Assembly (NCBI GenBank): GCA_017449215.1 | Contig: JAFSJY010000009.1 | Location: 1-45,186 of the forward strand | Reading direction: 5' to 3' | Origin: Acholeplasmatales bacterium | Lineage (GTDB): Bacteria; Bacillota_I; Bacilli_A; Acholeplasmatales; Anaeroplasmataceae | DNA length: 45,186 nt | In this document: one piece after another, positions 1 through 45,186 of the stretch | Position numbering within the stretch: position 1 is the first letter of the stretch | Layout of the letters: every line of letters begins with the position of its first letter | Notes under the pieces: model-generated | What the model saw: the letters and a program-made list of their open reading frames with translations, nothing else | Told to the model about the DNA's origin: nothing | Database searches by the model: none | Position numbers and translations under genes: made by a program

Positions 1-2
1 AG

Positions 3-74
3 ATTTGTAAAAGAAATAAAATATCTAATGTATATAAGAATCTAGATGATTTTTATAATGAATATTTAAAATAA
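3..74 (+). CDS. C-terminal tail of an upstream gene (partial)
   Basis: This is an open frame entering from the left edge, encoding 23 residues ending in the sequence FYNEYLK and stopping at TAA. The only support for its being a gene end is that the stop is embedded in the first arm of a good intrinsic terminator, as with several other genes in this window. The fragment is too short to recognise a family. It is lysine- and asparagine-rich like the neighbouring proteins. Confidence 0.45.
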   Translation: MCKRNKISNVYKNLDDFYNEYLK

Positions 75-95
75 GAGTTTTCGAACTCTTTTTTT
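73..95 (+). terminator. Intrinsic terminator with UUCG loop
   Basis: A 7-bp stem AAGAGTT/AACTCTT (73-79 and 84-90) closes a TTCG tetraloop and is followed by a T run. It overlaps the stop codon of the upstream partial gene and separates it from the surface-protein promoter. Confidence 0.85.
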
Positions 96-113
96 ATTAT
101 TGTTCGAGAAAGT

Positions 114-142
114 TTGAAGTTTTTTTAAAAACATGTTATAAT
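114..142 (+). promoter_or_regulatory. Sigma-A-type promoter of the giant surface protein operon
   Basis: TTGAAG (114-119) and a perfect TATAAT (137-142) are separated by 17 bases. The start codon lies 36 bases after the -10 box, with GGAGGT at 165-170. Confidence 0.75.
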
Positions 143-178
143 TAAATGGTTTTTTTGGGGAAACGGAGGTAATAGTCT

Positions 179-3100
179 ATGAAAAGCGAATTCAATGACG
201 TAGGAACTGAATTTAATAAGTCTATTAATGAAGTAAATCCAGGCTTAGAGGCTGCCAAATATTACGAAGTTGCTCCAAGTGGCGATGAGCTATTTTTAGT
301 TAAAGAAACTTCTTCCGATGAAGGAACTCAAAGTGCTTCTAAGCAAAGCGTTGAAGATTATCAAGATTTCCAAGAAAAAATGGATAACATAAATAGATTT
401 AATAATACTGCCGATGGTACTCAATCTCCAGATATGAATTCTGTGAATGCAGCAAATGAGGCTGAATTAGTCGCAGAAGCACAAGCTGGTGCGGCAACTT
501 CCGCTTCAGTTTCTGTTTCATCTACAGTAGCTTCATTAGCTGGTAGTGTTTCTGTAATCACAGTAGCCGGTGTTGTAGTAGCTATAGTAGCCGGTGGTGT
601 TATGGAAAAGGCTCCTACAATTGTTTCAGAGAATTATGAGACAGGAGCCAACTATATTAAATATGAAATTGATGTAACTGAATTAAGTGAAAATATGGAT
701 TATTATATTAAGGTTTCTAATCCTAGCTTTAGTGTTGAATACCCAATTATTGAAAGTGGTCTTCAAAAACAAATAGTTCCAGATTTAAAGCCATATAGAA
801 ATTATGAGGTATCAGTAATTAGTAAGGAACCAACACTTGGTGATATTGTATATCATACTACTACAGTATCTACATCTGTTTTACCTAAGCCGGTTGCTGT
901 ATTTGAGTTTACACCAAATTTTGATCATATTTTAGGTAAATATGATTTAGAGTATGAAACATATATTTCAGATTATTATAATAATTCAAATAATGTATAT
1001 TTACAGGTTTATGTTGGTAATAAATTAATAGTAGATGACCATGATTTGCCTGAAAATCATTTCTTTAGAGGTACTATTAAGAATATAACTAATAGTGGTG
1101 CGATAAGTGCGATTGTTTATGGTGATTATACTGACGGTAAGGATTGGTATTATGATTCAGAAATAGGTAAATATGGATATGAGCCTGATATACCAGAAGG
1201 ATTTGAGTTTAGAAATGATTATAGATCACTTTATACATTTGATGATAATTGCTTCTATAAATCTTTTGATTCTGTAAATGGTACTACATTAAATGTAAAG
1301 ACTAATTTTGAGGCTGCGGATGAAGATGATTCTTATAGAATAGATATTTTGAATAACGATGAAATAATTGATTCTATTGTATCAACAGAAAAAGAAGTAA
1401 GCTTCAAGATTCAGCCATATATTAAAAATGTTGATATTAAATTTACACCTCTTAAAAATACAGATGGTGGCTTAGTAGAATTTGAAGCATCATTAGTTAA
1501 GGGTGTAGACATTGATCCAAATATTTTTGAGAAAAAGGAATTTAGAATGTATGATGGTGGATATTATTTTGAAGCTGTTTGTACAAATACAACTTCCTTT
1601 GAAAATGAATTTGATTTAACAATTACACTTAATAATAAGGATGGTTCAAAGACTGTTGAAAATCAGAAATTCACTGAAGTGGCTAGCGTAGAAGGCAGTC
1701 AAGAAGGTGATGTTGAATCATATGATATTTTAATAACATATGGCGATTTAATTATTGAAAAGATACATATCATAAATGAAGAATGCTTTACATTAAGTAG
1801 TGATTTCGATATAGATGATGATGGTAGTGTATTAGTTCCATTTGAAGTAGTTCTTCCTGAAGGAGCTATATTTAAATCATTTACATCATATTTAAATAAC
1901 AATGAAGTAACATTCAAAGATACAACTGGTACATTAAAGTTTGATAAATTAGATACTAATACAGTATCTATATCAGGCTATTTAGAATATGAATATAATG
2001 GAATAAGCTTTGAAAGAAATATTTATATTGAAAACTTTGATTTGGGAGTTGATTTAAGAGTTTCTTATTATGCTCCTCATTTATTAAGTAGTTATCAGTA
2101 TATGGATTTAAAATTTGAAGCTTATATTAAGGATAAGCTAGTTAACTTCAATTTTGATCCAGCATTCTATAATTCTGATGATGAAGAAATGTCATTCAGT
2201 CCAAATGAAGATATTTATAGAGTAAGCTTCGATGGTAATGAGATTAAATATGATTTAAGTAGTGATGGATTTGAAATTGATTCATTAGATTTAACTAATT
2301 TCGATTCTGATGTATGTAATTCAAGTAATCCTGATTATGATATAAATTTTGAAAAATATACAATTAATAACCCTGTAAATTACTTTAAGACTATAAATGA
2401 AGATGGTACTGTAAATTATTATTTTGATACTAATTTCACTGACACAAGTACTAATAGTAGCTATGAGCATCAATATAGAATTAGATACTCATATTTAAAT
2501 AGTAATAATGAAAGAATTTATAAATATACAGATAACACTACAGCTAAGACAATTAAGCTAGAGAATATAAAGGATTTAGATTACAAATTTGAATGTCAAA
2601 TGTTCTATCATGATTTAACATATGGCTTTGATTATGGAATTAAGGTTAATGAATCTCAATATATTCCTTGTGAATTAATTGAATCAAGTTCTGTATTTAC
2701 AGCCAATTCAATTTCATTAGCTAATTTAAGAAAGGATAGAGAGTATTATACTGTAATTGATTTCGCAGTGAGCTATGGTTTATTAGATACATCTAAGGAA
2801 ATAGAAGTTCTTTATAAGAATAATAAAATCCTTATTCCTTTTAAGAATGAAACTGATGAAGGGGTTGAATCTAATAGTTCATACTATGCATATTACTATG
2901 ATAATGAAGATAGCTCATTAGGCTATAAGGTTATGGTATTTAAGAATCAAAATGATGATTCAATCGAGCACATTATGGTAGAGGCTTATGTAAAAGAAGC
3001 TGAAGATGATTTTACATATGAAGCAACTATAACAGTAAACTCAAAGTTAGATGTAATAATTGATAAATATGTTTCTGATAATGGCTCAGATGATATTATT

Positions 3101-5257
3101 AATTCTGCATCTGCTGGTGGAGAAGCAAATTACAATGTTGGCTATAAGGCAAACTACAATATTGATTCTATGTCAGTTACAACAGAATATAATGACTACT
3201 ATGGTGTTAATTATATAAATGTTAGTGGCATTGAGTTTAATTCAGAAAATGATAACGATAAATTATTGATTGAAGCCTATTCAAATGGAGTGCTTGTAGG
3301 TGAAACTACAATTGGTAATGGTGAAACTTCAGCAAGCATTGAGGTTGATCCTGCATATACAAATATTGAGATTGTAGTATCTGAATATGTAATTCAGCAT
3401 CCTCAACCATTTGGTGGATATGAAATAGAAGAGGTTTATACAACTAAGATTAGTGAGCAAGATAGACAAAATGTTTCAGTTGATCCTATCGATGTCGTAA
3501 CAAATGTTAGTGTAACAGAAACAGCTGATGCGATTCAATTTGATGTTACAGCAGTGGATGATTTCTCTGAATATAACCTAAAGGTTACTAAATATTATTA
3601 TCTTATTACAAATGGAGTTAAGGCTACCACTTTAAGTACAGATTATACAAATGGTGATGTTGGTTCTACAACCGTAAGCCTTACAAATGAAGAAGCTCAT
3701 GCTGTAAGCAAATATGTAATAGAGGTTTATAGAGGTGATAGAGTATTTGCAATATATGAAATGAATTTAGAGCCTGAAATTGGTAATTATACATATGTTG
3801 ATGGTGAAGATTATATTACTTTACCATACAACTTAAAATTACCTGAGGGCGCAACCCTTGTTTCTGGTACTATTACTGCAGGTATTGGTGACCCAGATAG
3901 TATTGATTCTGAAACTGGTACTATTACAGTAACACAGCTTGAAACTAATGTAATAGATATTATGTTTGATATTACTTATGAATTAAATGGTGTTCAGGTT
4001 CAGTATTCTTATACATATACTAAGGAATTAGAAGGAGAGCTTGATGTAGATTATACTATTTATTCATATCAAGGTAATTCATCATATGGTGACTTCTCAT
4101 GCAATCAGGATATCAAATTTGATCAAGAAACTAATAAGATTTATTATTACAAAAATGGATCTTATTATGATGACGATGGTAATGAGGCACCTGATAGTGC
4201 AGTAAGCTCTAATTATAAAAACACAATCTATGTTCTTAAAGTAGAAGGTATGAAGGTAGATATTGGATGCTTTAAGAATCTAGAATATAATAGTAACTAC
4301 ACCTTAAATGTTATTAAAGCTGGTGGAAATATAATCAATACTTCAACTGGTGAAATTAAGTATTCATATCAAATCAATAGTAATCCGCCAAATATAGAAA
4401 CATCTTATTTAGAGAATAGCTCTCAAATTCAAGGTATTTATATTACATTCTTACATACAAATAAATCTATTGAATATTATAATTACGATGTTTATGGAAT
4501 TAATTTATGTGAGCTTGAATTTAGTATTATAGCAGGTGGAAACATAGTATATTCTAAGAGCTTAGAAATAGATGAGCCTAGTAAGAATACTGTAGTTACT
4601 GAAAGTGCATTTAGTATTGATAGAGCTGCAATTAATAATACAGTTACTACAAATAGTGATGATACTATCAATATGACAATTGATACTGGCTTTGATTCAG
4701 CTGCTAATCCAAATTATGCTTATAAGGTTATTTTATATAATAGATTAGATTACTATGGCTATGATAGTGGTGAAAAGCTATATGAATCTGATTATTTAAC
4801 ATCAGATGAAGTAACAATTAATGATTTGGCAAATACAAATTATGAAGTATACATCGAAGTATATTATAGTAAAGATGGTGAATATATTAAATATAATTCA
4901 TATAAGCTTGGAAATGCTAATAGCCCATTTGCAAACGCTAATGGATGGAATTATGATTCAAGCACTACATCTTATACAAATACACTATATCTAGATACTA
5001 ACTTTATTAATCAAGATTATTTAGATGGTACAAAAACATTAGATATTAAGATTAAAGGCGTTACTGCTTCAATTGATTTGACTGATACAGAAGAGCAATT
5101 TGTATCAACAAATACTAGAGTTCAGGTTTTAAATGATAATGGTGTAATTTCAGTTGCTATAATAGGTAAAACTGATTCTAGTTATGCTAGAGGAACTGTT
5201 ACTATAAGTCAAGGTAATGCTTCAATAGGTTACGTAGACGTAACTTATACAATATAG
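179..5257 (+). CDS. Giant membrane-anchored surface protein with Fn3/Ig-like repeats
   Basis: A 1692-aa protein, not assignable to a named family. Residues 1-110 are hydrophilic and acidic, residues about 115-141 form one strongly hydrophobic Ala/Val/Gly segment, and the remaining ~1550 residues are rich in Tyr, Asn, Asp, Ser and Thr in alternating beta-strand-like patterns. Residues about 155-215 read like a fibronectin type III domain. Two internal duplications are visible: a module beginning LPEGA at about residues 552-640 and 1220-1310, and a module beginning INN.V at about 728-815 and 1482-1570. There is no N-terminal signal peptide, lipobox or LPXTG, so anchoring is probably by the internal membrane segment; which side faces out is inferred. 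Start chosen at ATG 179 with GGAGGT 8 bases upstream. It is followed 13 bases later by an MscS channel gene in the same operon. An adhesin or envelope stalk is a guess. Confidence 0.8.
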   Translation: MKSEFNDVGTEFNKSINEVNPGLEAAKYYEVAPSGDELFLVKETSSDEGTQSASKQSVEDYQDFQEKMDNINRFNNTADGTQSPDMNSVNAANEAELVAEAQAGAATSASVSVSSTVASLAGSVSVITVAGVVVAIVAGGVMEKAPTIVSENYETGANYIKYEIDVTELSENMDYYIKVSNPSFSVEYPIIESGLQKQIVPDLKPYRNYEVSVISKEPTLGDIVYHTTTVSTSVLPKPVAVFEFTPNFDHILGKYDLEYETYISDYYNNSNNVYLQVYVGNKLIVDDHDLPENHFFRGTIKNITNSGAISAIVYGDYTDGKDWYYDSEIGKYGYEPDIPEGFEFRNDYRSLYTFDDNCFYKSFDSVNGTTLNVKTNFEAADEDDSYRIDILNNDEIIDSIVSTEKEVSFKIQPYIKNVDIKFTPLKNTDGGLVEFEASLVKGVDIDPNIFEKKEFRMYDGGYYFEAVCTNTTSFENEFDLTITLNNKDGSKTVENQKFTEVASVEGSQEGDVESYDILITYGDLIIEKIHIINEECFTLSSDFDIDDDGSVLVPFEVVLPEGAIFKSFTSYLNNNEVTFKDTTGTLKFDKLDTNTVSISGYLEYEYNGISFERNIYIENFDLGVDLRVSYYAPHLLSSYQYMDLKFEAYIKDKLVNFNFDPAFYNSDDEEMSFSPNEDIYRVSFDGNEIKYDLSSDGFEIDSLDLTNFDSDVCNSSNPDYDINFEKYTINNPVNYFKTINEDGTVNYYFDTNFTDTSTNSSYEHQYRIRYSYLNSNNERIYKYTDNTTAKTIKLENIKDLDYKFECQMFYHDLTYGFDYGIKVNESQYIPCELIESSSVFTANSISLANLRKDREYYTVIDFAVSYGLLDTSKEIEVLYKNNKILIPFKNETDEGVESNSSYYAYYYDNEDSSLGYKVMVFKNQNDDSIEHIMVEAYVKEAEDDFTYEATITVNSKLDVIIDKYVSDNGSDDIINSASAGGEANYNVGYKANYNIDSMSVTTEYNDYYGVNYINVSGIEFNSENDNDKLLIEAYSNGVLVGETTIGNGETSASIEVDPAYTNIEIVVSEYVIQHPQPFGGYEIEEVYTTKISEQDRQNVSVDPIDVVTNVSVTETADAIQFDVTAVDDFSEYNLKVTKYYYLITNGVKATTLSTDYTNGDVGSTTVSLTNEEAHAVSKYVIEVYRGDRVFAIYEMNLEPEIGNYTYVDGEDYITLPYNLKLPEGATLVSGTITAGIGDPDSIDSETGTITVTQLETNVIDIMFDITYELNGVQVQYSYTYTKELEGELDVDYTIYSYQGNSSYGDFSCNQDIKFDQETNKIYYYKNGSYYDDDGNEAPDSAVSSNYKNTIYVLKVEGMKVDIGCFKNLEYNSNYTLNVIKAGGNIINTSTGEIKYSYQINSNPPNIETSYLENSSQIQGIYITFLHTNKSIEYYNYDVYGINLCELEFSIIAGGNIVYSKSLEIDEPSKNTVVTESAFSIDRAAINNTVTTNSDDTINMTIDTGFDSAANPNYAYKVILYNRLDYYGYDSGEKLYESDYLTSDEVTINDLANTNYEVYIEVYYSKDGEYIKYNSYKLGNANSPFANANGWNYDSSTTSYTNTLYLDTNFINQDYLDGTKTLDIKIKGVTASIDLTDTEEQFVSTNTRVQVLNDNGVISVAIIGKTDSSYARGTVTISQGNASIGYVDVTYTI

Positions 5258-5270
5258 GAGGAAACTTAAA

Positions 5271-6308
5271 ATGAGTAAAAAGAAAAAGGGATTTACAATT
5301 GTAGAGCTTACAATAATCGGTATTGTACTAATTACATTCTTAGTATTTATGGTTATTGAAATGGCTTCACCAGCCTCAACTGTTGGTGAATGGGTAAAGG
5401 AAAACATTTGGGACACAGAGGCAACTGGAAAAGCCTTTATGACACATTTACCAGTGTTAATTCAAAGTGTTGTTTATGTAGTTGTAATTTATGCAGTATG
5501 TAAGCTAATTAGAATGTTTTTCCAAAGAAAAATGAAAAAATCTAACAGAGCTAAAACTGTTATTACTTTAGCAGATGGTTTAGTTAAATATGGATGTGCT
5601 ATCGCTATTATCATTTTCTTATTACAAGCATTAGGTGTTAATTCAACAGCTATCTTCGCATCTGTTGGTATCTTAACATTAGTAATAGGTTTAGGCTGCC
5701 AAAGCTTAATCGCAGACGTAGTTGCTGGTATGTTTATTGTATTTGAAAATGAATATAATGTTGGTGAAATTATCACTGTAGGTGACTTTAGAGGTACAGT
5801 TACTGAAATTGGTATTCGTGCAACTAAAATTTTAGATATGGCTGGTAATATTAAGATTATTAATAACTCAGATATTTCTAATGTAATTAACATGTCTAGA
5901 GAATTATCTTTAGCAGTAGTAGATTGTGAATTCCCTTATGATGTTCCAATCGAAGTAATTGAAGGCTTATTAAAGGAGCATTTCGATTTATTCCGTGAAA
6001 AGATTCCTGCAATCATTGAAGGACCTTTCTATAAGGGTGTATCTGGATATGGTGATTCTAACGTAGCTGTAAAGATTGTTGCTAAATGTAAAGAAGAGGA
6101 TAGATATCAGGTTCAAAGAGATTTATTAAGAGAATATCGTATGGTATTTACTGAAGCTGGTATTGACTTATCATTCAATCAGGTTGTTATTTCTAATTAC
6201 AAGCCTACTGATTATAAGACTTCTAAGAAGAAGAAGGAAGAAGCTCAAAACTTCGTTGATGAGCAAAAGGAATTATCTAAGACAGTTGACTCTGCAGATG
6301 ATAAATAA
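5271..6308 (+). CDS. MscS-family mechanosensitive channel with prepilin-like N-terminus
   Basis: A 345-aa small-conductance mechanosensitive ion channel that would release solutes on osmotic downshock. The pore helix and beta-domain region is clear: an ASVGILTLVIGLGCQSLIAD segment, then FIVFENEYNVGE and GTVTEIGIRAT motifs typical of MS_channel proteins, around residues 125-190. Hydrophobic segments lie near residues 13-30, 58-80, 105-120 and 125-160. The C-terminal 30 residues are charged. The first residues, KKKKGFTIVELT, look like a type IV prepilin cleavage/methylation signal with Glu at the +5 position after Gly7, which is unexpected for a channel and may be coincidence. AGGAGG just upstream supports the start. 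It shares an operon with the surface protein and ends in a terminator shared with the convergent cyclase gene. Confidence 0.93.
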   Translation: MSKKKKGFTIVELTIIGIVLITFLVFMVIEMASPASTVGEWVKENIWDTEATGKAFMTHLPVLIQSVVYVVVIYAVCKLIRMFFQRKMKKSNRAKTVITLADGLVKYGCAIAIIIFLLQALGVNSTAIFASVGILTLVIGLGCQSLIADVVAGMFIVFENEYNVGEIITVGDFRGTVTEIGIRATKILDMAGNIKIINNSDISNVINMSRELSLAVVDCEFPYDVPIEVIEGLLKEHFDLFREKIPAIIEGPFYKGVSGYGDSNVAVKIVAKCKEEDRYQVQRDLLREYRMVFTEAGIDLSFNQVVISNYKPTDYKTSKKKKEEAQNFVDEQKELSKTVDSADDK

Positions 6309-6324
6309 TTAATAATGACAAACT

Positions 6325-6354
6325 AAAAGGACAGGATTCAATTCCTGTCCTTTT
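6325..6354. terminator. Bidirectional terminator between mscS-like and cyclase genes
   Basis: A perfect 12-bp stem AAAAGGACAGGA/TCCTGTCCTTTT (6325-6336 and 6343-6354) with loop TTCAAT. The A/T flanks suit both strands. It overlaps the stop codon of the minus-strand cyclase gene. Confidence 0.88.
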
Positions 6355-7483
6355 ATTTATTATGTGCTATTTCCTTATTTTGATATAGCATTTTATCTGC
6401 CTCACTAATAGACTTTTCAATATCGATATCCTTATCTAATTTGATATAGCCGCTAGAGGTAGTGAATTTGTATCCTAGATCATTCTCTGTATTTTCTGTT
6501 AATGAATTAATATTATTAATTATTTCCTTAACGCCATCCTCATTATTTGTTTTTGCGATGATAACAAATTCATCTCCACCATATCTTGCGAGGAAGCATG
6601 TATTACTAATAGATTTCTTTAAAAGATTTGCAAAATAGATTAAGGCTCTATCGCCTTCAATATGTCCATATGTATCATTTATAGATTTAAATTTATCAAT
6701 ATCTAATATCATTAAATAATATGAAGAGTCATCAAAATCAATTTCATTTAAATATTTGTTAAATGCCGCTCTATTATTAATCTTAGTTAAAGCATCTGTA
6801 AATATGTATGAATCCTGATTTAAAATATATAAATACATACTAACTATTACAGCTCCGTAGCAGTAGATAGGTAATTCAGCGAAGAATATTTGAAGAATTG
6901 ATATTATTAATATTCCAAATGGCCATATAGCAAACAGCTTTAGATGTCTATCATAAAATTCTTCCTTATTTCTAATAGCCTTTTTAATAATGTGAATACC
7001 TGATACAAATATATAAGTAAATGGAACTAATACTAATGATATCGCAGTTAAATATCCATAAATATTTTTCTCTGCTGGATTTAAGAATGAGCAAATAAGA
7101 ATTCCTGCAATCACTGATATTATGATTGGAATAAATAAATATTTTCTTTTTTTACTTCGTACAATAGGAAAATCTATTTTTATTTCTACATACATAAACC
7201 ATGCATATGCTATGAAATTAGCGGCAGAATAATAAATCATTCTTGCTAATTTAATGATTATTTCATGGTAAGGTATTATCTGAAAATAAGCAAATGCCCA
7301 AATACCATCACCAATAAAATAGATAATTAAGGATATTAGCATTGTATTGAAGCATTTAGATTGTGTTTGCTTATTTTTCCAATTCTTAATTAGAAGAAGT
7401 GATGCCACAATTATACCTATGGCATTTCCCCAAACATAGAACATTGCTAATAGAGCATCTGAGCTCATATTATTAAAATTCAT
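6353..7483 (-). CDS. Membrane diguanylate cyclase (GGDEF)
   Basis: A 376-aa protein that should make cyclic di-GMP from two GTP. The N-terminal half (about residues 1-205) has seven or so hydrophobic segments and is a probable membrane sensor. The C-terminal GGDEF domain starts at DALTKINNR (about residue 217), has LDIDKFKSINDTYGH and an intact GGDEF motif near residue 303, so catalysis is expected. The inhibitory I-site, RxxD a few residues before GGDEF, is absent (SNTC occupies it), so product inhibition at that site is not expected. The start has GGAGGTG 6 bases upstream. It is convergent with the mscS-like gene and divergent from the exchanger. The opposing enzyme, an EAL protein, lies at 30395-32266. 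Confidence 0.93.
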   Translation of the reverse strand: MNFNNMSSDALLAMFYVWGNAIGIIVASLLLIKNWKNKQTQSKCFNTMLISLIIYFIGDGIWAFAYFQIIPYHEIIIKLARMIYYSAANFIAYAWFMYVEIKIDFPIVRSKKRKYLFIPIIISVIAGILICSFLNPAEKNIYGYLTAISLVLVPFTYIFVSGIHIIKKAIRNKEEFYDRHLKLFAIWPFGILIISILQIFFAELPIYCYGAVIVSMYLYILNQDSYIFTDALTKINNRAAFNKYLNEIDFDDSSYYLMILDIDKFKSINDTYGHIEGDRALIYFANLLKKSISNTCFLARYGGDEFVIIAKTNNEDGVKEIINNINSLTENTENDLGYKFTTSSGYIKLDKDIDIEKSISEADKMLYQNKEIAHNK

Positions 7484-7517
7484 GATTTCACCTCCATGGA
7501 ATAGCTTTATTTAAATA

Positions 7518-7547
7518 ATTTTAACATTAATATTAATTTTTGTCCAA
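7518..7547 (-). promoter_or_regulatory. Promoter of the diguanylate cyclase gene
   Basis: On the minus strand TTGGAC (7547-7542) and TAAAAT (7523-7518) are 18 bases apart, just upstream of the cyclase start at 7483. Confidence 0.5.
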
Positions 7548-7578
7548 TTAGTAGAGGTGACATATTTCTATTAAATTG

Positions 7579-7607
7579 TTGAAAATATAATATAAAAGTG
7601 TTATTAT
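7579..7607 (+). promoter_or_regulatory. Promoter of the riboswitch-exchanger transcript
   Basis: TTGAAA (7579-7584) and TATTAT (7602-7607), spacer 17. Transcription would start about 8 bases before the riboswitch region, as expected for a riboswitch-controlled leader. Confidence 0.65.
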
Positions 7608-7624
7608 ACCTATGTAAATAAATA

Positions 7625-7751
7625 GACTTCTAAAAGGGAGTAGAAGCCTGCTTGCAGGATTATGTGTCGACATACCCAGTATTATTTATAATACTCGTAC
7701 ATAAGTTAAATTTCGAGACTTTTACCATTGTAGTGGTAGAGGTCTTTTTTA
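7625..7751 (+). promoter_or_regulatory. yybP-ykoY (Mn2+) riboswitch with terminator platform
   Basis: The leader RNA carries the hallmarks of the yybP-ykoY family: CTAAAAGGGAGTAG at 7630-7643, a short hairpin CCTG/CAGG, then GTCGACATACCC inside a longer arm closed by TTATGT/ACATAA, and a final GAGACTTTT. The closing helix would pair TAAAAG (7631-7636) with CTTTTA (7719-7724). That 3' strand is also part of a terminator stem (7716-7727 with 7734-7745), so the two structures exclude each other. Known members bind Mn2+ and turn genes on by preventing termination; many control cation exporters and exchangers, matching the gene downstream. Ligand identity is inferred from family, not shown here. 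Confidence 0.85.
7716..7750 (+). terminator. Riboswitch-controlled terminator
   Basis: A 12-bp stem AGACTTTTACCA/TGGTAGAGGTCT (with G-U pairs) has a 6-base loop TTGTAG and is followed by TTTTTT. Its 5' arm overlaps the riboswitch closing strand CTTTTA, making it the off-state structure of the leader. Confidence 0.87.
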
Positions 7752-7776
7752 ATTTTAAAAAGGAGAAAAAAATAAA

Positions 7777-8832
7777 ATGATTCCAGAGTTTTATGAAAGC
7801 TGGCATATTGCCCCAAAATTATTAATTTTATTAGCTTTTATGATTGTTGGTGTTTTCTTTTTAGTAAAGTTTTGTGATCTATTTGTTGGTGCTTCATCAT
7901 CAATTGCTAAAAAGCTTCATATTGCCCCAATGATTATAGGATTAACAGTAGTAGCTATGGGTACATCTTGTCCTGAGCTTGCTGTATCAGTATCAGACTC
8001 TATCGCATGCTTAAATAATGGTGGAAATGCGAATGTTGCGATAGGTAATGTAGTTGGTTCTAATATTTGTAATATTTTATTAGTATTAGGCTTATCTATA
8101 GTCTTTACGCCAATTTTTGTTAAAAAATCTAGCTTAAAGAAGGAATTCCCATTCTTATTAGGTATATCATTATTATTAGTATGCTTCGTATTAATAAGTG
8201 GTGCTGTAACAGGTACATATGAGATATCTAGATGGATGGGTATTGTATTTGTTGTATTAATGATTGCTTATATTATATTCCTTGTTATTGATGCTAAGAG
8301 AAATCCAACAGAAGATAATAACGAAGAAGAAATCAAGGATATGAAGATGTGGAAGGCAATCCTATTTGTAGTCGTTGGTGCTTTAGGTATTGCTTGTGGT
8401 GGTGAATTCGTTGTATTTGGAGCTAAGGGCTTAGCTGTAACAGGCGCGACAGCTATGGGAATTGATAGTGATTTAGCTGAAAGCCTAGTTGGCTTAACTA
8501 TCGTTGCTGTAGGTACATCACTTCCAGAATTAGTAACAAGTGTAGTTGCCGCTAAGAAGGGTGAAAATGATATTGCACTTGGTAATGTAATTGGTTCTAA
8601 TATCTTTAATATCCTATTCGTATTAGGTATTTCTGCAACTGTAAATCCATTAACAACAGGTAGCCAAATCATTGTTGATTTAATTGTAATGATGTCTGTT
8701 ACAGTATTATTATTTGGATTTGCTTTAACAAAGAAGCTAAATAAGAAGATGGGCTTTATCTTTATTGGCATTTATGTATTATATTTAACTTATTTAATTT
8801 TAAGAACAGTAGGAGTATTCCCACAAATCTAA
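7777..8832 (+). CDS. CaCA-family cation exchanger (YrbG/CaxA-like)
   Basis: A 351-aa multi-spanning membrane antiporter of the Ca2+/cation exchanger superfamily. Two inverted alpha-repeats are clear: GLTVVAMGTSCPEL with GNVVGSNICNIL (about residues 54-105) and GLTIVAVGTSLPEL with GNVIGSNIFNIL (about residues 237-280). The acidic residue of each GTS.PEL motif is the expected cation ligand. About ten membrane segments surround a charged loop near residues 172-190. The gene sits directly behind a yybP-ykoY-type leader, so efflux of Mn2+ (or Ca2+ with Mn2+ sensing) is the likeliest role; the substrate is inferred from regulation and family. Confidence 0.92.
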   Translation: MIPEFYESWHIAPKLLILLAFMIVGVFFLVKFCDLFVGASSSIAKKLHIAPMIIGLTVVAMGTSCPELAVSVSDSIACLNNGGNANVAIGNVVGSNICNILLVLGLSIVFTPIFVKKSSLKKEFPFLLGISLLLVCFVLISGAVTGTYEISRWMGIVFVVLMIAYIIFLVIDAKRNPTEDNNEEEIKDMKMWKAILFVVVGALGIACGGEFVVFGAKGLAVTGATAMGIDSDLAESLVGLTIVAVGTSLPELVTSVVAAKKGENDIALGNVIGSNIFNILFVLGISATVNPLTTGSQIIVDLIVMMSVTVLLFGFALTKKLNKKMGFIFIGIYVLYLTYLILRTVGVFPQI

Positions 8833-8837
8833 TTATG

Positions 8838-8866
8838 AAATGGATGCTAGTCATCCATTTTTATTT
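8838..8866 (+). terminator. Terminator after the cation exchanger
   Basis: A 9-bp stem AAATGGATG/CATCCATTT (8838-8846 and 8852-8860), loop CTAGT, followed by TTATTTTATT. Confidence 0.82.
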
Positions 8867-8873
8867 TATTTAC

Positions 8874-8902
8874 TTGTTACAATAATAAAATAGTTCTATA
8901 AT
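8874..8902 (+). promoter_or_regulatory. Promoter of the MFS-Nudix pair
   Basis: TTGTTA (8874-8879) and TATAAT (8897-8902), spacer 17. The upstream ATG at 8905 would fall before the predicted transcription start near 8909, which rules it out as the start of the next gene. Confidence 0.75.
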
Positions 8903-8925
8903 TAATGAGGTTGAGGAGAGATAAT

Positions 8926-10053
8926 ATGAAGAATCAAAATAATATATTTATTCATAAATTATTAAAATCAATAGCCGATTCAATCATAATTGTTTTTATT
9001 CCTCTTTATGTATTAAAGACAACTAATGATTTTAGATTATCAATGGCATATTTAATAATTTTTTCATTATTTGTTTTATTCTTCATGTTTGTATTAAAAA
9101 AGCTAATTCAAAAATATGGTGTATTAGCTATGATACTTCATTTTATTCCTATTATAATTACAGAATATATATTATCATTTGCCACTATTGATATATGGAT
9201 AATTATTATTTGTGCAGGTCTTATGGGATTATCTCAGGCCCTATATTCAATTCCATTAAATTTGGTATTTACATTTGGAGATAAGAAGACTAATGTAGGT
9301 CTTTTTATGATAGCTACTAATATAGGAAAGATAATATTTACATTAGTATCAGGATTCATTTTATCTAGTGAAATAAAGAATTCTTTTTTAATATTAAGTA
9401 TCGCATCTACATCATTTTATATATTATCTGTATTCCCTATTTTATTTGCTTATAAAGAATTAAAGAATAATTATGATAATACTAAAAATAATAATAGCCA
9501 AACAGTTAAATTAAATCCTTGGTTTATTATATTCCATATCGCATTTGGATTGTTTCAGCCAATAATGGATAATATAGTTCCACTATACTTATATATGAAT
9601 GATTTATCATTCCAGTCAGTAACCATTTTTATCGTCGTAGTTGAGGTTTTAAAGGTATTAGCTAATATGATTAGCCAAATAGCTGTAAGACATAAAAAAT
9701 CAATTTATTTGGTGTCTATAAGCTTTATATTATTCTTTACTAGTATCATATCTATAATATTTGTTAAAAATAATGTAGTCTTATATATTTTAAGTACAAC
9801 GGCATCTGTGTCATTCCCATTTACATTTGTTCCCATGTTTGGATTATATTGTAATTATTTAAGAAAGAATAATAATGTAATACAAGGAATAACAAGAAGA
9901 GATTTTGATATATTTTCTTTAAGGGCTCCTATGTATGCTTTATCATATATAGGCTTTGCCCTATTACCTTGTTTGATTTTAGGTGTAGCTATTGTACCTA
10001 TAATGCTATTAAGTGAAATTAAATTGATAAGGAGTGAATCAAATGAAAATTAG
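8926..10053 (+). CDS. Major facilitator-type membrane transporter
   Basis: A 375-aa integral membrane protein with about eleven or twelve hydrophobic segments spread over the whole length and a charged, Asn-rich central loop near residues 183-203 separating two halves, as in MFS transporters. No substrate-specific motif is recognised. The start at ATG 8926 is chosen because GAGGAG lies about 7 bases upstream and the upstream ATG at 8905 lies inside the promoter region. The 3' end overlaps the Nudix gene by 11 bases, so the two are co-translated. A drug or metabolite efflux role is possible but unsupported. Confidence 0.8.
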   Translation: MKNQNNIFIHKLLKSIADSIIIVFIPLYVLKTTNDFRLSMAYLIIFSLFVLFFMFVLKKLIQKYGVLAMILHFIPIIITEYILSFATIDIWIIIICAGLMGLSQALYSIPLNLVFTFGDKKTNVGLFMIATNIGKIIFTLVSGFILSSEIKNSFLILSIASTSFYILSVFPILFAYKELKNNYDNTKNNNSQTVKLNPWFIIFHIAFGLFQPIMDNIVPLYLYMNDLSFQSVTIFIVVVEVLKVLANMISQIAVRHKKSIYLVSISFILFFTSIISIIFVKNNVVLYILSTTASVSFPFTFVPMFGLYCNYLRKNNNVIQGITRRDFDIFSLRAPMYALSYIGFALLPCLILGVAIVPIMLLSEIKLIRSESNEN

Positions 10054-10654
10054 ATTAAATGATTATGTTGAATTCTTACGTGATAATAAAATAGTTAGAG
10101 CTAATGTAATTAAGATTAATGATAATTCATTTGATGCTCAAGCATTAGTTAATGATCAAATGGTTACCTTTAATAATTTAAAGGAAGAGGAAGTAACTAA
10201 AATAATAACTCACACAGTATTAATCTATATTGATAATGGTGATTCATATTTAATGCTTTATAGAAATAAAAGAAAAGATGATATGAATAAGAATAAATGG
10301 TTAGGCTTAGGGGGTCATGTTGAATTTGGTGAATCTCCATTTGAAACCGTTGTAAGAGAGGTAAAGGAAGAAAGTGGTCTTTTACTATTTGATTATCAAT
10401 TAAGAGGAATAGTTTATTTCAATAATGATAATTATACAGAGGTAATGCATCTATATACATCTACAGAATTTGGTGGAGAAGAAAAAGAATGCGACGAAGG
10501 CACTCTTAAATGGGTTAAAAAAGACGAAATTTTAGATTTAGAGCTATGGGAGGGTGATAAATCATTCTTGCCATTATTAATTGAAAATGAGCCATATTTT
10601 GAGATGGAGCTTTTCTATGAAAATGATAAATTAGTAAAGATTAATAGATTTTAA
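10043..10654 (+). CDS. Nudix hydrolase
   Basis: A 203-aa protein hydrolysing a nucleoside diphosphate linked to another moiety; the exact substrate is unknown. The Nudix box is complete at about residues 92-114: GHVEFGE, then REVKEESG, giving the metal-binding REx2EE pattern. The family resembles MutT/8-oxo-dGTP diphosphatases (GLGGHVEFGES). About 55 residues precede the Nudix fold and form a small extra beta-rich domain (KIRLNDYVEFLRDNKIVRA). ATG 10043 is preferred over GTG 10034 because AAGGAGTG spans 10029-10036. It overlaps the MFS gene and ends at a terminator shared with the convergent nucleoside permease. Confidence 0.92.
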   Translation: MKIRLNDYVEFLRDNKIVRANVIKINDNSFDAQALVNDQMVTFNNLKEEEVTKIITHTVLIYIDNGDSYLMLYRNKRKDDMNKNKWLGLGGHVEFGESPFETVVREVKEESGLLLFDYQLRGIVYFNNDNYTEVMHLYTSTEFGGEEKECDEGTLKWVKKDEILDLELWEGDKSFLPLLIENEPYFEMELFYENDKLVKINRF

Positions 10655-10682
10655 AAAGGGAACAGCTTAAACTGTTCCCTTT
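10655..10682. terminator. Shared terminator of Nudix and permease genes
   Basis: An 11-bp perfect stem AAAGGGAACAG/CTGTTCCCTTT with loop CTTAAA. The T run is better on the minus strand, where it ends the nucleoside importer operon, but it can serve both convergent genes. Confidence 0.85.
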
Positions 10683-10685
10683 GCT

Positions 10686-11657
10686 TTATCTATCCTCACG
10701 GAAATAATTTATACCTAATGATGCAGGTGGTTGAACCTGACGTCTACCTAGGATAGAAGTTATAATTAATACTACTGTTGTTACAATATATGGTAGCATC
10801 TTGATGCCTTCCATAGTTGTTGTATCCATTGATAATAATGATGAATATGGAAGAACATATAAGAATGCGAATATTAATGATCCAAAGATTGCAACACTTG
10901 GTCTCCATGTAGAGAAGATAACAAGTGCTACTGCAAGCCATCCTAATGTTTCGATTGATACTGCTTGCTCAAATAAACCATTACTGAAATCCATAATGTA
11001 TGCTAAGCCACCAAAGCCTGCAACTGATGAACCAACGATAGTTGCTATATATCTATATCTAGATACATTTAAACCAGCTGCGTCAGCTGTTGCTGGATTT
11101 TCACCTACAGCTCTTAAGCCTAAGCCCCATTTAGTCTTTACTAGGAACACTGATGTAAGAATAGCAACTATAATTGCTAGATAAACTAGGAATCCATAGC
11201 TAAATAGGATTTGTACTGCATCAGATGCTTCATCAGAAATACCAAACATATTTACAAAGAAACCATTTGAAGCAGCCATAAGATTATTTCTTTCAATCTT
11301 TAAGCTGAAGAAGTTAGCAGAAGCAACACCAAATGTTGTAATAGCTAAGCCTGTAATATTTTGATTAGCTCTTAATGTTACAGTTAAGAAGCTATATAAT
11401 AAACCAACTAATGAACCAAATAAGATAGTAAATATAATAGCGAATAATATAATAATGAATCCACTTATAAATCCATTATCTACTCCAACCATATCTACGG
11501 CAAGTGAAATACCGATACAACCACCGATACCACCAAAGCACATAACACCTGGAGTACCTAAATTTAAATGTCCTGATTTTTCAGTGATTATTTCACCTAA
11601 TGAACCAAATAAGAAGACTGTAAATAATCTAATAGCTGATGTTATTAATGTAACCAT
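10686..11657 (-). CDS. nupQ: Nucleoside ABC importer permease 2 (NupQ-like)
   Basis: A 323-aa permease of the BPD_transp_2 type, which forms half of the membrane channel of a nucleoside/sugar ABC importer. About eight to ten hydrophobic segments are visible, and the segment GLGLRAVGENPATADAAGLN (about residues 173-192) is the characteristic cytoplasmic coupling loop of this permease class. It is the last gene of the operon bmpA-like, ATPase, permease 1, permease 2, and starts 2 bases after the stop of permease 1 with GGAGGGTG upstream. The symbol follows the Bacillus subtilis nupNOPQ arrangement; specificity is inferred from gene order and the BmpA-type binding protein. Confidence 0.9.
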   Translation of the reverse strand: MVTLITSAIRLFTVFLFGSLGEIITEKSGHLNLGTPGVMCFGGIGGCIGISLAVDMVGVDNGFISGFIIILFAIIFTILFGSLVGLLYSFLTVTLRANQNITGLAITTFGVASANFFSLKIERNNLMAASNGFFVNMFGISDEASDAVQILFSYGFLVYLAIIVAILTSVFLVKTKWGLGLRAVGENPATADAAGLNVSRYRYIATIVGSSVAGFGGLAYIMDFSNGLFEQAVSIETLGWLAVALVIFSTWRPSVAIFGSLIFAFLYVLPYSSLLSMDTTTMEGIKMLPYIVTTVVLIITSILGRRQVQPPASLGINYFREDR

Positions 11658-11659
11658 AA

Positions 11660-13057
11660 TTATTCACCCTCCTTATTTTCATTTTCTTTATTTTCTTCTA
11701 CGATAGCTTCTTTAGTATCTTCAGTAGATTCAGCTTCAACTACTTGTGTCTCTTCAACAACCTGAGATGTAGAAGTAGAGTCTACAGCAACAGTAGAAGT
11801 TTCTTCATTTTCGTTTTTCTTTAAATCAATAATTTCGAATTTTTCCTTCTTAGCAATCTTGTTAATGATTTTCTTGAAGAAGTTTGTAATATTAACATAA
11901 AGAACTGTAAAGAATTTATTTACTGGAATTGCAATCTTTTCACAGAAGGCCAAAAATTTATTATCAATCTTTCCTTCTGAATTTCTTCTAAATATTACAT
12001 TGTAACGAGAGAAGAATGTACAACCAATAATGAAGAAGATAAATATTGAAGTAATAATAGATGTAATAGAGTCATTTGTTACACCAAGCTCCATTAAAAG
12101 CTCAGCAGAACCTCTTTGTAGGAATACAATCATAAATGTAGTTAATATCATGAAATATGGATTGAAGTTTGCAAGCCATACTACGATGATTGCTGTAAAT
12201 CCTCTACCACCTAGTGTACTTGTATTAACTACATGGTTTAATCCATTTGTTAGGATGAAACCAATTAAACCACAAATTAAACCTGATAAAACTAATGTTC
12301 TAATAATAACCTTTTTAACATTTACACCGGCATATTTAGCAGTATTGAATGAATCACCAACTAATGATAATTCAAAGCCATGCTTAGTATGCTTTAAATA
12401 AATTGCAATACCAACTGTTAAAATAGCAACAATTAATACTGGAGTTAAATATTCATAAATCATTCCAAGTGATCCTTCATAAATATTAGGTAATGTGTTA
12501 GAACCACCTGTTGCGAACTTATTAATGAATATTGCAACTAATTGAATTGCAATATAATTCATCATTAAAGTAAATAATGTTTCATTTGTATTCCAGAAAG
12601 CTTTAAATATAGCTGGAATAACTGCCCATATAACACCAGCAGCAAGTGCTGATAATAAGCTTAGAATTATAAGAGCACCATCACCCATGCTTTCATGACC
12701 AAAATATAAAACCATGTAAGCAGCAAGTGCGGCAACTAATGCTTGACCATCGGCACCGACATTCCAGAATTTCATTTTAAATGCTGGAAGTAGGGCTAGA
12801 CCAAGGCCTAGAAGAATTGCCATATCTCTAAGTAGCATCCAAATACTTAAGCCGGTTCCAAATGAACCATTGATTAATGAGATTAGGAATGTGAATGGAT
12901 CACATCCTTCAGATATAGCAAGTAGAATAGAAGAAACAATAAATGCTAGTAGGAAGGCAATGGCTTTAATACCGATTAATCTACCAGTTGTTATTGTATC
13001 CTTTTTAGCAATATGAATTAATGGGTCCTTAATTGGCTTTGAAACAGTTTTTTCCAT
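11660..13057 (-). CDS. nupP: Nucleoside ABC importer permease 1 (NupP-like)
   Basis: A 465-aa permease pairing with the downstream permease. Membrane segments fill residues about 25-355; the coupling loop LKHTKHGFELSLVGDSFNTAKYAGVN is visible near residue 225. Beyond the channel there is a basic amphipathic stretch and then an acidic, Glu/Thr/Ser-rich tail of about 50 residues ending ENENKEGE, which is extra for the family and probably disordered in the cytoplasm. The ATG overlaps the stop of the ATPase gene in a TAATG junction, with GGAGGTGG just upstream, indicating translational coupling. Confidence 0.9.
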   Translation of the reverse strand: MEKTVSKPIKDPLIHIAKKDTITTGRLIGIKAIAFLLAFIVSSILLAISEGCDPFTFLISLINGSFGTGLSIWMLLRDMAILLGLGLALLPAFKMKFWNVGADGQALVAALAAYMVLYFGHESMGDGALIILSLLSALAAGVIWAVIPAIFKAFWNTNETLFTLMMNYIAIQLVAIFINKFATGGSNTLPNIYEGSLGMIYEYLTPVLIVAILTVGIAIYLKHTKHGFELSLVGDSFNTAKYAGVNVKKVIIRTLVLSGLICGLIGFILTNGLNHVVNTSTLGGRGFTAIIVVWLANFNPYFMILTTFMIVFLQRGSAELLMELGVTNDSITSIITSIFIFFIIGCTFFSRYNVIFRRNSEGKIDNKFLAFCEKIAIPVNKFFTVLYVNITNFFKKIINKIAKKEKFEIIDLKKNENEETSTVAVDSTSTSQVVEETQVVEAESTEDTKEAIVEENKENENKEGE

Positions 13058-14796
13058 TATTCAGCCACCTCCCCATTATTATTTTGATTTTCTTCCTCTG
13101 CGTTAAGCTCAATACTTTCCTTAACAAGCTCTTCCCATTTCTCCTCAGAGATATTAGAGTCCTTTGCTTGACCCCATTTTCTCTCACTTTGCTCTTCAAG
13201 CAAGTTAAGGGCACCAGTCATCATTAGACCGATCTTTTCTTTTGTTGTTTTAGAAGCATGAACTACACCCATGTTTTTACCATGGCATAGGACTAAAATC
13301 TTATCACATAAAGCAAGCATTACATCTAGGTCCTCACCTATGAATAGAATACCTGTTCCTTTTTTCTTTTCATCATTTAAAATATCATAAATACCATAAG
13401 ATGAATTAATATCTAATCCTCTTACTGGATAAGCAGTAACAATTACATTTGGATTTGCTTCAATCTCACGTCCTACTAATACCTTTTGAACATTACCACC
13501 AGATAATCTTCTAACTGGAGTTTCAGAAGAAGGAGTCTTAATATCTAATCTCTTAATAAGATTCTTTGCTGATTCTCTAGCCTTTTTACGATTGACAAAA
13601 GGATAATACCAAGGAGAATCAGAATAATTCTTAATCATCATATTATCTGTGATTGAGAAGTTAGGTGCTAGACCCATTCCTAATCTATCCTCAGGAACGA
13701 AACTCATAGAAATACCCTTTCTAGCAATTTCCTTTGGCTTTAATTTAAGAATTGATTCACCCTTATGTGTAATGGCACCAGATTTAATCTTTCTTAAACC
13801 AGCAATAGCCTCACATAATTCCTTTTGACCACATCCTGAAATACCAGCAACACCTAGTATTTCACCACCACGTATATAGAAGCTTACATCTTCAATAGCC
13901 TTAGTACCATCATCCTTCATGATGTTTAAATCACGGATTTCTAGTAAAGGTCTATCAAAAGTAGTAATAGGTCTATCAATTTCAAGCTCAGTCTTTTGAC
14001 CAACCATCATATCAGTTAATTCCTGTTCACTTGTAGAATCCTTATCAACTGTTGCGATATATTTACCTTTTCTTAAAATAGTTACTCTATCTGAGATTTC
14101 CATAACCTCATTTAATTTATGAGTAATAATGATGATTGATTTACCATCATCTCTCATAGCACGAAGAATAGCAAATAGCTTAGTGATTTCCTGTGGTGTT
14201 AAAACAGCAGTAGGCTCATCTAATATTAGAATATCAGCACCTCTAATAATTGCTTTAATAATTTCAACTGTTTGCTTTTCAGACACAGACATATTATAAA
14301 TTTTCTTCTTAGGGTCTATATCGAAGCCATACTTTTCACAGATTTCATTAACCATCTTGTAAATAGTCTTGATATCAAATCTATGCTTTTTTACCTTTCC
14401 AACAAATTGGTTGAACTTAGAATCACTTTCGTTTTCTTCAACCTCGCCATTACTAGCTAAAGAGTTGATTTCCTCATTACTCATACCTAAAACAATGTTT
14501 TCGGCAGCTGAAAATATATCAACTAGCTTGAAATGTTGATGTATCATACCAATTTTATATTGAAATGCATCTTTTGGTGTCTTAATTATAACAGGATTTC
14601 CGTCAACTATTATTTCGCCACTATCAGGATAATAAATACCTGAAATCATGTTCATTAGAGTTGTCTTACCACTACCGTTTTCACCTAATAATGATAATAT
14701 TTCACCCTTCTTAACATTTAGTGAGACATTGTCGTTTGCAACGACAGAACCAAAAGTCTTCGTTATGTTTTTTAATTCAATTGCATACTCAGACAT
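13057..14796 (-). CDS. nupO: Nucleoside ABC importer ATPase, two nucleotide-binding domains (NupO-like)
   Basis: A 579-aa protein with two fused ABC ATPase domains powering the two permeases. Domain 1 has Walker A GENGSGKTT, Q-loop IHQHFKLVD and Walker B ILILDEPTAVLTPQE, with an atypical signature NMSVSEKQ. Domain 2 has a degenerate P-loop GISGCGQKE, a good signature RLSGGNVQKV and Walker B VIVTAYPVRGLDI, where the usual catalytic Glu is replaced, as is normal in this sugar/nucleoside class. The start ATG 14796 is chosen because AAGGAG precedes it; an in-frame ATG 33 bases further upstream lacks a site. A hairpin lies between it and the binding-protein gene. Confidence 0.93.
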   Translation of the reverse strand: MSEYAIELKNITKTFGSVVANDNVSLNVKKGEILSLLGENGSGKTTLMNMISGIYYPDSGEIIVDGNPVIIKTPKDAFQYKIGMIHQHFKLVDIFSAAENIVLGMSNEEINSLASNGEVEENESDSKFNQFVGKVKKHRFDIKTIYKMVNEICEKYGFDIDPKKKIYNMSVSEKQTVEIIKAIIRGADILILDEPTAVLTPQEITKLFAILRAMRDDGKSIIIITHKLNEVMEISDRVTILRKGKYIATVDKDSTSEQELTDMMVGQKTELEIDRPITTFDRPLLEIRDLNIMKDDGTKAIEDVSFYIRGGEILGVAGISGCGQKELCEAIAGLRKIKSGAITHKGESILKLKPKEIARKGISMSFVPEDRLGMGLAPNFSITDNMMIKNYSDSPWYYPFVNRKKARESAKNLIKRLDIKTPSSETPVRRLSGGNVQKVLVGREIEANPNVIVTAYPVRGLDINSSYGIYDILNDEKKKGTGILFIGEDLDVMLALCDKILVLCHGKNMGVVHASKTTKEKIGLMMTGALNLLEEQSERKWGQAKDSNISEEKWEELVKESIELNAEEENQNNNGEVAE

Positions 14797-14831
14797 ATTG
14801 TTACTCCTTAATTCATTTTTAAAAGCCATTA

Positions 14832-14855
14832 AAGGCGGAATATAAATCCCGCCTT
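14832..14855 (-). other. Intercistronic hairpin between binding protein and ATPase genes
   Basis: A GC-rich 7-bp stem AAGGCGG/CCGCCTT with a 10-base loop lies in the short gap after the lipoprotein gene. The following minus-strand sequence CTTTAATGGCTTTTAAAAAT is only weakly T-rich. It could be a partial terminator or an RNA-stabilising 3' end, which would keep the binding protein more abundant than the transporter subunits. Confidence 0.6.
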
Positions 14856-14869
14856 ACAATTTGTTAATT

Positions 14870-16102
14870 CTATAGTTCAGTAATACCATCAATTCTTAAA
14901 TCGAAGTATGGTGCACTTCTATAAACTGATTCTTTGAATACGCCACCCTCGATTACTTGTGTGTCACCTTCGTAATTAGCATCAGAATCAACGTCTGCTT
15001 GGTAAGCAGTAACTCTACCTTGTGCATTAACTGTTGCATTTAAGTTAGTGAATGTTGTTGTACCATTACCGAAAGTAGAAACTGTGAATGTGTTAGTATC
15101 AAATACATTTAATGTACCATTCTTAATATTATTAGCAATTTCGTCCATCTTAGCCTTAGTACCAGTTGCTGCAATCTTCTCGTTAACACCGAAGTATTCA
15201 ACAGCACCATTTGCTAAATTACCACACCAGTCATAATCCATCTTAGTACCATTTAATGTATTTTCAATGAAATACTCGAAGAATGGAACCCAGTTAATTC
15301 TTGATGATGTTAAATATGAATTTGTTAATGTTGTATTCTCACCATTATAGAATACGTTAGGAACCTTCTTTTCTTCACAAACAGAAGGAGCACCTTGAGA
15401 GTCTGCATGTTGAGAAATTAATACACATTTTTCAGTCTCAATCAATGCCTTAGCTGTTGTGTTTTCAGCAGTTTCATTATACCAGCTGTTTGTATATTTA
15501 ACCTTCATTGTGACAGAAGGACAAACTGACTTAGCACCTAAATAGAAAGAAGTATAACCAGAAACTACTTCAGCGTATGGATATGCACCAACATAACCCA
15601 TAACTGCTTCGCTAGCTGTGATAGTACCCTTTGAAATCATGTCGTTTAACTTCATACCAGCAGCAACACCAGCGATGTATCTACCTTCATAAATGTTAGC
15701 AAATGCATTATGGAAATTATCTAACTTTTCAGTATGAGCCATTGTACCAGTTGCATGTGCGAATTGAACATCTGTAAATTCCTTAGCAGCCTTTAAGATG
15801 AATGATTCATGACCGAATGAGTCAGCGAATACACCTTTACAACCCTTGTTAACTAAATCCTTTGCTGTAGAATAGCAGTTTTCGTCTTCAGCAACGTTAA
15901 CTTGAAGAACAGCCTTTACACCCTTGTTTTCACAAGCCTTCTTAGCAGCGTCAATAAAGTTCTTGTCATAAGTTGATTTTTCATCATGTAAGAAGATGAA
16001 ACCAAACTTAGTTCCGCTTCCACCACAAGAAGTAGTTAAAGCGATTGTGCCAGCACAAGCAACAGCGGCAGCACTTAAAGCTAATAATCTTAACTTTTTC
16101 AT
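14870..16102 (-). CDS. nupN: BmpA/NupN-like nucleoside-binding lipoprotein
   Basis: A 410-aa substrate-binding lipoprotein of the BMP family, which captures purine nucleosides outside the membrane for the downstream ABC importer. A signal peptide with basic start MKKLR, hydrophobic core and lipobox LTTSC gives a lipidated Cys at residue 26. The mature part begins KFGFIFLHDEKSTYDKNF, the first strand and ligand-contact loop of BMP proteins, and contains the family segments AHATGTMAHTEKLDNFHNAF and EGRYIAGVAAGMKL. AAGGAG lies about 9 bases before ATG 16102. It is the first gene of a four-gene operon and has its own promoter and a leader of about 155 bases. Confidence 0.93.
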   Translation of the reverse strand: MKKLRLLALSAAAVACAGTIALTTSCGGSGTKFGFIFLHDEKSTYDKNFIDAAKKACENKGVKAVLQVNVAEDENCYSTAKDLVNKGCKGVFADSFGHESFILKAAKEFTDVQFAHATGTMAHTEKLDNFHNAFANIYEGRYIAGVAAGMKLNDMISKGTITASEAVMGYVGAYPYAEVVSGYTSFYLGAKSVCPSVTMKVKYTNSWYNETAENTTAKALIETEKCVLISQHADSQGAPSVCEEKKVPNVFYNGENTTLTNSYLTSSRINWVPFFEYFIENTLNGTKMDYDWCGNLANGAVEYFGVNEKIAATGTKAKMDEIANNIKNGTLNVFDTNTFTVSTFGNGTTTFTNLNATVNAQGRVTAYQADVDSDANYEGDTQVIEGGVFKESVYRSAPYFDLRIDGITEL

Positions 16103-16258
16103 TATATTTTTTCTCCTTTTTAAGCTTTACAGCATTAATATAATTCAGCTTTTGATAACAGATATTATGTCCTTAGCATTACCCCTAAATCCTAAGTAAG
16201 TTATTTCAAAGCTCATAATCATATTTTAGAACCATATTAGTACTGTAAAAAATCATAC
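16103..16258 (-). other. Long leader of the nucleoside importer operon, function unknown
   Basis: About 155 bases lie between the predicted transcription start and the lipoprotein ATG. Pairing is possible between CTTAG (16196-16192) and CTAAG (16176-16172), and between the adjacent TTAC and GTAA segments, which could cross as a pseudoknot. The segment CTAATATGG resembles one strand of purine riboswitches, but the conserved GTTTCTACC partner is missing, so I do not call one. Confidence 0.4.
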
Positions 16259-16264
16259 GTTATT

Positions 16265-16293
16265 ATTATATAATAAATTTTTTTGTTTTGAAA
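16265..16293 (-). promoter_or_regulatory. Probable promoter of the nucleoside importer operon
   Basis: On the minus strand a perfect TATAAT (16270-16265) lies 17 bases after a weak -35 TTTCAA (16293-16288). The xpt terminator lies immediately upstream, so this operon needs its own promoter. Confidence 0.45.
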
Positions 16294-16321
16294 TAAAAAT
16301 CTTTAAATTAATGAATTTAAA

Positions 16322-16354
16322 ACAAAATAAAAAAAATGGACCGAAATCCATTTT
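16322..16354 (-). terminator. Terminator of xpt
   Basis: On the minus strand, stem AAAATGGA/TCCATTTT with loop TTTCGG is followed by TTTTATTTTG. It ends the xpt transcript and isolates it from the nucleoside importer operon. Confidence 0.85.
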
Positions 16355-16368
16355 CTAAAACATATTTT

Positions 16369-16938
16369 TTATCTTAAAATTACTTTTCCATCCTCAAAAT
16401 GATCAACAATCGCAGCAGATTCAACATGGTATCCTAGCTCCTCAAGTCTCTTTCTACCATTTTGGAATCCCTTTTCAATTACGATTGCAACACCTACAAC
16501 CTCAGCTCCTGCTTGCTTACATAGGTCAATTAAACCTAAAGAAGCATTACCCTCAGCTAAGAAGTCATCAACAATTAAGCACTTATCACCGGGCTTTAAA
16601 AATCTCTTATCTACACAGACAGTGCTTCTAGTACCTTTTGTAAATGAATCTACGAAAGTAGTATATAGATTATTTTCATCAACAATCTTAGATTTACTCT
16701 TTTTAGCAAATACCATTGGTATATTTCCATAATGTCTTGCTACACCAACACCAAATGCTATTCCTGATGCCTCAATAGTTAAAATTTTATTTACTCCAGT
16801 AAATTTCTTGCTAAAATATTCACCCAATTCATCTAATAACTGAGTATCAATTTGGTGATTAATAAATGAATCAACCTTTAATATATCATTGCCTATTACG
16901 ACACCGTCTTTTATGATTCTTTCTTTTAAAGTTTTCAT
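16369..16938 (-). CDS. xpt: Xanthine phosphoribosyltransferase
   Basis: A 189-aa type I phosphoribosyltransferase that joins xanthine to PRPP to make XMP in purine salvage; Bacillus Xpt is 194 aa. The N-terminus MKTLKERIIKDG and INHQIDTQLLDELGEYF match the Xpt pattern, ASGIAFGVGVA forms the substrate loop, and CLIVDDFLAEGNA (about residues 123-135) is the PRPP-binding motif. GTGTACAT precedes the ATG and AGGGGTG serves as ribosome binding site. It is transcribed alone, next to the nucleoside importer, together forming a salvage block. No purine riboswitch is visible in its 5' region. Adenine phosphoribosyltransferase is less likely given the N-terminal pattern. Confidence 0.9.
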   Translation of the reverse strand: MKTLKERIIKDGVVIGNDILKVDSFINHQIDTQLLDELGEYFSKKFTGVNKILTIEASGIAFGVGVARHYGNIPMVFAKKSKSKIVDENNLYTTFVDSFTKGTRSTVCVDKRFLKPGDKCLIVDDFLAEGNASLGLIDLCKQAGAEVVGVAIVIEKGFQNGRKRLEELGYHVESAAIVDHFEDGKVILR

Positions 16939-17023
16939 ATGTACACCCCTAACACAAACAAAATTATATAATTATTTCGTTAATAAGAAAAGAAAAACAA
17001 TTATATTCCATAAAAAAATGCAC

Positions 17024-17051
17024 ATTTGTTGATTATTTGTGGTATATTTGT
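17024..17051 (+). promoter_or_regulatory. Three ATTTGT direct repeats at 11-bp spacing
   Basis: ATTTGT occurs at 17024-17029, 17035-17040 and 17046-17051, exactly one helical turn apart, and the last copy abuts the -35 box of the small lipoprotein gene. Such phasing suggests side-by-side binding of an activator. The region also lies upstream of divergent xpt. Confidence 0.5.
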
Positions 17052-17080
17052 TTGATTTTTTGATTATCTAGTTTTATAAT
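17052..17080 (+). promoter_or_regulatory. Promoter of the small lipoprotein gene
   Basis: TTGATT (17052-17057) and TATAAT (17075-17080) with a 17-base spacer. A second TATAAT at 17086-17091 has a less favourable 20-base spacing from another TTGATT. Confidence 0.7.
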
Positions 17081-17116
17081 ATTCATATAATTTAATAGAA
17101 AGAAGGAGAAAAAATA

Positions 17117-17518
17117 ATGAATAGAGTTAAAAAGATTTTATTAAGTTTAGCTGTTGCTTTTGCATTTGTTATTACATTAGCATCATGCTCAAAGGTATCT
17201 CAATCTTATGCAGATAAGATTAACGATGCTGCAGAAAAGAAGGAGTATATCACTTATGAAACAGCTAAGAGCGACATCGGAGATGAATGCTTCGATATCA
17301 CTATTTTACAAAATGGTGTTTTAGTTGCTGTTAAGGGCTACAAGAATGACATTACTTGGGAAGAATTAGATAAGAAGTTAGACGAACTTGATAAGGATAC
17401 AAAGGTTTCTTGTTTAGTTGTAGTAGTTGCTTTAGGTAAGTGTACAAGTGCTGCTTACATTTCTGGTACAGCCGCTGAAGTAGAAGCTAAGATTAATGAA
17501 GCAATGGTAAAGGATTAA
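17117..17518 (+). CDS. Small lipoprotein of unknown function
   Basis: A 133-aa protein with an N-terminal lipoprotein signal: basic MNRVKK, a hydrophobic core and lipobox TLASC, giving lipidated Cys24. The mature part of about 110 residues is mixed alpha/beta and acidic; it has a coiled, charged segment (TWEELDKKLDELDKDTK) and a hydrophobic strand CLVVVVALGKC with two Cys residues seven apart. The family is not recognised. AGGAG lies upstream of ATG 17117. It is monocistronic, with its own promoter, phased direct repeats upstream of the promoter, and a terminator directly after the stop. Confidence 0.8.
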   Translation: MNRVKKILLSLAVAFAFVITLASCSKVSQSYADKINDAAEKKEYITYETAKSDIGDECFDITILQNGVLVAVKGYKNDITWEELDKKLDELDKDTKVSCLVVVVALGKCTSAAYISGTAAEVEAKINEAMVKD

Positions 17519-17526
17519 TATCCAAT

Positions 17527-17556
17527 AACCTAAGATTAATTTCTTAGGTTTTTATT
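17527..17556 (+). terminator. Terminator of the small lipoprotein gene
   Basis: A perfect 9-bp stem AACCTAAGA/TCTTAGGTT (17527-17535 and 17542-17550), loop TTAATT, followed by TTTATTTT. Confidence 0.88.
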
Positions 17557-17610
17557 TTGCTTTAAATTATAAAACCGTTTTCCTCATTAAGTTTATTTTG
17601 TAATGTTAAC

Positions 17611-17639
17611 TTGACATATTTTTCGGTCTTTGATATAAT
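17611..17639 (+). promoter_or_regulatory. Consensus promoter of the degV-like gene
   Basis: Perfect TTGACA (17611-17616) and TATAAT (17634-17639) with a 17-base spacer. This is the best consensus promoter in the window. Confidence 0.85.
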
Positions 17640-17650
17640 TTTTGTCGGAA

Positions 17651-17665
17651 TATCATCATATGATA
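17651..17665 (+). promoter_or_regulatory. Inverted repeat in the degV-like leader
   Basis: TATCAT-CAT-ATGATA is a perfect 6-bp inverted repeat starting about five bases after the predicted transcription start, with weaker symmetry beyond it. It could be a repressor operator or a short RNA hairpin. Confidence 0.4.
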
Positions 17666-17684
17666 TATTCTAAGAGGGGATATT

Positions 17685-18620
17685 ATGAAAATAGCCATAG
17701 TTACTGATTCAAATTCAGGCTTAACTCAAGAAATGGGAAAGGAACTAGGAGTGACAGTTATTCCTATGCCATTTTTTATTGATGGTAATGAGTACTTTGA
17801 AGGTATTAATTTAACACAAAAGGAATTCTTCGACAAACTAGAAAAGGGTAGCTCATTTTCAACATCACAGCCATCAATCGGAGTTTTAATGGAAACTTGG
17901 GATCAGGTATTAAAGGATAATGATTATATTTTACATTTCCCTATGTCATCTGGACTTTCTAAGTCATGTGAGACAGCAACTATTCTATCTAAGTCAGATG
18001 AATATGATGGCAAGGTATTTGTAATTGATAATAAGAGAATTTCAGTTCCAATGCTTCAAAGCATTTATGATGCATTAGAATTAATTAAAAGAGGAATAGA
18101 TGTAAGAAAAATAGTAGAAATATTATTAGAAACATCTATGGAACATGATATATATATCATGCTAGATACATTAGAGTATCTAAAAAAGGGTGGAAGAATT
18201 ACACCAGCGGCAGCTATGCTAGGAGGCTTTTTAAAGCTTAAGCCTGTTTTATTAATTAAGGGTGATAAGCTAGATAGCTATAAGATGAGAAATCGTACAT
18301 TAGATGGAGCCAAGCAAATATTAAAGGATGCTTGCAAGAAATGTATAGATAAATATTTAGAAGCTGATAAGAATGCTAAATTCCATTTTGAGGTTGCTTA
18401 TTCTGGAGTATCTAATGAAGAAGCTTTAAAGCTTGCTGAGGAGATAAAGAATGAATTTAATACAGAGGTAGTAACAGTAATGCCACTATCTTTATCAATT
18501 TCATGCCATACAGGACCTGGTGCCTTAGGTATGGCAATATCAAAGGTAATAGATTTCGATTCTAAAGAAAAATATTTATTAAATAGTGAATTAACAGAAG
18601 TGAAGGAAGCACACATTTAA
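17685..18620 (+). CDS. DegV family fatty-acid-binding protein (FakB-like)
   Basis: A 311-aa DegV protein. Family members bind a fatty acid for phosphorylation by FakA, feeding exogenous acids into phospholipid synthesis. Hallmarks: start IAIVTDSNSGLT, SFSTSQPS near residue 64, LHFPMSSGLSKSCETA, LEYLKKGGRI near residue 165, LKLKPVL, and SCHTGPGALGMA near the end. All ligand and hydroxyl-contacting motifs are intact, in contrast to the diverged relative at 39526-40362. AGGGG lies upstream of ATG 17685. The gene has a consensus promoter and is followed within 40 bases by a flavin-reductase-like gene with a possible promoter of its own. Confidence 0.93.
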   Translation: MKIAIVTDSNSGLTQEMGKELGVTVIPMPFFIDGNEYFEGINLTQKEFFDKLEKGSSFSTSQPSIGVLMETWDQVLKDNDYILHFPMSSGLSKSCETATILSKSDEYDGKVFVIDNKRISVPMLQSIYDALELIKRGIDVRKIVEILLETSMEHDIYIMLDTLEYLKKGGRITPAAAMLGGFLKLKPVLLIKGDKLDSYKMRNRTLDGAKQILKDACKKCIDKYLEADKNAKFHFEVAYSGVSNEEALKLAEEIKNEFNTEVVTVMPLSLSISCHTGPGALGMAISKVIDFDSKEKYLLNSELTEVKEAHI

Positions 18621-18660
18621 AAAATATGATATAATAGTCTCAATAGGAGGCTATTTTTAT

Positions 18661-19212
18661 ATGAAGAAGAATTTGGGTAAAAAAACAATAATGTCAGTCT
18701 ATCCAGTTTTAATTATTGGTACTTATGATGAAAATGGTAAAGCTAACGCCATGAACGCAGCTTGGGGTGGCCAAACTGATGTTGATTGCATCGCTATTGC
18801 TTTATCTGATCATAAAACAACCGATAATTTAAAGCTAAATAAGGAGTTTACTGTATCCTTTGGTACTGTAGATACAGAATTAATTTCAGATTATTTTGGT
18901 GTTGTATCAGGAAGAAAGGTAGATAAAATTGAAAAAAGTGGAGTTCATGTTATAAAATCTGAAAACATAAATGCTCCACTATTTGAGGAATATAAACTAA
19001 CATTAGAGTGTAAGGTTATATCTCTAGAAAATGAGGTATTAATTGGTGAGGTAATTAATACTGTTGCTGATGAATCAATTTTAGATTTAGATGGTAAGGT
19101 ATCGATTTCAAAGCTTAATCCAATTGTTTATGATGCATCTGACCATACTTATAAAAAGTTAGGTGATGTAGTAGGTCATGCATTCAATGATGGATTAAAA
19201 TTAAAGAACTAA
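18661..19212 (+). CDS. Flavin reductase-like FMN-binding protein
   Basis: A 183-aa protein of the flavin reductase/FMN-binding split-barrel family, predicted to bind FMN and act as an oxidoreductase of unknown partner. The N-terminal YPVLIIGTYDENGKANAMNA with AWGGQTDVDCIAIAL matches the typical flavin-binding strand and loop, followed by KTTDNLKLNKEFTVSF and DYFGVVSGRKVDK. Length is normal for the family. AGGAGG lies 10 bases before ATG 18661, and a TATAAT is present at 18630-18635 with a poor -35. It may be cotranscribed with degV. A terminator follows the stop immediately. Confidence 0.9.
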   Translation: MKKNLGKKTIMSVYPVLIIGTYDENGKANAMNAAWGGQTDVDCIAIALSDHKTTDNLKLNKEFTVSFGTVDTELISDYFGVVSGRKVDKIEKSGVHVIKSENINAPLFEEYKLTLECKVISLENEVLIGEVINTVADESILDLDGKVSISKLNPIVYDASDHTYKKLGDVVGHAFNDGLKLKN

Positions 19213-19237
19213 ATGAGCGAATAATCGCTCATTTTTT
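19211..19237 (+). terminator. Terminator of the flavin reductase-like gene
   Basis: A 10-bp stem AAATGAGCGA/TCGCTCATTT with loop ATAA, starting within the stop codon and running into a T tract. Confidence 0.88.
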
Positions 19238-19241
19238 TCGT

Positions 19242-19268
19242 AAAAAAAGAAGTGGTCTAAGCCACTTC
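19242..19268 (-). terminator. Terminator of ilvE
   Basis: On the minus strand, GAAGTGG/CCACTTC with loop CTTAGA is followed by TTTTTTT. It lies back to back with the terminator of the convergent gene. Confidence 0.88.
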
Positions 19269-19273
19269 AATAA

Positions 19274-20341
19274 TTACTTTACTTCGTAAGTCCAACCTCT
19301 AGTATCCTTAATCTTACCAGATTGAATACCAGTGATTTCATCATAAAGCATTTGAGAAACAGGTCCGATTTGTCCATTGTTGATTTGGTACTTAACACCA
19401 TTAACCTCAAGTAGACCAATTGGAGAAATAACTGCTGCTGTACCAGTACCCCAAGCTTCCTCAAGAGTACCATTCTTTACTGCTTCAGTTAATTCATCTA
19501 ATGTAATACGTCTTTCAACAGGATTCAATCCCTTTTCTTGTAAAATTTGTAAACAAGACTTTCTAGTAATACCAGGTAAAATAGAACCAACTAATGATGG
19601 AGTACAAATCTCACCATTAATCTTGAACATAACGTTCATAGCTCCAACCTCTTCGATATACTTCTTATAAACACAGTCTAACCATAATACCTGTGAATAA
19701 CCCTTTAATTCAGCCTTTTTACCAGCACGAGTAGAAGCAGCGTAGTTACCACCACACTTAGTGTAACCAGTACCACCTTTACCAGCAACTCTTTCATCCT
19801 CAGTTTCAATCATAATTCCAACTGGATTTAAGCCTTCCTTGTAGTAAGAACCAACTGGACATAAGATTACAATAAACATTGCATGGTGAACACCATGAAC
19901 ACCTAATGTATGGTCATCACCAATCATAAATGGTCTAACATATAGTGAAGTACCTGGTTCACTTGGTACCCAGTCTCTATCGATATTAACTAATGCAGAA
20001 ACAGCTTGTACAAAATCATCCTCGTCTAATTGAGGTAAGCAAATTCTTTCTGCAGAAGAATTCATTCTCTTTGCATTTTCATAAGGTCTAAATAGCTTGA
20101 TGCTACCATCTGGCTGCTTATAAGCCTTCATACCCTCGAAGATTTCAGCACCATAGTGTAGTGCAGTTGATGCTGGTGACATTTCAAGTGGTCCATATGG
20201 AACAATTCTTGCGTCATGCCATCCTTGTCCTTCGTTCCAGTCCATAATGAACATATGGTCAGTAAAGTATTGACCAAATCCTAATGCACCCTCTGGTTTA
20301 GCTTTAGGATTGTTATTCTTATTAATCTTGATATTTAACAT
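19274..20341 (-). CDS. ilvE: Branched-chain amino acid aminotransferase
   Basis: A 355-aa pyridoxal-phosphate enzyme transferring amino groups between leucine, isoleucine or valine and 2-oxoglutarate; length fits the longer BCAT subfamily. Signature features: GAEIFEGMKAYKQPDGSI near the N-terminus, the YTKCGGNYAAS segment (about residue 170) holding the expected Schiff-base Lys, EEVGAMNVMFKI, and WGTGTAAVISPIG near the C-terminus. GGGGAGG precedes the ATG. It stands alone, with no other branched-chain genes nearby, so it may serve salvage or interconversion. A TTAACT-TAT-AGTTAA inverted repeat overlaps its putative -35. Confidence 0.95.
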   Translation of the reverse strand: MLNIKINKNNNPKAKPEGALGFGQYFTDHMFIMDWNEGQGWHDARIVPYGPLEMSPASTALHYGAEIFEGMKAYKQPDGSIKLFRPYENAKRMNSSAERICLPQLDEDDFVQAVSALVNIDRDWVPSEPGTSLYVRPFMIGDDHTLGVHGVHHAMFIVILCPVGSYYKEGLNPVGIMIETEDERVAGKGGTGYTKCGGNYAASTRAGKKAELKGYSQVLWLDCVYKKYIEEVGAMNVMFKINGEICTPSLVGSILPGITRKSCLQILQEKGLNPVERRITLDELTEAVKNGTLEEAWGTGTAAVISPIGLLEVNGVKYQINNGQIGPVSQMLYDEITGIQSGKIKDTRGWTYEVK

Positions 20342-20390
20342 AAATAATCCTCCCCTATTAAAGAAATTTCAAATATCATTATAACTCAAA

Positions 20391-20405
20391 TTAACTTATA
20401 GTTAA
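20391..20405. promoter_or_regulatory. Inverted repeat at the ilvE promoter
   Basis: TTAACT-TAT-AGTTAA is a perfect 6-bp inverted repeat overlapping the putative ilvE -35 (TTTAAC on the minus strand, 17 bases before TATAAT). It may be an operator; the AT-rich background makes chance possible. Confidence 0.35.
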
Positions 20406-20427
20406 ATATTTTTTGGAAAAAACAGCA

Positions 20428-20445
20428 AAATATTATATAATATTT
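20428..20445. promoter_or_regulatory. 18-bp perfect palindrome before a small membrane protein gene
   Basis: AAATATTATATAATATTT reads the same on both strands and contains TATAAT (20436-20441), the probable -10 box of the gene at 20465. It is composed only of A and T, so significance is uncertain. Confidence 0.3.
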
Positions 20446-20464
20446 CATGAAGAGGTAGTTTTTA

Positions 20465-20749
20465 ATGAATAATTTTTTAGAAGTCGTATGGATAAATATT
20501 TTTTATAATATTGTAAGTATATTGATTGGACTTATCGTTTTAAGCTTTGGAATAATCAAAATTATAAAGGAAAAGAAGCTATTATTCCCAATAATTTGTA
20601 TTGTTCATTCAATCCTATTTATAGCCTTTGGTATATTAGGATTCTTTGTTCCAGAGGAATATTCATTTATTCCAATTTTAGCTATTTTAGCGTTTGTAAT
20701 TACATTAATAGTATTCTTCCTAACAGTAGGAAAAAAAGAGAAGCAATAA
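20465..20749 (+). CDS. Small three-segment membrane protein, unknown function
   Basis: A 94-aa protein with three hydrophobic helices at about residues 10-28, 36-57 and 64-86, separated by a short basic loop (KIIKEKKL) and a Pro/Glu-containing loop (FFVPEEYS), and a lysine-rich end KKEKQ. No family is recognised. GAGGT lies before ATG 20465 and a TATAAT sits just upstream inside a palindrome. A terminator overlaps the stop codon, so it is monocistronic. An alternative frame over 20596-20784 is a shadow. Confidence 0.7.
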   Translation: MNNFLEVVWINIFYNIVSILIGLIVLSFGIIKIIKEKKLLFPIICIVHSILFIAFGILGFFVPEEYSFIPILAILAFVITLIVFFLTVGKKEKQ

Positions 20750-20770
20750 TGGATTTATCCATTATTTTTT
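20745..20770 (+). terminator. Terminator of the small membrane protein gene
   Basis: A 9-bp stem AATAATGGA/TCCATTATT with loop TTTA followed by TTTT. The stem includes the TAA stop. Confidence 0.83.
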
Positions 20771-20813
20771 CTTTACTATATTAATGCTTTTGTCCTATAT
20801 TTTTTAATTATTA

Positions 20814-20842
20814 TTTAAAATAATAAAATTGTATGCTATAAT
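20814..20842 (+). promoter_or_regulatory. Probable promoter of the helicase-FtsZ-like operon
   Basis: TTTAAA (20814-20819) and TATAAT (20837-20842) with 17-base spacing. A perfect inverted repeat TTATTAT-TTAAA-ATAATAA (20808-20826) overlaps the -35 and could be an operator, though it is AT-only. Confidence 0.5.
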
Positions 20843-20878
20843 TCTTTATATATGTTATTCGATTGGTGGTAGATACTT

Positions 20879-23800
20879 ATGCAAATGAAACGTAAGAGAG
20901 TACCTGAAGGACTTGAAAGTAAATTAAATGCTGTAACAAACCAACTTTTAGACCTTGGTAAAAGAAACAGACTATTAAACTATCAAGACAAGGGTTTAAA
21001 AACATTAAAATTATTGAATAAAAATACTGAGGAAATATTCCGTGGAGTTAAGGGCTATAGAGATCTTAAATTTTTTGATACTGATGCTACATTAAATGAA
21101 TTTATCAATAATCCAGAAATATTAGCAGCGGATAAAAAGGGCTATGAGGATTTATTGCATTTAACATATGAACAGGTTTATGGTGTAACAAGAAAGTATT
21201 TACAAAGAAATGAAATATTATGTTATAAGGCAGGATATCAGTTAGTAAGAGCTTTGAAATCATTGTTTAAGGATATGTCATCATCAATGATTGAAAAGGG
21301 TATTAACCCATTGTATATTTCATTTGGTTTCATTCATTATACAGAAAATGATGGAGAAACATATACAGCTCCATTACTACTAATTCCAGTAGAATTATCA
21401 AATGAAGAGGGCTATTATTCTTTAAGACAATACGAGGATGATATCCTATTAAATCCGACTTTAGCATTCTATCTAGAAACTGCATATAATATCGTTTTAC
21501 CTGAATATGGTGATGAAGCTTATTCGACTTATCTAGAAAAGCTCCAAGCAGTAGTAGACCAAGAGGAAAAGGTTACTTTTGAGGATGGTGCCTCACTAGG
21601 TATTTACTCATTCTATAAGATGAATATGTATAATGACCTTTTATCTCATAAGGAAATGGTATTAGAGAATAAGAATATTAGAAGACTATTAGGTGAGCCT
21701 GATAGTATTGAAATTCTAGATGAAAATATGCCAGTATATCCAGTTGTTAACTGTGACTCATCACAGCTAGAGGCAGTACAGAATGCCGCTAATGGTAAAT
21801 CATTCTGTTTACAAGGACCTCCAGGATCTGGTAAATCACAGACAATTACTAATATGATTTCTACATTCTTAGGACAAAGAAAGAAGGTTCTTTTCGTATC
21901 TGAAAAGATAGCAGCTTTAAATGTCGTATTTGAAAACCTAAGAAGAGCTAAGCTAAGTGAATTCGCATTAGAAATTCACTCTAATAAGGCATCTAAAAAG
22001 GAATTCATTGAAAAGCTTTATACAGCTGCTACATTACCTAGATATGAGCTTAATGTTAGAACAAAGATTACTGAAAGTAGATATTTATCCTTAAAGGGTA
22101 AGCTAAATCATTATGAGCAATTATTACATCAAATGATTCCAGGACTTGAGTGTTCATTATTTGATTTATATTCAATGTATTTAGGAAATGATGTTAATCC
22201 ATTAGATGTTCATCTAGACCTAGAGGATTTTAATATTATGACATTAGATGAAATAATATTATTATTTAATGAATATACTATCTATACGGAATACATTGGT
22301 TCTGACTATAGAAAGAGTGGTTTATTTGGATTAAATCTAGAAAATATTAATAATTTAGGTGAATTAGCTACTAACTTCAGTGTGGCTATTGAGCACGTTC
22401 AAAAGCTAATTGCAGTAAGAGACCAATTAAATAGCTCATCTCTTAGAATGAAATTTGAAAATGTAATGGATATCTATAATGGTCTTTCTTATATGGAAAG
22501 AATTAATAAGACAAAGACCTATAATAAGTATTTATTCATTAAGGCATCTAGAAATAGAATTTTAAATGCAATTGATAAGTATATTGCAATTTCACCAAAT
22601 TTAAAATGTGATGAATTAGCATTATATGACGCAAATATAGTTAATGAGGATTTAGATCTTTGCTATAAGAAGATTGAAGAAAATAATAAAGGCTTATTCA
22701 AGAATGCTGAATTTAAGGAATATACAGCTAAGATTTTAAATCATAGAAAGAATAAAAAGGCTAAGCCTGAGGAAATTCTAGAGGAAATTAAAAAGATTTC
22801 AGCACATAAGCGTTATTACGCGGTAGCTAAAAACTATATTAATGATTTAAATAAATATTTAGGTAATTTTGAGGAATATGATTTAGCCCAGGTATTTAAG
22901 GATTGTCAAACATTATCAACTTTACCAGATATGGATATTAGTGAAGAAAGATTTAAAGCATTAAAGGAGGAGGCTGTTAAGATTCCTTCATATACATACT
23001 TTAAACCAGATTCAATTCATCTGATGAGTGCTGCTAAGATATTCTATAAGAAGGATATTGATTTATATACTTCAACATTAGAAAGAATATATGATAGATT
23101 TGTAGCTATTTATAAGGAATTAGATTATCTATACAATTATCAAGAATTGATGGTAATTGTTGGTAAGATGAAGAGATATAATTGTCTTGATTTCCTACAT
23201 ACATATTTAGATTATCAATTACCAATTGAAGAGATTGGAGATTGCTATAAGAAGACATTTGTTAAGCAAAAGATTGATGAGATTCATGAAACTCATGATG
23301 ATTTCAAGAATTTCGATAGAGCTAAGACAGATGATATCATTAATGAATTTAGAGATTTAGATGAAAAGATGTTCCATATCAATAGAGATTTCATTATAGC
23401 TGAAAACTCTCAAATGAGACAGGTAGATATAGTTGAAGGTTCTCAATTTAAGCTATTAGATAAGGAATATAATAAGACAAGAAGACAATTACCAATTAGA
23501 GCATTACTAGAAAAGATAATGGAATTAGCTCTAGAAATAAAGCCAGTATTCCTAATGTCTCCACTTTCAGTTTCAACATATTTAGCATCTGAATTAAATA
23601 TGTTTGACGTAGTAATATTCGATGAGGCCTCTCAGATTTTCGCATGTGATGCCTTCGGTTCTATTTATAGAGGTAAGCAATGTATCGTTATCGGAGATAC
23701 AAAGCAAATGCCACCAACATCATTCTTCCAAGCATCTGCAGAAACAATTGGTTCGCAGGTAGATGAGGAAGCAGAGGTTGAAGAAGAAAATGACCTAGAT

Positions 23801-25381
23801 TCAATTCTAGATAAGGCATCTGAACTATTTGAAACTAAGGCATTAAAGTGGCATTATAGAAGCCGTACAGAGGAATTAATTGTATTCTCTAATAATAATT
23901 TCTATAATTCTAACCTAATTACTATTCCACAATCACGTCACCATGAAAGAGGATTTGGTATTGATTATTACTATATCCCTGAAGGTAGATATGATATGAC
24001 TAGTAGAACAAATCCACTTGAAGCACAAGCAATTTGTGATATGGTATTTGAGCATTTGGATAATTCAACTCAGTCAGTTGGTGTAGTTGCGTTCTCTAAC
24101 GTTCAGGCTGAATTAATTCAATCATTAATTGATAAGAGATTAAGAAAGCAGCCTAAATATGAAAAATTCTTTGACCCAGAGCTTGAAGAGCCAGTATTCG
24201 TTAAAAACCTAGAATCAGTTCAGGGTGATGAGCGTGATAGAATTATATTCTCTATTTGTTATGGTTATAATAATGAAGGTAAATTCTATCAAAGATTTGG
24301 TCCGTTAAATGCATCTGGTGGTGAAAGACGTCTAAACGTTGCCATAACTAGAGCGAAGATTAACGTATCAGTAGTTGCCTCTATTCATTATAATGATATA
24401 AAGGATAATCCTAATAGTGAGGGTGTAACTAGATTTAAGGAATACTTAAAGTTTGCTGAATACGTAGTTGATGATAAGAATTACGAAGAGGATAATTCAG
24501 GTACAGTTAAGGCAATTACTGAAAAGATTGAAGAACTTGGCTATACAGTAGTTCCTAATTATGGTTATTCTGCATTTAAGGTAGATATGGCTGTTAAGAA
24601 GGATGAGAATTTCGTATTAGCTATTATGATTGATGGTAAGAGTAAATATTCTACTAATCTATCAGATAACTATCGTCTTGAAAGAATGCTACTAGAGCGT
24701 CAGGGATGGAAATATTATAAGCTATTTACAACATCATGGATTGAAGATCCTGAAAAGGAATTAGAGCGTATTAAGGCTTGCCTAGATGGTACTTTAGTTG
24801 AAGGTGTTGAATATGAATCACATCCAGAAGAGGTATCATATTTAAGAAGAGAAGGAAATGCTGATGTAATCGATATGAGCTACGCAGTATATGAATTCTT
24901 AGATAGATCAAAGGGTAGAAAGCTATTCCAGCATGGTGGTATGCCAAATCTTGTTAAGGAAATAATTAGAGTTGAAACTCCAATCCATAAGGAATTCCTA
25001 TATAAGAGAGTCGCATCTATCATTGATGTTGAAAAGATTACTCAGGACTTTAAGGATAGTGTAACTGAGGCTTTACCAGAGCGTTTATTAAAAATTGGAG
25101 ATTTCTATTTCAATTTCAAAGTTTCTGATATAAAATTAAGACTTGAATCAGGAAGAGATGTTGGACATATCTTCGTTGATGAATTAGCTGATGGTCTATA
25201 TAATGTTGTTATAAAGAATAATGGTATTAGTGAGGGTGGTGCCTTCAAGACTATCGTTAATATGCTTGGCTATGATAGAGTAACAGCTCAGTCTAAGCAA
25301 TATTTAGTTGAAGCCCTAGAGCATCTAATCCTAGATCATAAGGTTGTTGAAACTAATAATAATTTATATTTAGTAAAGTAA
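20879..25381 (+). CDS. DUF4011 superfamily-1 helicase with Vsr-like nuclease domain
   Basis: A 1500-aa ATP-dependent nucleic acid translocase. Order of parts: N-terminal DUF4011 domain (LLDLGKRNRLLNYQ near residue 20); Walker A GPPGSGKSQT near residue 312; a long helical insert to about residue 840; DEAS Walker B near residue 914; VIGDTKQMPPTSFF; HYRSRTEELIVFSN; ESVQGDERDRIIFS; and NVAITRAK near residue 1150, all intact. Residues about 1210-1297 match the Vsr-like MTES_1575 nuclease fold (VDMAV, then MIDG, then RLERMLLERQGWKYYKLFTTSW), but the usual catalytic Glu-x-Asp reads Met-Ile-Asp. A DUF3320-like domain (VETPIHKEFLYKRVASII) ends the protein. Such architecture occurs in genome defence and DNA repair. 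The ATG at 20879 or 20885 is the start. The next gene, FtsZ-like, begins 16 bases on. Confidence 0.92.
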   Translation: MQMKRKRVPEGLESKLNAVTNQLLDLGKRNRLLNYQDKGLKTLKLLNKNTEEIFRGVKGYRDLKFFDTDATLNEFINNPEILAADKKGYEDLLHLTYEQVYGVTRKYLQRNEILCYKAGYQLVRALKSLFKDMSSSMIEKGINPLYISFGFIHYTENDGETYTAPLLLIPVELSNEEGYYSLRQYEDDILLNPTLAFYLETAYNIVLPEYGDEAYSTYLEKLQAVVDQEEKVTFEDGASLGIYSFYKMNMYNDLLSHKEMVLENKNIRRLLGEPDSIEILDENMPVYPVVNCDSSQLEAVQNAANGKSFCLQGPPGSGKSQTITNMISTFLGQRKKVLFVSEKIAALNVVFENLRRAKLSEFALEIHSNKASKKEFIEKLYTAATLPRYELNVRTKITESRYLSLKGKLNHYEQLLHQMIPGLECSLFDLYSMYLGNDVNPLDVHLDLEDFNIMTLDEIILLFNEYTIYTEYIGSDYRKSGLFGLNLENINNLGELATNFSVAIEHVQKLIAVRDQLNSSSLRMKFENVMDIYNGLSYMERINKTKTYNKYLFIKASRNRILNAIDKYIAISPNLKCDELALYDANIVNEDLDLCYKKIEENNKGLFKNAEFKEYTAKILNHRKNKKAKPEEILEEIKKISAHKRYYAVAKNYINDLNKYLGNFEEYDLAQVFKDCQTLSTLPDMDISEERFKALKEEAVKIPSYTYFKPDSIHLMSAAKIFYKKDIDLYTSTLERIYDRFVAIYKELDYLYNYQELMVIVGKMKRYNCLDFLHTYLDYQLPIEEIGDCYKKTFVKQKIDEIHETHDDFKNFDRAKTDDIINEFRDLDEKMFHINRDFIIAENSQMRQVDIVEGSQFKLLDKEYNKTRRQLPIRALLEKIMELALEIKPVFLMSPLSVSTYLASELNMFDVVIFDEASQIFACDAFGSIYRGKQCIVIGDTKQMPPTSFFQASAETIGSQVDEEAEVEEENDLDSILDKASELFETKALKWHYRSRTEELIVFSNNNFYNSNLITIPQSRHHERGFGIDYYYIPEGRYDMTSRTNPLEAQAICDMVFEHLDNSTQSVGVVAFSNVQAELIQSLIDKRLRKQPKYEKFFDPELEEPVFVKNLESVQGDERDRIIFSICYGYNNEGKFYQRFGPLNASGGERRLNVAITRAKINVSVVASIHYNDIKDNPNSEGVTRFKEYLKFAEYVVDDKNYEEDNSGTVKAITEKIEELGYTVVPNYGYSAFKVDMAVKKDENFVLAIMIDGKSKYSTNLSDNYRLERMLLERQGWKYYKLFTTSWIEDPEKELERIKACLDGTLVEGVEYESHPEEVSYLRREGNADVIDMSYAVYEFLDRSKGRKLFQHGGMPNLVKEIIRVETPIHKEFLYKRVASIIDVEKITQDFKDSVTEALPERLLKIGDFYFNFKVSDIKLRLESGRDVGHIFVDELADGLYNVVIKNNGISEGGAFKTIVNMLGYDRVTAQSKQYLVEALEHLILDHKVVETNNNLYLVK

Positions 25382-25397
25382 GGAAGTGAAAGCCACT

Positions 25398-26390
25398 ATG
25401 GAAGACAAAATTAGAATAAAAGTTGTAGGCCTTGGTGGCTTTGGCCTTTCTACAGTTGAATTAATGAGTAAAGGTATAGTAGGAGTTGACTTCTTAGGTT
25501 TATCTAATAAGCATCCTATTATTAATGATTCAAATTTAACAGAAAAAATCCTTCTTGGTGGAGGTGTTACTACAAACCACTCACCCGAGCTAGGTAAAAA
25601 AAGAGTATTAGATTCAAAGGAAGAAATTACAAAATCATTAGAAGGATATGATGTAATTATAATAGTTACTGCATTAGGCTTTGGTACAGGTACAGGTGGT
25701 GCTCCACTAGTTGCTAGTATTGCAAAGGACTTAGGTGCCTTTACTATTGGTGTTTGTACAACACCATTTGCCTTTGAGGGTGCTAATAAGGATGCAGTTG
25801 CTAAAATGGGCTTATTCCAGCTTAAGGCAATTTGTGATTCTATATTAGTTTTCTCAAATCAAAAGCTAATAAAGGGTACCGCAAAGCCAACTGATGGAGT
25901 AGAAGAAAAGCTACTTAGTGTTAAGAATCAAATTAGATATATGGTAAGCTCATTAGTGAATATGCTTAATTATTCAAAGGGTATTTCTATGAATGCTTTT
26001 GATTCATTAAGAAGCTTATTTAGATCTAATAAGGAAATGTTCTTTGGATGTGGTGCTGTAATGGGAGAATTCCAAGCAGTATCAGCTTTAAGACATGCTA
26101 TTAAATCTGATTTATTAATTACCTCATTATCAAATGCTAATAGAATATTATTAACTATTGATTATAAGGAAGAAATATCAAAGGAAACATTAGATTTATT
26201 ATATGATGAAATCTATAATATCACTGGTGATGATGTTGATATTATATATACATCATCAATAAATCCAGAATCTATGGGTATATTATTCGTATCTGTTTTC
26301 GCAACAGGAGAAGATATTAAGGATAATAATAAGAGTATTTCTGACTTTGATAAGCTTAAGGATGCTATTAATCCTAATAATTTCTTATAA
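25398..26390 (+). CDS. Divergent FtsZ/tubulin-superfamily GTPase
   Basis: A 330-aa FtsZ-like protein. The order of FtsZ motifs is clear: VVGLGGFGLST near residue 8, SKEEITKSLEGYDVIIIVTA, the tubulin signature GFGTGTGGAP at about 94-103, and TTPFAFEGANKD. Differences from division FtsZ: the first glycine loop is GLGGFG instead of GxGGGGGN, the T7 loop reads ISMNAFDSL where FtsZ has NxDFAD, so one of two catalytic acids is Asn, and the C-terminal FtsA/ZipA-binding tail is absent. It is therefore more likely a specialised paralog than the cell-division protein, though a reduced genome might use it as FtsZ. Start ATG 25398 is chosen over GTG 25386 because AGGAAGTG spans 25381-25388. It is coupled to the helicase gene. 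Confidence 0.88.
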   Translation: MEDKIRIKVVGLGGFGLSTVELMSKGIVGVDFLGLSNKHPIINDSNLTEKILLGGGVTTNHSPELGKKRVLDSKEEITKSLEGYDVIIIVTALGFGTGTGGAPLVASIAKDLGAFTIGVCTTPFAFEGANKDAVAKMGLFQLKAICDSILVFSNQKLIKGTAKPTDGVEEKLLSVKNQIRYMVSSLVNMLNYSKGISMNAFDSLRSLFRSNKEMFFGCGAVMGEFQAVSALRHAIKSDLLITSLSNANRILLTIDYKEEISKETLDLLYDEIYNITGDDVDIIYTSSINPESMGILFVSVFATGEDIKDNNKSISDFDKLKDAINPNNFL

Positions 26391-26398
26391 AAAACAAA

Positions 26399-26426
26399 AA
26401 CCAATTTTCAATTTTGAAAATTGGTT
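26399..26426. terminator. Bidirectional terminator between FtsZ-like and TetR genes
   Basis: A 12-bp perfect stem AACCAATTTTCA/TGAAAATTGGTT with loop ATTT. It has T runs on both strands (TTTTTTTT after it on plus, TTTTTGTTTTTT on minus). Confidence 0.9.
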
Positions 26427-26433
26427 CTTTTTT

Positions 26434-27006
26434 TTACTTTGTAATTGAATTAGTTACTAGGATATATAACTGATTTGATAAATCATCTAGTGAAATTGAT
26501 TTATCTGAATTAAACCACTTATAATAAGTATTTAATACTCCAGATGCGATAAAAATAGAAGCATACTCTACACTAACACCTGCAGGTAATTTAAACTTAC
26601 TTAAGATCCTCTTAGCATATTCACTAAATAAGCTAACAAGCTTTTTAATTAATTGTGAATCGTAATTTAATTTCATTAATATTGAATAGAATTCAAAATT
26701 AGCATTAATTACCTCAGTAATCTTTTTAAAGATGTTAACTTGCTGATCTAGATTACCTTCTATATCTAGACTTTCTACAGCGTCATTAATAGTTGATACC
26801 ATTTCATTTTCAATTTCATTTAGAATTTCATAGGTGCCATTGTAATAATTGTAAACTGTCTTTCTATCAACATCAGCTAAGTCAGCGATATTCTTAATTG
26901 TAATATCGTTAATATCCTTTGTTGCTAGAATTGACATGAAGGCTTTCTTAATTGCCTTCTTAGATTTAATAATTCTTCGATCTTGTTTTTTAATATTTTC
27001 TTCCAT
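26434..27006 (-). CDS. TetR-family transcriptional regulator
   Basis: A 190-aa dimeric DNA-binding repressor by family. The N-terminal helix-turn-helix is clear at about residues 33-62: INDITIKNIADLADVDRKT followed by VYNYYNGTYEIL. The remaining residues are helical and divergent, as usual for the ligand-binding domain. The second ATG (27006) is chosen because AGAGGT sits 7 bases upstream; the first ATG (27012) is only one base away from it. It is divergent from the dehydrogenase operon, and a perfect 9-bp inverted repeat lies between their promoters, so it probably represses that operon and itself. The inducer is unknown. Confidence 0.93.
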   Translation of the reverse strand: MEENIKKQDRRIIKSKKAIKKAFMSILATKDINDITIKNIADLADVDRKTVYNYYNGTYEILNEIENEMVSTINDAVESLDIEGNLDQQVNIFKKITEVINANFEFYSILMKLNYDSQLIKKLVSLFSEYAKRILSKFKLPAGVSVEYASIFIASGVLNTYYKWFNSDKSISLDDLSNQLYILVTNSITK

Positions 27007-27026
27007 ACGCATGACCTCTTATTTAT

Positions 27027-27054
27027 ATTTTATCATATTATTTTTTAATGTCTA
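27027..27054 (-). promoter_or_regulatory. Promoter of the TetR gene
   Basis: Minus-strand TAGACA (27054-27049) and TAAAAT (27032-27027), spacer 16, directly upstream of the start at 27006. Confidence 0.5.
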
Positions 27055-27080
27055 TACATAAATCCACATTTGTGTACTAT

Positions 27081-27105
27081 TTCTTAAAATTAAACGTTTT
27101 AAGAA
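27081..27105. promoter_or_regulatory. Candidate TetR operator, perfect 9-bp inverted repeat
   Basis: TTCTTAAAA (27081-27089) and TTTTAAGAA (27097-27105) form an uninterrupted inverted repeat with spacer TTAAACG. It lies between the divergent TetR and Gfo/Idh/MocA promoters, near the -35 (27114-27119, TTGTAT) of the latter. Size and place fit a TetR dimer site. Confidence 0.6.
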
Positions 27106-27178
27106 TTATAATTTTGTATTTTTAAGGAATGAAAAAATAATATAAACATTGTATAATATTATAAAGGAGTCTACGATC

Positions 27179-28285
27179 ATGAAAAAAATAGCGATTGTTG
27201 GTATGGGAAAAATGGGCAGTAAATATGCCAAAATGATTTTAGAGAAGCAGGAGCTAGGATTGATTCTAACTGCTTCAACAAGAATTAATAATGAGAATGC
27301 TGAAAAGATTAAGAAATACCTAGGTACATTTAAAATGTACGATAATGATTCAGATTTATTTAGAGGCTATGATAATGGTGAATTTGAATGTGATGCTATT
27401 TTGGTTGCAACACCACATTACAATCATAAATATGCTGTTATCGAAGGCTTTAAAAGAAATCTAGATGTATTATGTGAAAAGCCAGCAGGCGTTTATTTAA
27501 AGGATGGACGTGAAATGCTTGAATATCGCAAGGATAACAAATATGGCTTTGTTTTCCATCAGCGTAGATATCCTATCAATGTCTTTTTATATAATATTAT
27601 TAAATCTAATAAATATGGCAAAATTAAAAGAATTAATTATATAGTTACAGATTGGTTTAGAACAGAGGCTTATTATAAATCTAACCATTGGAGAAGTACA
27701 TATAAAACAGATGGTGGAGGAACATTATTAAATCAATGCCCACATTCACTTGATTTATTATGTCATTTCTTTGGAATGCCTAATAAGGTTATCGCCTTTT
27801 GTAATGAAGGTAAATATCATAAGATAGAGGTTGAGGATGATGTTACTGCCTATTTAGAATGGGCTGATGGAGTAACAGGTGTATTTATAGCATCAACTGG
27901 TGAAATACCAGGCATTAATAGAATGGAGATTTCTACAGATAGAGCTATAATTACAGTTTATCCAAATCATATTGATATAGTATCAAATAATAATGATGAT
28001 AAATATTATCTTGAATTGCCAGATGAAAGCTTTGAAGAGGATAATAATATTGAAAAATTTGATTTTGAAAAGAATGATGCATACTATGAAATATTAAAAT
28101 CATTTAGTGATGGAATCATTGCCGCATCTGGCGAGGATTCATTAAAGTCACTATATTTATCTAATGCTATGTATTTGTCATCATGGAAGAAGAAAATAGT
28201 TCATTTCCATGAAATAGGCTCAAAGGAGGAATTAGAATTTGAGGCTGAATTTGAAGAGGAAATGAAGAAGCATATAAAGGAGTAG
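27179..28285 (+). CDS. Gfo/Idh/MocA-family oxidoreductase
   Basis: A 368-aa NAD(P)-dependent dehydrogenase, substrate unknown, probably a sugar or polyol derivative. The N-terminal Rossmann fold has AIVGMGKMGSKYAKMI (residues 4-19). The family motif CEKPAG occurs near residue 101, HQRRYP near 123, and NQCPHSLDLLCHFFG near 185 with the His expected in the active site. ATG 27179 is chosen because AAGGAG is 9 bases upstream; the in-frame ATG at 27149 falls at the -10 region (TATAAT 27152-27157). It is the first gene of a tightly spaced operon with SDR, flavodoxin-like and a small protein, opposite TetR. Confidence 0.93.
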   Translation: MKKIAIVGMGKMGSKYAKMILEKQELGLILTASTRINNENAEKIKKYLGTFKMYDNDSDLFRGYDNGEFECDAILVATPHYNHKYAVIEGFKRNLDVLCEKPAGVYLKDGREMLEYRKDNKYGFVFHQRRYPINVFLYNIIKSNKYGKIKRINYIVTDWFRTEAYYKSNHWRSTYKTDGGGTLLNQCPHSLDLLCHFFGMPNKVIAFCNEGKYHKIEVEDDVTAYLEWADGVTGVFIASTGEIPGINRMEISTDRAIITVYPNHIDIVSNNNDDKYYLELPDESFEEDNNIEKFDFEKNDAYYEILKSFSDGIIAASGEDSLKSLYLSNAMYLSSWKKKIVHFHEIGSKEELEFEAEFEEEMKKHIKE

Positions 28286-28287
28286 AT

Positions 28288-29052
28288 ATGAAGAATTATT
28301 GTTTAATTACAGGTGCCTCATCAGGTATAGGAAGAGAGTTCGCAAGAAAACTTGCTAAAAATTATAATTTAATATTAGTTGCTAGAAGAGAGGATAGATT
28401 ATTAGAACTATCAAAGGAATTAGATACTGAATGTGTTATTAAGACATTAGATGTATCCAAAAGAGAAAATATTTTATCTTTTTTCGAAGAATTAAAGAAT
28501 TATAAAATTGAAGTATTTATCAATAATGCTGGATTTGGAGATTGTGGTCCATTCTTAGAAACAGATATTGATAAGGAATTAAGAATGATTGATACTAATG
28601 TTACTGCCTTATATCTTTTAGATAAATTAATCTTAAAGAAGATGAAGGAAGATAATATTAAAGGATATGTTTTAAATGTAGGTAGTATTGCTGGTATTTT
28701 AAGATGTGGTCCTTATATGTCACAGTATTATGCAACTAAATCATATGTAGTTTCATTAACATTAGGTATTAGAAGAGAGCTTAAGGAAGAAAAAACAGGT
28801 ATTTATATTGGATGCTTATGTCCAGGACCTGTCAATACAGAATTTAATAAGGTGGCAGATGTTAAATTTGCTTTAAAGGGTATATCGCCTGAAAAATGTG
28901 CAAAATATGCTTTAAAGAAGATGTTTAAGAGGAAGGCTATAATAGTGCCTTCGGCATCTATTAGATTCATCATATTCTTTAGAAGATATTTAACAATTAA
29001 TGCATTATCTAGAATGGTTTCAAAGCAACAAAAAAGAAAAATATATGAATAG
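28288..29052 (+). CDS. Short-chain dehydrogenase/reductase
   Basis: A 254-aa NAD(P)-dependent oxidoreductase. The nucleotide-binding motif GASSGIGREFA (residues 7-17), structural NNAGFG near residue 80, catalytic Ser in NVGSIAG and the YATKS Tyr-Lys pair (about residues 152-156) are all present, so an active enzyme is expected. The PGPVNTEF segment after the active site is typical of classical SDRs such as YqjQ/DltE-like proteins. The C-terminus is basic (KQQKRKIYE). The gene starts 2 bases after the preceding stop, with AAGGAG inside the end of the previous gene. The substrate is unknown but is probably shared with its neighbouring dehydrogenase. Confidence 0.94.
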   Translation: MKNYCLITGASSGIGREFARKLAKNYNLILVARREDRLLELSKELDTECVIKTLDVSKRENILSFFEELKNYKIEVFINNAGFGDCGPFLETDIDKELRMIDTNVTALYLLDKLILKKMKEDNIKGYVLNVGSIAGILRCGPYMSQYYATKSYVVSLTLGIRRELKEEKTGIYIGCLCPGPVNTEFNKVADVKFALKGISPEKCAKYALKKMFKRKAIIVPSASIRFIIFFRRYLTINALSRMVSKQQKRKIYE

Positions 29053-29063
29053 GAGGAATAGGT

Positions 29064-29495
29064 ATGAGTGAGGTTAAATATGCTATTAGATATTTTTCAA
29101 GAGAAGGAAGCACAAGAAAGCTAGCGGAGGCAATAGCTGAGGAGCTTGGCATTATTGCATATGACGTTAATGAGCCATTAATCGATCCAGTAGATGTTTT
29201 ATTCTTAGGTGGAGCAGTTTATAAGAATGACTTAGATATTGAATTTAGAACATTCATTGAAACATTAGATGCAGGATTAATTAAGGAGGCAGTAGTATTT
29301 TCAATTTCGTCAGGTAAAAGAATGCCTTATGATGTAATTAAGGTTATCCTAGATGAAATGGGAATCCAATTAAATCCTAAAACATATTTTTGTAAGGGTA
29401 AAACATTATTTGGAAATGGTGGACACCCAGATATTGACGATTTAAAGGCTGTTAAGATTTTTGCAAGAGGTATTGCAAGAGAAAAGGAAGAATAA
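29064..29495 (+). CDS. Flavodoxin-like protein
   Basis: A 143-aa flavodoxin-fold protein, predicted to carry electrons with bound FMN. The N-terminal strand and phosphate loop read IRYFSREGSTRKLAEAIAEE, matching the S/T-x-x-G-x-T-x-x-x-A pattern of flavodoxins; the second strand VDVLFLGGAVY and third VVFSISSG follow. Length suits a short-chain flavodoxin. AGGAGG lies just upstream. It overlaps the following small gene by one base (TAATG). Partner proteins are probably the dehydrogenases in the same operon, by context only. Confidence 0.88.
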   Translation: MSEVKYAIRYFSREGSTRKLAEAIAEELGIIAYDVNEPLIDPVDVLFLGGAVYKNDLDIEFRTFIETLDAGLIKEAVVFSISSGKRMPYDVIKVILDEMGIQLNPKTYFCKGKTLFGNGGHPDIDDLKAVKIFARGIAREKEE

Positions 29496-29716
29496 TGGGA
29501 CTTTTTAAGCATAATAAAAAAGAAACAGAAACATACGATAAGGAAAATCTTGTTCCAGTTATTCATGCGTCCATATGCACTGGTGAAATGGTTGTAGGCT
29601 TTAAGGATAAAAGAGATGGAAAATTCACTGAAATGATGCTGATACAATCTCCTGAAGACCTAGAAAAATTCAAAAAGACCTACAATATTACAGAAGATAT
29701 AAAAAAAGAGTATTAA
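29495..29716 (+). CDS. Conserved-looking 73-aa protein, function unknown
   Basis: A small soluble protein with a compact beta-rich core: VPVIHASICTGEMVVGFKDK, then KFTEMMLIQSPEDL and a helical end EKFKKTYNITEDIKKEY. The SICTGEMVVGFKD segment looks like a conserved motif that I have the impression of seeing in other Firmicute small proteins, but I cannot name a function. Its ATG overlaps the flavodoxin stop in a TAATG junction, so it is probably translationally coupled and works with the redox operon. Only one Cys is present. Confidence 0.75.
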   Translation: MGLFKHNKKETETYDKENLVPVIHASICTGEMVVGFKDKRDGKFTEMMLIQSPEDLEKFKKTYNITEDIKKEY

Positions 29717-29795
29717 AGTGTTTAATAATAGGCAACTTTCTAGTATAATATAATTAACAACGAAACATAAACTAAATAGAATGGAGGTGTGGGAA

Positions 29796-30290
29796 ATGAT
29801 AACAGAAAATTTCGTGATTGATGTTTTCAAGGATGCCGATGAAGATGCAGTTATTTCAATTTTATCAAACAATGAGGTGAAGAATAACTACATTTGTTAT
29901 GACCTTGACTATGATGGTCTTAGAAAGAAGTTCAAGCAATTGAAGCTTGATTCAAAAATTAAGATTCATTATGCAAGAGCAGTTTTTAAGGATGGCAAGG
30001 TAATAGCAATTGTAAATGATGTACACATGGAAAAGGATAAAATTGAAATTGAAATAGCAGTATTACCTGAATTTCAAAAGAGTGACATTATTGCAGAAAT
30101 TCTTAATGCAGTAACTGATGAGCTTATGAATAAGAAGGGATTCTCAGAGGTTCTTACATACTGTTTCTCTAGCTACAAGGAATTAAGAGAAGCTTTAGAA
30201 AAGGCTAATTACTCTAAGCTAGATAAGGAAGAAACATTTATGTACAGAGGAAACGATGTAAAATGTCTATTCTATTTAAATAAAAGATAA
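29796..30290 (+). CDS. GNAT-like acetyltransferase (tentative)
   Basis: A 164-aa protein with the general topology of GNAT acetyltransferases: AVFKDGKVIAIVNDVHMEKD, then IEIEIAVLPEFQKSDIIAEI, a helix, and EVLTYCFSSYKELREALEKANYSK with the late strand-helix pattern. The acetyl-CoA loop Q/RxxGxG/A is not clear (FQKSDI stands in its place), so activity is uncertain. ATG 29796 is chosen over 29781 because GGAGGTG lies 7 bases upstream of it and overlaps the earlier ATG. TATAAT is at 29743-29748. It is monocistronic with a terminator behind. Confidence 0.55.
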   Translation: MITENFVIDVFKDADEDAVISILSNNEVKNNYICYDLDYDGLRKKFKQLKLDSKIKIHYARAVFKDGKVIAIVNDVHMEKDKIEIEIAVLPEFQKSDIIAEILNAVTDELMNKKGFSEVLTYCFSSYKELREALEKANYSKLDKEETFMYRGNDVKCLFYLNKR

Positions 30291-30295
30291 CTGAT

Positions 30296-30317
30296 AAAGC
30301 ACCTTGAGGTGCTTTTT
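30296..30317 (+). terminator. Terminator of the GNAT-like gene
   Basis: An 8-bp stem AAAGCACC/GGTGCTTT with loop TTGA, followed by a T run. Confidence 0.85.
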
Positions 30318-30394
30318 TCTTTGTTTATTGCTTTGAGTCTAGAATATATGTTAAAATATTAAAAATATTTATATTTTTTAAGGAGGTGAGCTAT

Positions 30395-32266
30395 ATGGGA
30401 TATAACATTTATACACAGGTTTGTGGACTTGCCATATCAATTGTTATATTAATTTTCTTTTTAACTCAGAAAAAGCTTAAGAGTAAAAATGAAAGAAATT
30501 TTAAATTAATTCTGTATGGTTCACTATTATTATTTATTTCAGATATTGCTTCAACAATATTAATTTATGAAAAGCCAGATAATTTATTTACAATGATTAT
30601 TTCAAAGGCTTATTTAGTAATTATTGTAGGTATTTTATATTTAACATTAATATATGTTTCAGGTGCAACATTTCCTAGAAAAGCATATAAGATAATTGAA
30701 ATATTATCATTTGCATTTTTATCTATCGCAGCTATTGTTATTTCATTTTTAGAATTAAGAATAGTAAGTGCTACAGATTATATTTATACAGAAGGACCAG
30801 CTGCGATATTTAGCTATGTAAATGCTATTTGTATTGTAATATTAATATCTGTATTGGCTATTGTTTTTAGAGAAAAGATGAATAGAGATAGATCTAGAAT
30901 CATTGTTCTATGGATGGCTATTTGGGTAATATTCGCAGCTATACAGGTTTTATTCCCTAAGGTATTAATTGTAAGCTTCGCAGTAAGTATTGGTTTAATT
31001 ACTATCTTCATTAAATTTGAGGATTTAGAAGGAGAAATAGATAAGCAAACTGGCTTATTTAATTTTTATTCCTATTTAAATTATGTTGCTGATTTAAAGA
31101 GATTAGGTAAAAAGGCTGGATTAGTTTATTTAAGACCTATGGATTCTATAGCATTAATTGATGATAAGACAGCTGAATCAGGAAGAAGACAGCTAAATGC
31201 TAGATTAGAAAAATTAAAGGATGTTGTATCCTTTACATATGAAAATAGATATTTATTAGTATTTGATGATGGTAATCAAATGAAGGTTACTAAGCTTTTA
31301 TTAAAGGCTAGAAGAGATATTTATTTTGCTGGTAAATATTATGAATCTTTCTATTTTGATGATGTTACTAAATTAAATGATCAAAATGATATTAATTCAA
31401 TCATTTCATATTCTAAGGAAAAACTTAAAAATGAAAATAAGCCTATGCATATTATTACTGATGAAATGATGAAGGATTATTATTCTATTGGTATTGTTGA
31501 AAAACTTATTGATGATTGTATTGCAAGTGATAGAGTATTAGTTTATTTGCAGCCTATTTATTCGACTAAGGAAAAGAGATTTGTTAGTGCGGAAGCACTA
31601 TGTAGATTATTAGATGAAAGTGGTAATATAATTCCACCTTCAAGCTTTATTTCTATAGCTGAAAAGAATGGTATGATAAATAAGCTAGATGAAATTGTAT
31701 TTGATAAGGTATGTAAGTTTATAGCTAAAAATGATATGGATGAATTAGGCTTAAATTATATTGAAACTAACTTAAGTGTGGTTCAGTTATCTGATTATGA
31801 ATTAGCTAATAAATATTTAGAAATAATAGAAAGAAATAAGATTGATACTAAATATATTAATCTTGAAATTACCGAAACAGCTGGTATTGAGCAAATTAAT
31901 TCACTAATGGATAATTTACAGAAGTTAAAATCAAATGGTATTTCTTTATCACTAGATGACTATGGAACTGGTTATTCTAATTTAAATTATGTAGTTTCTA
32001 TGCCTGTTCAAATTATTAAATTTGATAAGAAGATGACTGATGAATATTTTGCTGGTTCTAAGGCAAAGTTTGTTATGGATTATTCAATTAGAATGTTTAA
32101 GGCAATGGATTTAAAGATTGTTAGTGAGGGTGTTGAAACTAAAATTCAATTAGATTCATTAGCTGAATTAGGTGTTGATTATATCCAAGGCTATTATTTT
32201 TCAAAGCCACTTCCTATGGATGAATTTATTGAATTTATCAAGAATAAGAAGAATGTAGAAGTATAG
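30395..32266 (+). CDS. Membrane cyclic-di-GMP phosphodiesterase (degenerate GGDEF-EAL)
   Basis: A 623-aa protein. Residues about 5-205 carry seven hydrophobic segments, a probable membrane sensor. A degenerate GGDEF domain follows (DKQTGLFNFYSYL near residue 213) in which the GGDEF motif is lost (ENRYLLVFDDGN region). The C-terminal EAL domain is complete: EALCR near residue 399, ETNLS, NLEITET, DDYGTGYSN, KFDKK, EGVET and DYIQGYYFSKPLP, so hydrolysis of cyclic di-GMP is expected. Start ATG 30395 is chosen over GTG 30386 because AAGGAGGTG spans the latter. It stands alone and would counteract the cyclase at 6353-7483, with a similar membrane-sensor layout. Confidence 0.93.
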   Translation: MGYNIYTQVCGLAISIVILIFFLTQKKLKSKNERNFKLILYGSLLLFISDIASTILIYEKPDNLFTMIISKAYLVIIVGILYLTLIYVSGATFPRKAYKIIEILSFAFLSIAAIVISFLELRIVSATDYIYTEGPAAIFSYVNAICIVILISVLAIVFREKMNRDRSRIIVLWMAIWVIFAAIQVLFPKVLIVSFAVSIGLITIFIKFEDLEGEIDKQTGLFNFYSYLNYVADLKRLGKKAGLVYLRPMDSIALIDDKTAESGRRQLNARLEKLKDVVSFTYENRYLLVFDDGNQMKVTKLLLKARRDIYFAGKYYESFYFDDVTKLNDQNDINSIISYSKEKLKNENKPMHIITDEMMKDYYSIGIVEKLIDDCIASDRVLVYLQPIYSTKEKRFVSAEALCRLLDESGNIIPPSSFISIAEKNGMINKLDEIVFDKVCKFIAKNDMDELGLNYIETNLSVVQLSDYELANKYLEIIERNKIDTKYINLEITETAGIEQINSLMDNLQKLKSNGISLSLDDYGTGYSNLNYVVSMPVQIIKFDKKMTDEYFAGSKAKFVMDYSIRMFKAMDLKIVSEGVETKIQLDSLAELGVDYIQGYYFSKPLPMDEFIEFIKNKKNVEV

Positions 32267-32336
32267 GTAATAAAATTTATCTATACTTTTTCTTTTGTCT
32301 TTGTTATAATTACTTGACTATGTTTTGGAGGTTCTT

Positions 32337-33266
32337 ATGAAAATTGCTAATTATAAGGGATTAAATATTGGAAGAGTTGGATATGTTCCTGTAACTGAGG
32401 AAGAGGTTAATAAGGAAATAGATGCTTTATTACAAAGTAAAATTTCTACAGTAGAAAAGGAAGGTAAGTCTTCTTTAGGTGATATCGTTACTATAGATTT
32501 TGAAGGCTTCCTTGATGGTGTTCCATTTGAGGGTGGAAAGGGAGAAAAGTATGATTTAGAATTAGGGTCTAATTCATTTATCCCTGGCTTTGAGGATGCT
32601 TTAGTTGGATATGAGAAGGGTGCTAATGTTGATGTTAATGTCACATTTCCTGAAGAATACCATGCAAAGAACTTAGCTGGTAAGCCAGTTGTATTCAAGT
32701 GCTTTATTCATGCTGTAAAGGAAAAGAAGGAAGCAGTACTTGATGATAATTTAGCTAAGGAATTTGGTATTCCTACTGCTCAAGAATTATTAGTTGAGCT
32801 TGAGCGTCAAATGAATTTAAAGAAAAAGAATGAAGCTGATAATGAATATCTAGAAAAGCTTGTTAAGAAGATTTTAGCTGATTCAGACGTTGAAACGCAA
32901 GAGGCTGATGTTAAGGCTAGAATTGATGAGATGGTTGGCTATTATGAAAATAATATTGCTCAATATGGCATGGATTTTGATAGCTATTTAAAGATGTCTA
33001 ATAAGACATTAGAGCAATTTAGAGATGAATTAACTGATGAGGCTATTGAATCAGTTAAGGGTGATGTATTATTTAATGAAATTGCTAAGCTAGAAAATAT
33101 TAGTGTATCTGATGAAGAATTAGAAAAAGAAATTGGATTATACAAGAATTATTATCAAATGGATGAAGAAACATTTAATAGTTTTAAGGCTGAAAAGTCT
33201 AATGATGTTAAGAATGAAATCTTAAGAAGAAAGACTGCAAATATCCTACTTGATAGCAATAATTAG
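32337..33266 (+). CDS. Trigger-factor-like chaperone lacking the ribosome-binding domain
   Basis: A 309-aa protein against about 430 for typical trigger factor. It begins near the linker/PPIase module: GDIVTIDFEGFLDGVPFEGG and LGSNSFIPGFEDALVGYEKG at about residues 45-95 are FKBP-type prolyl isomerase motifs of trigger factor, and the helical C-terminal chaperone domain follows (LAKEFGIPTAQEL onward). The N-terminal ribosome-binding domain and its GFRxGxxP motif are absent, and only about 70 noncoding bases lie upstream, so it is not a misplaced start. ATG 32337 is preferred to TTG 32325, with GGAGG 5 bases upstream. TATAAT lies at 32305-32310. It may be an isomerase/chaperone acting off the ribosome, and a normal tig may exist elsewhere. 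Confidence 0.9.
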   Translation: MKIANYKGLNIGRVGYVPVTEEEVNKEIDALLQSKISTVEKEGKSSLGDIVTIDFEGFLDGVPFEGGKGEKYDLELGSNSFIPGFEDALVGYEKGANVDVNVTFPEEYHAKNLAGKPVVFKCFIHAVKEKKEAVLDDNLAKEFGIPTAQELLVELERQMNLKKKNEADNEYLEKLVKKILADSDVETQEADVKARIDEMVGYYENNIAQYGMDFDSYLKMSNKTLEQFRDELTDEAIESVKGDVLFNEIAKLENISVSDEELEKEIGLYKNYYQMDEETFNSFKAEKSNDVKNEILRRKTANILLDSNN

Positions 33267-33269
33267 TAT

Positions 33270-33306
33270 GAAAACAACCTATTTTTAATGGGTTGTTTTC
33301 TTTTTT
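33270..33306 (+). terminator. Terminator of the trigger-factor-like gene
   Basis: A 14-bp stem from GAAAACAACCTATT with AATGGGTTGTTTTC (one T-G pair) and loop TTT, followed by TTTTTT. Confidence 0.88.
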
Positions 33307-33350
33307 AATAACTAATGTTATTATAGAAATGTTTTCATATTTATTTTTAA

Positions 33351-33378
33351 TTGTAACTTGAAAAAAATATGATATAAT
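33351..33378 (+). promoter_or_regulatory. Promoter of the pfkA-pyk operon
   Basis: TTGTAA (33351-33356) and TATAAT (33373-33378), spacer 16, about 33 bases before the pfkA start. Confidence 0.65.
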
Positions 33379-33411
33379 GTTAAAGGATTAAAATTTGGGA
33401 GATATAAATTT

Positions 33412-34365
33412 ATGAGATTTGGTGTATTAACATCTGGTGGAGACGCTCCTGGAATGAATGCCACAATACGTGCGGTTGTAAGAGCAGGTATTGCAAATGG
33501 TGATCAAGTTTTTGGTATCTATGATGGCTATAGAGGTCTAGTAGAAGGAAAAATTGTAGAATTCTCTAGAAAAGACGTTTCCGAAATTTTAAACAAGGGT
33601 GGTACTATCTTAGGTACTGCAAGATTACCTGAATTCAAATATGAGCAGGTAAGAGCTTTAGCTGTAAAGCAATTAATTAAACATGATATTGAAGCACTTA
33701 TATGTATTGGTGGAGATGGTACCTATACTGGTGCTTTAAGGCTTCACGAAATGGGTATTAAAACTATTGGTATTCCTGGTACAATCGATAATGATATCGC
33801 ATCAACAGATTTTACTATTGGATTCTCAACAGCATTAAATACTGCATGTGATGCAATAGATAAATTAAGAGATACATCATCATCTCACCAAAGATGCTCT
33901 ATAATCGAGGTTATGGGTCGTCATTGTGGAGATCTTGCATTGTATTCTGGTATTTGTTGTGGAGCAGAATATATCATAACAAATGAGACAGGCTTAGATA
34001 AGGATGATTTATTAGCTAAGTTAAAGGTTAATAGATTAGCTGGTAGAAAGCATGCCATTGTTGTTATTTCTGAAAACATGACAGATGTATATCAATTAGC
34101 TAAAGAAGTAGAAACTTATTCAGGATATGAATGTAGAGCTACTGTTTTAGGATATGTTCAAAGAGGTGGTGCTCCTACCCCTGAGGACAGATTGCTTGCC
34201 GCTAGATTAGGTAAGTATTCAGTTGACCTTCTACATGAGGGCGTAACAGGAGTAGCAGTTGGTGTTAAGAAAAATGAGCTCCACTATACACCAATTGAAG
34301 AAGCATTGGCTATGAAAAATGAGCCTAATGAGGAGCTTCATAAATTAGTATTAAAAATTTCTTAA
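33412..34365 (+). CDS. pfkA: 6-phosphofructokinase
   Basis: A 317-aa ATP-dependent phosphofructokinase, the committed step of glycolysis; length equals bacterial PfkA (about 320). The ATP site [14 protein letters not shown] is at residues 4-17, GGDGT near residue 102, the catalytic PGTIDNDI segment near residue 123, and [12 protein letters not shown] near residue 165. The allosteric and substrate residues around [10 protein letters not shown] are present. The ATG is preceded by GGGAGA at a relaxed 10-base spacing. It lies 20 bases before pyk in the same operon, coupling the two regulated glycolytic enzymes. Confidence 0.97.
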
Positions 34366-34385
34366 AAAAGGGGAGAGTTGAAGAA

Positions 34386-35798
34386 ATGAAAAAGACAAAG
34401 GTAGTTTGTACAATTGGTCCAGCTTCAGAGCAAAAGGACTGTTTAGAGAAGTTAATTGGTACAGCAAGAATGAACGTTATGCGTATGAATTTTTCTCATG
34501 GTGATTATGATGAGCAAGGATTCAGAATTAAGAATGTTAAGGCTTTAAATGCTGAAAAGGGTTGGTTCACAGGTATGGCTCTTGATACTAAGGGTCCTGA
34601 AATTAGAACTGGTGAATTAAATATGTCAGATGCTGAAGGTTATAAGGGTGTTCAAATCAATGCTGGTGACAAGGTTGTTATCACTATGGATTATTCTTAT
34701 AAGGGTGGTAAGCAAGAAGATGGTTCTGTAAAGGTATCAATTTCTTATGAAGGATTATATGACGATGTACAAATCGGCAATAAGATTTTATTTGAAGATG
34801 GTTTATTACAATTAGTTGTTAAGGGCAAGGATGAAGCTAATAGAGAATTAATCTGTGAAGCTTTAAACAGCCGTAAGTTAAAGAATAAGAGAAACTGTAA
34901 TGTTCCAGGCGTTATCTTAAATATGCCTTATATTTCACCAAAGGATAAGGCTGATATGGAATTCGCTTGTGATCAAGACTTAGATTTCATCTTCGCTTCA
35001 TTCGTTCGTCGTGCTGATGATATTAAGCAAATTAGAGATATTTTAGCTCGTAAGGAAAACACTCATATTAAGGTTATTTCTAAGATTGAAAACCAAGAGG
35101 GTGTTAAGAACATGGAAGAAATCATCAAGTTATCTGATGGTGTAATGGTTGCTCGTGGTGACTTAGGTGTTGACGTTGATGCTTGGGATTTACCAGAAAT
35201 TCAAAAGGATATGATTTTCTTAGCACAATCTCAAGGTAAGATTGTTATTACTGCAACTCAAATGTTAGACTCTATGCAACAAAATCCAAGACCTACACGT
35301 GCAGAAGTATCTGACGTTCATAACGCAGTATTAGATGGTACATCAGCTACAATGTTATCTGGTGAATCTGCTCAAGGTGATTATCCATTCTTAGCTGTTG
35401 ATTACATGTCTAAGATTGATGAGAAGGCTGAAGAGTCAATTGATCATGAACAAATGATTAACAATGTTGTATACAACAAGGATGAAATGAATGAGACTGA
35501 TGCTTTAGGTTTAGCTGTAGCTACAATCGCTATGTCATTTGATATCGCAGCTGTAGTTGCTGAGGGTGATGTTGAATTAGCTATGAACATTTCTCAATTT
35601 AGACCAGATGCAGATGTATTCTTCGCTGTTGCTACACCATCTGAGGCTAGAACATTATCAGTAGTTTGGGGTATCCAAGCTGTAGTTGGTACATTAGCTG
35701 ACGCTTATGCTGCTGCTAAGGCTGCATTAGACATTCAAGCTGGTGCTACAGTAATCAAGGTTTCTGGTAAGAAGTTCGAAATCGTAGAAGCTGAATAA
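34386..35798 (+). CDS. pyk: Pyruvate kinase
   Basis: A 470-aa pyruvate kinase converting phosphoenolpyruvate and ADP to pyruvate and ATP. Motifs: [10 protein letters not shown] (residues 4-13), RMNFSHGDY near residue 36, [11 protein letters not shown] near residue 64, ISKIENQEG near residue 220, [10 protein letters not shown] near residue 256 and the [10 protein letters not shown] segment. The C-terminal domain ([26 protein letters not shown]) is complete; the extra PEP-utiliser-like domain found in Bacillus Pyk is absent. A GGGGAGAG site precedes the ATG. Codons here are richer in the favoured forms than in neighbours, as expected of a highly expressed gene. Confidence 0.97.
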
Positions 35799-35814
35799 TT
35801 AATATAAAAATTAT

Positions 35815-35842
35815 GGCTTAGGTTAAATCCTAAGCCTTTTTT
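35815..35842 (+). terminator. Terminator of pfkA-pyk
   Basis: A perfect 8-bp stem GGCTTAGG/CCTAAGCC with loop TTAAAT, followed by TTTTTTC. Confidence 0.92.
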
Positions 35843-35955
35843 CTCATATAAGTTGTTTTGTGTTACTTTTTCCTTTCAAAAATGTGGTATGATTATTATA
35901 ATAAAGTGTAGTAAAGATATTTTATACTAAAATGGTAGGAAAAGGAGGTATTACT

Positions 35956-37704
35956 ATGTTTAAATTTATAAAAAGTGTTACATGGATTATAAAGAAAAAC
36001 TGGTGGAAGTATCTTCTTGTATTATTCTTTGGTATTACAATAGCAGTATTAAATTTATTTCCAGCAAGAATTGTTGGTAACTTAACAAATGGTATAGAAA
36101 AAGGAATAGTAACAAAAGATTTCTTAATATTTGATATATTAATTCCATTTTTAGCTGTAGTTGTTTCTATCTATGGAATTCAAATAATTAGAAGAGACTG
36201 TATGAATCTTTTAACCACATCTATCTATCATATGCTACATGAAAGATACATGGATAGCATATTAAAGCAGGATGGTACATTCTTTGAAAGATTCCAATCT
36301 GGTGATTTATTATCTAGAGCTTTAGGAGATATTAATCAGGTTAAGTTTAGTGCTGGTAATAGATTATTAAATATATTTGTTGAATTATTAACAGTAGTAG
36401 TAACATTTGTTGCGATGATTATAATTAATCCATTACTTGCAGTATTATGCTTCTTGCCACTTACATCAATTCTAATTGCTAATATCTTACTTAAGGCAAG
36501 AGTTCAACGCAATTGGAAGATAGTTAGAGAAAAGAATGCTGAAATGAGTAATGTAGTACTAGAAAGTATTACAAATGTTAGAACTATTAGAGCTTATTCA
36601 AAAGAAGACGAGAACTATGAAAAGAATTTAAGATATAGCAAGGTTGCTTATGAAACAGAGGTAAGAAATTTAAGAATTAATGTTATTTTCCAGCCTTTAT
36701 TCCAATTCATAGTAGCTATATCAACATTAATATGCTTTGGCCTTGGTGCTTATTTTTATTACAAGGGATATATAACAAATCTATCAGATCTTGTAACATT
36801 TAATATGTATTTAGGTTTATTCCAAACACCACTTACAAGAATTGGTAACATGATTAATAATTTTTATCAATCATTAATATCAGCTGAAAGATTAAATGAA
36901 ATTTATAATTCAAATACTGAAATTAATAGTGGTGATAAGGAAATAAATGATTTATCTAATATTAATTTTAATAATTTTTCATTTAAGTATCCTAATGATT
37001 CTAATCTTACATTAAAGAATATTGAATTAAATATTTCATTAGGTAAAACAATTGGTATTGTAGGTAAAACAGGTAGTGGTAAATCTACATTAGTAAGACA
37101 GCTTGTTAGACAATATCCTACAGATGATAAATCAATATTTATTAATAATTTACCTATTGAGGAATATAAAAAGGAAAGTATAAGACATCATGTAGCTTAT
37201 GTTCCACAGGAGCATGTATTGTTCTCAAGAAGTGTATTAGATAATGTAGCTATGGGTAAGGATAATCCTACAAAAGAAGAAATAGATTTAGCTATTAAAT
37301 TAGCTGATTTTGATAAGGATGTTTCTTATTTATCAGATGGCTTAAATACTATTGTTGGTGAATATGGTGTTACATTATCAGGTGGACAAAAGCAACGTCT
37401 TGGTATTGCAAGAGCGTTATTAAGAGATGCTGATATATTAATATTAGATGATTCATTATCAGCTGTAGATGGTAAAACAGAGGCTAATATCATTTCTAAT
37501 TTAAAAAAATATAGAAGTGGTAAAACAAATATCATTGTATGTCATAGAATGAGTGCTGTTGAGCACGCTGATGAAATAATTGTTATGGATTCAGGTAAAA
37601 TCAAGGAAAGAGGTACTCATAAGGATTTAATGGCATTAAATGGTTGGTATGCAAAGCAATATAGAACACAAAAAATGGAAGAAGGTGATTCTTATGGCAT
37701 CTAA
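35956..37704 (+). CDS. Heterodimeric ABC exporter subunit with degenerate ATP site
   Basis: A 582-aa half transporter: six membrane segments in residues about 15-300, then a nucleotide-binding domain. Walker A VGKTGSGKST is near residue 368, Q-loop YVPQEHVLFS, a canonical signature LSGGQKQR near residue 474, Walker B LILDDSLSAVD near residue 496 and H-loop VCHRMSAV. The residue after the Walker B Asp is Asp rather than catalytic Glu, the mark of the non-hydrolytic site in heterodimeric exporters (TM287/BmrC type). ATG 35956 is chosen over 35932 because AAAGGAGG lies between them. It overlaps its partner gene by 11 bases. The substrate is unknown. Confidence 0.93.
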   Translation: MFKFIKSVTWIIKKNWWKYLLVLFFGITIAVLNLFPARIVGNLTNGIEKGIVTKDFLIFDILIPFLAVVVSIYGIQIIRRDCMNLLTTSIYHMLHERYMDSILKQDGTFFERFQSGDLLSRALGDINQVKFSAGNRLLNIFVELLTVVVTFVAMIIINPLLAVLCFLPLTSILIANILLKARVQRNWKIVREKNAEMSNVVLESITNVRTIRAYSKEDENYEKNLRYSKVAYETEVRNLRINVIFQPLFQFIVAISTLICFGLGAYFYYKGYITNLSDLVTFNMYLGLFQTPLTRIGNMINNFYQSLISAERLNEIYNSNTEINSGDKEINDLSNINFNNFSFKYPNDSNLTLKNIELNISLGKTIGIVGKTGSGKSTLVRQLVRQYPTDDKSIFINNLPIEEYKKESIRHHVAYVPQEHVLFSRSVLDNVAMGKDNPTKEEIDLAIKLADFDKDVSYLSDGLNTIVGEYGVTLSGGQKQRLGIARALLRDADILILDDSLSAVDGKTEANIISNLKKYRSGKTNIIVCHRMSAVEHADEIIVMDSGKIKERGTHKDLMALNGWYAKQYRTQKMEEGDSYGI

Positions 37705-39457
37705 GAAAAATGTCATGAAAAAGAAGGTCCTTCTTAGTAAAACATTACCTTATATCAAAAAGGAATTTAAATTAGTTTTATTAACATTCATTTTAACTAT
37801 ATTAACTGCCTGCTTATCCGCAAGTACTCCATTTATTACTAAGGCTATATTAGATACATTCCTGCCAGATAGGGATTATGATATGGTTACTAAAATGCTT
37901 ATTCTATATGGCTCTATTGTAATAGTTTTATTTATAGTTAGATACCTATTCCAATTTGTTAATAACTTAACAGGAATGAGAATAGAAAAAAGAATTAGAG
38001 AAGACGCAATGTATAAGGTAAATTTATTACCTGTAGATTACTTCTCACTAGAACCAGATGGAAAGATAGTAGCTAAGATCACTTCAGATTCTAATGGTAT
38101 TAGAATATTCTATGTAAAGATGTTTGAAATCTTTAATGCAATTATTAATATTATCATTGTTTATGTTTGTGTAATTATAATGGAACCAATGCTAGGTTTA
38201 ATTATATTAGGATTAGTGCCTATTCTAATTTTATGGATTACAATTTACCGTAAATGGGTTCATAAATATTTTGTTAACACAAGAGAAATAGGCTCTAGAA
38301 TCACTGGTAAGCTAAATGAAAATATTAGTGGTGCGATGATTATTGAGGTATTCAATAAAGAAAATGACATCAATAAGGAATATAATGATTTAACATGGAG
38401 CTATGTTAAAAATGAAAGAAAGGCTCAACAATTAAATAACGCATTTGGCTTTGAATTATTAAGCTTTTTAAAGAGATTAGCTGAAATAGCCTTATTAATG
38501 TATCTAGGCTTTGAATCTATTTCGATTGGTGGTGCTGTATTAACAATTGGTTTAGTAGCTGCGTTAGTAGAAAACCTAGATAAGATGATTAACCCATTTA
38601 CTACAATATTTGATAGCTTAAATGAGCTTGAGGATGCGATGGTAGGTGCGACTCGTTGTTATTTATTCATTGACGAAATGAATGACACAATGACAGAAGA
38701 GGGTGAATTATCTCCTAAGCTATTAGGTGATGTTGAATTTAATAATGTTTCATTTGAATATGTTCCTGGTACTCCTATATTAAAGAATTTTACATATAGC
38801 GCAAAAAGAGGGATGACAGTTGGTATTGTTGGCGCTACTGGTGCTGGTAAATCAACATTAATGAATTTATTATTAAGATATAATGATTATCAATCTGGTA
38901 GTATTAAAATTGATGGATATGAGATTAAAAATTATAATAAAAAATCATATAGAGAAAATATGGGTATAGTTTTACAAACTCCATCATTATTTGCAGGTAC
39001 TATTAAATCTAATGTTACATTAGAAAGAGATTATTCAGATACAGATGTAAGAAATGCTTTAATTCAGGTTGGAGCGGAGGATTTATTATTAAAGAATAAT
39101 AATGATATAAATGCCCCAGTAACATTTAAGGGGGAAAATTTATCATTAGGTGAGAAGCAATTAATATGCTTCGCAAGAATAATATTAAGAAATCCTGCAA
39201 TCCTTGTATTAGATGAGGCAACAGCTAATATCGATTCTGAAACAGAGGAGAAAATCCAAAATGCTATGCATGTAATATCTGAAAAGAGAACAACATTTAT
39301 TATTGCTCATAGATTATCAACAATTAAGGATGCCGATGAAATAATTGTTATGAGTCATGGTGATATTGTAGGTGTTGGTAAGCATACTGAATTATATAAA
39401 ACATGTGATACATATAAGGATATGTATGATAGCCAATTTAAAAATTATAAAAATTAG
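37694..39457 (+). CDS. Heterodimeric ABC exporter subunit with catalytic ATP site
   Basis: A 587-aa half transporter pairing with the previous protein. Six membrane segments occupy residues about 20-310. The ATPase domain has Walker A VGATGAGKST near residue 380, Q-loop IVLQTPSLFAG, a non-canonical signature LSLGEKQL near residue 482, intact Walker B LVLDEATANID near residue 506 and H-loop IAHRLST. Catalytic Glu here plus the good LSGGQ of the partner builds one active site; this protein's weak signature plus the partner's Asp builds the degenerate site. ATG 37694 uses the AAGGTGA site inside the upstream gene. A terminator follows directly. Confidence 0.93.
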   Translation: MASKKNVMKKKVLLSKTLPYIKKEFKLVLLTFILTILTACLSASTPFITKAILDTFLPDRDYDMVTKMLILYGSIVIVLFIVRYLFQFVNNLTGMRIEKRIREDAMYKVNLLPVDYFSLEPDGKIVAKITSDSNGIRIFYVKMFEIFNAIINIIIVYVCVIIMEPMLGLIILGLVPILILWITIYRKWVHKYFVNTREIGSRITGKLNENISGAMIIEVFNKENDINKEYNDLTWSYVKNERKAQQLNNAFGFELLSFLKRLAEIALLMYLGFESISIGGAVLTIGLVAALVENLDKMINPFTTIFDSLNELEDAMVGATRCYLFIDEMNDTMTEEGELSPKLLGDVEFNNVSFEYVPGTPILKNFTYSAKRGMTVGIVGATGAGKSTLMNLLLRYNDYQSGSIKIDGYEIKNYNKKSYRENMGIVLQTPSLFAGTIKSNVTLERDYSDTDVRNALIQVGAEDLLLKNNNDINAPVTFKGENLSLGEKQLICFARIILRNPAILVLDEATANIDSETEEKIQNAMHVISEKRTTFIIAHRLSTIKDADEIIVMSHGDIVGVGKHTELYKTCDTYKDMYDSQFKNYKN

Positions 39458-39458
39458 T

Positions 39459-39486
39459 CCTATTTTTAATAAAAATAGGGCTTTTA
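39459..39486 (+). terminator. Terminator of the ABC exporter operon
   Basis: A 9-bp stem CCTATTTTT/AAAAATAGG with a 3-base loop AAT, beginning right after the TAG stop and followed by GCTTTTATCTTTT. Confidence 0.78.
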
Positions 39487-39525
39487 TCTTTTTATATGAT
39501 AAAATATAAGCTAGGATGTGATATT

Positions 39526-40362
39526 TTGAAGACTAGAATTTTCGTTTCAAGTAGAACAAATATTAATTATGTTAAGCATGATTCCTCAATAGAGGTATTG
39601 AATGATATCATATCATTTCATTCATATGAGGATTATGTTGATTATGTTGATATGAATGATCAGGATTTTTATATTAGATGTAAAAATGATTCAACTGCTA
39701 ATCCAACATTTAGCTCAATTCCTTATGATTATTTAATTTTAAGAATTGAAAAGGCAGTCAAGGATAAGGTTGAAAAAATATTATTTATAATTAATGATAA
39801 TGAATTTGAATTAATTAAGAAAATAGAAGATGCTATTAGTGAAAAGAATGATTTAGATATCACATTATTAAAAACTAAATTATTACTATACCCATTTGAT
39901 TATGCCGTATTAGAAGCTAATAAGGAATTCAAAAAGGATGGAGATATAGAAAAAATAGAAGCTAAGTTAAGGGATGTTGAGGATAGATTTAAATTATATT
40001 TCTTTAGTCCTGAAAGGGATATTTTGCCAAACATTTCTAAAATAGATTTTGATGATGATGTTTTAGGTGAAAAAAGAGGAACATTATATGATTGTAATAA
40101 GAGTGGTGTAATACTTCTAAAGAAATATAAAAATAGATATCCATTTGAATATTTATTAAATGCAATTATAAAGGAAACTGCATATTTAAATGTAATACCA
40201 TTTATTCATTATTCTGATCAGCATTCTAAATTTGTTTATAAGCTTGAAAAGGAATATTTAAATAAAAAGCCTAATACTAAAATTATTAAAGAGGTACTAC
40301 CAGCATATTATGGAAATATTTATGGTATTAATACCTTAGTAATAGGCTTTATTATGAAATAA
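39526..40362 (+). CDS. Divergent DegV-like protein
   Basis: A 278-aa protein whose layout follows the DegV family although key motifs are altered. The N-terminal TRIFVSSRTN is the first strand; NDSTANPTFSSIPYDY takes the place of SFSTSQPS; KVEKILFIINDN the second-strand region; LRDVEDRFKLYFFSPERD that of the LEYLKKGGRI region; and LPAYYGNIYGINTLVIGF stands where HTGPGALGIGF is expected. Loss of the Gly-rich ligand motif suggests a changed or lost fatty-acid site. TTG 39526 is the probable start because AGGATGTG lies 5 bases before it and the upstream ATG 39496 lies in a -10-like TATGAT. Homology is inferred by eye, so moderate confidence in the name. Confidence 0.55.
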   Translation: MKTRIFVSSRTNINYVKHDSSIEVLNDIISFHSYEDYVDYVDMNDQDFYIRCKNDSTANPTFSSIPYDYLILRIEKAVKDKVEKILFIINDNEFELIKKIEDAISEKNDLDITLLKTKLLLYPFDYAVLEANKEFKKDGDIEKIEAKLRDVEDRFKLYFFSPERDILPNISKIDFDDDVLGEKRGTLYDCNKSGVILLKKYKNRYPFEYLLNAIIKETAYLNVIPFIHYSDQHSKFVYKLEKEYLNKKPNTKIIKEVLPAYYGNIYGINTLVIGFIMK

Positions 40363-40371
40363 TAAGATTTT

Positions 40372-40409
40372 GTACTTAACTTGAAAACAAGTACTTATTA
40401 TGTTAAAAT
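40372..40409 (+). promoter_or_regulatory. Promoter and candidate operator of the aromatic operon
   Basis: TTGAAA (40381-40386) and TAAAAT (40404-40409), spacer 17. Two copies of GTACTTA (40372-40378 and 40391-40397) flank the -35, and ACTTG-AAAA-CAAGT (40379-40392) is a perfect inverted repeat over it. This is a likely repressor site, perhaps for amino-acid control. Confidence 0.55.
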
Positions 40410-40442
40410 TTATCTAGTTTTTTGTTAAAAAGGAGCCAGTCG

Positions 40443-41273
40443 ATGAAAGTATTAATTGTAGGCTTAGGCCTAATGGGTGGAGCATATGCATATAAGCTAA
40501 AAAGTAAAGGCTATAAGGTATATGGTACTGATATAAATAAAAAGTCAATAGAGTATGCAATATTTAATGGTTTTATCGATGATGGTTCTGTAAAGCCAGA
40601 ATTATTTATTCAAAAATCAGATATTATTATAATTGCATTATATCCAAATCTAATCGTTGATTTTGTTAAAAAGTATTCAAAACTATTTAACGAAAATCAA
40701 ATTATTACAGATATTTCTGGTGTTAAAACATCATTTGTTAATGAGGTAGAAAAGCTAGCATTACCAGCTTCATATGTCTCTCATCATCCTATGGCAGGAA
40801 GAGAGAAGAGTGGAGTTAATTATTCTAAGGAAGTAGAATTTAACGATGCTAATTTCTTAATTACTACAACTAATAATTCTAAATCATACGCTGTTGAAAT
40901 ATTAAAAACAATTGGTAAGGATTTAGGTTTTGGTAGAATAAATGTTATTGATATAGAAAAGCATGATGCGATGATTGGATTTACATCTCAATTAACTCAC
41001 GCAATAGCTGTATCATTAGTAAATAGTGATAAGGATAAGGATACTAAATTCTTTATTGGTGATTCATACCGTGATTTAACTAGAATTGCTAAAATCAACG
41101 AGGTATTATGGACTGAGTTATTTTTAGAGAATAAGGACAATTTATTAAATTCTATTGAATCATTTGAGAATGAATTAAATGTTTTAAAGCAAGCTATAAA
41201 AGATGACGATAGAGAAAAGCTAAAGGAATTATTTGTTAATTCAACAAAGGTCAGAAAGGGAATGGATAAATAA
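40443..41273 (+). CDS. tyrA: Prephenate dehydrogenase
   Basis: A 276-aa NAD(P)-dependent enzyme converting prephenate to 4-hydroxyphenylpyruvate in tyrosine synthesis. The Rossmann motif GLGLMGGAYA is at residues 7-16, DINKKSIEYA marks the cofactor-specifying strand, SHHPMAGREKSGV near residue 112 holds the expected active-site His, and GFTSQLTHAIAVSLV is the C-terminal helix motif. No regulatory ACT domain is present. ATG 40443 is chosen over TTG 40422 because AAGGAG precedes it. First gene of the aromatic operon, it overlaps aroB in a TAATG junction. Confidence 0.93.
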   Translation: MKVLIVGLGLMGGAYAYKLKSKGYKVYGTDINKKSIEYAIFNGFIDDGSVKPELFIQKSDIIIIALYPNLIVDFVKKYSKLFNENQIITDISGVKTSFVNEVEKLALPASYVSHHPMAGREKSGVNYSKEVEFNDANFLITTTNNSKSYAVEILKTIGKDLGFGRINVIDIEKHDAMIGFTSQLTHAIAVSLVNSDKDKDTKFFIGDSYRDLTRIAKINEVLWTELFLENKDNLLNSIESFENELNVLKQAIKDDDREKLKELFVNSTKVRKGMDK

Positions 41274-42295
41274 TGAGAGAATTAAATATCGAATTAAAGA
41301 ATCATCCTTATAAGATTATTGTTGAAAATGGCTTATTAGATAATGTATCTAAATATATAAGTGATGTATATAAGGGAAATAAAATATTTATTGTTACTGA
41401 TGATGTAGTTGAAAAACTATATTTAAATAAGGTAATGAATTCTTTAAATAATTATATTGTTGATTATGTTGTTATTCCTCATGGAGAGGAATCTAAAACA
41501 TTAAATTATTATGCATATGTATGTGAGGAATTATTAAAGAAGGATATTAGAAGAAATAATCTATTAATTGCCCTAGGTGGTGGTGTAATAGGTGATTTAA
41601 CTGGGTTTGTTGCCTCAAGCCTATATAGAGGTATTCCATATGTTGGTATTCCTACATCATTATTATCACAAATGGATTCATCTATTGGTGGTAAGACTGC
41701 AATTGATTTTTATAATAGAAAAAATATCCTAGGTGCTTTTAAGCAACCACTTAGAGTATTAATTGATCCATTAACTTTAAATACATTAGATGAAAGAGAA
41801 TTCAATAATGGTATGGGTGAATTAATTAAGCATGGTGCTATTGGTAATAAAAAGCTATTAGATTTATTATTAGATAAGCCTAAGATTAATGAGGATATTA
41901 TTATTGAATCATTATCTGTTAAAAAGAAGGTAGTAGAATTAGATGAATTCGATACTGGTGAAAGAATGAGTCTAAATTTTGGTCATACATTTGGTCATAT
42001 CATTGAATTAAAATATGGATATAAGCATGGTGAGGCTGTTGCTATTGGTATGCTTATGGCATTAAAGATGGGTATTGATTTAGGTGTAACTCCTGCTGAT
42101 TGCTATCCTGTTATAAAGAAGATATTAGAATTATATAATTTACCAACTGTTGAATATGATTATAAGGAATATTTAAGAGAAACATTCTATGATAAGAAAA
42201 ACATTGGTGGAACTATCAATTTCATTTTCTTAAGTGAATTAGGTAAATATATGATTTATAAGGTTACTGAAGAAGAAATAAAGGAGAAATTATAA
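41273..42295 (+). CDS. aroB: 3-dehydroquinate synthase
   Basis: A 340-aa NAD- and metal-dependent enzyme making 3-dehydroquinate from DAHP in the shikimate pathway. NAD-binding GGGVIGDLTGFVASSLYRGI near residue 102, YVGIPTSLLSQMDSSIGGKT near residue 123, and NFGHTFGHIIE near residue 237 with metal-binding His residues are intact. It is slightly shorter than the usual 350-360. Translation is coupled at both ends by TAATG junctions with tyrA and aroA. Confidence 0.97.
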   Translation: MRELNIELKNHPYKIIVENGLLDNVSKYISDVYKGNKIFIVTDDVVEKLYLNKVMNSLNNYIVDYVVIPHGEESKTLNYYAYVCEELLKKDIRRNNLLIALGGGVIGDLTGFVASSLYRGIPYVGIPTSLLSQMDSSIGGKTAIDFYNRKNILGAFKQPLRVLIDPLTLNTLDEREFNNGMGELIKHGAIGNKKLLDLLLDKPKINEDIIIESLSVKKKVVELDEFDTGERMSLNFGHTFGHIIELKYGYKHGEAVAIGMLMALKMGIDLGVTPADCYPVIKKILELYNLPTVEYDYKEYLRETFYDKKNIGGTINFIFLSELGKYMIYKVTEEEIKEKL

Positions 42296-43557
42296 TGGAT
42301 GTTATTATTACTCCTAATATGCTAAGTGGAAGTGTTGTTATTCCACCATCAAAAAGCTTATCACATAGAGCTATTATAGCTGCCTCTTTAGCAAAGGGTA
42401 AAAGTAAAATATCAAATGTTATGTATTCAAATGATATTAAGGCTACTATTAATGCTATGAGAGCATGTGGGGCTAAAATAGAAGAATATAAGGATTATTT
42501 AATAATTGAGGGCTCAGATGTTATAAGAAAAGAAAGTATAATTGACGCTAATGAATCTGGTTCTACAATTAGATTTATGATTCCTATCGCATTAGTATCA
42601 AATGAGGAAATTACATTTGTAGGTAAGAATCATTTAGTTAAAAGACCACTCGATACTTTCTTAGAAATATTTGATAAGCAAGGTATCAAATATGAGCGTG
42701 GAGAGGATTATTTACCTCTTAAGGTTAATGGTGGCTTAAAGAGCGGTGAATTTACTGTAAGAGGAGATATCTCATCTCAATTTATTACTGGATTATTATA
42801 TGCATTACCTTTATTAGATGGTGATTCTGTTATTCATATTTCTACTGAAATGGAATCTAAGGGATATATTGATTTAACTATTGATATCTTAAAGATGTTT
42901 GGTATTGAAATAGAAAATAGAAATTATCAGGAATACTATATTAAGGGTAATCAAAAATATAAGCCTTGTGATTATACAATCGAGGGTGATTATTCTCAAT
43001 CAGCATTTTTCCTAGTAGCAAATGCGCTAGGTGCTGATATTAAATTATTAGCTATGAAAGAAAAATCACATCAGGGTGATAAGAAAATTATTAATGATAT
43101 GAATGATTTTGGATTCTCTATTAAATTTATTAATAATGAATTAGTAATTGATAAAAAGAATCCCCATAGTGCAATAATTGATTTTTCACAATCTCCTGAT
43201 TTAGGTCCTGCCTTAACAGTTTTAGCATCATTAGTTCCTGGTAAAAGTGAATTTATTAATGCAGGAAGATTAAGAATTAAGGAATGTGATAGAATCACAT
43301 GTATGAAGGAAGAAATTAATAAATTAGGTGGCAATGTAGAAGAATTACCTGATGGAATGATTATTAATGGAGTTAATAAGCTACAAGGTGGTGTAGTAGA
43401 TTCTCATAATGATCATCGAGTTGCAATGTCACTTGCGATGGCAACACTTAAAATGGATGGAGAATTAAAGATTTTAAATGCTTCATCAGTATCAAAATCT
43501 TTCCCTAATTTCTGGGAGGTATTTGAGAATTTAGGAGGTAAGGTTAGATATGAATAA
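42295..43557 (+). CDS. aroA: 3-phosphoshikimate 1-carboxyvinyltransferase (EPSP synthase)
   Basis: A 420-aa enzyme joining phosphoenolpyruvate to shikimate 3-phosphate. The N-terminal PPSKSLSHRAIIAASLAKGKS (from residue 15), ANESGSTIRFMIPIAL near residue 84, GDISSQFITGLL near residue 157, and DHRVAMSLAMA near residue 375 are the substrate-binding motifs. The phosphate loop reads NESGSTIRF rather than NAGTAMRP, so this is the class II-like type, where Gly-to-Ala-type changes can affect glyphosate sensitivity; the phenotype is not inferable here. It starts within the aroB stop and overlaps the mutase gene by 8 bases. Confidence 0.96.
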   Translation: MDVIITPNMLSGSVVIPPSKSLSHRAIIAASLAKGKSKISNVMYSNDIKATINAMRACGAKIEEYKDYLIIEGSDVIRKESIIDANESGSTIRFMIPIALVSNEEITFVGKNHLVKRPLDTFLEIFDKQGIKYERGEDYLPLKVNGGLKSGEFTVRGDISSQFITGLLYALPLLDGDSVIHISTEMESKGYIDLTIDILKMFGIEIENRNYQEYYIKGNQKYKPCDYTIEGDYSQSAFFLVANALGADIKLLAMKEKSHQGDKKIINDMNDFGFSIKFINNELVIDKKNPHSAIIDFSQSPDLGPALTVLASLVPGKSEFINAGRLRIKECDRITCMKEEINKLGGNVEELPDGMIINGVNKLQGGVVDSHNDHRVAMSLAMATLKMDGELKILNASSVSKSFPNFWEVFENLGGKVRYE

Positions 43558-43840
43558 ATTAGAGGAAGCAAGACAAATCATTAATCAGGTTGATGAGAAG
43601 ATGATTGAATTATTTATTCAAAGAATGACTGCGGTTAAGCAGGTAGCACAATATAAGCTTGAAAATAAATTGCCAGTTTTAGACTCAAGTCGTGAGGGTG
43701 AAATTAAAGTGAAGAATTTAAAGATTTTAAATAATGCTGAATTAGAAAAGTTTTATTTAGAATTTTTTGATGGTGTATTAAGATCTTCTAAGGATTATCA
43801 ATATGATCTTATTGAAGATTATCAAAAGAAAAATCTATAG
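43550..43840 (+). CDS. Chorismate mutase (AroQ type)
   Basis: A 96-aa all-helical enzyme rearranging chorismate to prephenate, the substrate of TyrA. The pattern EARQIINQVDEKMIELFIQRM is the first long helix with the substrate-binding acidic/basic residues, followed by VAQYKLENKLPVLDSSREGEI, matching the CM_2 domain; the distal helix ends FFDGVLRSSKDYQ. The length is that of a stand-alone monofunctional AroQ. It begins inside the 3' end of aroA with AGGAGG just upstream, and ends 15 bases before aroC. Confidence 0.93.
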   Translation: MNKLEEARQIINQVDEKMIELFIQRMTAVKQVAQYKLENKLPVLDSSREGEIKVKNLKILNNAELEKFYLEFFDGVLRSSKDYQYDLIEDYQKKNL

Positions 43841-43855
43841 TCTAGGAGGTCTTTT

Positions 43856-44851
43856 ATGAATCATATCGGACGTATATTTCAAGTAAATATTTTTGGTGAA
43901 TCTCATGGTGGAGGAGTAGGTGTAGTACTAGATGGTGTTAAGCCTGGTATTATGCTTTCTGAAATAGATTTTTCAAATGATTTAGGAAGAAGAAAATCTG
44001 GAGGTCTTGGTACTACACCAAGAATTGAAGAGGATGAGGTAATAATCGATAGTGGCGTATTTAATGGATATACTACAGGTGCGCCTATTTGCTTAAGATT
44101 TTTAAATAAGAATACTAGAAGTAAGGATTATTCTAACTTAGTTAAGCATCCTCGTCCATCTCATTCTGACTGGGTGGCTAAGGAAAAATATGATGCCTTC
44201 AATGATTATAGAGGTGGAGGACATTTCTCTGGTAGATTAACACTTGGTGTTGTTTCTGCTGGTGTTGTTGCTAAAAAGATATTAGGAAATGTTAAATTTG
44301 AAACTAAATTAATTAATTTAGGTGGTGAAACAGACCCTAAGAAATTCCATGATTTATTAAAGAAGGTAACTGAGGAAAAGGATTCAGTTGGTGGTATTGT
44401 ATCAATTAAGATTAACAATGTACCTGTTGGTCTTGGTGAGCCTTATTTTGATTCACTAGAATCAACTATTTCGCATTTATTATTCTCTATTGGTGGAGTA
44501 AAGGGTGTTGAATTTGGTAGAGGCTTTGATGGAGTTGCTATGAAGGGCTCTGAATTCAATGACTGTATTGTGAATGCTAATGGTAAGACAATTACTAATA
44601 ATAATGGTGGTATTAATGGTGGTATTTCAAATGGTAATGAAATATTCCTAAGAGTATTTGTTAAGCCTACACCATCTATTGGAGTTGAACAAGAAACTTA
44701 TGATTTTGAAAAGGGTGAGGTTTCAACATTAGTTGTTGAAGGTCGTCACGATGCCGCTATCATTTTAAGAGCTATGGTAGTACTTGAAAGCTGCTGTGCT
44801 ATAGCACTTGCAGATGCTAAACTTATTAATGAGGCATTAAAGAATAATTAA
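43856..44851 (+). CDS. aroC: Chorismate synthase
   Basis: A 331-aa FMN-dependent enzyme eliminating phosphate from EPSP to yield chorismate. Family signatures: FGESHGGGVGVVLDGV (residues 13-28), RRKSGG, HPRPSHSDWVAKEKYDAFND near residue 98, YRGGGHFSGR, and VEGRHDAAI near the C-terminus with the flavin-contacting His and Arg. It is short compared with the usual 350-390 residues, but all motifs are intact and the end is a natural stop before a terminator. AGGAGG lies before the ATG. Last gene of the operon; aroD, aroE, aroK and a DAHP synthase are not in the window. Confidence 0.97.
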   Translation: MNHIGRIFQVNIFGESHGGGVGVVLDGVKPGIMLSEIDFSNDLGRRKSGGLGTTPRIEEDEVIIDSGVFNGYTTGAPICLRFLNKNTRSKDYSNLVKHPRPSHSDWVAKEKYDAFNDYRGGGHFSGRLTLGVVSAGVVAKKILGNVKFETKLINLGGETDPKKFHDLLKKVTEEKDSVGGIVSIKINNVPVGLGEPYFDSLESTISHLLFSIGGVKGVEFGRGFDGVAMKGSEFNDCIVNANGKTITNNNGGINGGISNGNEIFLRVFVKPTPSIGVEQETYDFEKGEVSTLVVEGRHDAAIILRAMVVLESCCAIALADAKLINEALKNN

Positions 44852-44857
44852 TAATTA

Positions 44858-44885
44858 AAAAAGCCCGGCTGGGCTTTTTGTTTTT
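44858..44885. terminator. Bidirectional terminator at the end of the aromatic operon
   Basis: A 9-bp stem AAAAAGCCC/GGGCTTTTT with loop GGCT, then GTTTTT. The minus-strand flank is also T-rich, so it can serve the convergent esterase gene. Confidence 0.9.
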
Positions 44886-45186
44886 AATATGAGATGAATA
44901 TATCCTCGTTATATATAAAATTAATAAATTCAAATAAATGATTACCCCATGTTTCTTCATCATGGATACCATTTAAATCAATTGATAATCTTACTCTATT
45001 GTTCTTTTTCTTAAAAAAATCATATAATTCTCTAGCAGAATTCATATATAAATTTTTATCATATGAATCATCACTTGATTCGTTTTTTCCAACATAAATG
45101 AATACATCTTTGCTTTCATCGTGATGCTTATTTAAGAATTTATATAATTCATCCTTAAATAGGAATGTCGCTGTTGAAAATGCAGC
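44884..45186 (-). CDS. Esterase-like alpha/beta hydrolase (C-terminal part)
   Basis: The minus strand reads from the right edge without interruption for 100 codons to TAA. The fragment contains SARELYDFFKKKNNRVRLSI followed by NGIHDEETWGNHLFEFINFI, resembling the end of the putative esterase family (Fes/COG2819-like), where the His of the HxxxxW segment completes the catalytic triad. The N-terminal part with the nucleophile Ser lies outside the window. The gene converges on aroC, with a shared terminator between them. Confidence 0.75.
   Translation of the reverse strand, partial: AAFSTATFLFKDELYKFLNKHHDESKDVFIYVGKNESSDDSYDKNLYMNSARELYDFFKKKNNRVRLSIDLNGIHDEETWGNHLFEFINFIYNEDIFISY

Follow-up and report, generated by a model that had tools for sequence, protein, structure and literature searches.

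The window, a contig of 45,186 nucleotides (C86) from a 2.05 Mb genome (G000) that is 98.7% complete, encodes a DUF4011-containing SF1 helicase directly followed by a divergent paralogue of FtsZ, and this gene pair is real and conserved but narrow in its distribution. The interpretation that we favour, with somewhat less than even confidence, is that an SF1 helicase of the ProA/Hhe family acquired a hydrolysis-dead, FtsZ-derived partner with which it forms a two-gene functional unit. The observations suggest that a defence or DNA-surveillance enzyme gained a division protein as its partner. In the open-licence literature, no description was found of a DUF4011 helicase with an FtsZ-derived partner, and searches for DUF4011 with Vsr and phage, for an operon of an FtsZ paralogue and a helicase, for Gao_Hhe/HheA/PDC-S37 and for ProA gave nothing usable.

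The features of the locus are listed in Table 1. An earlier note on this DNA described a two-gene unit, and this is confirmed: the 1500-aa helicase and the FtsZ-like protein are encoded 16 bases apart and are flanked on both sides by strong terminator hairpins (20749-20772 and 26399-26426), the downstream terminator being bidirectional and common to a convergent gene for a TetR-like protein. The ATG of the FtsZ-like gene is preceded by AAGGAAGTG; alternatively, the gene could start with the GTG at 25386. Membership of the 94-aa membrane protein in the operon is doubtful given that it is cut off by the upstream terminator. Elsewhere in the window, an ORF of 1692 aa (179-5257, plus strand) has no Pfam or PADLOC match and is followed after 13 bp by a mechanosensitive-channel gene (5271-6308).

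Table 1. Features of the helicase-FtsZ-like locus (positions in the window)
Feature	Coordinates	Strand	Remarks
Small predicted membrane protein, 94 aa	20465..20749	+	Conserved 5' of the helicase, whether or not a species has the FtsZ-like gene
Terminator-like hairpin AATGGAT-TTAT-CCATT and T run	20749..20772	+	-10.8 kcal/mol, z -5.6; upstream operon boundary
Promoter-like site TTTAAA-17-TATAAT, TG before the -10	20814..20842	+	Consensus match only
Helicase: DUF4011 / SF1 (split AAA_11-AAA_12) / MTES_1575 PD-(D/E)XK-like / DUF3320	20879..25381	+	1500 aa
FtsZ-like paralogue, 330 aa	25398..26390	+	ATG start; FtsZ fold
Intrinsic terminator	26399..26434	+	Hairpin 26399-26426 (-13.5 kcal/mol, z -4.1), 12-bp stem, then T8

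A Pfam search with the helicase identifies DUF4011, AAA_11/AAA_12 and MTES_1575 above the respective cut-offs and DUF3320 as a weak match under the cut-off; the order of DUF4011, SF1 helicase and MTES_1575 is that of the DUF4011-helicase-Vsr superfamily (PDC-S37 / Hhe / ProA). The best curated match is the NCBIfam profile for ProA (NF058533), with 937 bits against an equivalog cut-off of 1500; the alignment spans aa 6-1467 of the helicase, and the helicase differs from ProA in that about 350 N-terminal ProA residues are missing and an FtsZ-like partner is present. The profile for Hhe (NF042953), a single-gene system with the same domain order, yields 613 bits against a cut-off of 2000, and here, in contrast, the nuclease glutamate is replaced and there is a second gene. 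Among the PADLOC models, PDC-S37 matches the whole helicase chain with 1001 bits and Hhe reaches 459 bits. Given that the NCBIfam cut-offs for ProA and Hhe are not reached, the helicase is, as judged by profile scores, a relative of the ProA/Hhe/PDC-S37 antiphage proteins rather than a certified member. The connection with the antiphage system Hhe mentioned in the earlier note holds for the family, which is labelled as anti-phage by NCBIfam (Hhe, ProA) and PADLOC (Hhe, PDC-S37), but not at the equivalog level.

The Walker A motif (GPPGSGKS, around aa 313-320) and the Walker B motif (FDEAS) are intact in all complete copies from the family. In contrast, the nuclease of the helicase-Vsr architecture is present as an MTES_1575 domain with the catalytic glutamate replaced: the acidic residue of the IECDG motif, kept as IECDG or VECDG in relatives from Halomontanus, Vibrio and Aristaeella, is a methionine (IMIDG in the window helicase, IMIDG and variants across the aligned family clade), and this clade has also lost the YH and RDRDR signatures. 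The nuclease domain is probably dead and probably was so already before the FtsZ-like gene appeared. The same genome encodes a second, longer DUF4011 helicase (C73, L069 5799-11675, minus strand; about 1950 aa), which is closest to ProA (1045 bits, under the cut-off) and in which the nuclease glutamate is also replaced (VIIDN).

The FtsZ-like protein matches the Pfam profiles Tubulin (E 1.3e-22) and FtsZ_C (E 3.7e-9), both above the cut-off, whereas its score with the profile for canonical bacterial FtsZ, TIGR00065, is 167 bits, short of the cut-off of 295, compared to 409 bits for the canonical FtsZ of the same genome. An AlphaFold model, the input of which included FtsZ sequences from viral contigs, both tail-less and normal, adopts the FtsZ fold with a pLDDT of 83; all matches in the PDB are FtsZ proteins, and the TM score with S. 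aureus FtsZ is 0.90 by target length. The protein shares with canonical FtsZ the fold, the T1, T4 and T5 loops and the FtsZ_C domain but has lost T2, T3, T7 and the tail. Specifically (S. aureus FtsZ numbering), T1 retains G20 and G21 with N25 replaced by S; T4 reads GFGTGTG instead of GGGTGTG; in T5, E139 is kept and R143 is K; and N166 is kept in the window protein but is K in the relative from G016. In T2, N44, D46 and Q48 are replaced by S, K and P, respectively; in T3, GLGAGA became GVTTNH with four residues deleted; and the guanine contact D187 is replaced by K. In T7, D210 and D213 are replaced (D213 by S, with the loop alignment uncertain by one residue), and the synergy motif NxDxxD is absent in all three species that possess the protein (SMNAFDSLRS, TINSFDSFKS and GLTGLDGLKA). 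The FtsZ-like protein ends with DAINPNNFL directly after the globular domain and lacks the C-terminal linker and tail peptide, whereas the canonical FtsZ of this genome has the linker and terminates with NMPSWLHK. In FtsZ proteins, the tail peptide is the binding place of SepF or FtsA.

The T2 and T3 gamma-phosphate loops are lost or rewritten. In light of established FtsZ biochemistry, the motif and tail losses predict that the protein does not hydrolyse GTP and is not anchored to the membrane, and make its guanine specificity doubtful; polymerisation is also predicted to be lost. Thus, the tubulin-like fold recognised in the earlier note is borne out but the designation as a GTPase is unsupported, NxDxxD being absent. 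Many FtsZ proteins of about 310 aa encoded in viral contigs of IMG/VR (L093, L094, L095, L105, L116 and others) are tail-less and end after the globular domain.

A separate canonical ftsZ gene (435 aa) is located on contig C81, where it adjoins ruvAB, the gene for a CNNM/CBS protein, efp and mutL and is not part of a mur/mra cluster; the FtsZ-like protein is therefore a paralogue and not the sole FtsZ of the organism. Given that no penicillin-binding transpeptidase domain (PF00905) was detected in the G000 genome and that SepF is present along with one canonical ftsZ, the organism probably represents a wall-less lineage that divides by means of FtsZ and SepF. In the phylogenetic tree, the FtsZ-like proteins form a clade of their own (support 100/100) on a very long stem, which is placed beside the canonical FtsZ of the same genus (six rows on one side of the branch, support 77/93). 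This nested position is favoured; an origin outside the FtsZs of the family is not rejected by the AU test (p 0.076), the branch being long.

Divergent paralogues of the FtsZ superfamily with dedicated genomic partners have been described previously, namely FtsZl1 and FtsZl2 (Makarova and Koonin 2010, PMC2875224), TubZ and extra bacterial FtsZ copies. FtsZl1 contains a coiled coil and pairs with vWA, GTPase and OmpA genes (PMC2875224); the article nowhere uses the word helicase. The FtsZ-like protein, with its 330 aa, FtsZ_C domain and other neighbours, lacks the combination of a coiled coil, a helical C-terminal domain and a vWA partner that defines FtsZl1.

The pair is present in three probably wall-less species of one genus (C86 in G000; G003:C6, with 88% identity of the FtsZ-like protein; and G016:C120, with 55%). 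Among the 55 genomes of the family and the 160 genomes of the order, these three are the only ones with FtsZ-like matches well above canonical FtsZ, and in each case the helicase gene is located directly 5'. Adjacency in relatives, by which the earlier note proposed to judge the pair, is thus kept in two other species, though within one genus, and is not a one-genome peculiarity. The spacing is below about 20 bp in all three species, suggestive of one polycistronic transcript, and a terminator follows the FtsZ-like gene in G000 and G016. Among 395 genomes sampled from the class, for which pairing was assessed by the number of matches in each genome, two tubulin-family genes were found in five genomes only, the other four without a strong helicase match. 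When GTDB genomes were scanned with narrow peptide patterns, only the two known relatives were recovered, and in viral contigs, phages and plasmids, the search for relatives of the FtsZ-like protein yielded nothing but ordinary FtsZ (about 30%). Second tubulin-family proteins of about 500-600 aa, weakly similar to the FtsZ-like protein, are encoded by two genomes from another family of the class (G160:C6, L082/L091; G172:C36, L085/L090), and in another family of the class, a truncated FtsZ-like gene of 212 aa adjoins a normal ftsZ (G193:C22, L084/L088 4484-5119).

The helicase is far more widespread. Matches, some of them distant, were detected in all 31 good genomes of the family, and most of the orthologues have no FtsZ partner. 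The copies vary in number and locus: G021 has a tandem duplication, and G001 and G004 possess second copies. The two tandem genes (G021:C10, L063 3878-12720) are 11 bp apart and their products show about 39% and 49% identity to the window's helicase. One fragment with 97% helicase identity at the end of a 3-kb contig (G005:C51), a possible contamination, was left out. In the helicase tree, G000 with G003, G016 and G014 are grouped (support 100/99), with their internal order unresolved; G014 lacks the FtsZ-like gene and has its own terminator 3' of the helicase. The block consisting of ilvE, the small membrane protein and the helicase is conserved in G000, G003, G016 and G012 and partly in G014, so that the FtsZ-like gene was either added behind this block in one sub-lineage or lost in G014. 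In G016, the other genes of the window within 14-34 kb are dispersed, lying on six or more different contigs; ilvE, the membrane protein gene, the helicase and the FtsZ-like gene alone stay together. This is a true change of gene order because contig C120 runs on for 14 kb with other genes. The strongest argument for a functional link is that the pair remains intact in such scrambled surroundings.

In the family contigs examined, the helicases are mostly surrounded by housekeeping genes, in agreement with the earlier description of the window. The search for defence genes that it called for revealed no defence island around the pair or the helicases; PADLOC matches at E <= 1e-10 were few and weak (10 models, each in 1-3 of the 114 neighbour proteins), with no recognisable system.

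Comparison of G000 and G003 yields dN/dS values of 0.126 for the FtsZ-like gene, 0.109 for the helicase and 0.056 for canonical ftsZ; thus, the FtsZ-like gene evolves under purifying selection. The constraint is asymmetric, with the N-terminal nucleotide face the most conserved and the T7 face drifting. Between G000 and G016, 15 of the 17 residues of the rewritten T3 loop are kept (16 of 17 in canonical FtsZ), compared to only 5 of the 21 residues of the T7 loop (20 of 21 in canonical FtsZ), and between G000 and G003, there is not a single amino-acid change at positions 45-66 and 89-132, the changes being densest around 155-220. This asymmetry, together with the purifying selection, implies that the FtsZ-like protein is functional and that its working surface would be the N-terminal nucleotide face. 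A positively selected or decoy surface was also considered and rejected given that the variable stretch (dN/dS about 0.37, cluster p 0.057) appears to be relaxed rather than diversifying. Helicase residues or indels do not clearly track the presence of the FtsZ-like gene (25 sites against 17 in a control split).

The two-gene unit that we favour would consist of an SF1 helicase of the ProA/Hhe family, whose ATPase motifs work but whose nuclease domain is probably inactive, together with an FtsZ derivative that lacks the tail, is hydrolysis-dead and is expressed from the same transcript. The combination of a seemingly dead nuclease and a dead GTPase fold with a live helicase motor suggests a signalling or regulatory device rather than a pair of enzymes. 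The task of the helicase would be the surveillance of nucleic acid that is foreign or stalled, and the FtsZ-like protein would serve it as a dedicated partner subunit rather than as a cytomotive filament. The mechanism that we prefer is that of a "one-ended FtsZ", the conserved N-terminal face of which would dock on a partner. The partner could be the helicase, with the FtsZ-like protein acting as a nucleotide-gated regulatory subunit, or else the T7 face of the host FtsZ, in which case the one-ended FtsZ would cap filaments and arrest division when the helicase is engaged, so that the pair perhaps links nucleic-acid surveillance to division. Provided that the pair is a functional unit, we give the regulatory subunit about an even chance, the division cap a smaller but substantial one, and a decoy or sensor for phage FtsZ inhibitors a low one; the T2 and T3 changes count against the cap inasmuch as they would also alter the face that docks on host FtsZ. 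A further step, which we regard as conceivable but doubtful, is that an antiphage-type helicase took on this pseudo-FtsZ as a dedicated subunit and that the pair represents the first two-gene immune module in which a hydrolysis-dead FtsZ-derived protein either gates the helicase or relays the sensing of nucleic acid to the division apparatus.

Several facts are at odds with a functional unit: the helicase is near-universal in the family and most of its orthologues work without the FtsZ-like protein, G014, which by the helicase tree is as close as G016, lacks it, and the helicase itself bears no clear mark of the partner's presence. The FtsZ-like gene could be a duplicate of ftsZ retained by position only, using the promoter of the helicase and serving a division-related role of its own as an accessory FtsZ. 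This unlikely but serious alternative is compatible with the placement near the canonical FtsZ of the genus, the synteny of the ilvE block in species without the FtsZ-like gene, the restriction to three species (probably one gain) and the occurrence of extra bacterial ftsZ copies outside dcw (PMC9871819). It is harder to reconcile with the preservation of the pair in G016, where the downstream and outer gene order is lost, and with the uniformly short spacing; furthermore, because the tail peptide is missing, the protein would not be anchorable like a division FtsZ. The housekeeping neighbours and few PADLOC matches, which also speak against an immune role, could instead indicate a host DNA-maintenance unit, in which the helicase deals with stalled forks, R-loops or segregation and the FtsZ-like protein couples this activity to the site where a wall-less cell divides. 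The near-universality of the helicase relatives, the lack of a detected transpeptidase domain alongside SepF, and the finding that a DUF4011 gene in P. aeruginosa is core, being present in every isolate, though flanking a defence hotspot (PMC10250203), all fit this scheme, but the nearest curated families are anti-phage and the copies vary in number and locus, so that we consider it rather improbable.

SulA, MciZ and the phage protein Gp0.4 all bind the T7 face of FtsZ. This bears on the possibility that the FtsZ-like protein is a decoy that traps phage FtsZ-binding proteins and thereby activates the helicase, which its derivation from FtsZ and its location beside an antiphage-type helicase could suggest: the T7 face is precisely what it does not keep, and the variable stretch, being relaxed, does not point to diversifying selection either. 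A precedent exists in that CapRel-Ebc senses Gp0.4 bound to host FtsZ and is activated by the FtsZ-Gp0.4 complex (PMC13423816), but that system involves the host's own FtsZ and a toxin-antitoxin, as opposed to an encoded degenerate paralogue and a helicase, and a decoy appears very unlikely. The idea, going back to the earlier note, that a filament-forming GTPase positions or segregates the helicase fares no better: the tubulin/FtsZ fold is complete, but with NxDxxD absent in all three species, D46, Q48 and the GAGA loop of T3 replaced and D187 lost, such an activity is very unlikely, and no partners of the TubZ kind (TubR, a centromere) were apparent.

The FtsZ-like protein indicates that selection can maintain an FtsZ that has lost its tail and, as predicted, hydrolysis. 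If the pair is functional as favoured here, a cell-division protein would have given up division to become the partner of an immunity-type helicase, which would complement the recent report of host FtsZ in phage sensing and would provide a direct handle on the regulation of ProA/Hhe-type helicases.
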